NCBI GenBank assembly: GCA_026395755.1
Contig: JAPLYC010000022.1
Location: forward strand, 1 to 38,180
Direction: 5' to 3'
From: Candidatus Parcubacteria bacterium
GTDB lineage: Bacteria; Patescibacteriota; Patescibacteriia; CAIXNZ01
Length of the DNA stretch: 38,180 nt
The notes below the pieces were generated by a model that saw nothing but the letters and a program-made list of their open reading frames with translations, did not search any database and was not told the origin of the DNA. Below are positions 1-38,180 of the stretch, piece after piece (positions within the stretch are counted from its first letter, which is position 1; every line of letters starts with the position of its first letter). The translations under genes were made by a program, and so were the position numbers.

Positions 1-1337
1 GGATAAGCTCCCAAACGCATGGTGCCGCCCATTTTATGAGTCTTAATTTTTTCAATCTGATCTTCCATGGTATGAACAACGGGATACGGCGTATTTTCAT
101 CAACTTCAGGGCTATTGGCATTTTCTAAACCGGCCACATGTCGGGCAAATTCAATTGTTGCCAGTTGCATGCCATAGCATAAACCCAGATAAGGTATATT
201 ATTTTCCCGGCAATATTTAATGGCCTGAATCTTGCCCTCTATTCCTCTGACACCAAATCCGCCCGGCACAATAATCCCGTCATATTTCTTCAGTTCCGCC
301 AGTTTGGTCGGATCTTTTTCGTATTCTTCCGAATTTATCCAGCATAAAACCGACTGACGATTATTGGCCCAAGCCGCATGTTTAATCGCTTCAATAACTG
401 AGATGTAAGAATCTGACAATGTAAAATTTCCGGTGGCAAAGTACTTACCAACAATGCCGATATTTACTTTATCTTTGGTTGCTTTAATTGTCTCGATTAA
501 TTTTTCCCAATCTTTCAAATCCTTACCTTTATCTTTCAATCCAAATCTGGCCAAAATTTTCTCGCCCAAGTCTTCCTTTTCAAAATTCAAAGGAATTTCA
601 TAAATATTATCAACATCAGGCGCAGAAATGGCATTGCCTTTGGGAATATTGCAAAAGGTTGCCAGCTTTTCTTTTCGAACATCATCCAGCGGCACTTCAG
701 CGCGGCATAAAATAAAATCAGGGAATATACCGGTGGCATTCAAAGCGCGCACAGCAGTTTGAGTAGGCTTAGTTTTCATTTCCCCGATTTTGGAAGGAAT
801 CGGGAAATAGCTGACCATCATGACAATAACATCATTCGGGGTTTCAGTCCGCATCATACGGGCTGCTTCTAAAAATAAAACATTCTGATATTCACCGACC
901 GTACCGCCGATTTCAATAATTGTAAAATCCGCCTTAGCCATTTCAGCCGCTTTTTTAATGCGGGAAATTACTTCCAAAGGCACATGAGGCACGACTTCCA
1001 CGCACTTACCGCCATATTCCAGATTTCTTTCGCGTTGAATTACGCTCAAATAGACGCGACCAGTAGTCATGTAATTTGTAGACAAAATATCCCGGTCCAA
1101 GAATCTTTCATAATTGCCTATATCCTGGTCAGTCTCATCACCGTCATCAGTCACAAAAACCTCGCCGTGTTCAGTCGGGTTCATGGTGCCGGCATCAACG
1201 TTGATATAAGGGTCAATTTTAATGGCTGTAACGCTATAGCCTTTGCTTTGTAAAATTTTCCCGATTGACGCGCAGGATACGCCTTTACCTACGCCGGACA
1301 TCACACCGCCGGCAACAAAAATGTATTTGGGGGTCAT
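1..1337 (-). CDS. pyrG: CTP synthase, 3' end cut by the window edge
   Basis: Converts UTP to CTP using ATP and glutamine, the last step of de novo pyrimidine nucleotide synthesis in the cytoplasm. The minus-strand frame from the ATG at 1335-1337 is open to base 1, giving about 445 residues of an enzyme usually near 540, so roughly the last 90-100 residues are missing. The N-terminus MTPKYIFVAGGVMSGVGKG is the synthetase nucleotide-binding loop. It is followed by KIDPYINVDAGTMNPTEHGE and the glutaminase-domain motifs GGFGVRGIEGK and PYLGLCYGMQ, in which the Cys is the amidotransferase nucleophile. The visible end reads GGTMRLGAYP, as expected shortly before the C-terminal part. The start is fixed by family alignment. 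No good SD lies upstream. rplI is transcribed in the same direction about 90 bp upstream but is separated by a terminator, so pyrG probably has its own promoter in the AT-rich gap. Confidence 0.97.
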   Translation of the reverse strand, partial: MTPKYIFVAGGVMSGVGKGVSCASIGKILQSKGYSVTAIKIDPYINVDAGTMNPTEHGEVFVTDDGDETDQDIGNYERFLDRDILSTNYMTTGRVYLSVIQRERNLEYGGKCVEVVPHVPLEVISRIKKAAEMAKADFTIIEIGGTVGEYQNVLFLEAARMMRTETPNDVIVMMVSYFPIPSKIGEMKTKPTQTAVRALNATGIFPDFILCRAEVPLDDVRKEKLATFCNIPKGNAISAPDVDNIYEIPLNFEKEDLGEKILARFGLKDKGKDLKDWEKLIETIKATKDKVNIGIVGKYFATGNFTLSDSYISVIEAIKHAAWANNRQSVLCWINSEEYEKDPTKLAELKKYDGIIVPGGFGVRGIEGKIQAIKYCRENNIPYLGLCYGMQLATIEFARHVAGLENANSPEVDENTPYPVVHTMEDQIEKIKTHKMGGTMRLGAY

Positions 1338-1413
1338 ATTCTAAAATTAAAAATTAAAAATTTAAAATTAAAAATTGCCGAGGCAATTCCCGAATTTAAA
1401 TTTTCAATTGGAC

Positions 1414-1442
1414 ACAAAAAAGAGAGGCTTTTATTCCTCTCT
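1414..1442 (-). terminator. Intrinsic terminator of rplI
   Basis: On the minus strand the last codons of rplI form a stem AGAGAGG/CCTCTCT (1436-1442 with 1421-1427) around an 8-nt loop. A run of T's follows (A's at 1416-1420 on the plus strand). The stop codon lies in the loop, so termination starts inside the gene. It separates rplI from pyrG. Confidence 0.8.
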
Positions 1443-1877
1443 AGTGACAGTTAGTCCGACCTTGGCAGTTACTCCGGCACCGAAATCAATCAGCACGTCA
1501 TAATAACCCAAACTTTTAATCGAATGTTCCAGCTTAACATATTTACTGTCTATTTGGTAATTCCTTGAAGCCAATTCTTCAGCGATCTTTTCAGCATTAA
1601 TTGAACCGAATAAAGTCTTTTTTTCATCGGCCTTGGCCTTAACAATTATTTTGATATTATTGATCTTTTTAGAAATTTCCTTGAATTTTTTAGCGCGATT
1701 ATGCAAAGCTTTTTCCTGAGAAGTTTTCTTTTGCGCCATTTCCCTGACTGAAAGTTCCGTAGCCATCTGCACTAATTTATTGGGTAGCAAATAATTGCGG
1801 GCATAGCCGTCGCTAACCTGCTTCACTTCCCCCACCTTACCCAGATTGGGCACATTTTTAACTAAGACTACCTTCAT
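1431..1877 (-). CDS. rplI: 50S ribosomal protein bL9
   Basis: A 148-residue protein of normal family length that binds 23S rRNA at the base of the L1 stalk. The N-terminal rRNA-binding domain shows the family signature (LGKVGEVKQV, then DGYARNYLLP). A long basic helix follows (about residues 45-80), then the C-terminal domain ending in GAGVTAKVGLTVTREE. The gene stands alone rather than with rpsF, ssb and rpsR. No SD is visible before the ATG. From general knowledge, bL9 is missing from several CPR lineages (for example the Microgenomates group) but kept by many Parcubacteria, so its presence is a weak taxonomic hint. Confidence 0.95.
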   Translation of the reverse strand: MKVVLVKNVPNLGKVGEVKQVSDGYARNYLLPNKLVQMATELSVREMAQKKTSQEKALHNRAKKFKEISKKINNIKIIVKAKADEKKTLFGSINAEKIAEELASRNYQIDSKYVKLEHSIKSLGYYDVLIDFGAGVTAKVGLTVTREE

Positions 1878-2029
1878 ATTTTAATAAAAAAATTAAGCTT
1901 TAAATCTTAATTTCCCCTTTCCTTTATTTTACATTATTAATAAATACTTAGCAAATCCAAGACCCCTTCCTAAACTTATTTACCTGTTATCTAAATTTTC
2001 GTACTTTTTCGTGTCACCTTTTGTGCCTG

Positions 2030-2055
2030 CCTGCCGTAGCTTAAGCGTAGGCAGG
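2030..2055. repeat. REP-like hairpin CCTGCC...GGCAGG
   Basis: The arms CCTGCC (2030-2035) and GGCAGG (2050-2055) enclose the perfect 8-bp palindrome GCTTAAGC (2039-2046), with three mismatched pairs between. It lies in the 221-bp gap upstream of rplI, has no T-tract, and reads like a dispersed intergenic palindrome rather than a terminator. Confidence 0.55.
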
Positions 2056-2098
2056 GTTCCGATAACAAATTCCCAATTCCTAATTCCCAATATCCAAC

Positions 2099-2467
2099 CT
2101 AGCGACCAAATAAACTGCTCCAAAAGCCTTTTGATTCCGGTTCTTCCTGTTCCTCACTAATTTCCTGAGATACGCTGATTATCTGATTATAAATCCGCTG
2201 AGCTTCGGTTTTAACGTAGTCGGAATCATAGTCTCCGCTGTGGGCAGTTGTACCTTGATAGGACGCCTGTTTTTGGTCAATATGCAGGTTCAGGACTAAA
2301 GGATCCTCGGAATTAATATACATGTGAAACCGCGGGTAAATTCCATTGCCCAAACGTCTGGAATAACTGACTTCGGTTGCCCGAAAGTCGCGCACCAACC
2401 CATAACCGCAGCGCTTAATTAAAAAATCCGGGTTTTGTCTGAACTTCTGGTTAAATTGAATTTTCAT
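2099..2467 (-). CDS. Small conserved-looking protein of unknown function
   Basis: A 122-residue soluble protein, not recognised. The N-terminal two thirds look like a mixed beta-rich domain with many charged and aromatic residues (for example RCGYGLVRDF and YPRFHMYINSEDP) and a central HIDQKQASYQGTTAHSGDYD stretch. The end is an acidic linker (EEQEEPES) followed by an aromatic tail GFWSSLFGR. No signal peptide or membrane segment is visible. It begins 9 bp after the stop of the upstream phosphohistidine-domain gene, so it is probably the last gene of that operon and may work with it. That functional link is inference from position only. Confidence 0.75.
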   Translation of the reverse strand: MKIQFNQKFRQNPDFLIKRCGYGLVRDFRATEVSYSRRLGNGIYPRFHMYINSEDPLVLNLHIDQKQASYQGTTAHSGDYDSDYVKTEAQRIYNQIISVSQEISEEQEEPESKGFWSSLFGR

Positions 2468-2476
2468 ACGTATGTT

Positions 2477-3577
2477 TTATTTAATAATTTTCACTAATCC
2501 ATTATCCGCATCTACTTCCACCATATCCCCGTCTTTAAGAACTTTGGTGGCGATTTTAGTCCCGATAATGCAGGGCTTTTTTAATTCACGGGCAATGATT
2601 GCGGCATGACAGGTAATTCCGCCTTCATCAGTGACAAAGGCTGCTGCTTTTTTCATAAATGAAACCAGTTCAGGCTGAGTCATGGGAGTAACCAGTATAT
2701 AATCATTTTCTTTATCAAGTTGATCTAATTTTCCCTGGTTATGATAGTCAGTCACTAATAATTTTATGACTTTACCTTTCGTTTTCCCCATATTCCCGAT
2801 TTGCCCGGAGATAATACCTTCCCGTCGAGCTTGTTCTGCTAATATTTGCTCGGGATTTTGAGCTGACAAATATTCTTTTATTTTCAATACATTCTTACCG
2901 GTAAAAATTGTTTTATCGCCGTTTATAAAGCCAAAGGCAATCGGCCGATCAATAATTGCAGCAATGTCCACATCGCTACGTTTTTCCAGGATTTTTATTA
3001 TTTCCTCATTAGTAGCATTTTCTAAAACTCTAACATCTATTTGAAACTTTTTGTTCAATATTTTAATAATTTCCAAATAAACCTTCCAGAGGTAATTTGA
3101 CACCAAATCATCGAGTTCCATTCTTGCTGATTGCAATTCGTGGATTTTATTTTCATCGGTTATCGCAAATAATTCATCCGTAAAAAACACAAAACGACTG
3201 TATATATTACTATTAATTTTAGCCAGTTGAGATATTACCGCTGTGAAACCGGCGATATTACTAAGACTACGCGCCTGTTCGGCAATTTGATTTAAGGCAT
3301 TTTTCGCTTCTTCATTATACAACCTTACATCAACTATAATCTGATTAATAGTATCCAAATCAGCAATTTTAATTTTTGTAGTCAAATCAATCCAGCCTTC
3401 ATAATTTTCATCTTGCAAGACAATGCCGGTCGGCTGATAATTTATTCCCAATTTTTGCGCGTAATCATTCTGCTCATAGGATCTCAACATTGGTTCAAAC
3501 AAAATGACCGGGGTTTTGGGAAATTCAACAATTCGTTCAAATTGTATTTTTGTATTTAAAAACTTATTAATATCCAT
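2477..3577 (-). CDS. PEP-synthase-like phosphohistidine (swivel) domain protein B
   Basis: A 366-residue protein. The C-terminal ~100 residues are the PEP-utilising-enzyme mobile domain, with the motif TDEGGITCHAAI. His324 is the expected phospho-carrier. The N-terminal ~260 residues are mostly helical and I do not recognise them. They do not match the ATP-grasp domain or the PEP/pyruvate TIM barrel of full PEP synthase (ppsA, about 800 residues). In related enzymes such as rifampin phosphotransferase, the mobile His domain carries a phosphate between an ATP site and a substrate site. Here the ATP site would have to come from the separate protein encoded at 4752-5708. The C-terminal 50 residues are nearly identical to those of the adjacent upstream paralogue, while the N-terminal parts differ. 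The ATG at 3577 starts MDINKF; no SD is evident. Confidence 0.85.
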   Translation of the reverse strand: MDINKFLNTKIQFERIVEFPKTPVILFEPMLRSYEQNDYAQKLGINYQPTGIVLQDENYEGWIDLTTKIKIADLDTINQIIVDVRLYNEEAKNALNQIAEQARSLSNIAGFTAVISQLAKINSNIYSRFVFFTDELFAITDENKIHELQSARMELDDLVSNYLWKVYLEIIKILNKKFQIDVRVLENATNEEIIKILEKRSDVDIAAIIDRPIAFGFINGDKTIFTGKNVLKIKEYLSAQNPEQILAEQARREGIISGQIGNMGKTKGKVIKLLVTDYHNQGKLDQLDKENDYILVTPMTQPELVSFMKKAAAFVTDEGGITCHAAIIARELKKPCIIGTKIATKVLKDGDMVEVDADNGLVKIIK

Positions 3578-3615
3578 AAATTTTAACTTAATATCTTTAC
3601 TATCCCCTTATCAGC

Positions 3616-3628
3616 CCGCCGGAGGCGG
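3616..3628. repeat. Short GC-rich hairpin CCGCC-GGA-GGCGG
   Basis: A perfect 5-bp stem with a 3-nt loop in the 65-bp gap between the two paralogous phosphohistidine genes. There is no T-tract on either side, so it is a REP-like palindrome rather than a clear terminator. The local GC content contrasts with the AT-rich flanks. Confidence 0.5.
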
Positions 3629-3642
3629 ACCAACTTACCATA

Positions 3643-4671
3643 TTATTTTTGTAAAATTTTTACAATACCGCTGTTGGCATCCACTTCAACCATATCACCG
3701 TCTTTGAGAACTTTAGTAGCAATTTTAGTCCCAATAATACAAGGCTTTTTTAATTCACGGGCAACAATAGCGGCGTGGCAGGTAATCCCGCCTTCATCCG
3801 TAATAAACCCGCTAGCTTTTTTTAAAGCCGGTAAATAATCAGGGGTGGTCATGCTTGCCACTAAAATATCACCGTCATTAACCTTATTCAGGTCAACTAG
3901 GCTGGACACTATTTTAACCGGCCCGCTGATTTTTCCTAATTGCGCGCTTTGGCCTTTAAACTCCTTAAGTTCGGGCGACTCTGCTTCATCCTTTTCAAAT
4001 TCAAAATTATATCTATTTTCCAAATCCGCCAAACTTAAGTTGGTCAAAACTTTCCCATTGAGATACACATAGCCTTGTTTTCGCGCGTTAATTTCTGCGG
4101 CAACTATCTGACCGGGATTCATAATTTCCTCAAAAGTTAAAAAATCTACATCTGACTGATGCTCGGGTATTTTCAATTTTGCCAAATCCAGCAAAACATT
4201 AGCTGCTTGATATTCTATTTTATCAGTGCTATGCCTCAAGTCATAAGCCTGTTTGGCGATATTTTTTAATTCAGGGTCATCAACCAATCTGCCCAAGGTA
4301 ACTGAAACAGAAATCATGGGCCAGGCGCTGACAATATTCCTATATATTTTTTCAAAATTACTTACCTCCGGATCTTTGGCTAAAGTTTCAATGGCTGTGA
4401 TGTCATCTTGGTAAGATTTAACCAATGGCGGGAATGATTCCGGCTTTTTGCGAAAATACTCAATCAACGGTTCCAAGTAAGTCTTAGGATTATTCATGTC
4501 ATAATATACATCAACGCCGCCTTTCCCGTTATAAATAAACAAAGGCTCAAAATGCATGGCACCCTCAGTCAGCTTTTCCAGGCCGTCACACTCTCCCAAA
4601 TACCAATACTGCGCCGTCAAAAGCGACATTGACCTTGTAAAAAATTTTTTTAATATTCGTTTTTCAGACAT
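3643..4671 (-). CDS. PEP-synthase-like phosphohistidine (swivel) domain protein A
   Basis: A 342-residue protein starting MSEKRILKKFF. The frame can be extended 42 codons to 4797, but that extension is translated from a REP-like palindrome pair and overlaps the upstream gene, so I take the ATG at 4671. The C-terminal ~110 residues are the mobile phosphohistidine domain with DEGGITCHAAIVAREL; His299 is the carrier. The first ~220 residues resemble the linker or substrate side of split PEP-synthase-like proteins, with aromatic segments such as TAQYWYLGECDGL and a helical middle, but no TIM barrel is present. It lies between the ATP-binding gene and paralogue B in one transcription direction. 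Likely role: carries phosphate from the ATP-binding partner to an unknown acceptor. Only the His domain is firm. Confidence 0.85.
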   Translation of the reverse strand: MSEKRILKKFFTRSMSLLTAQYWYLGECDGLEKLTEGAMHFEPLFIYNGKGGVDVYYDMNNPKTYLEPLIEYFRKKPESFPPLVKSYQDDITAIETLAKDPEVSNFEKIYRNIVSAWPMISVSVTLGRLVDDPELKNIAKQAYDLRHSTDKIEYQAANVLLDLAKLKIPEHQSDVDFLTFEEIMNPGQIVAAEINARKQGYVYLNGKVLTNLSLADLENRYNFEFEKDEAESPELKEFKGQSAQLGKISGPVKIVSSLVDLNKVNDGDILVASMTTPDYLPALKKASGFITDEGGITCHAAIVARELKKPCIIGTKIATKVLKDGDMVEVDANSGIVKILQK

Positions 4672-4680
4672 AAAATTTAA

Positions 4681-4748
4681 TTTGTCATGGTGAGCATAGT
4701 CGAACCATGACCGCTTTGCCACCCTTCGACTAGGCTCAGGATGACAAA
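4681..4748. repeat. REPIN-like pair of inverted REP sequences
   Basis: Two inverted copies of a ~23-nt unit. The first is at 4684-4706 (GTCATGGTGAGCATAGTCGA and on). The second, on the other strand, is at 4722-4745 (GTCATCCTGAGCCTAGTCGA and on). The flanks are TTTGTCAT and ATGACAAA and the spacer is about 15 nt. The unit belongs to the GTCAT...TGAGC...GTCGA palindrome type that is widespread in bacterial intergenic regions. It was inserted between the ATP-binding gene and phosphohistidine protein A, and it creates a spurious upstream extension of the latter. Confidence 0.75.
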
Positions 4749-4751
4749 GGA

Positions 4752-5708
4752 CTACAAAGTAGTTATCGGCCTGCTCTGCACTATAAAAAATTCCCAATTA
4801 CTTAATTTCTTCGTCATGGCCCATTCAATATCGCAGGGGAAGCCATAATGCTTTTCAATCTGAATACAAATTTTAGTCAGTTCAATAATTTGTTCAGCAC
4901 CTAACTTTTGTTTGCCCCGATCATCCTTATCTATTTCAACCCAATGGTTGCCGCCTTCCAGCTTACGCATTATTTTCCTCTCTTGATCAGCAATATTAAC
5001 ATCAATAATTTCCAGATTATCTTTATGGATCACATAAGAATCCGGCGTGATTTGACCGGAAACAATCGCCTCTCCCAGACCATAACCGGCCTCAATTATC
5101 ATCTGGTTCTTATCTTTGGTTACCGGATGAACCGTAAAGCAAATACCTGAAATGTCTGACTGCACCATGGCCTGAATAACCACAGCCACGGAAACTTTAA
5201 TCTGGCGCATACCTTTTTCCATGCGATAAACAATAGCCCGTGGGGTGAACAAAGACGCCCAGCAGCGTTTCACATTGCCCAAAACGTGATCTTTATCAGT
5301 ATTTAAATAACTTTCCAGCTCCCCTGCCCATGATGCAGTGGAAGAATCTTCAGCCGTGGCCGATGAACGCACCGCTACAAATTGAACGCCCAGTTTTTTA
5401 TACTCGCTTAAAATTTCATTTTCCAAATCTTTGGGAAATCTTACGTCATGAATTAAATCACCAATAGTACGTGAAGCCTGATCAACAGAATTTACATCTT
5501 CATAATTTACCTTGTCTAATTGCGCTTCAACTTCCTGAGTCAAATCAGTTTCAGCCAAAAAACGATCAAACGCCTTGGCAGTCACCACAAACCCTGGCGG
5601 CACTGGAATACCGACCCGCGTCATTTCACCCAAAGAAGCACCCTTGCCCCCGGCCAAATGGGTATCATTTTTGCTCAGTTCTTTAAAATTCATGATTAAA
5701 TCAGACAT
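4752..5708 (-). CDS. Free-standing PEP-synthase-type ATP-binding domain protein (PPDK_N)
   Basis: A 318-residue protein equal to only the N-terminal nucleotide-binding domain of PEP synthase or pyruvate phosphate dikinase. Visible motifs are AGGKGASLGEM (Lys22 at the ATP site), AVRSSATAEDSS (Arg114), SGICFTVHPV, EAGYGLGEAIVSGQ and the domain-end motif VQSRPITTL. The protein stops exactly at the usual domain boundary, so the split looks old and functional rather than a random truncation. In the intact family this domain uses ATP to phosphorylate the mobile-domain histidine. Here that histidine must be on one or both downstream proteins. Without a PEP/pyruvate barrel, PEP synthesis cannot be assumed. 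Starts at 5708 (MSDLIMNF) and 5693 are both possible; no clear SD. Confidence 0.92.
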   Translation of the reverse strand: MSDLIMNFKELSKNDTHLAGGKGASLGEMTRVGIPVPPGFVVTAKAFDRFLAETDLTQEVEAQLDKVNYEDVNSVDQASRTIGDLIHDVRFPKDLENEILSEYKKLGVQFVAVRSSATAEDSSTASWAGELESYLNTDKDHVLGNVKRCWASLFTPRAIVYRMEKGMRQIKVSVAVVIQAMVQSDISGICFTVHPVTKDKNQMIIEAGYGLGEAIVSGQITPDSYVIHKDNLEIIDVNIADQERKIMRKLEGGNHWVEIDKDDRGKQKLGAEQIIELTKICIQIEKHYGFPCDIEWAMTKKLSNWEFFIVQSRPITTL

Positions 5709-5798
5709 AAAAAAATTTATAATTAACAGCTTAAATATACCAAATATTTGCTAAAAAATAAAGCATTTGAAACTTCAAAATTTTGTCCTTTTTTGTCC

Positions 5799-5827
5799 TT
5801 GACTAAAATCACTGAGTTTGCTAATTT
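5799..5827 (+). promoter_or_regulatory. Possible promoter of the 523-residue lipoprotein gene
   Basis: TTGACT (5799-5804) and TAATTT (5822-5827) are separated by 17 bp and lie about 60 bp before the GTG start at 5888. The -35 is good and the -10 is poor; an A/T-rich TATTAA lies a little downstream. Confidence 0.35.
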
Positions 5828-5887
5828 TATTAATTATAGACAATGTAAGCTCTTTCGAAAAACTAACTTGAAAAAAGGAGACAAAAC

Positions 5888-7459
5888 GTGAAAACCAAAA
5901 GCATGGCGGCAATTTGGGCAATTTTGATTCTGGTCTTTGCCCTTACCAGCTGTGATTGCCCCAAAGACCATGGGAATTCTCACCATAACGGACCGCAGCC
6001 TGTTGTTTCCAGCCTGACTATCAATAATCTCGGCGCGCTTAAACAAAAAGTCGTAGCCGGAAAAACTGCCTTCATCTGGCTGGAAACGGAGTTTGACACC
6101 CTGGAATCAGGCGATTCCGTCAGCGTCACAGCGCTTACCCTGCAGGATGAATTTTCCGGCAGCGGCAATTTTACCGAACTGCAGAACCTCGAAATTTGGG
6201 CGGATCTTGATCCCTCGACTGATTCTATCCGCGGGGACAAGTATGAAACTCAAATTTCCGGCATATTGGCCACACCTTTTGGCAGTAGCCCTGCCATACT
6301 CACGGTCAATCTTCCAGTGTCATTTGATATTCCTGCGGAAAATTCCATCCCAGTGGCCATAATCGCCGACCTTTCCGTTACGGCAGATTATGCAACTCCG
6401 GGAACCCACTCCCTGAGTATTATCGATGCTCAAGCTTTTGGCCAAAAGACAGGAAATGCCTGTCTGCCTGAAAATGGGACGCTGAATATCATCGGTGCAG
6501 GTACTCTTGTCAGTATCTTTGAAAAAGGTAAAATCAGCGTCGCCATCAACACGGATTCACCTAAACGCAGAATATTACTTGGCAATTCAGCCAGTGAATC
6601 AATCATGAAATTTGACGTCACTCTTGATGATGTCGAAGACATGACCTTGGTTCAGATCGGCTTTGGTGTAATTGGCAATTACAATGCCGATTGCGGCACC
6701 TGGCTATTTCATGATGGCGTCCAGATTGGCGGACGAATTTTTCCTCCCAATACCGGATTTAACATCATGCTGCAGTCTAACTATGTTTTGACGGCAGGAG
6801 AAACCCAAACCTTTGAAGTTGTCATGAAAACTTGCACTCCTAATGGCTTGTGGATTCCTAATTACATGCCCTACCAAATTACGACTTCTGCTGACAGCTT
6901 TATCGGCTATGGTCATGATAGCCTAAAACAGCCGCAAGGAACGCCTGATACCGTCCCCAGCGCCAATTATGCTGTTTATGCCTCCAGACCTTACTTTAAT
7001 CTGAATGCCAGTTCACCATCGGGAGACTTAATCCCCGGCATTAGGACGCCCTTGGCTGTTTTTAATATCACCGCTGACTTAAAAGGTGATATTTCTTTAA
7101 CTTTTGGCAGTAATAACTTCCTGAACTTCATACTCTACGGAAACTGCCAAAGCAACCAAACCGCCAGCCTCATTTTTGAAGATGAGAATGGAGTATTTTT
7201 AAATCAGTTCGGTTTGGCATTAGGTGAAGATACCTATATAGCCTTTTACTTTAATGCCAATAATCTGATAATACCGGCCGGACAGACAAAGCAAATAAAA
7301 GTATTTGCCGATACAACCAGCTGCACTACAAAAGATGACGCCCTGCAAATTTCCATATATCCCAATTTGTCTTGGGGGATAAAAGGATCTGGTGCCTATC
7401 GCGATGGCGACCTGGTAATGGGTCAGGAAATATTTGGCTATCCGCTAGTCAAACCCTAA
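5888..7459 (+). CDS. Predicted lipoprotein with three beta-sandwich-like repeats
   Basis: A 523-residue exported protein. The GTG start is set by a strong SD, AAGGAG (5875-5880), 7 nt upstream. Residues 1-21 form a signal peptide, and the lipobox LTSC puts the lipidated Cys at 22. The remainder is Ser/Thr/Asn/Gly-rich and beta-predicted. It appears to hold three ~130-150-residue units, each closing with a similar phrase: FDIPAENSIPVAIIADLSVT, then VLTAGETQTFEVVMKTCT, then IIPAGQTKQIKVFADTTSC. A TPSG/SPSG..IPG-type phrase (SPSGDLIPGIRTPLAVF) begins the third. I do not recognise a catalytic site; a surface-attached adhesin or scaffold role is a guess. Base composition is more balanced than its neighbours, and it is a lone plus-strand gene with its own terminator, so it may have been acquired. 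Confidence 0.85.
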   Translation: MKTKSMAAIWAILILVFALTSCDCPKDHGNSHHNGPQPVVSSLTINNLGALKQKVVAGKTAFIWLETEFDTLESGDSVSVTALTLQDEFSGSGNFTELQNLEIWADLDPSTDSIRGDKYETQISGILATPFGSSPAILTVNLPVSFDIPAENSIPVAIIADLSVTADYATPGTHSLSIIDAQAFGQKTGNACLPENGTLNIIGAGTLVSIFEKGKISVAINTDSPKRRILLGNSASESIMKFDVTLDDVEDMTLVQIGFGVIGNYNADCGTWLFHDGVQIGGRIFPPNTGFNIMLQSNYVLTAGETQTFEVVMKTCTPNGLWIPNYMPYQITTSADSFIGYGHDSLKQPQGTPDTVPSANYAVYASRPYFNLNASSPSGDLIPGIRTPLAVFNITADLKGDISLTFGSNNFLNFILYGNCQSNQTASLIFEDENGVFLNQFGLALGEDTYIAFYFNANNLIIPAGQTKQIKVFADTTSCTTKDDALQISIYPNLSWGIKGSGAYRDGDLVMGQEIFGYPLVKP

Positions 7460-7468
7460 TCATAAATC

Positions 7469-7499
7469 AAAAGACCCCCGCGACGCGTGGGTCTTTTTT
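7469..7499. terminator. Bidirectional intrinsic terminator
   Basis: AAAAGACCC (7469-7477) pairs with GGGTCTTTT (7489-7497), with an inner CGC/GCG stem. A's lie on one side and T's on the other, so it can serve both the plus-strand lipoprotein gene and the minus-strand coiled-coil gene ending at 7502. Confidence 0.88.
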
Positions 7500-7501
7500 A
7501 A

Positions 7502-7855
7502 TTATTTGGCTTTTTGAAATTTTACTATTATGACCGGATCGTACTTATTTCCAAATTCATCCTGAATTTCCACCTTCTCGCCTTTTATTAATTTATTGAA
7601 AGCCAGGTCGCTGATCATTTCATTATCAGCCTCAATGTCCAGTTTCAAATCTTCAAGCTTTTCAAAATCTTTGATCATGGCTGTCTTGATAGCGGTTTCA
7701 ATTTCTTTTTTCTGGATTTTTACTTTTTCCAGATCTTCTTTAATTTCGTGATATTCACTATGATGAGCTAACTCGCTTTTATACGCCTCGCGAATCAATT
7801 TTTGTTTGTTTTTAAAATCTTTAACCCGGTCAAAAATTTCTTGGATTTCTGGCAT
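7502..7855 (-). CDS. Small coiled-coil protein of unknown function
   Basis: A 117-residue soluble, strongly charged protein. Residues 1-75 are predicted as a helical hairpin or coiled coil (Lys/Glu heptads, MPEIQEIFDRVKDFKNKQ and on). The end is a short beta-like tail, GEKVEIQDEFGNKYDPVI. No signal peptide, membrane segment or known catalytic motif is seen. The two-helix-plus-tail layout faintly recalls GreA-like proteins, but I see no real sequence signature, so I leave it unnamed. It is transcribed alone from a near-consensus promoter and has an unusual hairpin plus T-tract in its leader. There is no SD before the ATG. Confidence 0.8.
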   Translation of the reverse strand: MPEIQEIFDRVKDFKNKQKLIREAYKSELAHHSEYHEIKEDLEKVKIQKKEIETAIKTAMIKDFEKLEDLKLDIEADNEMISDLAFNKLIKGEKVEIQDEFGNKYDPVIIVKFQKAK

Positions 7856-7863
7856 AAATATTT

Positions 7864-7918
7864 AAAAAAAATAATGCCGCAAAGCGGCATCCCGCCACGG
7901 CAGGATAATTTAAATTAC
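7864..7918 (-). promoter_or_regulatory. Leader with terminator-like hairpin (possible attenuator)
   Basis: Between the promoter at 7925-7953 and the start at 7855 lies the perfect hairpin ATGCCGCAAAGCGGCAT (7874-7890). On the minus strand it is followed by a run of T's (A's at 7864-7871). That is an intrinsic terminator inside a 5' leader. Upstream, CCTGC and GCGGG (about 7891-7905) can form a competing stem. It could be an attenuator or simply a palindromic insertion. Confidence 0.5.
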
Positions 7919-7924
7919 CATTTT

Positions 7925-7953
7925 ATTATACAGCAAACTCCTAAAACTTTCAA
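7925..7953 (-). promoter_or_regulatory. Promoter of the coiled-coil gene
   Basis: On the minus strand, TTGAAA (7948-7953) and a perfect TATAAT (7925-7930) are separated by 17 bp. The predicted transcript begins near 7918, leaving a leader of about 60 nt before the gene at 7855. Confidence 0.75.
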
Positions 7954-8105
7954 TTGTTGATAAAGTATATCCATGCTTCTTATGGGTCAGCTAACCGGTT
8001 TTATCATCTATGTAAAAATTCACCAAAAATATATTATAACACAAAAAGTAAATCTAGCTTTATACCTAAAATTAGCCAAAAATAACTCAGATTGGATAAA
8101 AATAC

Positions 8106-8134
8106 TTGACAATTGTTTACAAATTTGATAAGTT
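8106..8134 (+). promoter_or_regulatory. Promoter upstream of the GC-rich exported-protein gene
   Basis: A perfect TTGACA (8106-8111), then TAAGTT (8129-8134) after 17 bp. The -10 is weak but keeps the TA...T core. The predicted leader is about 140 nt long. The 7856-8279 gap holds no gene that I can support beyond the leader elements listed. Confidence 0.5.
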
Positions 8135-8150
8135 AGTCTATTGTTGAATT

Positions 8151-8167
8151 AAAAGGAGGGTGGCACC
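8151..8167 (+). promoter_or_regulatory. Orphan SD-like leader motif AGGAGGGTGGCAC
   Basis: AAAAGGAGGGTGGCACC matches the ribosome-binding leaders of two unrelated genes: AGGAGGTGGCAC-ATG at 18667 and AGGAGGTGCCATC-ATG at 16717. Here no ATG follows, and the nearest frame (GTG GCA CCT TTA TAA) is only four codons. The real gene starts 113 nt downstream with its own SD. It may be a remnant of a replaced gene or a leader element. Confidence 0.45.
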
Positions 8168-8220
8168 TTTATAATATATATTTAAGCAAAGGCAAGGGAG
8201 CAAGCTTTTTTCGGTTAACC

Positions 8221-8243
8221 CGTTTTCCATAGGTAGGAAAACG
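8221..8243 (+). promoter_or_regulatory. Hairpin in the long 5' leader
   Basis: CGTTTTCC (8221-8228) pairs perfectly with GGAAAACG (8236-8243) around a 7-nt loop. It ends about 24 nt before the SD of the downstream gene. There is no T-tract, so it is not a terminator; it could affect mRNA stability or translation. Confidence 0.45.
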
Positions 8244-8279
8244 ACACAAATCCAAAGAAAAAGAAAAGGAGAAAAGACG

Positions 8280-9371
8280 ATGAAAAACGTGTTCAAGACT
8301 TTCCTGCTGATGGTGGCCGTGCTTGTGCTGGCCCTGTCGTACAACTGCGCCAGCCCCAGCGGTCCCGGTGGCGGTGGCGGCGGCCCCAAGCCCATTCCGG
8401 GCACCAACGATGTGGAAATCAGCGTTGGCATCGACTTCACCAACGAGGAAACCGGCTCCAATCCCTATTGGGATGTCCAGCCCCTCCTGGTGACCCCCGG
8501 CGTCCCGCCCACCCAACTGATGCTCTTCGGATCCATCGAGTCGCGGGCCTGCTATGACCCGTACAACTGCGCCATCGACCGTACTTCCGAAGTGGTTGGC
8601 GGGGCATGGCATCACACCTACAGAGTGCCCATCAATACGCCGCTTCATATCGGCTACAGCTTGGGCAACTATTTGCGCGGTGATGGCATCACCATCAATG
8701 GAGTCGCGTTGACTACCTACCAGGCCCTGGGCACTGCCCCGGCTCAGTGGGGCGTCGCGTGCTTCATTATCTCGAGAAACACGGATGGAACCAACACGGT
8801 CACCGGCAACCCCAGCTGCACCGCCGTAGCCCGGCGCGCCCAGATCGTGGTTACCGGAGATTCCGGCGGCAGCGGGCTCAGCTCTTACTCCAACAGCATC
8901 TACAATATGCCCTACGACGATCCGTTCCTGATGAACACGGGCGCGTATGTGGCCTATTCCGGAGTCGCTGGTGAAGGGCCGATCACAATCCAGACCGGAT
9001 TGTGGCAGAACCCCACTCCCGGCGGTATTACGCAGTCCATGGTATACAACGCCGTGGTGCATGCGTACACCGAGGAAATTCCCTTTCTGCTTTCGACCCA
9101 GGCCAATTTCTGGGCCATTCATCACCCGCCCCGGGACCCGACTTGCGTCGGCGCCGTTCCGGCTTGCGCGGCCGAACCCCAATACGGCATCTACATGAAC
9201 ATCATGCCTTTGGGAGGCGGCGCCGTTCAGTGCACAACCCAGTTGTGGCACTACGTCGACTTCGACGCCACGGCAGCTTCCTACATCGGTGAAACCTTCA
9301 CCGGTTTTTCGACCACGACCAACTGCATCACCCAGGACCCCGACACGCGCGACGCGCCTGCCGGAACCTGA
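8280..9371 (+). CDS. GC-rich exported protein of unknown function, lipoprotein-like
   Basis: A 363-residue protein. The ATG is set by the SD AAAAGGAG (8265-8272). The N-terminus MKNVFKTFLLMVAVLVLALS is a signal peptide. Cys23 follows in SYNC, which is not a canonical lipobox, so lipidation is uncertain. A Gly/Pro-rich linker (SGPGGGGGG) comes next, then a beta-rich body with eight further Cys, including CYDPYNC and CVGAVPAC, which suits disulfides in an exported protein. No known catalytic motif is seen. Codon use is strongly G/C-ending: a sampled row at 8341-8400 is about 77% GC and another at 8761-8820 about 55%, against about 42% in murA. This points to recent transfer. The gene is isolated on the plus strand with its own promoter and terminator. 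Confidence 0.85.
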   Translation: MKNVFKTFLLMVAVLVLALSYNCASPSGPGGGGGGPKPIPGTNDVEISVGIDFTNEETGSNPYWDVQPLLVTPGVPPTQLMLFGSIESRACYDPYNCAIDRTSEVVGGAWHHTYRVPINTPLHIGYSLGNYLRGDGITINGVALTTYQALGTAPAQWGVACFIISRNTDGTNTVTGNPSCTAVARRAQIVVTGDSGGSGLSSYSNSIYNMPYDDPFLMNTGAYVAYSGVAGEGPITIQTGLWQNPTPGGITQSMVYNAVVHAYTEEIPFLLSTQANFWAIHHPPRDPTCVGAVPACAAEPQYGIYMNIMPLGGGAVQCTTQLWHYVDFDATAASYIGETFTGFSTTTNCITQDPDTRDAPAGT

Positions 9372-9392
9372 GTTCCCTGCCTTTGCCACCCA

Positions 9393-9430
9393 AAAGCCCT
9401 GTACCATCCGGTACAGGGCTTTCTTTTTTT
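9393..9430 (+). terminator. Strong intrinsic terminator of the GC-rich gene
   Basis: A perfect 13-bp stem, AAAGCCCTGTACC (9393-9405) with GGTACAGGGCTTT (9410-9422), a 4-nt loop, then CTTTTTTT. It closes the plus-strand gene. The minus-strand S41 protease gene ends a few bases downstream. Confidence 0.93.
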
Positions 9431-9437
9431 ATCTTTC

Positions 9438-10712
9438 TTATTTTATTAGGGCTTGCAAAATTTCTTTGGCTTTATCCAATTGAGGATCCTTATCATTGCT
9501 AAAATCATCTTCTGTTAATTCAACCTCAATATCAGGCTTAATGCCCTCACCATCAATGGTATTTTCATTGGGCGTCAGCCACTGCGCAATTGTTAATTTA
9601 ATCGCCGAACCGTCATCAAGCGGAAACAGACTCTGAACTGAGCCCTTACCAAACGACTTTTTTCCCACTAAATTGGCAATCTTATAATCTTTCAAGGCGC
9701 CGGCCACAATTTCCGAACCTGACGCGCTGCCTTCATTAATCAAAACAACCGTCGGAAAATCCTTCAGCCGAGGAGTTACCGTTGATTTATGCTCCTGCAG
9801 CCTGCCGTCGCTATATTTTTCAAAAACCACAACCTTATTATCAACCCATTCACTGGCCACATTAATGGCAGTATCCAATAATCCGCCGGGGTTATTCCTT
9901 AAATCAAAAATTATACCCTTGGGATTTTTGGCAATAATGGACATAATCGCCTTGTTAAAATCAGCATCCGTATCTTCATTGAAATAGCGCAATTCCAGAT
10001 GGACAATATTATTATCCAGCATTTGCCATTTAACACTCTGGATTTGGATTTTTTGCCTGGTTAATTTATATTCCTTTACTTCATTAATACCGTCACGGGC
10101 AATGGATAACGTCACATCTGATCCCTTCGGTCCTCTTATTTTACTAACTGCATAATCCAGGCTCATGCCGGCCGTATCTTCCCCGTCTATGGCATAAATA
10201 TTATCGCCGCTTTTTAAACCGGCTTTTTCCGCCGGCGAATCAGGCAAAGGCGCTACTATGGTCAGCTGCTCCTTCTTAATGGCTACTTCCGCCCCAATAC
10301 CCTCAAAACTCCCCCCTAATTCATCATTAAACTTCTTATTGGTTTCAGGATCAAAAAATATGGAATGTGGGTCTCCCAAGGCTGCCACGCTACCGGCAAT
10401 GGCTCCATAATAGAGCTTGGGTTCGCTGACCGGCTGCTGAACATAATTATCCTCAATGATTTTCCAGGCATCCCAAAACATTTTAAAATTTATATCCTTG
10501 GACAGGAACTTGGGTTCAACTTTTTTATTAAATACCTGACCGGAATCAGCGACCTGACTAGCGTCATTGATTACTTTATACGATTGTCTACCGCTGACCA
10601 ATCCCAAAAGGAAAGCGACAAAAATCAAAAGCAATACTACGTAAAACTTCATAAAACTGCCGAAAAATTTTTTCTCCTGTTTGGGTGGACCCCAAAGCGA
10701 AGGACGATCCAT
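9438..10712 (-). CDS. S41 family C-terminal processing peptidase (CtpA/Prc-like)
   Basis: A 424-residue membrane-anchored serine protease acting outside the membrane on C-termini of envelope or exported proteins. Residues ~20-42 form one transmembrane helix (FYVVLLLIFVAFLLGLVSG). Next come an N-terminal helical region, a PDZ domain (about 120-210, with GGSFEGIGAEV and SPAEKAGLKSGDNIYAIDG), and the protease core. The catalytic Ser331 sits in EGSASGSE and Lys356 in FGKGSVQ, spaced 25 residues apart as in the family. The length is typical. The start is the ATG at 10712; Met21 is an alternative. It is divergent from murA, so both may use the shared ~160-bp gap. Substrates cannot be read from the sequence. 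Confidence 0.95.
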   Translation of the reverse strand: MDRPSLWGPPKQEKKFFGSFMKFYVVLLLIFVAFLLGLVSGRQSYKVINDASQVADSGQVFNKKVEPKFLSKDINFKMFWDAWKIIEDNYVQQPVSEPKLYYGAIAGSVAALGDPHSIFFDPETNKKFNDELGGSFEGIGAEVAIKKEQLTIVAPLPDSPAEKAGLKSGDNIYAIDGEDTAGMSLDYAVSKIRGPKGSDVTLSIARDGINEVKEYKLTRQKIQIQSVKWQMLDNNIVHLELRYFNEDTDADFNKAIMSIIAKNPKGIIFDLRNNPGGLLDTAINVASEWVDNKVVVFEKYSDGRLQEHKSTVTPRLKDFPTVVLINEGSASGSEIVAGALKDYKIANLVGKKSFGKGSVQSLFPLDDGSAIKLTIAQWLTPNENTIDGEGIKPDIEVELTEDDFSNDKDPQLDKAKEILQALIK

Positions 10713-10776
10713 AAAATAGAATTTAAAAATTTAGAATATACAGATATCTTATCAAAAATAAGCCAAGCGCGCAATC

Positions 10777-10805
10777 TTGAAAATTTACCGCCAATAAGCT
10801 ACAAT
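10777..10805 (+). promoter_or_regulatory. Promoter of murA
   Basis: TTGAAA (10777-10782) and TACAAT (10800-10805) with exactly 17 bp between. The predicted transcript starts near 10812, about 64 nt before the murA ATG. Confidence 0.65.
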
Positions 10806-10875
10806 GGTAATATCCAAAAAATAACTCAATAACCCATATAAATCCCGGGAGTTGGGCAATTACCAAAATTTATAT

Positions 10876-12132
10876 ATGGAAAAGTATATTATCAACGGAG
10901 GTAAAAAATTAAGCGGCGAAATCGCAGTCTCGGGGGCTAAAAATTTAGCCCTTAAAATATTTCCGGCGGCTATTTTATCCAGCCAGCCGATTTTGGTTAA
11001 AAACGTGCCGGAGATTGAGGACATACAGCGTCTAATTGAATTAATGGAAGATCTGGGCGCAAAAATCACCACCCAGGCCAAGGGTGAATATTTAATTTCA
11101 ACCGAAGAAATAAACAAGACCAAATTAAGACCTGACCTGGTTCACTGGCTGCGTTCCTCCATTATGCTGGCGGGGCCAATGCTGGCGCGTTTTGGTGAAA
11201 TCACTCTTACCCACCCGGGCGGCTGCGTGATTGGCCAAAGACCGATTGACTTGTTTTTAGAGGGTTTCCAAAAAATGGGAGCAAAAATGATTGACAACGG
11301 CGCTGATTATACCTTGCAAGCCAAAAAGCTTAGGGGCGCAAAAATCATTCTGCCCAAAATCAGCGTAACCGTAACCGAGAGTTTACTGATGGCAGCCACT
11401 TTAGCCGAAGGCGTAACGGAAATAAAAAATGCGGCCATGGAACCGGAAATCGTGGCTTTAGCTGAATATTTAAATACTCAAGGCGCCAAAATCCAAGGCG
11501 CAGGCACTCCGGTTATTACCATAACCGGGGTCAAAGAATTATCAGCAGGTGAATTTGAAATTATTCCCGATCGGATCGAAACCGGTACTTTTACTATCTT
11601 GGGGTTAATAACCAATAGCCAAATAAAAATTACCAAATGTAATCCCGAGCATATTGAGAATTTACTTTACACCCTGAACAAAGCCGGAGCCAAACTGGAT
11701 ATTGGCCCGGATTATATTATTACCTACCCCAGCCAGTTGCATGGTGCCAATATTGTTACCCATGAATATCCCGGTTTCCCGACTGACTTACAAGCGCCTT
11801 TCACGGTTTTAATGACCCAAGCCCAGGGTATAAGCCTCATTCATGAAACTATTTTTGAAGGCCGCTTATTCTACACTGATATTCTCAACCAAATGGGAGC
11901 CAACATTATTATGTGTGATCCTCATCGTGTAGTGGTAAACGGACCAACTCCTCTTTATGGCCGAAAAGTAGCCAGCCCTGATCTGCGCGCCGGTATAAGT
12001 TTAGTCTTGGCAGCGCTGGCCAGTCAAGGCACTTCGACCATAGAAAATATATATCAAATAAACAGGGGCTATGAAAATATTGTACCTAGGCTGCAAAAAT
12101 TAGGCGTCGATATTAAACAAATTAACGAATAA
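10876..12132 (+). CDS. murA: UDP-N-acetylglucosamine 1-carboxyvinyltransferase
   Basis: The first committed step of peptidoglycan synthesis: transfers enolpyruvate from PEP to UDP-GlcNAc in the cytoplasm. The 418 residues are full length. The frame extends upstream to a TTG at 10852, but MEKYIINGGKKLSGEI is the expected N-terminus, so the ATG at 10876 is chosen. Visible residues include Lys22 in SGAKN, the catalytic Cys117 in HPGGCVIGQRPIDL (a Cys rather than Asp implies the fosfomycin-sensitive form), and the IPDRIETGTF motif. No SD precedes the ATG, as for most core genes here. The PEGA-protein gene follows after 3 bp, so the two are co-transcribed from the promoter at 10777-10805. Confidence 0.97.
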   Translation: MEKYIINGGKKLSGEIAVSGAKNLALKIFPAAILSSQPILVKNVPEIEDIQRLIELMEDLGAKITTQAKGEYLISTEEINKTKLRPDLVHWLRSSIMLAGPMLARFGEITLTHPGGCVIGQRPIDLFLEGFQKMGAKMIDNGADYTLQAKKLRGAKIILPKISVTVTESLLMAATLAEGVTEIKNAAMEPEIVALAEYLNTQGAKIQGAGTPVITITGVKELSAGEFEIIPDRIETGTFTILGLITNSQIKITKCNPEHIENLLYTLNKAGAKLDIGPDYIITYPSQLHGANIVTHEYPGFPTDLQAPFTVLMTQAQGISLIHETIFEGRLFYTDILNQMGANIIMCDPHRVVVNGPTPLYGRKVASPDLRAGISLVLAALASQGTSTIENIYQINRGYENIVPRLQKLGVDIKQINE

Positions 12133-12135
12133 ACC

Positions 12136-13515
12136 ATGAATATTAGGACGAGACGAATCATAATGTTTGCTTTTATCTTGACCTTTTTTATTTTAGCGCC
12201 TGTTTTGCTTTTTTATGCTTCAGGCTATCGTTTGGATTTCAAACGTCATCAAATAATTAAAACCGGCACCCTTTTTATTGAAGCCAAAGATATTAAAAAA
12301 GCCGATTTGTATATTAATGAGAAATTGTATGCCGAGCCTTTCAATGAAAAAATGTTTATTTATAATCTACTACCGGGTGAATATACTATCAGACTGGAAA
12401 AAACAGGCTTCCATGCCTGGCAAAAAAAAGCCGTAATCAACAGCAGTATAACCTCTTTCATCAAGGACGCAATTTTATTTAAAAATGAAGTGCCCCTACA
12501 ATTAGTTGACGGAAAAATTATTAATTTTTCCATATCGCCTGACTGGCAAAAAATTATTTATGTTATCGTCAATGAACCTTTTGACGAATTTTATTTGTAT
12601 GATATCGCAACTAGTCAAAAAACCTTCCTCTATCGTACGGCTTATCAAGAAAGGCCGATTGATCTTGCCTGGGCGCCAAGCAGTAAAAAAATCCTAACCC
12701 ATTATGATAATAATTACGTAATTTTAGATAGCCAGAATAATAATATCTCAGTCAAAGCCATCTCTGATTTTAACCCCGCCAATGTTATCTGGGACAATGA
12801 AAGTGATAATACTCTCTTTGCCCAATATCAAAATGCCATATATAAGATTGATCTTTTCGGAAAAAGCCTAGAAAAAATTTACACGGCAAAAGCCGGTAAA
12901 TTATCTCCGGAATTCCTAATTACCGGCAAGGATATTTTCTATTTATTGCAAAATGAAAGCAATAACATACTCGCCAAATATAACTTACAGTTTAAAACCG
13001 ACAAAAAGATACTTGAACTTGGAAAATCCAGCAGCTATAAGTTTATTCAAGACATCAAGAATTATCTGGGATTGATTGATCTGGATCAGGAAAAGCTTCA
13101 TCTGATTAAAATGAATAATAGCGACCTGGAAACAATTATTAGTTCGGAAGAACCCATCAGGGAATTTATTGCCAAAGATGCTTTATGGGATGCACAAAAC
13201 AATCAATTGCTGCTTTATAATGATTTTGAAATATCAACTTATCAGCCAGGAACCAACAAAGAAGAAGTTATTAACCGCTATGGGCAGCAAATTAAGAAAA
13301 TCAGCTGGTATCCTGATTTTGGACACCTGGTCATTTTGTTTGAAAATAACCTACAGATTATTGATCTGACCCAGGAAATTGGCACCCGCAATTCTATTAA
13401 TATTGTTAAATTTGACAAACTAAATAATTTTGATCTTGACCGCAATGGTGAAAAAATCTATTTTAGCGGAGCTATCGGCAGACAGCAAGGACTCTACCAA
13501 TTAAACCTCAAATAA
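12136..13515 (+). CDS. Membrane-anchored PEGA-domain protein, propeller-like C-terminal part
   Basis: A 459-residue protein. Residues ~8-29 form a transmembrane anchor (IIMFAFILTFFILAPVLLFY). Residues ~40-105 look like a PEGA beta-domain (GTLFIEAKDIKKADLYINE and LLPGEYTIRLEKTGFHAW), a surface module common in cell-wall and S-layer-linked proteins. The remaining ~340 residues have repeated beta phrases such as WAPSSKKILTHYDN, FNPANVIWDNESDN and SWYPDFGHLVILF, which suggest a WD40/TolB-like propeller outside the cell. No enzyme motif is seen. It starts 3 bp after murA and ends at a strong terminator, so it shares the murA transcript. A role in sensing or binding the wall is inference. Confidence 0.85.
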   Translation: MNIRTRRIIMFAFILTFFILAPVLLFYASGYRLDFKRHQIIKTGTLFIEAKDIKKADLYINEKLYAEPFNEKMFIYNLLPGEYTIRLEKTGFHAWQKKAVINSSITSFIKDAILFKNEVPLQLVDGKIINFSISPDWQKIIYVIVNEPFDEFYLYDIATSQKTFLYRTAYQERPIDLAWAPSSKKILTHYDNNYVILDSQNNNISVKAISDFNPANVIWDNESDNTLFAQYQNAIYKIDLFGKSLEKIYTAKAGKLSPEFLITGKDIFYLLQNESNNILAKYNLQFKTDKKILELGKSSSYKFIQDIKNYLGLIDLDQEKLHLIKMNNSDLETIISSEEPIREFIAKDALWDAQNNQLLLYNDFEISTYQPGTNKEEVINRYGQQIKKISWYPDFGHLVILFENNLQIIDLTQEIGTRNSINIVKFDKLNNFDLDRNGEKIYFSGAIGRQQGLYQLNLK

Positions 13516-13518
13516 TTA

Positions 13519-13554
13519 AAAAAAAGTCCCCGCGGAGCGAGGGACTCTTTTTTT
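13519..13554. terminator. Bidirectional intrinsic terminator
   Basis: AGTCCC (13525-13530) pairs with GGGACT (13541-13546) around an inner CGC/GCG stem, with A's before and T's after. It closes the murA operon on the plus strand and can close the minus-strand nucleotidyltransferase gene ending at 13573. Confidence 0.88.
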
Positions 13555-13572
13555 AAACAAATATTTTTTTCG

Positions 13573-14283
13573 TTAAATTTTACTGGCCCATATGCTGGCC
13601 TTAAGCAATTCAGAATAAGAATCAATGTCAAACCATTCTCCGGTCATAATATCATAAGTCATCTGGTTTTTACGGATATAATAATTATTCACGTCTATTA
13701 ATTCCAATTCGCCTCTAACTGATGGCTGCAGACTGGGTATCACCTGCCAAACCTGGGGATCATAAAAACTTAATCCGGTGATAGCCAAATCACTTTTTGA
13801 AGAAAGCGGACGTTCCTCTATGCCGCTAACCGCCTCTTTCTCGATTTTGGCAATCGTAAATAATTCCGGGCTGGCAACTTGTTTAAGTATTATTTTAGCT
13901 CCCTTACCGTTAGCTTCAAATTCCTTAATAAATTGACTGATATCCTGCCCAATAACATTATCCCCCAAAATAACGGCTACTTTTTCATCTTTGGCAAAAT
14001 CATGACACAGACTCAAGGCCTGGGCAATGCCGCGGGCTTCTTTTTGCACGCCAAAACTGAATTCAATATCCTTAAAATAATGGGGGTTTAAAAGCTTTTT
14101 AAATTGATCAATACTTTCATTGCCGGTGACCACCATGATTTGTTTTAAACCGGCCTTAGCCAGAGTTTCGATCGGATAAAAAATCATGGGCTTATCGTAA
14201 ACCGGTAAAAGATGTTTATTAATTACGGCCGTGCAAGGATACATGCGCGACCCCATGCCACCGGCTAAGATTATTCCCTTCAT
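13573..14283 (-). CDS. Sugar-1-phosphate nucleotidyltransferase (RmlA-like)
   Basis: A 236-residue cytoplasmic enzyme expected to join a sugar 1-phosphate to an NTP (dTTP or UTP), giving an activated sugar. The N-terminus MKGIILAGGMGSRMYPCT is the NTP-binding loop, followed by NKHLLPVYDKPMIFYPIETL, the metal-binding ILGDNVIGQD and GELELIDVNNYYI. The sequence is close to glucose-1-phosphate thymidylyltransferase but clearly different from its neighbour at 14613. It uses GSR instead of GTR and lacks the usual C-terminal extension, so it may prefer another sugar. It is separated from the neighbour by a terminator and a repeat element, so it probably has its own promoter. Family certain, substrate not. 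Confidence 0.9.
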   Translation of the reverse strand: MKGIILAGGMGSRMYPCTAVINKHLLPVYDKPMIFYPIETLAKAGLKQIMVVTGNESIDQFKKLLNPHYFKDIEFSFGVQKEARGIAQALSLCHDFAKDEKVAVILGDNVIGQDISQFIKEFEANGKGAKIILKQVASPELFTIAKIEKEAVSGIEERPLSSKSDLAITGLSFYDPQVWQVIPSLQPSVRGELELIDVNNYYIRKNQMTYDIMTGEWFDIDSYSELLKASIWASKI

Positions 14284-14340
14284 AAGTCTTAAACACTAAT
14301 TTGTTACACTAATATACACAAATAAATTTATAAGTCTGTA

Positions 14341-14369
14341 TAAAAAAATCTGTGTTTTGATACACAGAT
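14341..14369 (-). terminator. Intrinsic terminator downstream of rmlA
   Basis: ATCTGTGT (14348-14355) and ACACAGAT (14362-14369) form an 8-bp stem with a 6-nt loop. On the minus strand a run of T's follows (A's at 14342-14348). It separates the rmlA gene from the second nucleotidyltransferase. Confidence 0.75.
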
Positions 14370-14377
14370 GTAAGTAT

Positions 14378-14538
14378 GTAGGGTGGATGAGCGCGGTACC
14401 CTACGTTGTTGTGGCCCTTTTCGGCGTCGGTGGTCATGAAAGACCAAAGCCCTACTTTGTAGCCAAACGGAGAGTCAGCCTTGAGGGATTTTCGCCCTCT
14501 ACACACTTCCTGTGGAGGCTGTTCTACCGCACTCATCC
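14378..14538. repeat. MITE-like palindromic element
   Basis: The 329-bp gap 14284-14612 holds no credible gene. It contains near-perfect terminal inverted repeats, GGATGAGCGCGGTA (14385-14398) and TACCGCACTCATCC (14525-14538), 13 of 14 matching, about 154 bp apart outer edge to outer edge. Inside are smaller hairpins: GTAGGGT/ACCCTAC (14378-14384 with 14397-14403), GGTC..GACC near 14452, and GAGGG/CCCTC near 14495. GC is higher than the flanks. It codes for nothing convincing, as expected of a non-autonomous element. Confidence 0.55.
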
Positions 14539-14612
14539 GATTAATACATTACATCAAGCTATTTTTATTGTCAAATTTAGAATTAAAAAGGCAACTTTTG
14601 CCTAATTTTAGA

Positions 14613-15344
14613 TTAAAGATTATTAACAAATTTATCCTGTAATTTTTCTTTAGCCAGATTATGGGCGCGCAACAAGCTGTCAAAAGTACCGGCATCTTCC
14701 CAGGCTCCCTCAATAATGGCCACTTGCAATTCCCCCTTTTCCAAATAAAAATTTTGCACATCGGTAATTTCCAGTTCACCGCGCTCGCTTGGTTTTAAAT
14801 TTCTAGCAATTTCGACACAACGGTTATCAAAGAGATAAAATCCCGTCAGGGCATAATCACTCAGCCAGTCTTTGGGCTTTTCCATAATTTTAACGGCTTT
14901 CATTTGGTCATCAAATTTTACTACCCCGAATCTTTCAGGATCAGGCACTTTTTTGGCAAAAACCTTACCGCCGCTCTTGAAATTTTTTATATCTTCAGTA
15001 AAATCATATTCGTATATATTATCGCCCAGAATCAAAGCTACGCTTTCCTGATCAATGAAATTCTCTCCCATTATAAAAGCGTCGGCCAAGCCACGGGGCT
15101 TATCCTGGATTTCATAAGTAAATTTGACGCCAAAGTCTTTACCACTGCCCAATAAATTCAAAAAATCACCCGCTCTTTCCGGCGCCACAATAATTAAAAT
15201 CTCCTTTATCCCCGCTTTAATCAGGGTATTTAAAGGATAATAAATCATGGGCCGATTATAGACCGGCAATAATTGCTTGCTGGTAACTTTGGTGCAGGGT
15301 CGCAACCGTGTGGCCGCTCCGCCCGCTAATATAATCCCTCTCAT
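14613..15344 (-). CDS. rmlA: Glucose-1-phosphate thymidylyltransferase
   Basis: A 243-residue enzyme making dTDP-glucose from dTTP and glucose 1-phosphate, first step of the dTDP-rhamnose route. The family N-terminus MRGIILAGGAATRLRPCTKV fixes the ATG at 15344. The frame runs 46 codons further to 15482, but that part is translated from a REP-like palindrome pair and is rejected. Other motifs are SKQLLPVYNRPMIYYPLNTL, ILGDNIYEYDF, EKPKDWLSDYALTGFYLFD and GAWEDAGTFDSLLRA. It is shorter than classical RmlA (about 290 residues), matching the short form common in archaea and CPR. rmlD lies directly upstream, and rmlB and an RmlC-like gene lie further upstream on the same strand. Confidence 0.93.
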   Translation of the reverse strand: MRGIILAGGAATRLRPCTKVTSKQLLPVYNRPMIYYPLNTLIKAGIKEILIIVAPERAGDFLNLLGSGKDFGVKFTYEIQDKPRGLADAFIMGENFIDQESVALILGDNIYEYDFTEDIKNFKSGGKVFAKKVPDPERFGVVKFDDQMKAVKIMEKPKDWLSDYALTGFYLFDNRCVEIARNLKPSERGELEITDVQNFYLEKGELQVAIIEGAWEDAGTFDSLLRAHNLAKEKLQDKFVNNL

Positions 15345-15390
15345 AAATTGCATTCTTTTAAAATTTAAACGCCCTACGGTATGACCTATA

Positions 15391-15477
15391 ATTACAGCGG
15401 ACTTTAGTCCGCGTAAGGTCCCCTCGCGCATTGCAGGCTGCATGGGGGCAATTTCGGGGACTAAAGTCCCCTGTAAC
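15391..15477. repeat. REPIN-like inverted pair (CTTTAG core), copy 1
   Basis: Two 16-nt palindromes, GCGGACTTTAGTCCGC (15397-15412) and GGGGACTAAAGTCCCC (15456-15471), stand in opposite orientation. Each is preceded by TTACAG when read outward-in (plus strand for the first, minus strand for the second). The 43-nt spacer has further short self-complementarity. The layout, two REPs inverted around a spacer, is that of a REPIN. It lies between rmlD and rmlA. Confidence 0.75.
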
Positions 15478-15489
15478 CTCATTAACCGT

Positions 15490-16291
15490 TTAACGACTGG
15501 CCAAATATTCCCTCAATGCCTCCTCCCAATTTCTCAAAGGGGGCAACTTAGTATTAATTAAAGCTGAATATGACGGGCGTTTCGCCGGCCTGATATACTC
15601 CTGACTACTACAAGGTAAAACCTTAGCTTCAAGCTTAGCCAGCTCCATTATTTTCTGGGAAAATTCAAACCAACTGATTCCTCCCTCCTTTGTTTCATTA
15701 ATTGCATGATAAACGCCAATCAACGGCATATGTAGGCTTACCAAACTGATCATTAACAACCCTTACTTCTTTCTGCTCTGCGCCCAATTTCAGCATTGTC
15801 TCCACGAAGTTCTTGCCGTTTTTACCGTAAATCCAGGAAGTGCGAATTAAATAATACTTACCACCGATATTTTTTAAAGTCTTTTCACCTGATAATTTTG
15901 ATTCCCCGTAAAAATTAACCGGACCGAATTCCTGGGAATCTTCGCTATATCCCTTGACATTTTGACCGTTAAAAACATAGTCCGTGGAAATATGAACCAA
16001 AATCGCGCCAATTCGTTTAGCGCAGAAAGCCAAATACCCCACTGCCTGATTATTTAATTGCAAGGCCAGATCCTTATGTATCTCACAATTATCAACGGCC
16101 GTATAAGCCGCGCAATTTATAATAATTTGCGGATTTAAGGCTGTAATTTTCTTATCAACCATATTTTGATCGGTAATATCAATTTCTCCCTTATCCCATA
16201 GTGTTAAACTAAAATCAGCCAAAATCTTGACCAAATCCTGCCCCAGCATGCCTTTGGCGCCCAAAATTAATATTTTTGTTTGCTTATCCAT
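15490..16291 (-). pseudogene. rmlD: dTDP-4-dehydrorhamnose reductase, broken by deletion and frameshift
   Basis: Reduces dTDP-4-dehydrorhamnose to dTDP-rhamnose when intact. The frame from the ATG at 16291 reads MDKQTKILILGAKGMLGQDL (Rossmann fold), then HISTDYVFNG, NFYGESKLSGEK and VVNDQFGKPTYAVD. It then shifts into DWRLSCN and stops at 15698. A second frame, already open from 15759, carries the rest: GVYHAINE, then GGISWFEFSQKI, RPAKRPSYSALINTKLPPL and NWEEALREYL, ending at 15490. Compared with family members, the ~18-20 residues normally between the PTY.VD and G.YH motifs are missing, so this is a deletion of several tens of bases plus a frame change, not one miscalled base. An assembly or mapping error is still possible. 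The catalytic Tyr and Lys remain in the first part. Confidence 0.85.
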
Positions 16292-16324
16292 GAATTAAAT
16301 TTATCTTAAAAACTTAAATTAAGC

Positions 16325-16360
16325 AAATAAAAAAGCCTCCTGCCTGCAGCAAAAGGCTTA
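16325..16360 (-). terminator. Intrinsic terminator of the 119-residue protein gene
   Basis: On the minus strand AAGCC (16355-16359) pairs with GGCTT (16333-16337) around a 17-nt loop with its own TGC/GCA pairing. A T-run (TTTTTTATTT) follows. The stem overlaps the stop codon at 16358-16360. Confidence 0.7.
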
Positions 16361-16717
16361 ATCCATTTCTTGATCAAGGAACTCACCAAATGAAGAATTG
16401 TCAAAAAGTTCCTGCCAAAAATTAGTATCGGGAAAATACTGACCAGCCTTAACGATATTAGTCTGCGATTTGTCCCAATCTTCAATTTGCAGATACCAGT
16501 AGGCCAAAAGGCCATAGACAATGGGCAAATCGCCCTTTTTTGATATCTCCAATAACCAAGATTCGACCTCCGAAATCAGATGCGTGAACCTCATACAGGC
16601 AAATTCCGTAAAAAAATCCAGACATTCCTGATCATCAAAATAAAGTTCCATTTTTTCATCAAACTGCTGAATCCTAGTCAGCCATAAATCTTTTTCCGGT
16701 TGCGAAAATGCTGTCAT
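16358..16717 (-). CDS. Small acidic helical protein of unknown function
   Basis: A 119-residue soluble protein, all-helical by appearance and rich in Trp, Phe and acidic residues. It begins MTAFSQPEKDLWLTRIQQFD. A stretch near residues 75-105 (GLLAYWYLQIEDWDKSQTNI) resembles one TPR repeat. The frame extends to a TTG at 16735, but that would place the SD AGGAGGT inside the gene, so the ATG at 16717, 6 nt after the SD, is chosen. It is a self-contained unit: near-consensus promoter, strong SD, gene, terminator. It shares its SD leader style with the gene at 18260-18667. Function unknown. Confidence 0.8.
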   Translation of the reverse strand: MTAFSQPEKDLWLTRIQQFDEKMELYFDDQECLDFFTEFACMRFTHLISEVESWLLEISKKGDLPIVYGLLAYWYLQIEDWDKSQTNIVKAGQYFPDTNFWQELFDNSSFGEFLDQEMD

Positions 16718-16750
16718 GATGGCACCTCCTCTCAAATATCATTATTCACC

Positions 16751-16779
16751 ATTATAGCTAAAAAAATTATAAATGTCAA
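16751..16779 (-). promoter_or_regulatory. Consensus promoter of the 119-residue protein gene
   Basis: On the minus strand, perfect TTGACA (16774-16779) and perfect TATAAT (16751-16756) are 17 bp apart. It is back to back with the plus-strand promoter at 16789; the two -35 boxes form the inverted repeat GTCAAG/CTTGAC. Confidence 0.9.
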
Positions 16780-16788
16780 GAAACAAGC

Positions 16789-16817
16789 TTGACTTTAGCC
16801 TAAAAAGATGCTATAAT
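16789..16817 (+). promoter_or_regulatory. Promoter of the small-protein cluster, extended -10
   Basis: TTGACT (16789-16794), 17-bp spacer, perfect TATAAT (16812-16817) with an upstream TG (TGCTATAAT). The first gene starts at 16852, leaving a leader of about 28 nt with no SD. Confidence 0.9.
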
Positions 16818-16851
16818 GAAATTAATATATTAACAATTAACCGCTAAGAAT

Positions 16852-17352
16852 ATGCCGAGTTTTGAAACAATGAAAAATGAAGAAGGGGAAAAAGTACCTG
16901 GATTAATTCAGGAAAATGAAGCCATGAGCCAGGCTCATCAGGAAGCATCCGGCTTACTAAATACTTTAAGCAGAGAAAGCGCTAAAATGGAATCCGCTAC
17001 CCCGGAAAAATTGCAGGAATATATTGCTTATTGTGAAAAAAGGATCAAGAGCGACCCCAGAATAAAAACTTACCCGGGCTTAGATGAAAGCTATCGTAAC
17101 GCCCAGCGAAAAGCCATGGCCTTACTGGAAGAACAGGGATTTTATTTGGTATCTAAAAAGATTCTAGCGGCCAGAAAGCTGGATCCGACAGCCAAAGCTC
17201 AAGCGACAGAAACAATAATTAAAGATTTGAATTATATGCTTAATGATTGGCAGAAAAAATTTGAAGGCAATGTCTCACCGGCCAAATCCGAGAGGCTTGG
17301 AAAATTAATTTTTGAAACAAAAGCCTTAAGAGATTCACAATTTAACGCATAA
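16852..17352 (+). CDS. Small helical protein of unknown function
   Basis: A 166-residue charged protein that looks wholly helical, with long Lys/Glu/Ala-rich stretches (for example TPEKLQEYIAYCEKRIKSDP and LDESYRNAQRKAMALLEEQG). No signal peptide, membrane segment or recognised motif. The ATG at 16852 is the first start after a very strong promoter; no SD is present. It is the first of four small plus-strand genes (16852-18232) and ends at its own terminator. The C-terminal region (YMLNDWQKKFEGNVSPAKSE) is again helical. Perhaps a structural or regulatory protein; I cannot name a family. Confidence 0.75.
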   Translation: MPSFETMKNEEGEKVPGLIQENEAMSQAHQEASGLLNTLSRESAKMESATPEKLQEYIAYCEKRIKSDPRIKTYPGLDESYRNAQRKAMALLEEQGFYLVSKKILAARKLDPTAKAQATETIIKDLNYMLNDWQKKFEGNVSPAKSERLGKLIFETKALRDSQFNA

Positions 17353-17370
17353 ATAATTTCTATACCGGCA

Positions 17371-17402
17371 AAAAACTCCCCTGCGACGCGGGGGAGTTTT
17401 TG
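17371..17402 (+). terminator. Intrinsic terminator
   Basis: AAAAACTCCCC (17371-17381) pairs with GGGGAGTTTTT (17391-17401) around a short GCG/CGC-containing loop. It is nearly symmetrical and follows the first small gene. Confidence 0.88.
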
Positions 17403-17403
17403 C

Positions 17404-17431
17404 TTTACTTAATAGCCTGATTTGCTATAAT
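17404..17431 (+). promoter_or_regulatory. Extended -10 promoter for the second set of small genes
   Basis: Perfect TATAAT (17426-17431) with an upstream TG (TGCTATAAT), and a modest -35, TTTACT (17404-17409), 16 bp before it. It overlaps the end of the preceding terminator. The first downstream start is at 17461. Confidence 0.7.
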
Positions 17432-17460
17432 ACAATCAACATTATTATTAATATCTAAAC

Positions 17461-17625
17461 ATGGATCCTCAAACAAAACTGACAAAAGTGCAAGCCATAA
17501 TAAAGCGTTTCGCATCTAAAATGTCTGTGCTTGCTGCCCAAAAAAATAAAGTAATCGCCACGGCTCAGCAATCAAATGATTCCGATGCCCTGGCTCAAGC
17601 CCAGGAAAAAATAAAAAACTTATAA
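17461..17625 (+). CDS. 54-residue hypothetical small protein
   Basis: The ATG at 17461 lies about 23 nt after a predicted transcription start, and the frame stops with TAA at 17623-17625. The protein begins MDPQTKLTKVQAIIKRFASK and looks like an amphipathic helical polypeptide with a Lys-rich first half and a Gln/Ala/Asp-rich second half. There is no SD, signal peptide or known motif. Support comes from the promoter spacing, its place in a run of four small genes and the tight gap to the next start; no homology was available. Confidence 0.5.
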   Translation: MDPQTKLTKVQAIIKRFASKMSVLAAQKNKVIATAQQSNDSDALAQAQEKIKNL

Positions 17626-17638
17626 CTAATACAAAACT

Positions 17639-17761
17639 ATGAACAAAAAAATTGCCGAGAAAAAAATAAAAAAAATCGAAAGAGTGATAAAAAAATTCAA
17701 CAAAAAACTGGAGAAATTCGAGAAAAAAAAGATTAAATTATTGAAAAAAATTAATAAATAA
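17639..17761 (+). CDS. 40-residue lysine-rich small protein
   Basis: ATG at 17639, TAA at 17759-17761. It begins MNKKIAEKKIKKIERVIKKF. Eighteen of 40 residues are Lys, with Ile, Leu and Phe spaced to give an amphipathic helix, so it is extremely basic. That suits nucleic-acid or membrane binding. A poly-A-rich tract could give such a frame by chance, but the regular hydrophobic spacing and the position, 13 bp after one small gene and 27 bp before another, argue for a real gene. No SD. Confidence 0.45.
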   Translation: MNKKIAEKKIKKIERVIKKFNKKLEKFEKKKIKLLKKINK

Positions 17762-17788
17762 GCAAATTTAATAATCAATACTAAAAGT

Positions 17789-18232
17789 ATGAACCCAGAA
17801 TCTCAAAAAACTCCCGAGGCGCAAAAACGCGAACAAATGGTCGTTAATGAACAAGCACTCGCTTCCATGATCGATGTGCCTTTTGAAAATTTTTTAGAAA
17901 CTATCAAGCATGGGAATCCAAAGAACCCCGAGATCGCAAAAATAAATAAAGAGGCAACCGCTGAATTTGATAATTTTTTAGATGATTTAAATCAAGAAAT
18001 GCAAGCTGAGGAACAAGAAAAACCCCAAGCCAGCCCTGAGAATCTAAAACGTATTATGAATACAGTTAAGCGCGCCCTGGAAAGAAGAAAAGCAGAAGCT
18101 GCTTTTGCTATTGCTGAAGCAAATGCGGGCATCAAACCCGGCAGTCCCGAAGCAGCAAACATGGCCGCAGCCCAAATGGCCGCCTGGGAAGACAGAGCCT
18201 CTCAGCTAAGAAGACAAAAGAGACCTCAATAA
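17789..18232 (+). CDS. Small helical, Ala/Glu/Gln-rich protein of unknown function
   Basis: A 147-residue hydrophilic protein starting MNPESQKTPEAQKREQM. A disordered Pro/Gln/Glu-rich start is followed by acidic helices (about residues 45-80) and a basic, Ala-rich helical end (VKRALERRKAEAAFAIAEA and on, finishing RRQKRPQ). No family recognised. It is the last of the small plus-strand genes, 27 bp after the Lys-rich gene, and probably shares the promoter at 17404-17431. It ends at a bidirectional terminator. Like its neighbours it has no SD. Confidence 0.72.
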   Translation: MNPESQKTPEAQKREQMVVNEQALASMIDVPFENFLETIKHGNPKNPEIAKINKEATAEFDNFLDDLNQEMQAEEQEKPQASPENLKRIMNTVKRALERRKAEAAFAIAEANAGIKPGSPEAANMAAAQMAAWEDRASQLRRQKRPQ

Positions 18233-18240
18233 AAATAAGA

Positions 18241-18271
18241 AAAGAGATGAATCAAGTGTTCATCTCTTTTT
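18241..18271. terminator. Bidirectional intrinsic terminator
   Basis: AAAGAGATGAA (18241-18251) pairs with TTCATCTCTTT (18259-18269), an 11-bp stem with a 7-nt loop and a T-run after it. It closes the small-protein cluster, and its right arm holds the stop codon of the minus-strand gene at 18260. Confidence 0.88.
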
Positions 18272-18667
18272 GATTTGTATTTCCACGCCATCGGTCAATG
18301 ATACCGCAGAAAAATCAAGAAAATAATCCGCAAATTTCAGCTGTTCTTTACTCGCCATTTTTTGAGCCATTTTATGGTAAAGCTGATATAGTTTCAATAC
18401 CTCAAAATAACGGCTGACCAGCTTAGCGGGCATTTTCAGTTTAAGCAGATAATGCCCGGGATCAGTATCGTAAAATTTGATTTCCAGCTCATGGCCGATT
18501 TCAACAAAAAATTCAGGAGAGCCCTGATTCACCACTGAATCAAAAAGGCTGAAAATCTCATTGAAAATCACGTCTGTTTGCCTATCTAGTTCCTGCTCGG
18601 TTTGCCCCTCACTTTTAAGGAAAATATACGTAATAACAAAGAACATCAGCTTTTCTGCGTAATTCAT
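18260..18667 (-). CDS. Small protein of unknown function
   Basis: A 135-residue protein starting MNYAEKLMFFVITYIFLKSE. The first ~18 residues are hydrophobic but look like a buried helix rather than a clear signal. The middle is acidic with aromatic residues (IFSLFDSVVNQGSPEFFVEI), and the end is basic (EIQIKKR). The frame can be extended to a TTG at 18691, but the SD AGGAGG lies 6 nt before the ATG at 18667, so that start is chosen. It is another self-contained unit: consensus-like promoter, strong SD leader AGGAGGTGGCAC, gene, terminator. No known family; size and layout resemble the gene at 16358-16717. Confidence 0.8.
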   Translation of the reverse strand: MNYAEKLMFFVITYIFLKSEGQTEQELDRQTDVIFNEIFSLFDSVVNQGSPEFFVEIGHELEIKFYDTDPGHYLLKLKMPAKLVSRYFEVLKLYQLYHKMAQKMASKEQLKFADYFLDFSAVSLTDGVEIQIKKR

Positions 18668-18697
18668 GTGCCACCTCCTCACTAAAATCAATATGTT

Positions 18698-18726
18698 ATC
18701 ATACTCCTAAAACAGGAGATTGTCAA
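18698..18726 (-). promoter_or_regulatory. Promoter with an inverted repeat in its spacer
   Basis: On the minus strand: perfect TTGACA (18721-18726), 17-bp spacer, TATGAT (18698-18703). The spacer contains CTCCTGTTTTAGGAG, a 5-bp inverted repeat between the boxes, which could be an operator. It drives the gene starting at 18667. Confidence 0.82.
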
Positions 18727-18728
18727 TG

Positions 18729-19217
18729 TTATGTTTTTTTACCTTTTTTAAGCAGGCTAGTAATTTTAGTTATAATATTGCGGCTTTCCATAATCTTGCG
18801 GTGATGGTAATCCAAATAAAGCAGCCAGCAGGCAACCAAAACGCCGGCTGAATCTATCAAAACATCGCGGTAGGTTCCTACCCTGCCGGGAATAAATGTC
18901 TGGTGATATTCATCAGAAGCCGCATATAAAACCGTAAAGATAAAAGCCCAGCCAATATCCCAATAAATATGCCTTTTCTCAGTTTGGCGCAAAATACGAA
19001 AAATCAGAAACGCTAAAACTGCAAATTCAAACATATGCGCCATTTTGCGCAATAAAAAATCCCAAATTGTCGGCGAAGTAAAGACATTAAGTGATTTTGA
19101 AGATAAGTAAAAAATTGCCAGCATCCAGAGAATCAAAGTCGCGTACTTTTCATATTTCTGAAAATGCTGATGGCTAATTAGCATCTGGATTTTAAGTTTA
19201 GCTTTTCGTATAAACAT
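18729..19217 (-). CDS. VanZ-like membrane protein
   Basis: A 162-residue integral membrane protein with about four transmembrane helices (around residues 27-40, 64-76, 86-104 and 122-136). VanZ family features are visible: the conserved K-H-x-x-E-F pattern in LLRKMAHMFEFAVLAFLIF, then YAASDEYHQTFIPGRVGTYRDVLID-like residues 100-125 holding the DExxQ..PGR..xxxDxxxD signature. VanZ proteins are linked to teicoplanin resistance in enterococci, but most bacterial homologues have no assigned role, so resistance should not be assumed. It ends 3 bp before the promoter of the next gene and has no evident SD. Confidence 0.85.
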   Translation of the reverse strand: MFIRKAKLKIQMLISHQHFQKYEKYATLILWMLAIFYLSSKSLNVFTSPTIWDFLLRKMAHMFEFAVLAFLIFRILRQTEKRHIYWDIGWAFIFTVLYAASDEYHQTFIPGRVGTYRDVLIDSAGVLVACWLLYLDYHHRKIMESRNIITKITSLLKKGKKT

Positions 19218-19224
19218 AAGAGAT

Positions 19225-19350
19225 AATTAAGCACCAAATTACAAATTACGAGCTCCAAATAAATAGCAAGGTCAAAATTCCAAACTACAAACTATTTCAA
19301 ATTTTAAATTTGCGATTTGAAATTTATTTGCTATTTGTTGTTTGATATTT
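19225..19350. repeat. AT-rich low-complexity spacer with self-similar words
   Basis: The gap before rmlB is built from variations of words such as CAAATTACAAATTACGAG, ATTTCAAATTTTAAATTTG and TTTGCTATTTGTTGTTTG, with local inverted symmetry. No gene or terminator is seen. Similar word-like spacers occur at 1338-1410, 29671-29755 and 36540-36630. Confidence 0.5.
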
Positions 19351-19355
19351 GTGAT

Positions 19356-20363
19356 TTATTCGCCGTATTGTTTCTCATAATATTCCTGGTACTCTCCGGA
19401 TTTAACCCGTTGCCACCAGGCCTGATTGTCATTATACCATTCAATAGTTTGCATTAAGCCTTCATGTAGGCTGAGTAATGGTTCCCAGCCCAATTCCTGC
19501 TTAGCCTTGGCATAATCCATGGCATAGCGTAAATCATGGCCCGGCCTGTCCTTGACATACTCTATCATGTCCTCTCCCTTACCCATCAAACTTAAAATTT
19601 TCTTAGTCAAATCAATATTTGTAATTTCGCTATTTCCGCCCAGGCAATATGTCTGCCCGATTTTGCCTTTTTGAATAATAAAATCAATACCGCGGCAATG
19701 GTCAGTCACGAAAATCCAGTCGCGCACATTTTTGCCGTCGCCGTACACCGGCACTTTCTTATTTTCCATCAGATTGGTAATAAAAAGCGGAATCATTTTT
19801 TCCGGAAAATGATAGGGGCCGTAATTATTGGAACAGTTGGAAATAGTAATTGGTAACCCATGAGTATGGTAATAAGCTCGCACTAAATGATCAGAAGCTG
19901 CTTTTGACGCCGAATAAGGGTTACGGGGATTATAATGAGACTTTTCCGTAAATGCCGCGCCGTCAAGGCTTAAATCGCCAAAAACTTCATCAGTGGAAAC
20001 ATGATGGAAGCGCACTCCCCCGTTATTTTTGGCCGCATCCAGCAAAGTCATGGTACCTTCCACGTTTGTGCGGATAAAATCCCTGCTGGACATCACGGAA
20101 CGATCCACATGCGATTCTGCCGCGAAATGGACAATAATATCAAGCTTGTCGCTTACCAACCCATTAACTAGCTCAAAATCACAAATATCACCCTGTACAA
20201 ATTTATAATTAGGATTTTTCTCAATATCCTTTAAATTTTCCAAATTCCCGGCGTAGGTCAGTTTGTCCAAATTAACTATAAAATCATCCGGATGGTTAGC
20301 CAGCCAGTAACGAATGAAATTGGAGCCGATAAACCCGGCGCCGCCAGTAACAAGTAATTTCAT
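19356..20363 (-). CDS. rmlB: dTDP-glucose 4,6-dehydratase
   Basis: A 335-residue NAD-dependent enzyme, second step of the dTDP-rhamnose route, cytoplasmic. Extended SDR features are plain: GGAGFIG near residue 7, the HFAAESHVDRSV motif near 79, the catalytic STDEVFGD with Thr124, Asp125 and Glu126, and Tyr150/Lys154 in YSASK. Downstream are NCSNNYGPYHFPEKMIPLFI and the substrate-binding GDGKNVRDWIFV and RPGHDLRY. Length and order match the family fully. The ATG at 20363 starts MKLLVTGGAGF, without SD. It is separated from rmlA and the broken rmlD by about 3 kb of unrelated small genes, so the pathway is scattered. A REPIN-like element lies just upstream. Confidence 0.97.
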   Translation of the reverse strand: MKLLVTGGAGFIGSNFIRYWLANHPDDFIVNLDKLTYAGNLENLKDIEKNPNYKFVQGDICDFELVNGLVSDKLDIIVHFAAESHVDRSVMSSRDFIRTNVEGTMTLLDAAKNNGGVRFHHVSTDEVFGDLSLDGAAFTEKSHYNPRNPYSASKAASDHLVRAYYHTHGLPITISNCSNNYGPYHFPEKMIPLFITNLMENKKVPVYGDGKNVRDWIFVTDHCRGIDFIIQKGKIGQTYCLGGNSEITNIDLTKKILSLMGKGEDMIEYVKDRPGHDLRYAMDYAKAKQELGWEPLLSLHEGLMQTIEWYNDNQAWWQRVKSGEYQEYYEKQYGE

Positions 20364-20380
20364 AATATTATTTTATATTT

Positions 20381-20432
20381 ATACCCCACTTTAGTGGGCA
20401 ACCGTCCGTAGCCTGCTAAAGCAGGGCATAAA
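20381..20432. repeat. REPIN-like inverted pair (CTTTAG core), copy 2
   Basis: CCCACTTTAGTGGG (20385-20398) and CCTGCTAAAGCAGG (20412-20425) are inverted relatives. Read from each outer end, both follow the pattern TTTAT-R-CCC...CTTTAG...GGC. The spacer is short. The core is shared with the pair at 15391-15477. It lies between rmlB and the deoxyribosyltransferase-like gene. Confidence 0.72.
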
Positions 20433-20435
20433 TTT

Positions 20436-20891
20436 TTATTTAATTAATTTTAAATCTCCGCTAATCACGATTGGCATCATGCCTTTTATCTCCTCATAAT
20501 AGCTAACTCCGTCAGGAATTGAATTATAAAGATAAATCGGCTTATTAAGCCAGAAAGCCACGCCGATTTCAATTAAGGTATTGCCTCCAATATAATTAAC
20601 GATACCATTCTTGTCATAATTTAAGACCAAAATAACTTCAGCCTTATTTACCTTGTCCAAATGCCACTTAATCGCTTGTTCCTTTCGCTCCCAAACCCAG
20701 TCAATATTTTCTCCCTTATCCACCATTTCTTTACGAATACGATAATACTCTTCAACCGGAATCATCCGACCTTCCTTATTCGGGACTTCATGAGGCGGAG
20801 TCAAAACTTCATAACCAAGGTTTTCTAGCGCTTTCTTGACTTCTAAAATCTGCGGATAAAATTTAATTGAGGCGCAAATAGTAATGATCAT
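20436..20891 (-). CDS. Nucleoside 2-deoxyribosyltransferase-like protein
   Basis: A 151-residue cytoplasmic protein with a Rossmann-like start, MIITICASIKFYPQILEVKK, and the pattern of nucleoside deoxyribosyltransferase-like folds. These are an ICASI-type loop, a helix with ALENLGYEVLTPP, a central NKAEVILVLNYD and the late GGNTLIEIGVAFWLNKPIYL motif, where the Glu is the usual catalytic or binding residue. The family exchanges or hydrolyses bases of deoxynucleosides or nucleotides; the exact substrate is not visible. Its start overlaps the stop of the upstream acetyltransferase by 4 bases, indicating translational coupling. Confidence 0.72.
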   Translation of the reverse strand: MIITICASIKFYPQILEVKKALENLGYEVLTPPHEVPNKEGRMIPVEEYYRIRKEMVDKGENIDWVWERKEQAIKWHLDKVNKAEVILVLNYDKNGIVNYIGGNTLIEIGVAFWLNKPIYLYNSIPDGVSYYEEIKGMMPIVISGDLKLIK

Positions 20892-21343
20892 AATCTTATA
20901 TCAGGTTTTCGATATATATATTTAACCTTATGAAAATCTTTTTCATAGGCTGAATTGCTGATTTTTTCCACGCCGGGCATTTTTTCTGCCGCCCGTATAG
21001 AAGCCTTGTTATCCAAATCAATAGTCAAAACCACCTGGGGCAAATTTAGTTTTTCCATTATTTGATCAGCCAATTCCCTGGCCAATCCCTGTCCTCTATA
21101 TTTTTGATCGACAACATAATGAAGAACGTTTTGATCTTTACCCACGTCATAAACTCCGACGATGCCGATTTTTTCTCCGGCCGTACTCAGCCCCGTAAAA
21201 TATCGCTGATTTTTATACGCATCATTACCGAGTGCAATCCAGCCATCCTTGCCTTCCAGCGACTCAAAATATTCCTGATCAAAATCAGCCAAGTTGCCGA
21301 CTTGTATTTTTTTATATTCTTGTACTGGATTTTCAATAGTCAT
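20888..21343 (-). CDS. GNAT family N-acetyltransferase
   Basis: A 151-residue cytoplasmic acyl-CoA-dependent transferase. The acetyl-CoA loop appears as QKYRGQGLARELADQI (motif A: Q/R-x-x-G-x-G/A) after the beta strand NVLHYVVD. The next strand and helix, VVLTIDLDNKASIRAAEKM, complete the core. The acceptor molecule cannot be told from the sequence. The start follows one base after the release-factor-like gene stop, and the end overlaps the deoxyribosyltransferase-like gene by 4 bases, so these genes form one operon. Confidence 0.85.
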   Translation of the reverse strand: MTIENPVQEYKKIQVGNLADFDQEYFESLEGKDGWIALGNDAYKNQRYFTGLSTAGEKIGIVGVYDVGKDQNVLHYVVDQKYRGQGLARELADQIMEKLNLPQVVLTIDLDNKASIRAAEKMPGVEKISNSAYEKDFHKVKYIYRKPDIRL

Positions 21344-21344
21344 A

Positions 21345-21752
21345 CTAATACTGATTAATATTTACTTTACCTCTTAATTTCTTTTTTTCTCCAATCCTCT
21401 TTTTAAATTGAATCCGTTTTTCTTTGGAACTTTTAGTCGGCTTAGTTGCAATTCGTTTTTTCACCGGAATCAAGGCCCAGTTAACCAACTGATTCAATCG
21501 ATTAATGACTAATTCCTTATTTTGCGCCTGGGAACGCTCACTTTGCGACGACATAATCAATTCACCCTTAGACGTAAGCCTACTATGCAGCTTATGCACT
21601 AACAAATGTTTTTGTTCCGGATTTAATGTCTGAGAATTATAAACATCCCAGCGCACAGTGGCTTTGGTTTCCACCTTGTTAACGTTCTGTCCCCCATTTC
21701 CCCCGCTCCGGGAAAAAGTGATTTCTAATTCATTTTCCGGGATTGTAAACAT
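21345..21752 (-). CDS. arfB: Ribosome rescue factor, peptidyl-tRNA hydrolase ArfB-like
   Basis: A 135-residue protein with the release-factor catalytic motif GGQ in SGGNGGQNVNKVETK (near residues 17-31) and no stop-codon-recognition domains. The basic C-terminal tail (KKRIATKPTKSSKEKRIQF and on) is the type that inserts into the empty mRNA channel of stalled ribosomes. Together they define the ArfB/YaeJ/ICT1 family, which frees nascent chains from non-stop ribosomes. Length is typical (about 140). It starts 6 bases after the HIT gene and is part of the same minus-strand operon. Confidence 0.9.
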   Translation of the reverse strand: MFTIPENELEITFSRSGGNGGQNVNKVETKATVRWDVYNSQTLNPEQKHLLVHKLHSRLTSKGELIMSSQSERSQAQNKELVINRLNQLVNWALIPVKKRIATKPTKSSKEKRIQFKKRIGEKKKLRGKVNINQY

Positions 21753-21758
21753 ATTATT

Positions 21759-22184
21759 TTAAGTTTCAGACTCAATCGCGTATTTTATCATTTCCGCCAA
21801 TTTTTCCGCTTCCTCATCCTTATAGCTTTTACCCGGCCAGTGCTGCAGGCCGTCAGACTCTGTTCTGGGTATAATATGCCAGTGCAAATGATGAATGATC
21901 TGTCCCGCCATCCTGCCGTTATTGACTTCCAGGTTAAAAGAATCCAAGCCCTGAGCTGCAATAATTGCCTTGGCGATTTTCTTTGTAGCTATGATCATGG
22001 CTTTCAGTGTTTCATCATCAGCATCCAGCATATTGAAAGAATGTTTTTTCGGCACAACCAAGGTATGACCCGGATTAACCGGATGAATGTCCAAAAACGC
22101 AATAACATTATCATCTTCATAAACTTTATTAGCGGGGATCATGTCTTTAACAATTTTACAGAATAAACAATCTTCGTTTGCCAT
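21759..22184 (-). CDS. HIT family nucleotide-binding hydrolase
   Basis: A 141-residue cytoplasmic protein of the histidine triad superfamily (HinT/Fhit-like), which hydrolyses or transfers nucleoside monophosphate groups. The triad appears as HHLHWHIIPR near residue 98, and the family start is CLFCKIVKDMIPANKVYED with a CxxC that can bind zinc. VNPGHTLVVPKKH is the usual central motif. The substrate is not deducible. It is the first of a close run (HIT, arfB, GNAT, deoxyribosyltransferase-like) and is separated from the transposase gene upstream by 20 bp. Confidence 0.92.
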   Translation of the reverse strand: MANEDCLFCKIVKDMIPANKVYEDDNVIAFLDIHPVNPGHTLVVPKKHSFNMLDADDETLKAMIIATKKIAKAIIAAQGLDSFNLEVNNGRMAGQIIHHLHWHIIPRTESDGLQHWPGKSYKDEEAEKLAEMIKYAIESET

Positions 22185-22204
22185 AAAATTATAAATTAAA
22201 TAAA

Positions 22205-22888
22205 TTATTTTTCCATTGAGTCAATCAACTCGGGATAATTTAAGCTCGTATATTGCCAATCCTCGGGTAAACCGTGCTTGATATGGTTATAAACCGTATA
22301 ATCGTAATGAAAATCCCAATCCTTTTCCTTCCGCAAGTGATTGTCGTGAAAGCGGATTATATGGTCGTAGAAAGACTTTAACCATTTAAATTTCAGGTAT
22401 AAATTATTTTCACCATATTTTCTTAAAAATTCTTGTTTGTAAAAATCAACGTCAATTTTTTCACAATTCTCATCGGAATTCCCTCCCTTATATACCTGAA
22501 AAGCAGCCGTCCCCCCTCCACGTAAGCGACACGACGTCGTGTCGCTTACGTGGAGGGCGCACCCAACGTGAAAAGGAGAATTTTGCTTAACTGTATACCC
22601 GATTACGATATTGGCATTTCGGGAAAAGTTCTCTTTCAAGGATTTAATTATCTGTGAAAAGTTAAATTCGTTACCTGGCCGTATTATCAAATTTATATGA
22701 TCATAAATTACGGAAAATCCATACAATTTGAACCCTTTTAATTTTTTACAAAGCTTTAAGCTCTCTATGAACAAATCGCAAAAAATCGTCTCCTTAAAAT
22801 ACGGGTAATTATCCTGCGTCTTAATCACGATGTAATAAACCGCGTCGGGAACATATATTCTTTTGGGCGAATTTTTATGTAACCCCAT
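22205..22888 (-). CDS. REP-associated tyrosine transposase (RAYT, IS200-like Y1 family)
   Basis: A 227-residue single-strand DNA transposase/endonuclease relative. The N-terminal pattern (VPDAVYYIVIKTQDNYPYF, then FKLYGFSVIYDHINLIIRPG) is the Y1_Tnp core. The metal-binding motif, usually H-U-H, reads His64-Ile-Asn66. The candidate nucleophile is Tyr174 in KSFYDHIIR, followed by the RAYT-like YNHIKHGLPEDWQY end. RAYTs are usually single-copy domesticated genes that mobilise REP/REPIN palindromes rather than themselves, and REPIN-like pairs lie nearby at 15.4 and 20.4 kb. Oddly, a 44-bp perfect palindrome encodes residues ~111-125 in frame. It starts 6 bp after the RmlC-like gene. Confidence 0.82.
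   Translation of the reverse strand: MGLHKNSPKRIYVPDAVYYIVIKTQDNYPYFKETIFCDLFIESLKLCKKLKGFKLYGFSVIYDHINLIIRPGNEFNFSQIIKSLKENFSRNANIVIGYTVKQNSPFHVGCALHVSDTTSCRLRGGGTAAFQVYKGGNSDENCEKIDVDFYKQEFLRKYGENNLYLKFKWLKSFYDHIIRFHDNHLRKEKDWDFHYDYTVYNHIKHGLPEDWQYTSLNYPELIDSMEK
22514..22557. repeat. Perfect 44-bp palindrome inside the transposase gene
   Basis: Both 22-nt arms match exactly, with the centre between 22535 and 22536 (...ACGAC|GTCGT...) and outer ends CCCTCCACG and CGTGGAGGG. It can form a long cruciform or hairpin with no loop. It keeps the reading frame open and adds a Ser/Thr/Cys/Gly-rich insert (residues ~111-125). Confidence 0.95.
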
Positions 22889-22894
22889 TTTTAT

Positions 22895-23347
22895 TTATAC
22901 AATTTTAAACGATGAATTGGCATCCTTTTCCCATCTTATTTCATCAACGTCCTCGGTCTTCCCTTCCCCCTTGTAAAGTTTATCCGGTAAATTAATGGAA
23001 TAAGCGGGAATTTCCGAAATGCATTTATAACCATGAACCACTCCGGGCGGTACTAAAACACCTACGGGATTATTTTCTCCCGCTTCAAATGCTTCCTTTT
23101 GACCAAAAGTTTCGCTTCCCTGACGATTATCCCATAAATATAAAGTGAAACTGCCGGGTCCCACAAAAACGAAAAAATCACTCTGGAGCTGATGTTCGTG
23201 CGGGCCGCGGACAATGCCGGGCTTAGTCACGGAAACATAACCCATGACCGGCTGATATTTGGCTTCATCCTGACGATAAATTTCCGCCAGCCAGCCGCGT
23301 TCATCACTGAACTTATCCAGTTTTTTAATAATTACACCTGCAATCAT
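22895..23347 (-). CDS. RmlC-like cupin (dTDP-sugar 3,5-epimerase family)
   Basis: A 150-residue cytoplasmic cupin. The motifs SDERGWLAEIYR near residue 13 and the IVRGPHEHQLQSDFFVF block match the dTDP-4-dehydrorhamnose 3,5-epimerase superfamily, as does VPPGVVHGYKCIS, the second cupin strand. It is shorter than classical RmlC (about 180 residues), and the RG-x-H block reads RGPHEH instead of RGLHFQ. It may therefore be a variant epimerase or an isomerase acting on a related dTDP-sugar. Together with rmlA and rmlB it suggests a dTDP-deoxysugar route. The membrane-protein gene lies 4 bp upstream. Confidence 0.8.
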   Translation of the reverse strand: MIAGVIIKKLDKFSDERGWLAEIYRQDEAKYQPVMGYVSVTKPGIVRGPHEHQLQSDFFVFVGPGSFTLYLWDNRQGSETFGQKEAFEAGENNPVGVLVPPGVVHGYKCISEIPAYSINLPDKLYKGEGKTEDVDEIRWEKDANSSFKIV

Positions 23348-23351
23348 AAAA

Positions 23352-23738
23352 TCACTCTTTATATATTAAAGTTGCGAAATAATAGCTGATTATAGCGCTA
23401 ACCAATCCGACTAATCCAGCCAGTATGCCGATCTGTCTGACTAAATAAGCCGTAAAAATTCCGATTAACACTGAAAATAAAATAATCGTGGAATAATCCA
23501 GAAAATTAAGTTTTTTTACTTCTTTTGCTTTGGGCTGATAATAAAAAATCGTAATAATACCTAAAATTATTAATCCAAACATCAACAAATCCAAACTAAT
23601 ATAACTGGTCACAATCCTGGGCTTGACAATTTCCATTACGAAAAAAATAATCAACAAAAAATAAAAGGCCAAGAAAACATCTTTAATTATAATTAAAAAC
23701 AGATTTTTTGTTGCCGGCTTAAAATTGATTTTTAACAT
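23352..23738 (-). CDS. Small polytopic membrane protein of unknown function
   Basis: A 128-residue protein with four predicted transmembrane helices: about residues 13-36, 48-66, 82-100 and 103-125. A loop of basic residues (QPKAKEVKKLN) probably faces the cytoplasm. No known motif. Its start overlaps the end of the upstream anchored protein by 20 bases, so the pair is co-translated. In this glycan region it may be a membrane partner of the neighbouring glycosyltransferase, which is inference only. Confidence 0.75.
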   Translation of the reverse strand: MLKINFKPATKNLFLIIIKDVFLAFYFLLIIFFVMEIVKPRIVTSYISLDLLMFGLIILGIITIFYYQPKAKEVKKLNFLDYSTIILFSVLIGIFTAYLVRQIGILAGLVGLVSAIISYYFATLIYKE

Positions 23739-24300
23739 ACTTGAAATAATTTAATAAATTTTGTCCGATATTATCCTGCCAAATTGGCTTTCTGGTTAAA
23801 TCGACGCTAATACTTTTCAGATAAACCCCCATATTTTCATCCTTTAAATCAGGGATGGAAAGCATAAAACGCAATTTACCGTTATTAATATTTTTATCAG
23901 CCAGGTCAAACTCCGTGCTTTTAATTTTATAGTCTTTTGACGGGACTGGCAAATCTTCCAGAGGCTTCAAATCCCAGCCGCTTTTAATATTTGGACCCAG
24001 CGATATTTTATAGCCAAATTCATTTTTATATTCGATTTTAACAGTTGCCTTATCAAAATCACGCGGCAGATATAAATCGAAGTAAATCGGCTCGGCTTTG
24101 AGATAATTTATCTCGGACATGGTCACTCTATCCTGCGGCTTTAAAATGGAAAAATACGGAGTAAATTTCAAAAAATCGGTTTTTACCTGTAAACTCCCTG
24201 CCCAGGCCAAATCATTGACCAGCAATAGCAACAACACGACTATAACGCCGCCAAAGATTAAACCCGCTACAATTTTACTGATCAGCCTGGTCTGCTCCAT
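23719..24300 (-). CDS. Membrane-anchored extracytoplasmic protein of unknown function
   Basis: A 193-residue protein with one N-terminal transmembrane helix (residues ~8-34, VAGLIFGGVIVVLLLLLVND). A ~150-residue soluble, beta-predicted domain follows on the outer side (YFDLYLPRDFDKATVKIEY and FMLSIPDLKDENMGVYLKS). This looks like an Ig-like or carbohydrate-associated fold, but no family can be named. Its start overlaps the end of the GT39-like gene by 26 bases and its end overlaps the next membrane gene by 20 bases, so three genes form a coupled unit and may form a complex. Confidence 0.78.
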   Translation of the reverse strand: MEQTRLISKIVAGLIFGGVIVVLLLLLVNDLAWAGSLQVKTDFLKFTPYFSILKPQDRVTMSEINYLKAEPIYFDLYLPRDFDKATVKIEYKNEFGYKISLGPNIKSGWDLKPLEDLPVPSKDYKIKSTEFDLADKNINNGKLRFMLSIPDLKDENMGVYLKSISVDLTRKPIWQDNIGQNLLNYFKYVKNQF

Positions 24301-25894
24301 AATAAGGATAAATTATTTTAAATAATCGTTCTTTTTCGTTTATAGTGGTACTATCTGATAAGGTGATATCAAAATCCAAGATTGTAGCTGACAAATCTTC
24401 AAGATACTGATCATCCTCAAAAGCATAATAATACACGGGAATACCGCTAAAAACCAAACTTGAGATATAAACAAAGTCATCAATTGTCATCCTCCCGATT
24501 ACTTTTCTTTCCGGAAAAAATATCTTATCACTGCGCTGGCTGATAATAACCGCGTTAGGTTCAATCATACCGATGACTTTTTGATTGATTTGGTTATAAT
24601 CCTTAATATTTTGTTTAATGCTGATCAAGTTATCATTGCCGGAGAAAAAAAGCGAATACAAAGAAAAATAAATAATCGCCAGGCACAAACCCAGGCTCAA
24701 AATAATTCTCAATTTCTTATGCCTGAAATAATTAATTACCTGTTCATAAAAAATCGCGGCTAAAGGCAAAGTAAAAATATAAACCGGCAAAAAATAACGA
24801 ACATAGGAAATACCGATCCGATTCAGCCGCAAAGTCATTAAATCAACAAAAACCCAGCTGCCGTAATATATTATTAAATACAAAGAAACAGAAATAGCCG
24901 CTAAAAAATATACGGCGTGTTCTTTATTATTATACTTTTTTATAAAAAACACCAAGCCCAAAGCACCGGCCACAAATAACCACCAAAATAAACTTACAAA
25001 ATATGAATAAATGCTGATCAGCGCTGTCTTGGGATGGATGCCAAAGGGCATGATTAAAAATTTAACAAAGCTGACTATATCCGCGCCTGCTGTTTTAAAT
25101 TCCGTTGGCAATTGGCTGGTCAGGCTCGAACCATTTTCCAGCCTTAAATAGCCGAAAGACAAAAAGTTGCCGTAAGTAGTTTGGTTATAATAAAAAATCG
25201 GCATAAAAACTGCTGCCAAGACTGCCAGCCCGATTAATATATATTGCCATTTAACTTTTTGACGATAAACTAAAAGTAAAAATCCAACCAGTCCTAAAAT
25301 CCATAAAAATTCATTGGTTCTGATAGTTAAGGCCAGGGCAATAAATAGTGAGCCTAAAATTACATACAAAATATTTTTCTGTTTGACTCCCTTATCAATC
25401 TTCAACAGATAATAAATCCCGATGATTAATAAAGATAAAAAAGCGATATTGGGCAGCATGCTAAAATTGGCATAATACCACCAAGCCGGATTTAAATAAA
25501 ATAATATGGTGCTGATAAAAGCGATTTTTGGTTCAAAAAGCCTGAGTAAAATTTTATAAAAAAATATTCCGGCCAGTACGGCTAAAAGCGGTGTTAGAAA
25601 CTGAACTAACCCCATACCCACGATTTTACCGATCAAGCCGTATATCAAGAGCATGCCTAAAAATGAACCCGGCACCAAATTCCCCTGATAAACATTAAAG
25701 CTGCGGGGTTTAACCAGATTGGCAGCAATCTTATTCAAAGGTTCAGCTACGCTAAAACTGCTGTGTTCAATATAATTATTAATAAAAAAATAATTGGCAG
25801 TCTCATCCGGCCAGGTAAAGTGATGCCCGGAATTACCGAAAATTAAAAACGAGTAGATAAAAAAGAACATTATCCCCAAAATTACCAAGATCAT
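24275..25894 (-). CDS. GT-C type membrane glycosyltransferase (GT39/ArnT-like)
   Basis: A 539-residue polytopic protein from the preferred ATG at 25894 (MILVILGIMFFFIYS). In-frame starts at 25945 and 26074 exist, but the first lies in low-complexity repeat sequence and the second overlaps the divergent gene. About 11-12 transmembrane helices are predicted. Helix 1 is followed by the outside loop motif FTWPDETANYFF, whose Asp-Glu is the catalytic type seen in lipid-linked-sugar transferases (GT39, ArnT). A C-terminal outside domain follows the last helix. The enzyme should move a sugar from a polyprenyl-phosphate carrier to a surface acceptor. The divergent gene at 26025 also looks like a membrane glycosyltransferase. 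Confidence 0.78.
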   Translation of the reverse strand: MILVILGIMFFFIYSFLIFGNSGHHFTWPDETANYFFINNYIEHSSFSVAEPLNKIAANLVKPRSFNVYQGNLVPGSFLGMLLIYGLIGKIVGMGLVQFLTPLLAVLAGIFFYKILLRLFEPKIAFISTILFYLNPAWWYYANFSMLPNIAFLSLLIIGIYYLLKIDKGVKQKNILYVILGSLFIALALTIRTNEFLWILGLVGFLLLVYRQKVKWQYILIGLAVLAAVFMPIFYYNQTTYGNFLSFGYLRLENGSSLTSQLPTEFKTAGADIVSFVKFLIMPFGIHPKTALISIYSYFVSLFWWLFVAGALGLVFFIKKYNNKEHAVYFLAAISVSLYLIIYYGSWVFVDLMTLRLNRIGISYVRYFLPVYIFTLPLAAIFYEQVINYFRHKKLRIILSLGLCLAIIYFSLYSLFFSGNDNLISIKQNIKDYNQINQKVIGMIEPNAVIISQRSDKIFFPERKVIGRMTIDDFVYISSLVFSGIPVYYYAFEDDQYLEDLSATILDFDITLSDSTTINEKERLFKIIYPYYGADQADQ

Positions 25895-25908
25895 AAATCT
25901 GGTGTCCT

Positions 25909-25942
25909 TAATCTGTAATCTTAAATCTGTAATCTTAAATCT
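25909..25942. repeat. Tandem ATCTTAAATCTGTA-type repeat
   Basis: Plus-strand TAATCTGTAATCTTAAATC is followed by another TGTAATCTTAAATCT copy. It lies before the preferred start of the GT39-like gene and would be translated as RFKITDLRLQIK if the upstream ATG at 25945 were used. Related ATCTTAAATCTTAAATCTT words recur inside the divergent gene at about 26393-26411. Confidence 0.6.
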
Positions 25943-26007
25943 CATTGTTAGTAGATTAGATATTATTAGCTGATTAGTAGCCTTATTACCTTTTATTTTA
26001 GCAAAAA

Positions 26008-26018
26008 TATGATAAAAT
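26008..26018 (+). promoter_or_regulatory. -10 region for a probably leaderless transcript
   Basis: Overlapping -10-like hexamers TATGAT (26008-26013) and TAAAAT (26013-26018) end only about 6 bp before the ATG at 26025. Transcription would then start at or next to the first codon. No good -35 is obvious. Confidence 0.5.
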
Positions 26019-26024
26019 GAAAAC

Positions 26025-28106
26025 ATGGCAAGAAAAATCCTAACAATTTGTGATTTATTCCTAATTCTAGCCATTTTATTGAATTTAAACTGGCTTAAAT
26101 CTCCTTACCTGGGAGCTGTTTTAAGTTTGAGCTATCTCCTGATTTTCGGATATTTACTCGGCAAACTGATATTTCCTGGTCAAGAAAAATCCTGGAAAAT
26201 TATAATCGGCACTTTTTCCCTTTTATCTGCATATTCCCTCTTAGGCGCTATAATTTACTTTTTTTACCGCCTTGACCAGATCGTTGTCAGCCTAATCTTT
26301 ATAGTTATCTCTGGAATAATAGTTTACTTAAATTATTCAAAACCTTTAAATTCTACTCCCAACTTTCAAAACTTCCAACTTACATCGTATATCTTAAATC
26401 TTAAATCTTATCTCAAATCACTGCCCCTAACCTTAACCTATCTAATTTTAGTAACCGTCTCTATTTTTATTCTTTTTACCCACACTACAATCGACGCGAT
26501 AAAATCGCCCTGGCAAGTAATCCCTTCAGCCTTTTTCATTATTTATTTTCTGGCAACTTTCAACCTTATCTTCCTATTATATAAATTCAAAAACTTTCTC
26601 ACCTATTATCTGATCTTTCTTCACTTTTTTATCACCACTACTATTGCTTTATTCATCTATCGCCTAGGATTTGGTTTTGACCCTTTTATCCATCAGGCGA
26701 CTGAGCTGGCGATTTTTAAACAGGGTTTTATTTTGCCCAAGCCCTTTTATTATCTGGGGCAATATTCTTTAGTCATCACGCTTTCTTATCTGTTCCAAAT
26801 TTCCGTAGAATGGATTGACAAGCTTTTGCTCCCCTTGCTTTTGGCAATATTCTTACCGTTTACCATGGCAACCACGTTCATTAAATCTTTTAACTGGCAG
26901 AAGAACTTAGCCTGGATTTTGAGTCTGGGATTTTTGATTATTACCTTTGAACTGTTTATTGCCACCACACCACAGGCGCTGGCTAATCTTTTTGCCATTA
27001 TCATTCTATTCCTTTCATTTCTCTATCTCAAAGACCGACAAATCCCTTTCTGGTACCTTGGAATTTTGGCACTGACAACGCTGTCTATCCACGCCCTTTC
27101 CGGTATACCGATTTTAATTTATTTAATTCTGATTAAACTTAATGAGAAAAAAAATCTGGTTACCAGAATAATTTTCCCGGTTTTCAGCATCTTAGCTTGT
27201 CTGGCTTTACCGCTTGCCCTATTCATTAATTCTCTAATTTCCATTTATTCAGTAAACTTCAATTGGCAAAATTTCAATTTACTCACCTGGCCAACTATTT
27301 TTAGCCGGCAGTTTAATTACTTTCTGGACCTGACCTACCTGTATAAATATAGTATTCATTGGTTATTGCTAATTCTGACATTATTAACATTATATGCCGT
27401 AATTAAACGTCGCCTATTACCTTACTTCCTCCCCAGTTTACTGACTTTCCTTATCTTGATTGCTAATGCAATTTTTTTGAATTTTACCAAAATATCTTTA
27501 ATTATAGATTATGAACAAGGAGAATTTTCCCGGCGCATTTTCCAGCTGGCCTTTTATTTTTTACTGCCAATCATTATCTATGGTTTATACCTAATTTTAG
27601 ATAAATTAAAGTCCCAAACATTTATTTACCAATCGTTTTTTATTGTCATACTTTCTCTAGCCATTACTATGTCATTATACCTTAGTTACCCCCGCTTTGA
27701 CGACTATGACAATTCTAAATTTATCAATGTTTCTTTGGCTGACTTCCAGACAGTAAACTTTATTGATCAAAACAGCCAGGGCAAAGACTATATTGTTTTA
27801 GCCAACCAAATGACCTCGGCTGCAGCGGTTAAAACCTTCGGCTTTACTAAGTATTATAATGGACAATACTTTTATCCAATCCCCACCGGCGAAGAACTCT
27901 ATAAATATTTTGAAACTATGATTTATCAGACACCTGATAAACAAACCGTTGTGCAAGCCATGGATAAAACCGGAGTTAAAGTCGCCTATTTCATCCTGCC
28001 TTCGTACTGGAGTCGCTATTCTTTAATTACTGAGGAGGCTAAAAAATACGCCGATGCCATCTATAATCTGGATGATAAAGTCATAATTTTTAAATATTTT
28101 AAATAA
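26025..28106 (+). CDS. Large polytopic membrane protein, probable GT-C-like transferase
   Basis: A 693-residue protein with about 14-16 predicted transmembrane helices spread over its length, and a C-terminal ~120-residue soluble domain (from SYPRFDDYDNSKFINVSL onward). An outside loop after helix ~6 reads GFGFDPFIHQATELAIFKQG. Its Asp and His are placed like the catalytic Asp of oligosaccharyl- or glycosyltransferases of the GT-C fold, but no family is firmly recognised. It stands alone on the plus strand, divergent from the GT39-like gene, with a likely leaderless start and its own terminator. A transferase or polymerase role in surface glycan assembly is inference. Confidence 0.78.
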   Translation: MARKILTICDLFLILAILLNLNWLKSPYLGAVLSLSYLLIFGYLLGKLIFPGQEKSWKIIIGTFSLLSAYSLLGAIIYFFYRLDQIVVSLIFIVISGIIVYLNYSKPLNSTPNFQNFQLTSYILNLKSYLKSLPLTLTYLILVTVSIFILFTHTTIDAIKSPWQVIPSAFFIIYFLATFNLIFLLYKFKNFLTYYLIFLHFFITTTIALFIYRLGFGFDPFIHQATELAIFKQGFILPKPFYYLGQYSLVITLSYLFQISVEWIDKLLLPLLLAIFLPFTMATTFIKSFNWQKNLAWILSLGFLIITFELFIATTPQALANLFAIIILFLSFLYLKDRQIPFWYLGILALTTLSIHALSGIPILIYLILIKLNEKKNLVTRIIFPVFSILACLALPLALFINSLISIYSVNFNWQNFNLLTWPTIFSRQFNYFLDLTYLYKYSIHWLLLILTLLTLYAVIKRRLLPYFLPSLLTFLILIANAIFLNFTKISLIIDYEQGEFSRRIFQLAFYFLLPIIIYGLYLILDKLKSQTFIYQSFFIVILSLAITMSLYLSYPRFDDYDNSKFINVSLADFQTVNFIDQNSQGKDYIVLANQMTSAAAVKTFGFTKYYNGQYFYPIPTGEELYKYFETMIYQTPDKQTVVQAMDKTGVKVAYFILPSYWSRYSLITEEAKKYADAIYNLDDKVIIFKYFK

Positions 28107-28127
28107 AAAAGACGAGCCGAGTTCGCA

Positions 28128-28165
28128 GTCATTCAGAGCAAGCCCGCAGGGCGCAGCGAAGAATC
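28128..28165. repeat. REP-like sequence of the GTCATTC...AGCGAAGAATC type
   Basis: GTCATTCAGAGC, then an internal hairpin GCCC-GCA-GGGC (28142-28152), then GCAGCGAAGAATC. This is the familiar GTCATTCTGAGC...GAAGAATC dispersed palindrome style seen in many bacterial genomes. A partner-like GGACTGTCATTTT lies near 28202-28214. It sits between a gene and its terminator. Confidence 0.55.
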
Positions 28166-28232
28166 AATTGCCCACGCAACATTCACAACATCTCAATGCT
28201 CGGACTGTCATTTTAGCGTAAAGAATTATTAT

Positions 28233-28263
28233 AAAAGCGGTCCGCAATGCGGACCGCTTTTTA
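28233..28263. terminator. Bidirectional intrinsic terminator
   Basis: A perfect 13-bp stem AAAAGCGGTCCGC (28233-28245) with GCGGACCGCTTTT (28249-28261), a 3-nt loop and a T-run after it. It serves the plus-strand membrane-protein gene and the minus-strand FecR-domain gene. Confidence 0.9.
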
Positions 28264-28275
28264 TAATTGTGTTTT

Positions 28276-29670
28276 TTATTTCACTGCGCCGTTTTCAACG
28301 ATTATTACGTTTGAACAGCTAAAATTCTGAGCGGTATCCAGGCTGCAAACCCGGTAATAAACATAGCCCGGGCTGGTAATATTAACTTCCTTATCTAAGT
28401 AACTTTCATTACTTTGAAGTTTTTTTATTAAATATCCGGCGGTCGGAAATGATGGGTTGGGATCAGTAATTGATTTTAAAATTCGATATTCCTTGAAATC
28501 CTCTTCAATATTGGCTGTCCAGGTCAAACTGACTCCGCTGACTGAAATTATGGCCTGTAGCTGCGGTATAGCAGGCGGGGTAGAATCCTGTTCCGCAACC
28601 AGAATATCAACCACATTGCCGCAGGCTACTTTAGCGCTGGTTTTAACCACGCAAACGCGATAATAATATTGCTTGCCTTTGCTGACAGTCTCATCGGTGA
28701 AAGTCGCAAGGTCTTTATTGGCTGAAGATTTAATCACTTCATCATCGGGGAATTTGAGATCACTGTGTTGTTCTGAGCGTACCAGTTTATAAAGACTAAA
28801 ATTATCTAGGGTATAGGGACTCCAGCTCAATTTAATACTGGCAATCTTTTGTTCCGACTTAAGAATCAGACTGTCACTAATCACTTCAAAATCAGGTTCT
28901 TGCTCCGGTAAAACTTCGACGACACCATTATCCTGATCAAAATTCCATTTATACCAGGCTTCCTTGGCCAATACCTGCTGATCAAAGGTATCAATTTTAA
29001 ACATATCTTTCTTGGCGGCCTTAAAGTCGATCAGCGCTTTTTCGTTGGTATCTAAACGGCTGGACATTAAAATATCTTCATTGTCCATAATATCCAAGTT
29101 CACTTTATTCTCCATGACTAAGACGGCCAGATATTCTGTTTTATCATTAACAATAATTTCAAATTTCGTACCCAGGGCCGTTATTTTTGCCTTTAGCACC
29201 AAAACCTGATACTGCCCAACCGTAGTTATATTATTATATATTCTCCCCTTTAATAAATTGATCAAAACATTATCTTCATCCAGTTTGTCTAAAACTATTT
29301 CAGTATTTGCTCCCAAACGAATTTTTGTGCCGTCATCAAGACCCAAAACCGCCAGGCTGTTTTCCCCTGTTTTTATTTTATCACCCTGATGCAGCACTGC
29401 CTTATCAATAGATTTTTCATAGCCTTTAGCCGCAATATCTACCATGACATCCCCCTGCAAAAGACTAATTTCCCCGCCGATTATTTTTGTATCTATAATC
29501 TCAACATTATTTAAATCTTCCTCTGGCGCCGGCTTATTTAATTCAATTTTAGAAAAATAATTAATATAAAACCAATAAACCAAAACGCCGGCAACCATAA
29601 AAATCAGGGCTACAATTACCCATTTAAACGGATTGCTTTTACGTTTATAGTAATACATCATACGCGACAA
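28276..29670 (-). CDS. Membrane-anchored FecR-domain protein with fibronectin type III repeats
   Basis: A 464-residue protein. One transmembrane helix near residues 16-38 (WVIVALIFMVAGVLVYWFYI). A FecR domain comes next at about 65-190, with ISLLQGDVMVD, HQGDKIKTGENSLAVLGLDD, TKIRLGANTEI and KITALGTKFEI. Two fibronectin-like domains follow at about 265-360 (IKLSWSPYTLDNFSLYKLV) and 370-460 (VSLTWTANIEEDFKEYRIL). Both end in YYYRVCVV- or YYRVCSL-like strands with cysteines. In gram-negative cells FecR is a signal-transducing sensor, but in CPR such proteins more likely bind surface polymers. No sigma-factor gene is adjacent. The ATG at 29670 is used; codons 4 or 5 are alternatives. Confidence 0.88.
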   Translation of the reverse strand: MSRMMYYYKRKSNPFKWVIVALIFMVAGVLVYWFYINYFSKIELNKPAPEEDLNNVEIIDTKIIGGEISLLQGDVMVDIAAKGYEKSIDKAVLHQGDKIKTGENSLAVLGLDDGTKIRLGANTEIVLDKLDEDNVLINLLKGRIYNNITTVGQYQVLVLKAKITALGTKFEIIVNDKTEYLAVLVMENKVNLDIMDNEDILMSSRLDTNEKALIDFKAAKKDMFKIDTFDQQVLAKEAWYKWNFDQDNGVVEVLPEQEPDFEVISDSLILKSEQKIASIKLSWSPYTLDNFSLYKLVRSEQHSDLKFPDDEVIKSSANKDLATFTDETVSKGKQYYYRVCVVKTSAKVACGNVVDILVAEQDSTPPAIPQLQAIISVSGVSLTWTANIEEDFKEYRILKSITDPNPSFPTAGYLIKKLQSNESYLDKEVNITSPGYVYYRVCSLDTAQNFSCSNVIIVENGAVK

Positions 29671-29755
29671 TTTTCAATAACCAATTACCAATTTTCAATT
29701 TGATCATTGATTATTGAAAATTAACTGTAAATTGGACATTGGAAATTGAATATTA
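29671..29755. repeat. AT-rich spacer built from CAATTTTCAAT-like words
   Basis: The gap contains TTTTCAATAACCAATTACCA, TTTTCAATTTGATCATTGAT, TTGAAAATT and GGACATTGGAAATTGAA, that is, many inverted and direct copies of one word. No gene, terminator or promoter is clear. Confidence 0.5.
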
Positions 29756-30934
29756 TTATAATGACAACAACTTGTAAATATAATTTTTGATATCCCATTC
29801 CTTTGCTCTTATTTTAGCATTTTCGGACATTTGTGTAAACTTAGCCATGTTCTCTAGGCTGTGATTAAGCTTGTTTAATAAGCTAATTTTATTTCCGGCC
29901 TCAAAAAGATAGCCGTTTACTCCTTCCTGAATCAATTCAGGCACGCCGCCGATAGCAGCGCCGATTACCGGCGTCCCGCAATTAAAACTGTCATAAATCA
30001 ATGTCGGTGAATTTTCATAGCATAAAGAAGGCAAAACCGCATAATGTATCTTTTTAAAAACCTGCTGGCTCAATAAATTAGCAGGGATATAGCCCATAAA
30101 TTCCAGCCAGTTGGCTTGTCCATATTTTTCTTTTAATGCTTTCTCGAGGCTCCCTTTGCCCACGACATACAATTTACACTGCTTGTTTCTGGCAAATTCC
30201 TCGAAAACCTTGAGCAAAAAGGTTATGCCCTTATGTTTTTCCAATTGTCCCAGGAAAAGATAGTTTATAGTCTGATCGTTAAAAACCTTTTTGTAATTAT
30301 CCGACTCCAGAATAACCGGATTGGGGATAATTAGTTCTCTTGAATATTTAAAAAAGTCGTAATTTTTATAAAAATCCAGCAGCCATTTTGAGGGCGATAT
30401 CACTATTTCAGGACTGTCAAAAAGCCACCTGGTTATTTGGGCAAACAATCGGCAATGTAATCCCTGTATTTCTTTGCCTTTAATTATTAATCCGGAAGGA
30501 TTGACCAATTGCACATCATGAAGGGTATGGATATTCTTTATTTTTAAACTTTTTATTGCCCTTAAAGTTAAATATCCCAGGCCTTTCAGATTATGGGTTA
30601 AAACCAGCTGCGGTCTTTCCAGCTGCAATATTTTTTTAACCTGAAAATATGAAGGCAAATTAAAGGTATCGATAATATGCCAAATCACCCTCTTCCAAAA
30701 TGGCTGAGAATTAATTTCCGTAAAAGAAAAAAGATTTCTCGGATAAAAGCGATAAATCTTAATGTCATCCATCTCAGTTACAAAAAATTTAGTTTTGTCT
30801 GGCTTGGCTGAAATGGTAATAACAAAAACATCATGGCCGTTTTTTTTCAGCTCTTTGACGATATTTGAGAAAACCACCTCCGCTCCCCCGCGGCGGTAAG
30901 GTTTATATAAACTATTAATAAGCGCGATTTTCAT
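29756..30934 (-). CDS. Glycosyltransferase family 4
   Basis: A 392-residue GT-B fold cytoplasmic transferase that uses a nucleotide-sugar. The N-terminal acceptor domain begins MKIALINSLYKPYRRGGAEV, the GGAE being typical of GT4. The C-terminal domain has NYLFLGQLEKHKGITFLLKV and the donor-site region VLPSLCYENSPTLIYDSFNC, where the second conserved Glu of the E-x7-E motif is Asp, then GTPVIGAAIGGVPELIQEG. The sugar and acceptor are not deducible. It is the most downstream of three glycosyltransferase genes (29756-33295) on the minus strand, each separated by 67-95 bp. No SD. Confidence 0.92.
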   Translation of the reverse strand: MKIALINSLYKPYRRGGAEVVFSNIVKELKKNGHDVFVITISAKPDKTKFFVTEMDDIKIYRFYPRNLFSFTEINSQPFWKRVIWHIIDTFNLPSYFQVKKILQLERPQLVLTHNLKGLGYLTLRAIKSLKIKNIHTLHDVQLVNPSGLIIKGKEIQGLHCRLFAQITRWLFDSPEIVISPSKWLLDFYKNYDFFKYSRELIIPNPVILESDNYKKVFNDQTINYLFLGQLEKHKGITFLLKVFEEFARNKQCKLYVVGKGSLEKALKEKYGQANWLEFMGYIPANLLSQQVFKKIHYAVLPSLCYENSPTLIYDSFNCGTPVIGAAIGGVPELIQEGVNGYLFEAGNKISLLNKLNHSLENMAKFTQMSENAKIRAKEWDIKNYIYKLLSL

Positions 30935-31029
30935 AAAAATTTATTGAGTGCTCAAACACAGATTTAACTCACCGATTACACGCAATTTAATCAGTACGAT
31001 CCGTGAAAATAAATCCTTGGCTCGCTAGC

Positions 31030-32181
31030 CTATTTAACCAATTCCTTATATAAATCCTCCAGCTGAATAATCAATTTTTGCTGACCATACATTTTCTCCA
31101 CTCTTTCCCTGGCCGCCTGGCCCATCTTTATTCTTAAATCATCGTTAAAAAGTAATTTCTTGATTTTCGCGATCATATCATCTTTATTTAACACTGCAAA
31201 ACTAAAGCCGCTGACATTATTGGCATAAACGCTGCGTACACCCGGCAAATCAGCTGTAATGACCGGCTTGGCGCAAGCCATGGCCTCAATTAAAACAATG
31301 CCAAAGGCTTCAGACCGGTCAATTGACGGCAAAATCACAGCGTCAGCCAAATTATAATATTTAGGCAAATCCTGATCAGTCGTGACGCCGGCAAACAGGA
31401 TATGGTCGATTAAACCCAAATCCAAAACCTGCTGCTGGTATTTGGATTTCAAATCACCTTCGCCTATAATTAATATTTTTATTTTTTCTGAATTTAAATC
31501 TTTATAACTATTAATTAAAAACTCCAGACCCTTAAAATAGTGGGCGCGATCCAAGCCGCCGACAAAAAGCAAAACCTTGTCATCCGGCTTGATATTAAAT
31601 TTATCTAATAGCTCCTGGTCTTTTGACGCTGGGGAAAATTTGTCCAAATTAACTCCTGGCGGAATGGCTATGAATTTTTGCGACTGTGCCGCCATTAGCC
31701 CGGCAATGTCAGAATTTTGGGCATAATCAAAGCTGGAAACAATCACCTTATCGGCGCTGGCTATAATTCTAGGCATTAAAAATTTATTATATAACCCGAA
31801 AATTATCTTTTTCAAACCCTTCCCCAGCACATCCATTTGGTAATTTATTACCAGCTTGATCTCGTCTTTTTTTTGTTTTTTCAAACGATAAATTATTTCC
31901 GCGCCGCCAAAAAAGGGGTAATGCAGATTAATCACGTCAAAATCCCGGAGCAATTTACCCAACTGCGGTAAAAACCCGGCATTGCCAAATTTAAAATATG
32001 TTTTCAGCCTAACAACCTCAAATTGGTCAAATTTTACTTCATTATCTTTATCATTATATAAAGGGGTAAAAACCGTCACCTGATGGCCTAATTTCGACAA
32101 ACCCAAAGCATAGTCATAAGCTACATTGCTGATGCCGCCTTTATAAGGTTTAAATCTGCAGACTACTTGCGCTATCTTCAT
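31030..32181 (-). CDS. Glycosyltransferase family 4
   Basis: A 383-residue GT-B transferase. Start MKIAQVVCRFKPYKGGISNV, the Gly-Gly loop of GT4. Then DVINLHYPFFGGAEIIYRLK, the hinge region KVLLFVGGLDRAHYFKGLEF and the donor-site E-x7-E motif in RSEAFGIVLIEAMACAKPVI. It is clearly distinct from the neighbouring GT4 and keeps the canonical Glu pair. It probably adds one sugar to a growing lipid-linked surface oligosaccharide on the cytoplasmic side. The start is the ATG at 32181. Confidence 0.93.
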   Translation of the reverse strand: MKIAQVVCRFKPYKGGISNVAYDYALGLSKLGHQVTVFTPLYNDKDNEVKFDQFEVVRLKTYFKFGNAGFLPQLGKLLRDFDVINLHYPFFGGAEIIYRLKKQKKDEIKLVINYQMDVLGKGLKKIIFGLYNKFLMPRIIASADKVIVSSFDYAQNSDIAGLMAAQSQKFIAIPPGVNLDKFSPASKDQELLDKFNIKPDDKVLLFVGGLDRAHYFKGLEFLINSYKDLNSEKIKILIIGEGDLKSKYQQQVLDLGLIDHILFAGVTTDQDLPKYYNLADAVILPSIDRSEAFGIVLIEAMACAKPVITADLPGVRSVYANNVSGFSFAVLNKDDMIAKIKKLLFNDDLRIKMGQAARERVEKMYGQQKLIIQLEDLYKELVK

Positions 32182-32248
32182 AGGATACTAATTTACTAAT
32201 AAGCTACTAATCTACTAATTTTATGACTTATTCGTAGCATTAATAGCA

Positions 32249-33295
32249 TCACCAGATTATCAAATGCCTTATTATTTGCCAATAGGCATTAAAAACCGGA
32301 TTGGCAATGTATTTTAAAACCCAATTATCAATCTCCTGAAACTCAATCTTCCCCGTAAATAAATTAGCTATTTCCGCATCCCCAATTACCCTTTTTGCCG
32401 TCTTTTCCCGTCTTTCCCCTAATATTTTATGCCAATTATTTAAACTTAAAAAATACCCGTAGACTTTCAATTTCTCCCGCCAAAATCCTGACTTAATAGA
32501 AAAAATAAATAAGCCCGATTCCATGGCCAGCAAAGCCGGTAAAACGAGAATCAGGGTCCCCAATTTATAATTTTCCAGAAGGCAAATAAACCGGTTGCGT
32601 TCCATAAAATAATACTTTTTTATGCTTTTAGAAAATTCATATTTGTGATATACAACAGCGCCGGGAGCAAGCATTATTTTATAGCCGGCCATTCTCATGC
32701 GCCAGCCCAGGTCCAAATCCTCATGATACATAAAAAAATCAGCCGCAAACAAGCCGATTTTTTCCAAAACTTCTTTTTTTATTAAAACAGCGGCACCGCT
32801 GGCATAGGCAATTTCTTTCGGCTCCAAATTGCCGTCAAATTCCTGATAGCCGCCGCCGGAAAAACCAAAACCAAGATAATGGATGGAATTTCCCAGGGAA
32901 TTTATTTTATCTTGATCAGGATGGAGCATTAAGCGCGGCTGAACCGCGGCAATTTGCGGGTCTGTTTCCGCCAGCTGAATTAATTTGGTTAAAATATCTT
33001 TTTCGGAAATCGTATCCTGGTTAATTAAAAACAAATAATCAAAATTTTCCGCTAATGCTCTGGCCATGCCGACATTATTACCCGCTGCAAACCCCAAATT
33101 TTCATTATTTTTGATGAATTCAAGACTTGGAAAAGAATTTTGCGCATATGCTAGGGAATCATCAGTCGAAGCATTGTCCACAAAAATAATTTTATAATCA
33201 TCCTGGGGATAATCCAAATTACACAAACTGGCCAGACAATCTGGCAGGTATTTTTTGCCGTTATAATTTACTAAAATGATGGCCACGCGCTTCAT
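32249..33295 (-). CDS. Glycosyltransferase family 2 (rhamnosyltransferase-like)
   Basis: A 348-residue GT-A transferase. VAIILVNYNGKKYLPDCLAS is the start motif, VDNASTDDS the nucleotide-binding Asp region, and LINQDTIS occupies the DxD position (NQD, as in WbbL-type rhamnosyltransferases). The FMYHEDLDLGWRMRMAGYKI motif holds the catalytic ED and WR. A hydrophobic segment near residues 245-265 (GTLILVLPALLAMESGLFIF) suggests membrane association. Resemblance to the rhamnosyltransferase group fits the dTDP-rhamnose genes elsewhere in the window, although rmlD is broken. Substrate assignment is inference. Confidence 0.92.
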   Translation of the reverse strand: MKRVAIILVNYNGKKYLPDCLASLCNLDYPQDDYKIIFVDNASTDDSLAYAQNSFPSLEFIKNNENLGFAAGNNVGMARALAENFDYLFLINQDTISEKDILTKLIQLAETDPQIAAVQPRLMLHPDQDKINSLGNSIHYLGFGFSGGGYQEFDGNLEPKEIAYASGAAVLIKKEVLEKIGLFAADFFMYHEDLDLGWRMRMAGYKIMLAPGAVVYHKYEFSKSIKKYYFMERNRFICLLENYKLGTLILVLPALLAMESGLFIFSIKSGFWREKLKVYGYFLSLNNWHKILGERREKTAKRVIGDAEIANLFTGKIEFQEIDNWVLKYIANPVFNAYWQIIRHLIIW

Positions 33296-33349
33296 AGTGT
33301 CTTTATTCTAAAATCTCCCCCTGCTAAGGGAGAGATAGAAGGGCATTAT

Positions 33350-34381
33350 TTAATCTTTTACGATTTGAGTGTTATTCCAATTAACCATGACGCGATGCGC
33401 CTTGCCATAAAGGACTGTTTCTTCCAGCCCCTTTTTCAGCGTCATAATCGGAAACCATTGCAGCCTTTCCTTAGCCTGAGTGATGTCCGGAATACCTAAT
33501 TTTGTCATAAATAAAAGTGAATCAGCATAATGTATTTCGGATTTGGAATTGGTCATTTTGATTATTTCTTGAGCAATGTCTGAAACTTTATGTTCTTCAG
33601 GGCTGCCAATATTATAAGGACCGGCTTCGGCAGACGCCATCATTTTCGTACTGGCATCAATAACATCACTAATATAACATAATGTAGTGGTGAAATTTGC
33701 ATCTCCATAAATAACTAAAGGCTGATTGTCTAAAGCAGCGACAATGAAATCAGGAATCATATGCCCCACAAAAAGCGGCATGCGCGGGCCATAAGTGGTA
33801 AAGAGTCTTAAAATTTTAGCATCCAGATTATAATGCTGACGGTAAGTATAAACTAAAGTCTCGGCAAAACGCTTACCTTCATCATAACAGGCTCTGGGAG
33901 TCAAAGGAGATAAAGGATAATATTTACCTTCAGTCATGGTCGGCTCCTGGTCATTACGCGGGCCATAAACAACTGAAGATGAAAAATGTAAAATTTTTGC
34001 TTTATATTTAACGGCAAGATCCAAAGCTCTGATCGTGCCGATTGAATTGGTATGGGCGGAAAGAATAATATTTTTGGTAAAATCTATGGGCGAAGTGGGG
34101 CAGGCTAAATTATAAATCTCCTGAATGCCCTGAAATTTTATCTGAAACCTTTCAAGCTCCTTATATTTCTCCAGATTAACCAGACTATTAACATCGTCAT
34201 TTATAAAAACAAAATTCTCATTTTGCAACAAATGATCGATATTTTCCCGGCTGCCTGAAACAAAATTATCAACGCAGATAACCTGGTTGTCCTTAACTAA
34301 TTTATCGCAAATATGCGAGCCGATAAATCCGGCGCCGCCTAAGACTAAAATGTTTTTCTTTTCAAATGCTGATTTGGACAT
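33350..34381 (-). CDS. NAD-dependent sugar-nucleotide epimerase/decarboxylase, UXS-like
   Basis: A 343-residue extended SDR enzyme. NAD-binding GGAGFIGSHICDKL near residue 15. Then IYNLACPTSPIDF, close to the YHLACPASP motif of UDP-glucuronate decarboxylase, and HFSSSVVYGPRND. The catalytic Tyr and Lys are in RACYDEGKRFAE, followed by RLFTTYGPRMP. This set favours UDP-xylose synthase (removal of CO2 from UDP-glucuronate) over a simple 4-epimerase, but no UDP-glucose dehydrogenase is in view, so the substrate source is unknown. It lies 54 bp upstream of the GT2 gene and is the first gene after the GtrA terminator, so it probably heads the glycosyltransferase operon. Confidence 0.87.
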   Translation of the reverse strand: MSKSAFEKKNILVLGGAGFIGSHICDKLVKDNQVICVDNFVSGSRENIDHLLQNENFVFINDDVNSLVNLEKYKELERFQIKFQGIQEIYNLACPTSPIDFTKNIILSAHTNSIGTIRALDLAVKYKAKILHFSSSVVYGPRNDQEPTMTEGKYYPLSPLTPRACYDEGKRFAETLVYTYRQHYNLDAKILRLFTTYGPRMPLFVGHMIPDFIVAALDNQPLVIYGDANFTTTLCYISDVIDASTKMMASAEAGPYNIGSPEEHKVSDIAQEIIKMTNSKSEIHYADSLLFMTKLGIPDITQAKERLQWFPIMTLKKGLEETVLYGKAHRVMVNWNNTQIVKD

Positions 34382-34452
34382 ATCAATGAAAATTATTTAT
34401 AAAATAGCGATAATAATACTAATCGCTTAATTTAATTTTAGCAAAATGTTCT

Positions 34453-34480
34453 ATAAAAAGAAAGCCCTGATTATTGGGCT
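34453..34480 (-). terminator. Intrinsic terminator downstream of gtrA-like gene
   Basis: On the minus strand AGCCC (34476-34480) and GGGCT (34463-34467) form a short stem around an 8-nt loop, followed by TTTCTTTTT. It separates the GtrA gene from the UXS-like gene. Confidence 0.6.
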
Positions 34481-34525
34481 AACCTTAGACAAGATATGAT
34501 TACCGAAAGAATGTTTTAACCGCGA

Positions 34526-34924
34526 TTAACGGAAAGTCCACAATTTATTTGCTCCAAAATTCCAAAACATGCCGACTGCCACTGCCACCAGCTTAGCCGC
34601 CAGATCATCTATATGCGCAAAATGAACCAGGCCAAAGACAATACCGTTATTCAATAAAAAATAAACGATATTGACCAGCGTGAATTTAATAAATTGAATT
34701 TTATGATTATTGTCCCTGTTTTTAAAGGTCCAGTATTTATTAAAAATAAAACTGCTAGACATGGCAATAAAAACCGAGATTAAATTTGCGCCCCAAAAAG
34801 GCAGACCGATGATACGGCTGAGAAATAAATAAACCAGAAAATCAATCAGCGTATTGATTAAACCGACAAGGCAAAACTTGATAAATTGCCTGAAAGTTTG
34901 ATGCTGCCAAATCTTTGTAAGCAT
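34526..34924 (-). CDS. GtrA family membrane protein
   Basis: A 132-residue protein with four transmembrane helices (about residues 14-36, 42-60, 80-100 and 105-127). It shows the GtrA signature: FIKFCLVGLINTLIDFLVYL at the start, then NKYWTFKNRD after helix 2 and NKLWTFR at the C-terminus, two copies of the N-K-x-W-T-F motif. GtrA proteins are thought to flip polyprenyl-linked sugars across the membrane, which fits the GT-C and GT4 genes nearby. The start follows the subtilase stop by 31 bp. Confidence 0.93.
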   Translation of the reverse strand: MLTKIWQHQTFRQFIKFCLVGLINTLIDFLVYLFLSRIIGLPFWGANLISVFIAMSSSFIFNKYWTFKNRDNNHKIQFIKFTLVNIVYFLLNNGIVFGLVHFAHIDDLAAKLVAVAVGMFWNFGANKLWTFR

Positions 34925-34955
34925 AATTTAATCTCCCATCCCTCCCCTAAAAGAC

Positions 34956-36527
34956 TTATAACCCCTTATCATAATCAATGGATACTACGGCATTTTTTTC
35001 CTGCACCGGATCATATTCTCCGCTGGCCGAAATCGGATCTCCCATTTTATAATTGGTAAAGAAGCCGTCACTAATATCTATAATTTGAGACTGCCAACTT
35101 GCGCCATATAAAAGATTTGCCACGGCTTCACTGTTTAACCAACGCAATGTTCCGCCTCTGGCCACGGCATAGACCTTGGGATCAGTGGTAATTTTGACCA
35201 AACTGCCCGGGCGATATGTAACAATTCCGCCTAATGGATAAACCGACAATTCACTGTCTGTATATGTTTTAACGCCGGTGAAATTGCTGTACCAGCTTGA
35301 ATAAGTATTGGCATCCAAAAAAGAATAACGCTTACCATTGGCAGCGATATAATAGATAGTATTATTTGACCCTTTAGCCAGCTTATTGGCAGATAGGCTT
35401 AAACTCTGAAAAATCTTATTCGGGTCTAAAAGACCATTGCCTAATTTACCGACAAAACCAGGATTTGTAAAGTCAATATTATCCGCATTATTTAAAATAA
35501 TATTTTTAATCTGCGTATTGGTCAGGCTGGAATTGGCTGATTTTATTAAAGCGGCTATGCCCGAGACAACCGGAGCGGACAAAGAAGTTCCGGAAAAATT
35601 TCCCTCATAATACAGGCTAAATTCCGGCACATTCTCACTATTTACCACGGCGCCGAAAAAATCCTTGCCCGGGGCGACAATATCCACGCAATTTGACCCG
35701 TAATTGGAAAAAGGAGCCAGTTTATTATTTTGATCGCTGGCAGCCACCCCAATAATTATATCCTCGCCGTCTTGAGCCTTATGGCAGACAGGATACATCG
35801 GATTCAGGTCAAGATTAGTCGAATTGCCCTGGAAATCTTCATTACCGGCAGCAGCCACCAAAACCAGTCCGGCATCATATGCTCTTTCTAATGCCAATTC
35901 CAAGGCCGAATCAAAAGTATCACCGACAAAGCTAAAATTTATAATATTTGCCCCGTTATTAACGGCATAATCAATTGCGCGGATCACATCGGCCGTATTG
36001 CCGCTGCCATTTTCATTTAAAACACGTAGCGGCATTATTTTACTGTGCCAGGAAATACCGGTGATTCCCAAATTATTATTGCCGACAGCGGCTGCCACGC
36101 CGCTGATCATGGTGCCGTGGTAAACCGCTTCAGCGACGCAGGTTTGCCGCTCAACGCAATTATTGTCAAACTTTGGCGAAGGATCATTATTATCTTCCAC
36201 AAAATCCCAGCCGCTAATATCATCAACATAACCGTTTTTGTCATTATCAATGCCGTCACCCAAGATTTCGTCCTGATTAATCCAAATATTGTCATGTAAA
36301 TCCGGGTGAGAAACTTCAATCCCGGAATCGATAATCGCGATTACCACTTCTGACTTGCCGCTTTCTAAAACCCAGACATTGGGCATTTGCAAATCAGCAA
36401 GATACCACTGCCGGCTATAAGCAGGATCATCTGGCACCAGTCCCGCGGCCAAACAAAAATTAGCCGAAACCAAAAGTCCGGCCACAATGCCAATTGTAAA
36501 TATTTTTCGCAAATTATCTAAAGACAT
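34956..36527 (-). CDS. Secreted subtilisin-like (S8) serine protease with surface C-terminal module
   Basis: A 523-residue protein with a signal peptide (residues 1-28, cleavage near CLAAG). The catalytic triad is complete: Asp67 in IIDSGIEVSHPDL, His137 in YHGTMISGVAA and Ser315 in SGTSLSAPVVSG. The oxyanion Asn229 is in AAAGNE. A calcium-type insert DGIDNDKNGYVDD lies at ~91-103. After the protease ends (~375), a ~115-residue module follows (389-499: YYIAANGKRYSFLDANTYSSW and on through LVKITTDPKVYAVARGGTLRW). This module also occurs at the end of the adjacent protein. There is no clear pro-domain, so the enzyme may be short-prodomain or surface-bound. It probably processes surface proteins or external peptides for scavenging. 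Confidence 0.95.
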   Translation of the reverse strand: MSLDNLRKIFTIGIVAGLLVSANFCLAAGLVPDDPAYSRQWYLADLQMPNVWVLESGKSEVVIAIIDSGIEVSHPDLHDNIWINQDEILGDGIDNDKNGYVDDISGWDFVEDNNDPSPKFDNNCVERQTCVAEAVYHGTMISGVAAAVGNNNLGITGISWHSKIMPLRVLNENGSGNTADVIRAIDYAVNNGANIINFSFVGDTFDSALELALERAYDAGLVLVAAAGNEDFQGNSTNLDLNPMYPVCHKAQDGEDIIIGVAASDQNNKLAPFSNYGSNCVDIVAPGKDFFGAVVNSENVPEFSLYYEGNFSGTSLSAPVVSGIAALIKSANSSLTNTQIKNIILNNADNIDFTNPGFVGKLGNGLLDPNKIFQSLSLSANKLAKGSNNTIYYIAANGKRYSFLDANTYSSWYSNFTGVKTYTDSELSVYPLGGIVTYRPGSLVKITTDPKVYAVARGGTLRWLNSEAVANLLYGASWQSQIIDISDGFFTNYKMGDPISASGEYDPVQEKNAVVSIDYDKGL

Positions 36528-36539
36528 TTATAATAAAAA

Positions 36540-36630
36540 CTCGTATATCGTTTTCCGTACAGCGACATACGTTTCGTTAATCGTTTAACGTCTGACGAAA
36601 CGTAACTCGATACCGTAAAACGAAAAACGA
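36540..36630. repeat. Spacer of CGTTTCGTTAATCG-like inverted words
   Basis: ACGTTTCGT (36569-36577) is repeated inverted as ACGAAACGT (36595-36603). The flanks ATCGTTTTCCGTAC and TACCGTAAAACGAAAAACGA are related words. No promoter or terminator is clear. The loop between the arms would be too long for a classic terminator. Confidence 0.55.
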
Positions 36631-36632
36631 AA

Positions 36633-38180
36633 TTACTTACAAATTCCCGCGTCAATCCTCGTGGCCGCAGCACTCACGCTCTGTAAATTATAATCGGTCA
36701 AAGTTTCAATCGGCGTCCCCATTTTATAATTGGTAAAGAAGGAATCAGCCACATCATTGATTTTTGTGGCCCAGTTAGCGCCATAAAGGCTTACAGCCAA
36801 ATTTGCAGTCGAGATCCAGCGCAAAGTACCGCCGGCATCAACGGCATAAACCTTGGGATCAGTGGTAATTTTCACCAGCCTGGCTCCTGGCTTAAAAGTA
36901 ACATTGCCGCCAATCATGATGGAGGCCAATTGCGCGTCAGTAATACTCTTGACGTTTTTAAAATCGCTATACCAGCTCAGATACGCGTCTTGGTTGGGAA
37001 AAACATATCTTTTACCGTTGCAGGCATAAAAATAAATCGCGGGAGTGGAAGCCTTGATTAAATCACCGGCAGTAATTCCCAGGGTCATTGTTTCAGGCGT
37101 AACCACATTAACCGTCAAACTTGCCAATATTAGATTATCAACTTTAATAATAATAGGATTGGAACCGATAACAGTTGACCGGGCTTCAAAAATAATTTTA
37201 CCCGTACTGTCAGAATTACTATTGGCCAATGAAATTATCATATTTGGCGCTTCCACTGTAATTTGGCGGCTAATTATCGGCAGATTATTAGTATCTTTAA
37301 GCATTACCGTGACTGTGGCCTTATCCAGACCATCATTTTTAATCGTTGTTTTATCACTGCTGGCTGTTGAATTGGTTAAAGACAAAGCCTGCTGACTGAC
37401 AGTAACGTTTAGCGCGACATTCGAAGTATTATTGCCGTTACCGTCACGTCCCTGAATGCTGACAGTATGGCTGCCGTCGGTAATATTTTGCCAGTCATAA
37501 CTCCAGGTATAATTAACCGTATCAAAATTATCAATAATATTTATGGGCTGATCGTCAATATACAAAGCTAATTCCTTAAAATAAGTATTACCTTGATCGC
37601 GCGCCATGCCCTGAATAACAAAATGACTGTTATTTATCACTGCTCCTTCGGCCAAATTAGTTATTACCAATTTTGGCCCAATCGCGTCAACGCTATAAAT
37701 GGAAACAACCTGAGAATTAGCATTGGTAACATTGGCATCAGTCGGTCCATTATTCCCTGAATCCATGAAGATGCCCAAGTCGCCCACATCAAAACTACCA
37801 TTGGCATTATTATCGGTTAAAATCGGGATTTGCATCTGGATAGTTCCGCCGGTACTTAAACTGCTGTATGTTTCTACGGAAATAAAAAATTTCTGGCTAT
37901 CAGTGATTTTTTCCGATAAATTTTCAATATACCAGCTTGTAGTTGTAGCAGTATAAATCAAATTACCTATTTTTCGGTCAACGCCCATACCCTGAAAACC
38001 TACTGGGCCCGCGTCTGCCCACAAAATTAAATTGTTTATCTGTTTTAAATAACTAGCAGTACCTAAATTTTTTAAACCCAAAGCTTTCAAGGTATCTGTT
38101 TTCGTGGTTAGAATACTGAAATCCATAACCAGATTATCAAATGTACCGCGATAAAAAGTAACATAAGGCGCATCCAGATT
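36633..38180 (-). CDS. Secreted Ig-like surface protein with the same C-terminal module, N-terminus beyond the window
   Basis: The frame is open to the right edge (the residues before the internal Met are NLDAPYVTFYRGTFDNLV), so the real start lies outside; 516 residues are visible. The order is: a beta-rich region with a Ca-binding-like TDNNANGSFDVGDLG; a Bacterial-Ig-like domain (PKLVITNLAEGAVINNSHFV, then DGSHTVSIQGRDGNGN); an invasin-type Big_1 domain (KATVTVMLKDTNNLPIISRQ, then SDSTGKIIFEA); and the C-terminal module (last ~137 residues: YFYACNGKRYVFPNQDAYL and on to FFTNYKMGTPIE) shared with the subtilase. Probably a cell-surface adhesin or structural protein, possibly the substrate or partner of the neighbouring protease. 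Confidence 0.85.
   Translation of the reverse strand, partial: NLDAPYVTFYRGTFDNLVMDFSILTTKTDTLKALGLKNLGTASYLKQINNLILWADAGPVGFQGMGVDRKIGNLIYTATTTSWYIENLSEKITDSQKFFISVETYSSLSTGGTIQMQIPILTDNNANGSFDVGDLGIFMDSGNNGPTDANVTNANSQVVSIYSVDAIGPKLVITNLAEGAVINNSHFVIQGMARDQGNTYFKELALYIDDQPINIIDNFDTVNYTWSYDWQNITDGSHTVSIQGRDGNGNNTSNVALNVTVSQQALSLTNSTASSDKTTIKNDGLDKATVTVMLKDTNNLPIISRQITVEAPNMIISLANSNSDSTGKIIFEARSTVIGSNPIIIKVDNLILASLTVNVVTPETMTLGITAGDLIKASTPAIYFYACNGKRYVFPNQDAYLSWYSDFKNVKSITDAQLASIMIGGNVTFKPGARLVKITTDPKVYAVDAGGTLRWISTANLAVSLYGANWATKINDVADSFFTNYKMGTPIETLTDYNLQSVSAAATRIDAGICK

Follow-up and report, generated by a model that had tools for sequence, protein, structure and literature searches.

A conserved divergent promoter pair and a separable three-gene module among fast-diverging small proteins of one patescibacterial family

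What might a run of very small genes of no recognisable family do in a patescibacterial cell, and do the promoters in front of them point to abundant products? We asked this of a locus within a 38,180-bp stretch of contig JAPLYC010000022.1 of a Candidatus Parcubacteria bacterium (G000:C90; hereafter the window). The initial annotation had described four plus-strand reading frames of 166, 54, 40 and 147 residues, which it took to suggest something abundant, such as nucleoid, ribosome-associated or host-contact proteins. All four frames are present (genes A to D). They lie between two further small genes on the opposite strand, T and E, both of which had gone unlisted:

16358..16717, minus strand: gene T, 119 aa, predicted TPR-like and helical, divergent from A, led by the Shine-Dalgarno site AGGAGGT
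16852..17352, plus strand: gene A (P0001), 166 aa, first of the cluster, all-helical model with a disordered N-terminus
17461..17625, plus strand: gene B (P0002), 54 aa, predicted basic single helix, C-terminus KIKNL
17639..17761, plus strand: gene C (P0003), 40 aa, 48% Lys+Arg, paralogue of B
17789..18232, plus strand: gene D (P0004), 147 aa, slightly acidic, hydrophilic
18260..18667, minus strand: gene E, 135 aa, convergent with D, led by AGGAGGT and with a strong predicted promoter of its own

Outward of T lies an RmlD-like gene, beside what we take from its sequence to be an RmlA-like gene, and outward of E are VanZ-like and then RmlB-like (NAD-dependent epimerase/dehydratase) genes. In the window, rmlD (15490-16291, minus strand) is read as two overlapping frames (15698-16291 and 15490-15759) in place of the single frame of 283-296 aa in relatives, a split that reflects either a frameshift or an assembly error.

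The lack of a recognisable family was borne out: searches of A-D against Pfam, NCBIfam, PHROGs and PADLOC gave no convincing family (best E 0.012, far below the cut-offs), the curated nucleoid and ribosomal families of Pfam and NCBIfam included nothing near a cut-off, and Rfam returned no family over 15-20 kb of the window. These searches gave no homologue whose function is known. Hydropathy over 19 residues peaks at 0.69 among the window's A-D proteins, and none of them has a hydrophobic segment of the kind seen in signal peptides or membrane helices, which argues against export through Sec. A phage or mobile-element origin was considered and rejected: none of 50,697 phage records matched A or D, and IMG/VR, scanned with A, yielded no relatives; a phage or anti-phage system was likewise set aside, PHROGs and PADLOC giving nothing better than E 0.013. 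We found no description of the T/A-B-C-D locus in the literature searched on Patescibacteria and the Candidate Phyla Radiation.

The regulatory signals predicted around these genes were as follows:

16751..16779, minus strand: promoter of T, TTGACA-N17-TATAAT, 12/12 consensus positions, its -35 box 9 bp from that of A
16789..16817, plus strand: promoter of A, TTGACT-N17-TATAAT, TG-extended, 11/12
17371..17401, plus strand: intrinsic terminator between A and B, -25.6 kcal/mol, as good in 0/200 shuffles
17404..17431, plus strand: promoter before B, TTTACT-N16-TATAAT, TG-extended, 10/12
18239..18271, both strands: bidirectional intrinsic terminator of D (plus) and E (minus), -15.2 kcal/mol, as good in 0/200 shuffles
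18698..18726, minus strand: promoter of E, TTGACA-N17-TATGAT, 11/12

Both strong terminators of the initial annotation are thus present. Its extended -10 promoters before all four genes were found for A and B but not for C and D, which begin 13 and 27 nt downstream of the preceding gene and have no promoter of their own. Nor are the plus-strand promoters the best at the locus: the sole 12/12 site in the 5 kb scanned is on the minus strand and belongs to T. Such sites are more frequent than chance would give: allowing up to one mismatch, the 1.46-Mb genome contains 192 copies of TTGACW-N17-TATAAT and 36 of the pattern reversed. Against this, promoter-like sites in the 5-kb scan were not more numerous than in shuffled sequence (18 vs 15.6, sd 4.0). 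The promoters of T and A are two of the 26 mismatch-free sites among those listed genome-wide, and the back-to-back arrangement TGTCAA-N9-TTGACW has three mismatch-free places in the genome, so that it is rare and not unique. Terminators were enriched in the same 5 kb (19 vs 5.3 in shuffles, sd 2.7). A segment elsewhere in the genome (G000:C23:3930-3986) resembles the A-B terminator with 79% identity.

The AGGAGGT sites before T and E, which have no counterpart before A-D in the window, raised the possibility of a special Shine-Dalgarno class at this locus. We rejected it: in 377 kb (the window and 20 further stretches) a 7-nt site precedes 59 ORFs, against 23 with reversed words, making it a minority feature that is not unique here, in a sample of which some contigs may be foreign, since G000 is listed with 6.57% contamination. 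Within the window, one of 33 ATG-initiated ORFs of at least 140 aa has a Shine-Dalgarno site of at least 5 nt. On another contig of the genome (L110 520-11138, G000:C18), about ten plus-strand genes stand in tandem, with products of 104-301 aa that begin with hydrophobic residues, and nearly all are led by AAGGAGG; they could be an array of paralogues, or the contig could be a contaminant.

We then considered how far the locus extends among relatives, which include a congener (G001, JAPLYG010000016.1, Candidatus Parcubacteria bacterium), a member of another genus (G006), a Candidatus Buchananbacteria bacterium (G002, WJKP01000055.1), a Patescibacteria group bacterium (G003, JAQTMG010000003.1) and two Candidatus Falkowbacteria bacteria (G007, G008). 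Single-protein searches of 57 genomes found A in four (its own included) and D in two; against the genome contigs, A as a single-protein query gave no relative. Among 239 genomes of the class, a profile of A reached 10, seven of them among the nine genomes of the window's family (own included). The three weak matches outside the family (G035, G069 and G144; E 2e-4 to 6e-4) lie in frames of 496-971 aa and were judged chance coiled-coil similarity. T was found in seven of 191 genomes, all of them family members, with two copies in G006. T and A occur together in all seven genomes whose assemblies span the slot, A of G001 being recognised mainly by position; in G007 and G008, where T had no match, the contigs end at the slot and its status cannot be judged. 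The chromosomal slot of T and A, between rmlD and vanZ-rmlB, is fixed within one patescibacterial family. A gene of G006 (L052 8203-8598) is a relative of E by position and by weak sequence similarity (20-23% identity).

The order A-B-C-D is intact in G006 (L010: 3189-3782, 3837-4001, 4031-4147 and 4175-4678). In G001 the same positions are filled by a 209-aa gene, a 186-aa gene, recognisable B (52 aa) and C (32 aa, L049:7136-7234), and a 153-aa gene at the place of D. The 209-aa product reaches 7.3 bits against the A profile (as good in 1/500 shuffles), the 186-aa product shows no significant similarity to that profile, and the 153-aa product is unrecognisable to the D profile (1.2 and -0.6 bits, equalled by many shuffles). 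Slots of G002, G003, G004 and G005 hold T and A, with B, C and D absent. With the reading frames conserved in relatives, the suggestion of a functional cluster survives on conservation. Relatives preserve both the strong back-to-back promoters and the order of genes around A-D, so these genes are real, and they have the look of components of a single lineage-specific system.

Protein sequence has changed far more than arrangement. Identity to the window's versions is 21-32% for T, 23-33% for A, 28-35% for B, 37-50% for C and 24-35% for D, compared with 52-67% for vanZ, 60-76% for rmlD (the window copy being frameshifted) and 70-78% for GatB; slot and promoter geometry thus outlive sequence. 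The pair of T and A promoters is the best-conserved feature of the locus, even though T and A themselves are only 21-33% identical. In each of the seven genomes where both genes are assembled, A is preceded by a promoter with a TG-extended -10 box and a spacer of 17 nt. The -35 box of A lies 9 bp from that of T in six of these genomes and 3 bp away in G004. When the seven T-A intergenic regions are aligned, the longest blocks without variation fall on TGTCAA, TTG and TGnTATAAT. The rml/vanZ synteny may be simple vertical inheritance that says nothing of function. In G001, rmlB (L049 8220-9254) is 53% identical to that of the window, against 71-85% in five other genomes and 67% for the neighbouring vanZ, which looks like gene replacement.

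This conservation of the divergent promoter pair in 7/7 genomes makes strong expression of T and A a fair inference; as judged from promoters, high expression would be expected for these two genes only. The same claim is weak for B-C-D, since the terminator and second promoter between A and B are not seen in G006 or G001 and, in G002, B begins 2 nt past a gatB stop codon. This last arrangement came to light with a joint B/C profile (12 genomes), which found an extra pair in G002 at C19, away from vanZ (E 4.5e-4 and 0.05). There the order is a gene that we take to be gatB, B, a C-like frame and a 259-aa D, with a miaA-like gene on the opposite strand. The 259-aa D scored 29.4 bits with the D profile (0/1000 shuffles as good) and E 2e-8 by BLAST against D of G006, which is itself a relative of the window's D (E 6.8e-8); three marginal D matches beyond G000, G002 and G006 (E 0.008-0.027) were left uncounted. 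The presence of B-C-D both in the vanZ slot and behind gatB identifies the three genes as a unit occupying two slots, and hence as a separable module. It has no strong promoter of its own in G002, which counts against a need for very high expression. The C-like frame of G002 (L075 5454-5692) has no ATG, GTG or TTG start, overlaps the end of B and lies behind a run of seven A; this could reflect slippage that fuses B to C, loss of the start codon or an indel introduced in sequencing.

By profile comparison, B and C are paralogous lysine-rich proteins, each predicted to form a single helix. The C profile matched B of G006 with 22.1 bits, and the B profile matched C of G000 and of G006 with 15.4 and 14.2 bits, none of these scores being equalled in 1,000 shuffles. 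Scores were weaker for the G001 copy of B against the B profile (9.9 bits, 3/1000) and for the G000 copy against the C profile (6.2 bits, 8/1000), while B of G001 failed with the C profile (953/1000 shuffles as good). Relatives of B occur in G006, G001 and G002. The B/C consensus has a heptad-like spacing of hydrophobic residues which, together with a model of A containing six helices, agrees with the helical character first proposed for the cluster.

Models of T and A suggest what the divergent pair may encode. The T model (pLDDT 83.8, pTM 0.77) was built from four sequences and has seven helices. Foldseek gave it no match below E 0.6; its rows were mostly TPR proteins, headed by PcrH at that value. 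VIA-align placed TPR/HAT solenoids at the top (4hny chain A, Z 8.5, rmsd 3.5, 105 aligned), where for helical repeats a Z under about 13 perhaps reflects a common arrangement alone. Against the PDB, the best match of the T profile was a consensus TPR protein (E 1.6e-4 for the sequence as a whole, with no individual segment passing), and TPR_8 was detected in one of eight T members (E 0.0014). T bears comparison with small TPR/HAT adaptors (PcrH, Fis1, YrrB, the Sgt1 TPR domain) in size (about 115-140 aa), in its all-helical, hairpin-repeat model and in having one TPR-like unit in its profile, and differs from them in lacking a convincing family match, with weak E-values. The AlphaFold2 model of A (mean pLDDT 75.5, pTM 0.52) has residues 1-21 below pLDDT 50, and fold searches returned generic helical bundles only. 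The N-termini of A in G000 and G006 resemble those of genes in the gatB slot of G006 and G004 (MPSFETM, MPGFETI, MKGFETMP, MKGIESMP). A shared N-terminal targeting motif was nevertheless rejected as a general signal and kept as a curiosity: M-x-x-F-E-[TS]-M occurs just six times in 57 genomes (control, 1), too rarely for a widespread signal, and its sole carriers within the family are the gene in the window and that in the gatB slot of G006.

Our tentative preference, at somewhat less than an even chance, is for a strongly expressed, lineage-specific divergon of an adaptor and its client, joined in some genomes by a movable module. Two back-to-back sigma-70-type promoters would cause T and A to be made together; T would be a small TPR-like adaptor and A, helical with a disordered N-terminus, its putative client or assembly partner. 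B-C-D would form a separate operon-like module appended to A in some genomes, in which B and C, as paralogous lysine-rich amphipathic single helices, may contact D, a predicted hydrophilic helical partner. Together the five proteins would most likely make up an abundant soluble assembly, probably in the cytosol.

A degenerating or selfish island of ORFans, with no cellular role and with small genes coming and going at tolerant intergenic slots, is unlikely, if far from negligible. Such turnover is seen: B-C-D is found in four of nine family genomes, G006 and G001 carry extra genes, and there are no convincing homologues outside the family. The gatB slot of other genomes (the gatB-miaA gap; L083, L084, L085, L088, L089) also holds unrelated small helical genes, of families S (G000, G003 and G006) and S2 (G004 and G006), neither of which profile comparison relates to A or D. 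What an island of this kind would leave unaccounted for is a T and A promoter geometry nearly invariant in 7/7 genomes, and a B-C-D that stays a unit at two places. In G003 and G006, the gatB slot includes a small minus-strand gene led by a Shine-Dalgarno site, a layout resembling that of the vanZ slot.

It is distinctly improbable that these are nucleoid or RNA-binding proteins, in which lysine-rich helices of B and C coat DNA or RNA and are modulated by D and A. The composition of B (pI 9.65-10.8) and C (pI 10.1-10.8), with a net charge of +5 to +15 and no hydrophobic stretch, would fit nucleic-acid binding without proving it. However, the heptad-like spacing points to coiled-coil pairing, no nucleoid or ribosomal family was matched, and the joint B/C profile had no match at E<=1 in G003, G004 and G005, three of nine family genomes, which would be unusual for a core nucleoid protein.

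More doubtful still is a host-contact or secreted system with T as chaperone, in the way that PcrH serves a translocator, and A and D as exported clients evolving quickly under host selection. The fast divergence of the cluster proteins, the disordered N-terminus of A and the PcrH row at the head of the Foldseek results are all consistent with it. That row, which bears on a TPR fold of the SycD/PcrH type as in type III secretion class II chaperones, is not significant, however; the genes next to T are rmlA/D/B-like and vanZ-like, with no translocator or secretion genes adjoining the slot, and A-D have neither signal peptide nor membrane helix. Fast divergence is equally typical of loosely constrained helical proteins. 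A bolder form of our preferred divergon, to which we assign a low probability, would make T and A a co-expressed chaperone/adaptor-client pair and B-C-D a transferable accessory cassette of an undescribed patescibacterial machine, such as a host-interface assembly that is polar or exported by a non-Sec route, with a constant promoter geometry and rapidly diverging proteins. A leaderless two-peptide bacteriocin-like pair, which is typically made of tandem cationic small helices, is very improbable: B and C are tandem paralogues of 28-54 aa, cationic and amphipathic, but their composition differs (very high Lys, few aromatics), the cluster has no recognised immunity, transporter or other export gene, and in G002 they lie behind gatB.

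Small, fast-evolving proteins are a class in which similarity clustering may split families, as an earlier study warns (PMC6744442), and A and T diverge so far that they may be split in this way. Compared by kind only with the lineage-specific gene families of uncultivated taxa in the FESNov catalogue (PMC10849945), these genes are alike in being families of unknown function from an uncultivated lineage with a conserved genomic context. Patescibacteria are rich in small genes of unknown function that similarity clustering separates, and here orthologues among such genes can be traced from genus to genus by promoter architecture and slot instead of protein sequence, with a three-gene module present at two different slots. 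Concrete candidates, namely T, A, B/C and D, are thereby provided in a lineage where functional genetics is scarce.

Follow-up and report, generated by a model that had tools for sequence, protein, structure and literature searches.

A patescibacterial RAYT gene with an in-frame palindrome that is probably its cognate double-foot REP

Introduction

Rickettsia palindromic elements are palindromic repeats that lie in frame within protein genes. In-frame REPs have also been described within tnpAREP genes, namely, those of subclass 2.4, which corresponds to RAYT group 4 of Bertels, and "double foot" REPs, in which one end carries GT[AG]G and the opposite end C[TC]AC, are described for this subclass by Quentin et al. 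(2018; PMC6006769). Di Nocera et al. (2013; PMC3733652) reported GTAG-tagged REPs and intragenic REPs, some of which are translated in frame, including copies in DNA-repair genes. Nunvar et al. (2013; PMC3686654) described an "orthoswitch," in which orthologous RAYTs are associated with different REP classes, and proposed that a RAYT has a cis preference for the REPs at its own gene.

The locus examined here is a patescibacterial example of this known arrangement of an in-frame REP inside a tnpAREP gene (Quentin et al., 2018). It lies in a stretch of 38,180 nucleotides (the window), which is contig C90 of a host genome (G000) of 1.46 Mb in 120 contigs. As in subclass 2.4, the palindrome in the window gene is in frame between the HuH and Y motifs. 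The feet differ in part from GT[AG]G...C[TC]AC, being GTAG...CTAC in dispersed copies, GTAA...TTAC in the window and GAAG...CTTC in many homologues. The present family occurs in Patescibacteria, Cloacimonadota, and others and has GTAG or GAAG as its foot; the REP has a fixed length of 28 nt and is usually loopless. The likeness to subclass 2.4 is one of description. The GTAG foot, the palindrome, and the occurrence of some in-frame copies, including copies in DNA-repair genes, are shared with the GTAG-tagged REPs of Di Nocera et al., whereas those carry a tag at one end and the present foot is symmetric with a copy within its own transposase gene. Orthologous RAYTs are associated with different REPs, as in an orthoswitch; in that process, however, the REPs lie beside the gene and former ones should remain in place and degenerate, while here the dispersed REPs at orthologous sites of two species were palindromic in both, with changed cores.

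A sequence-only reading had likened the palindrome to the Rickettsia elements. Translation of a palindromic repeat in frame is common to both, but, by description, the present element differs in its cognate transposases and in its 28-nt form with a GTAG/GAAG double foot. That likeness was not upheld, and the element fits the "double foot" REPs in tnpAREP genes as characterized in the subclass descriptions of Quentin et al. (PMC6006769).

Results

A perfect palindrome of 44 bp is translated within the ORF at 22205-22888 on the minus strand. The arms, CCCTCCACGTAAGCGACACGAC and GTCGTGTCGCTTACGTGGAGGG, are two exact 22-nt halves with a loop of 0, and symmetry reaches 24+24 if one mismatch is allowed. 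The palindrome is in frame within the 227-aa product and is translated as approximately residues 111-125, ALHVSDTTSCRLRGG; the sequence-only reading had recorded the length, arms, absence of a loop, frame, and residues in the same way, and all of these agreed with the sequence. Chance was negligible as a source of the palindrome, as none of the shuffled windows had even a 20-nt arm match at 3 mismatches. The features of the locus were as follows.

22205..22888, minus strand: RAYT/TnpAREP gene, 227 aa, Y1 transposase family (Pfam, NCBIfam, and fold match)
22691..22699, minus strand: HUH-equivalent motif, here H-I-N, residues 64-66 (alignments A1 and A2)
22472..22576, minus strand: codons of residues 105-139, a predicted disordered loop holding the putative REP-encoded peptide (AlphaFold2 pLDDT)
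22286..22300, minus strand: Y motif YTVYN, residues 197-201, with presumed catalytic Tyr197 (alignment; analogy with YIHYNP)
22514..22557, no strand: perfect 44-bp palindrome, 22+22, no loop (arm comparison and shuffled control)
22522..22549, no strand: probable 28-nt double-foot REP core, GTAAGCGACACGAC and GTCGTGTCGCTTAC (14/14 pairs; 28-nt palindromes of like build in homologous genes and at scattered sites of the genome)
22514..22521, no strand: symmetric arm extension beyond the REP core, CCCTCCAC (similar C-rich symmetric extensions beside dispersed copies of the host genome, e.g., CCCCAC at C56)
22550..22557, no strand: symmetric arm extension beyond the REP core, GTGGAGGG (arm comparison)

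A search of the host genome with the 22-nt arm, as proposed in the sequence-only reading, gave a divided result. The exact arm had no other occurrence in the 1.46 Mb at up to 3 mismatches, but the 28-nt core recurred elsewhere, with a core of CACGAC at C56 and C63 and, at one mismatch, at C49, and with a core of CACAAG at C2 and C51. A relaxed arm search detected a second palindrome at C56 in which both arms were altered alike. Three other inverted repeats were observed in the window. One, at 4681-4748 (TTTGTCATGGTGAGCATAGTCGAA / TTCGACTAGGCTCAGGATGACAAA), belongs to a different repeat family, lies in the start of the ORF at 3643-4797, and adjoins the end of a PEP-synthase-like ORF; those at 15392-15476 and 36563-36609 are imperfect and of other kinds, with 32-nt and 23-nt arms.

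The encoded protein is a RAYT-type Y1 transposase. The Pfam Y1_Tnp model (PF01797) gave 23.2 bits, barely above the cut-off of 23, and the top fold match (E 4.7e-7) was PDB 4er8, the structure of a RAYT in complex with a REP hairpin. The NCBIfam REP_Tyr_transpos model (NF047646) gave an E of 2.6e-17 and 63.1 bits, below the cut-off of 80; among homologues, L076, L085, and L038 pass (101, 90, and 87 bits) and L063 scored 57 bits. Divergence and the loop insert may account for the shortfall of the window protein. In alignments A1 and A2, H64 was nearly invariant, and L066 and the closest relatives have Asn in place of the second His. Y197 was invariant across 31 aligned sequences, with Asn201 four residues after it, and is presumed to be catalytic by likeness to the YIHYNP motif of TnpAREP (PMC6006769). 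The window motifs DHIN, WL, and YTVYNH do not match NH[IFV]H, WQ, and YIxNNP, the motifs of subclass 2.4, the first and last of which correspond here to H-I-N and YTVYN; those of relatives range from DHVH to NHFH, with mostly WQ and some Y-x-x-x-N-P. As H-I-N replaces HUH and W-L replaces WQ, the window protein may be impaired, and its activity is uncertain. The loop with the palindrome follows the HUH helix and precedes the WQ/Tyr region. AlphaFold2 pLDDT was below 50 at residues 105-139 and mostly above 90 in other regions; the earlier suggestion of a surface loop is in keeping with this predicted disordered loop.

Homologues were obtained from a search for relatives and one scan of GTDB genomes, with sources in Patescibacteria, Cloacimonadota, Peregrinibacteria, Spirochaetes, and others, and the best 28-mer was scored for paired positions in the 41 genes covering the region. 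These genes were picked for their kinship to the window protein and have a shared history, so that the counts do not represent 41 independent events, and some are frameshifted or truncated (L086, L088, L090, and L106 among others). A perfect loopless palindrome of 28 nt (14/14 pairs) was present at the equal place in 31 of the 41 genes, and 563/574 cells were paired across the whole set, the maximum at any position being 4 pair types. The best 28-mer elsewhere in the same genes had 8-12/14 pairs; seven outgroup Y1 transposase genes lacked such a palindrome, their best 28-mer having 8-10/14 pairs. The sequence of the palindrome varied between genes while its symmetry stayed: three comparisons of the window gene with its closest relatives detected 2, 3, and 2 changed positions, all of them two-arm and zero one-arm. 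An insertion unique to the window gene was thus ruled out by the homologues with a palindrome at the equal place. The sequence-only reading had held that equivalent residues in all homologues would speak against an inserted palindrome; equivalence was found at the level of position, but it is the palindrome that is conserved and not the residue sequence.

The first base of the 28-mer was at codon position 1 in 36 of the 41 genes, and two intact RAYTs had it in other phases. Three other genes, pheT, queG, and one for a 3-methyladenine DNA glycosylase, also had in-frame REPs, whose codon phase was that of the RAYT copies. Shared phase was therefore rejected as proof of a single ancestral insertion, both because REPs in these three genes use the equal phase and because of the two exceptional RAYTs, and the presence of a REP inside a gene need not be peculiar to the transposase. 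A rule that flank length plus 28 is a multiple of three for in-gene copies was also set aside, as it came from informal counts and exceptions were present.

Other palindromes were noted at or near transposase genes. A more distant RAYT, L159 (G061:C4 near 34.3 kb), carries the perfect 28-mer GTAGCTGGGACGACGTCGTCCCAGCTAC in frame in its corresponding loop, and the orthologous place in G020 has a dispersed REP and no RAYT. A host-genome Y1 transposase of a different subfamily, L006 (G000:C19), has an in-frame palindrome, GAGGTTCGACCTCCAATTTGGAGGTCGAACCTC, at aa 65-76 of a 243-aa ORF. REPs upstream of two RAYT genes (L066:2241-2306 and L101:2278-2325) have long symmetric locus-specific flanks, reaching 19 and 10 bp past the 28-mer.

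In dispersed 28-mers, G[T/A]AGGCGA plus six variable bases was followed by its reverse complement, and such 28-mers were repeated at several places per genome, as is expected of REPs. When two partial sister genomes were searched in a motif-light way for 28-mers of the form G...C with 13/14 pairs or more, 27 were detected in G020 and 43 in G061, compared to 0 in shuffled sequence. The relationship between in-gene and dispersed copies was then examined for 37 in-gene palindromes from 24 genomes by comparing the 7-nt core with the dispersed cores among the matches listed. The in-gene core equalled a dispersed core of its own genome in 17/37 cases among the matches listed (permuted mean, 1.7) and was within one base of one in 29/37 (permuted mean, 5.7). 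None of 5000 trials in which genomes were permuted reached the observed values; the search patterns had fixed outer bases, and the permutation ignores kinship between genomes. Several in-gene cores (in G003, G061, G099, and G104) had no exact dispersed match among those listed. The strongest internal control is provided by three genomes (G000, G001, and G006), each of which has two RAYTs with different in-gene REPs, each REP having a dispersed match of its own type.

Symmetric flanking bases were rejected as a general insertion mark: at least 3 were present in 15 of 41 dispersed copies, and 21 of the 41 had none. Two dispersed copies in G061 were interrupted at sites where the REP is intact in G020, one at C27 (~24.05 kb; L152/L250) by a second REP inserted near the centre and the other at C52 (~25.5 kb; L157) by a ~190-bp insert at the centre.

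Eight orthologous REP sites with aligned flanks were compared between the sister species G020 and G061, and the REP was palindromic in both species. Changed positions numbered 27 two-arm and 6 one-arm in this small, non-exhaustive set from one species pair, in which a single aligned flank underlies one comparison (C23:9490 with C34). At G020:C1:11690, flanks that were 89% and 81% identical enclosed a 28-mer that differed at 14/28 positions, every change being symmetric; thus, the core changed far faster than the flanks at some orthologous sites. The glycosylase and queG sites both had a core of AAATGG in G020 and GGATAT in G061, while the pheT site had a one-armed change, i.e., ordinary decay. 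Several sites were without a REP in one of the two species, and none of these had a clean, unambiguous insertion footprint. These comparisons suggest that whole REP cores may be replaced within a genome, as if REPs were exchanged in place at orthologous sites. Such in-place two-arm turnover was not found in the REP/RAYT literature searched, which took in Quentin et al. apart from their Figure S10.

Discussion

The palindrome is probably a cognate double-foot REP, a non-autonomous element lying in frame inside its own RAYT gene. This reading is favoured because the core inside the gene agrees with those of copies scattered in the same genome, and does so separately for two co-resident transposases. 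The earlier proposal of an in-frame mobile palindrome inside a gene of an enzyme family thought to mobilise palindromes was in this respect well founded. We infer that the transposase would bind the in-gene REP as a single-stranded hairpin, as it would other REPs, and that the in-gene copy may be a resident and probably cis-preferred member of the mobile family which could act as donor for dispersed REPs. The loop would tolerate the REP-encoded peptide. The arms may be kept equal by copying or exchange of whole palindromes, mediated by the RAYT or by gene conversion and possibly aided by template-switch correction, and their symmetry would not be due to selection on the encoded peptide. A further proposal, which we put forward tentatively and regard as doubtful at present, is that the RAYT gene holds a cis or master copy and that REPs are exchanged in place genome-wide, all sites turning over together to a genome-specific core while the palindromes stay perfect.

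A possible but less probable account is that the palindrome is a passive passenger, derived from one ancestral REP insertion into a permissive loop and kept symmetric by quasipalindrome template switching alone, with no role for the transposase. The predicted disorder and tolerance of the loop and the codon phase common to 36/41 genes are consistent with this account, the correction of imperfect inverted repeats by template switching is an established class of mutation (PMC7202029), and REP sites that are not in RAYT genes likewise show symmetric changes. It leaves unexplained, however, the identity of in-gene and own-genome dispersed cores and the 28-mer with 14/28 differences, all symmetric, between flanks of 81-89% identity, and the phase shared with REPs in other genes deprives it of proof of single descent. 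By comparison with the passenger account, it is distinctly improbable that the palindrome was selected as a cis-regulatory hairpin, formed by mRNA or single-stranded DNA in the coding region and limiting expression of the transposase. The RNA hairpin is predicted to be of high stability (-48.8 kcal/mol; z, -6.0) and would form in every homologue, but any perfect palindrome yields such stability, and the hairpin is thus no evidence of regulation. This explanation does not predict the mid-gene position or the genome-specific core, and the REPs in pheT and queG would require an equal account. An artefact or chimera of one metagenome assembly, a concern in the sequence-only reading since long palindromes assemble poorly and here in a MAG with 6.6% contamination, is excluded for practical purposes because some 40 independently assembled homologues carry equivalent palindromes at equal codon positions, most with an open frame.

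The locus bears on the spread of REPs and on the constancy of the pairing between a RAYT and its REP. With the cognate REP readable from the transposase gene, the pair can be recognized in many uncultured genomes by sequence alone, and two RAYT/REP pairs resident in one genome provide an internal control of specificity. If in-place two-arm turnover holds in a larger sample, REP sites would persist while their sequence is replaced; such persistence with replacement, if true, would contrast with the orthoswitch expectation that old REPs decay after a switch.
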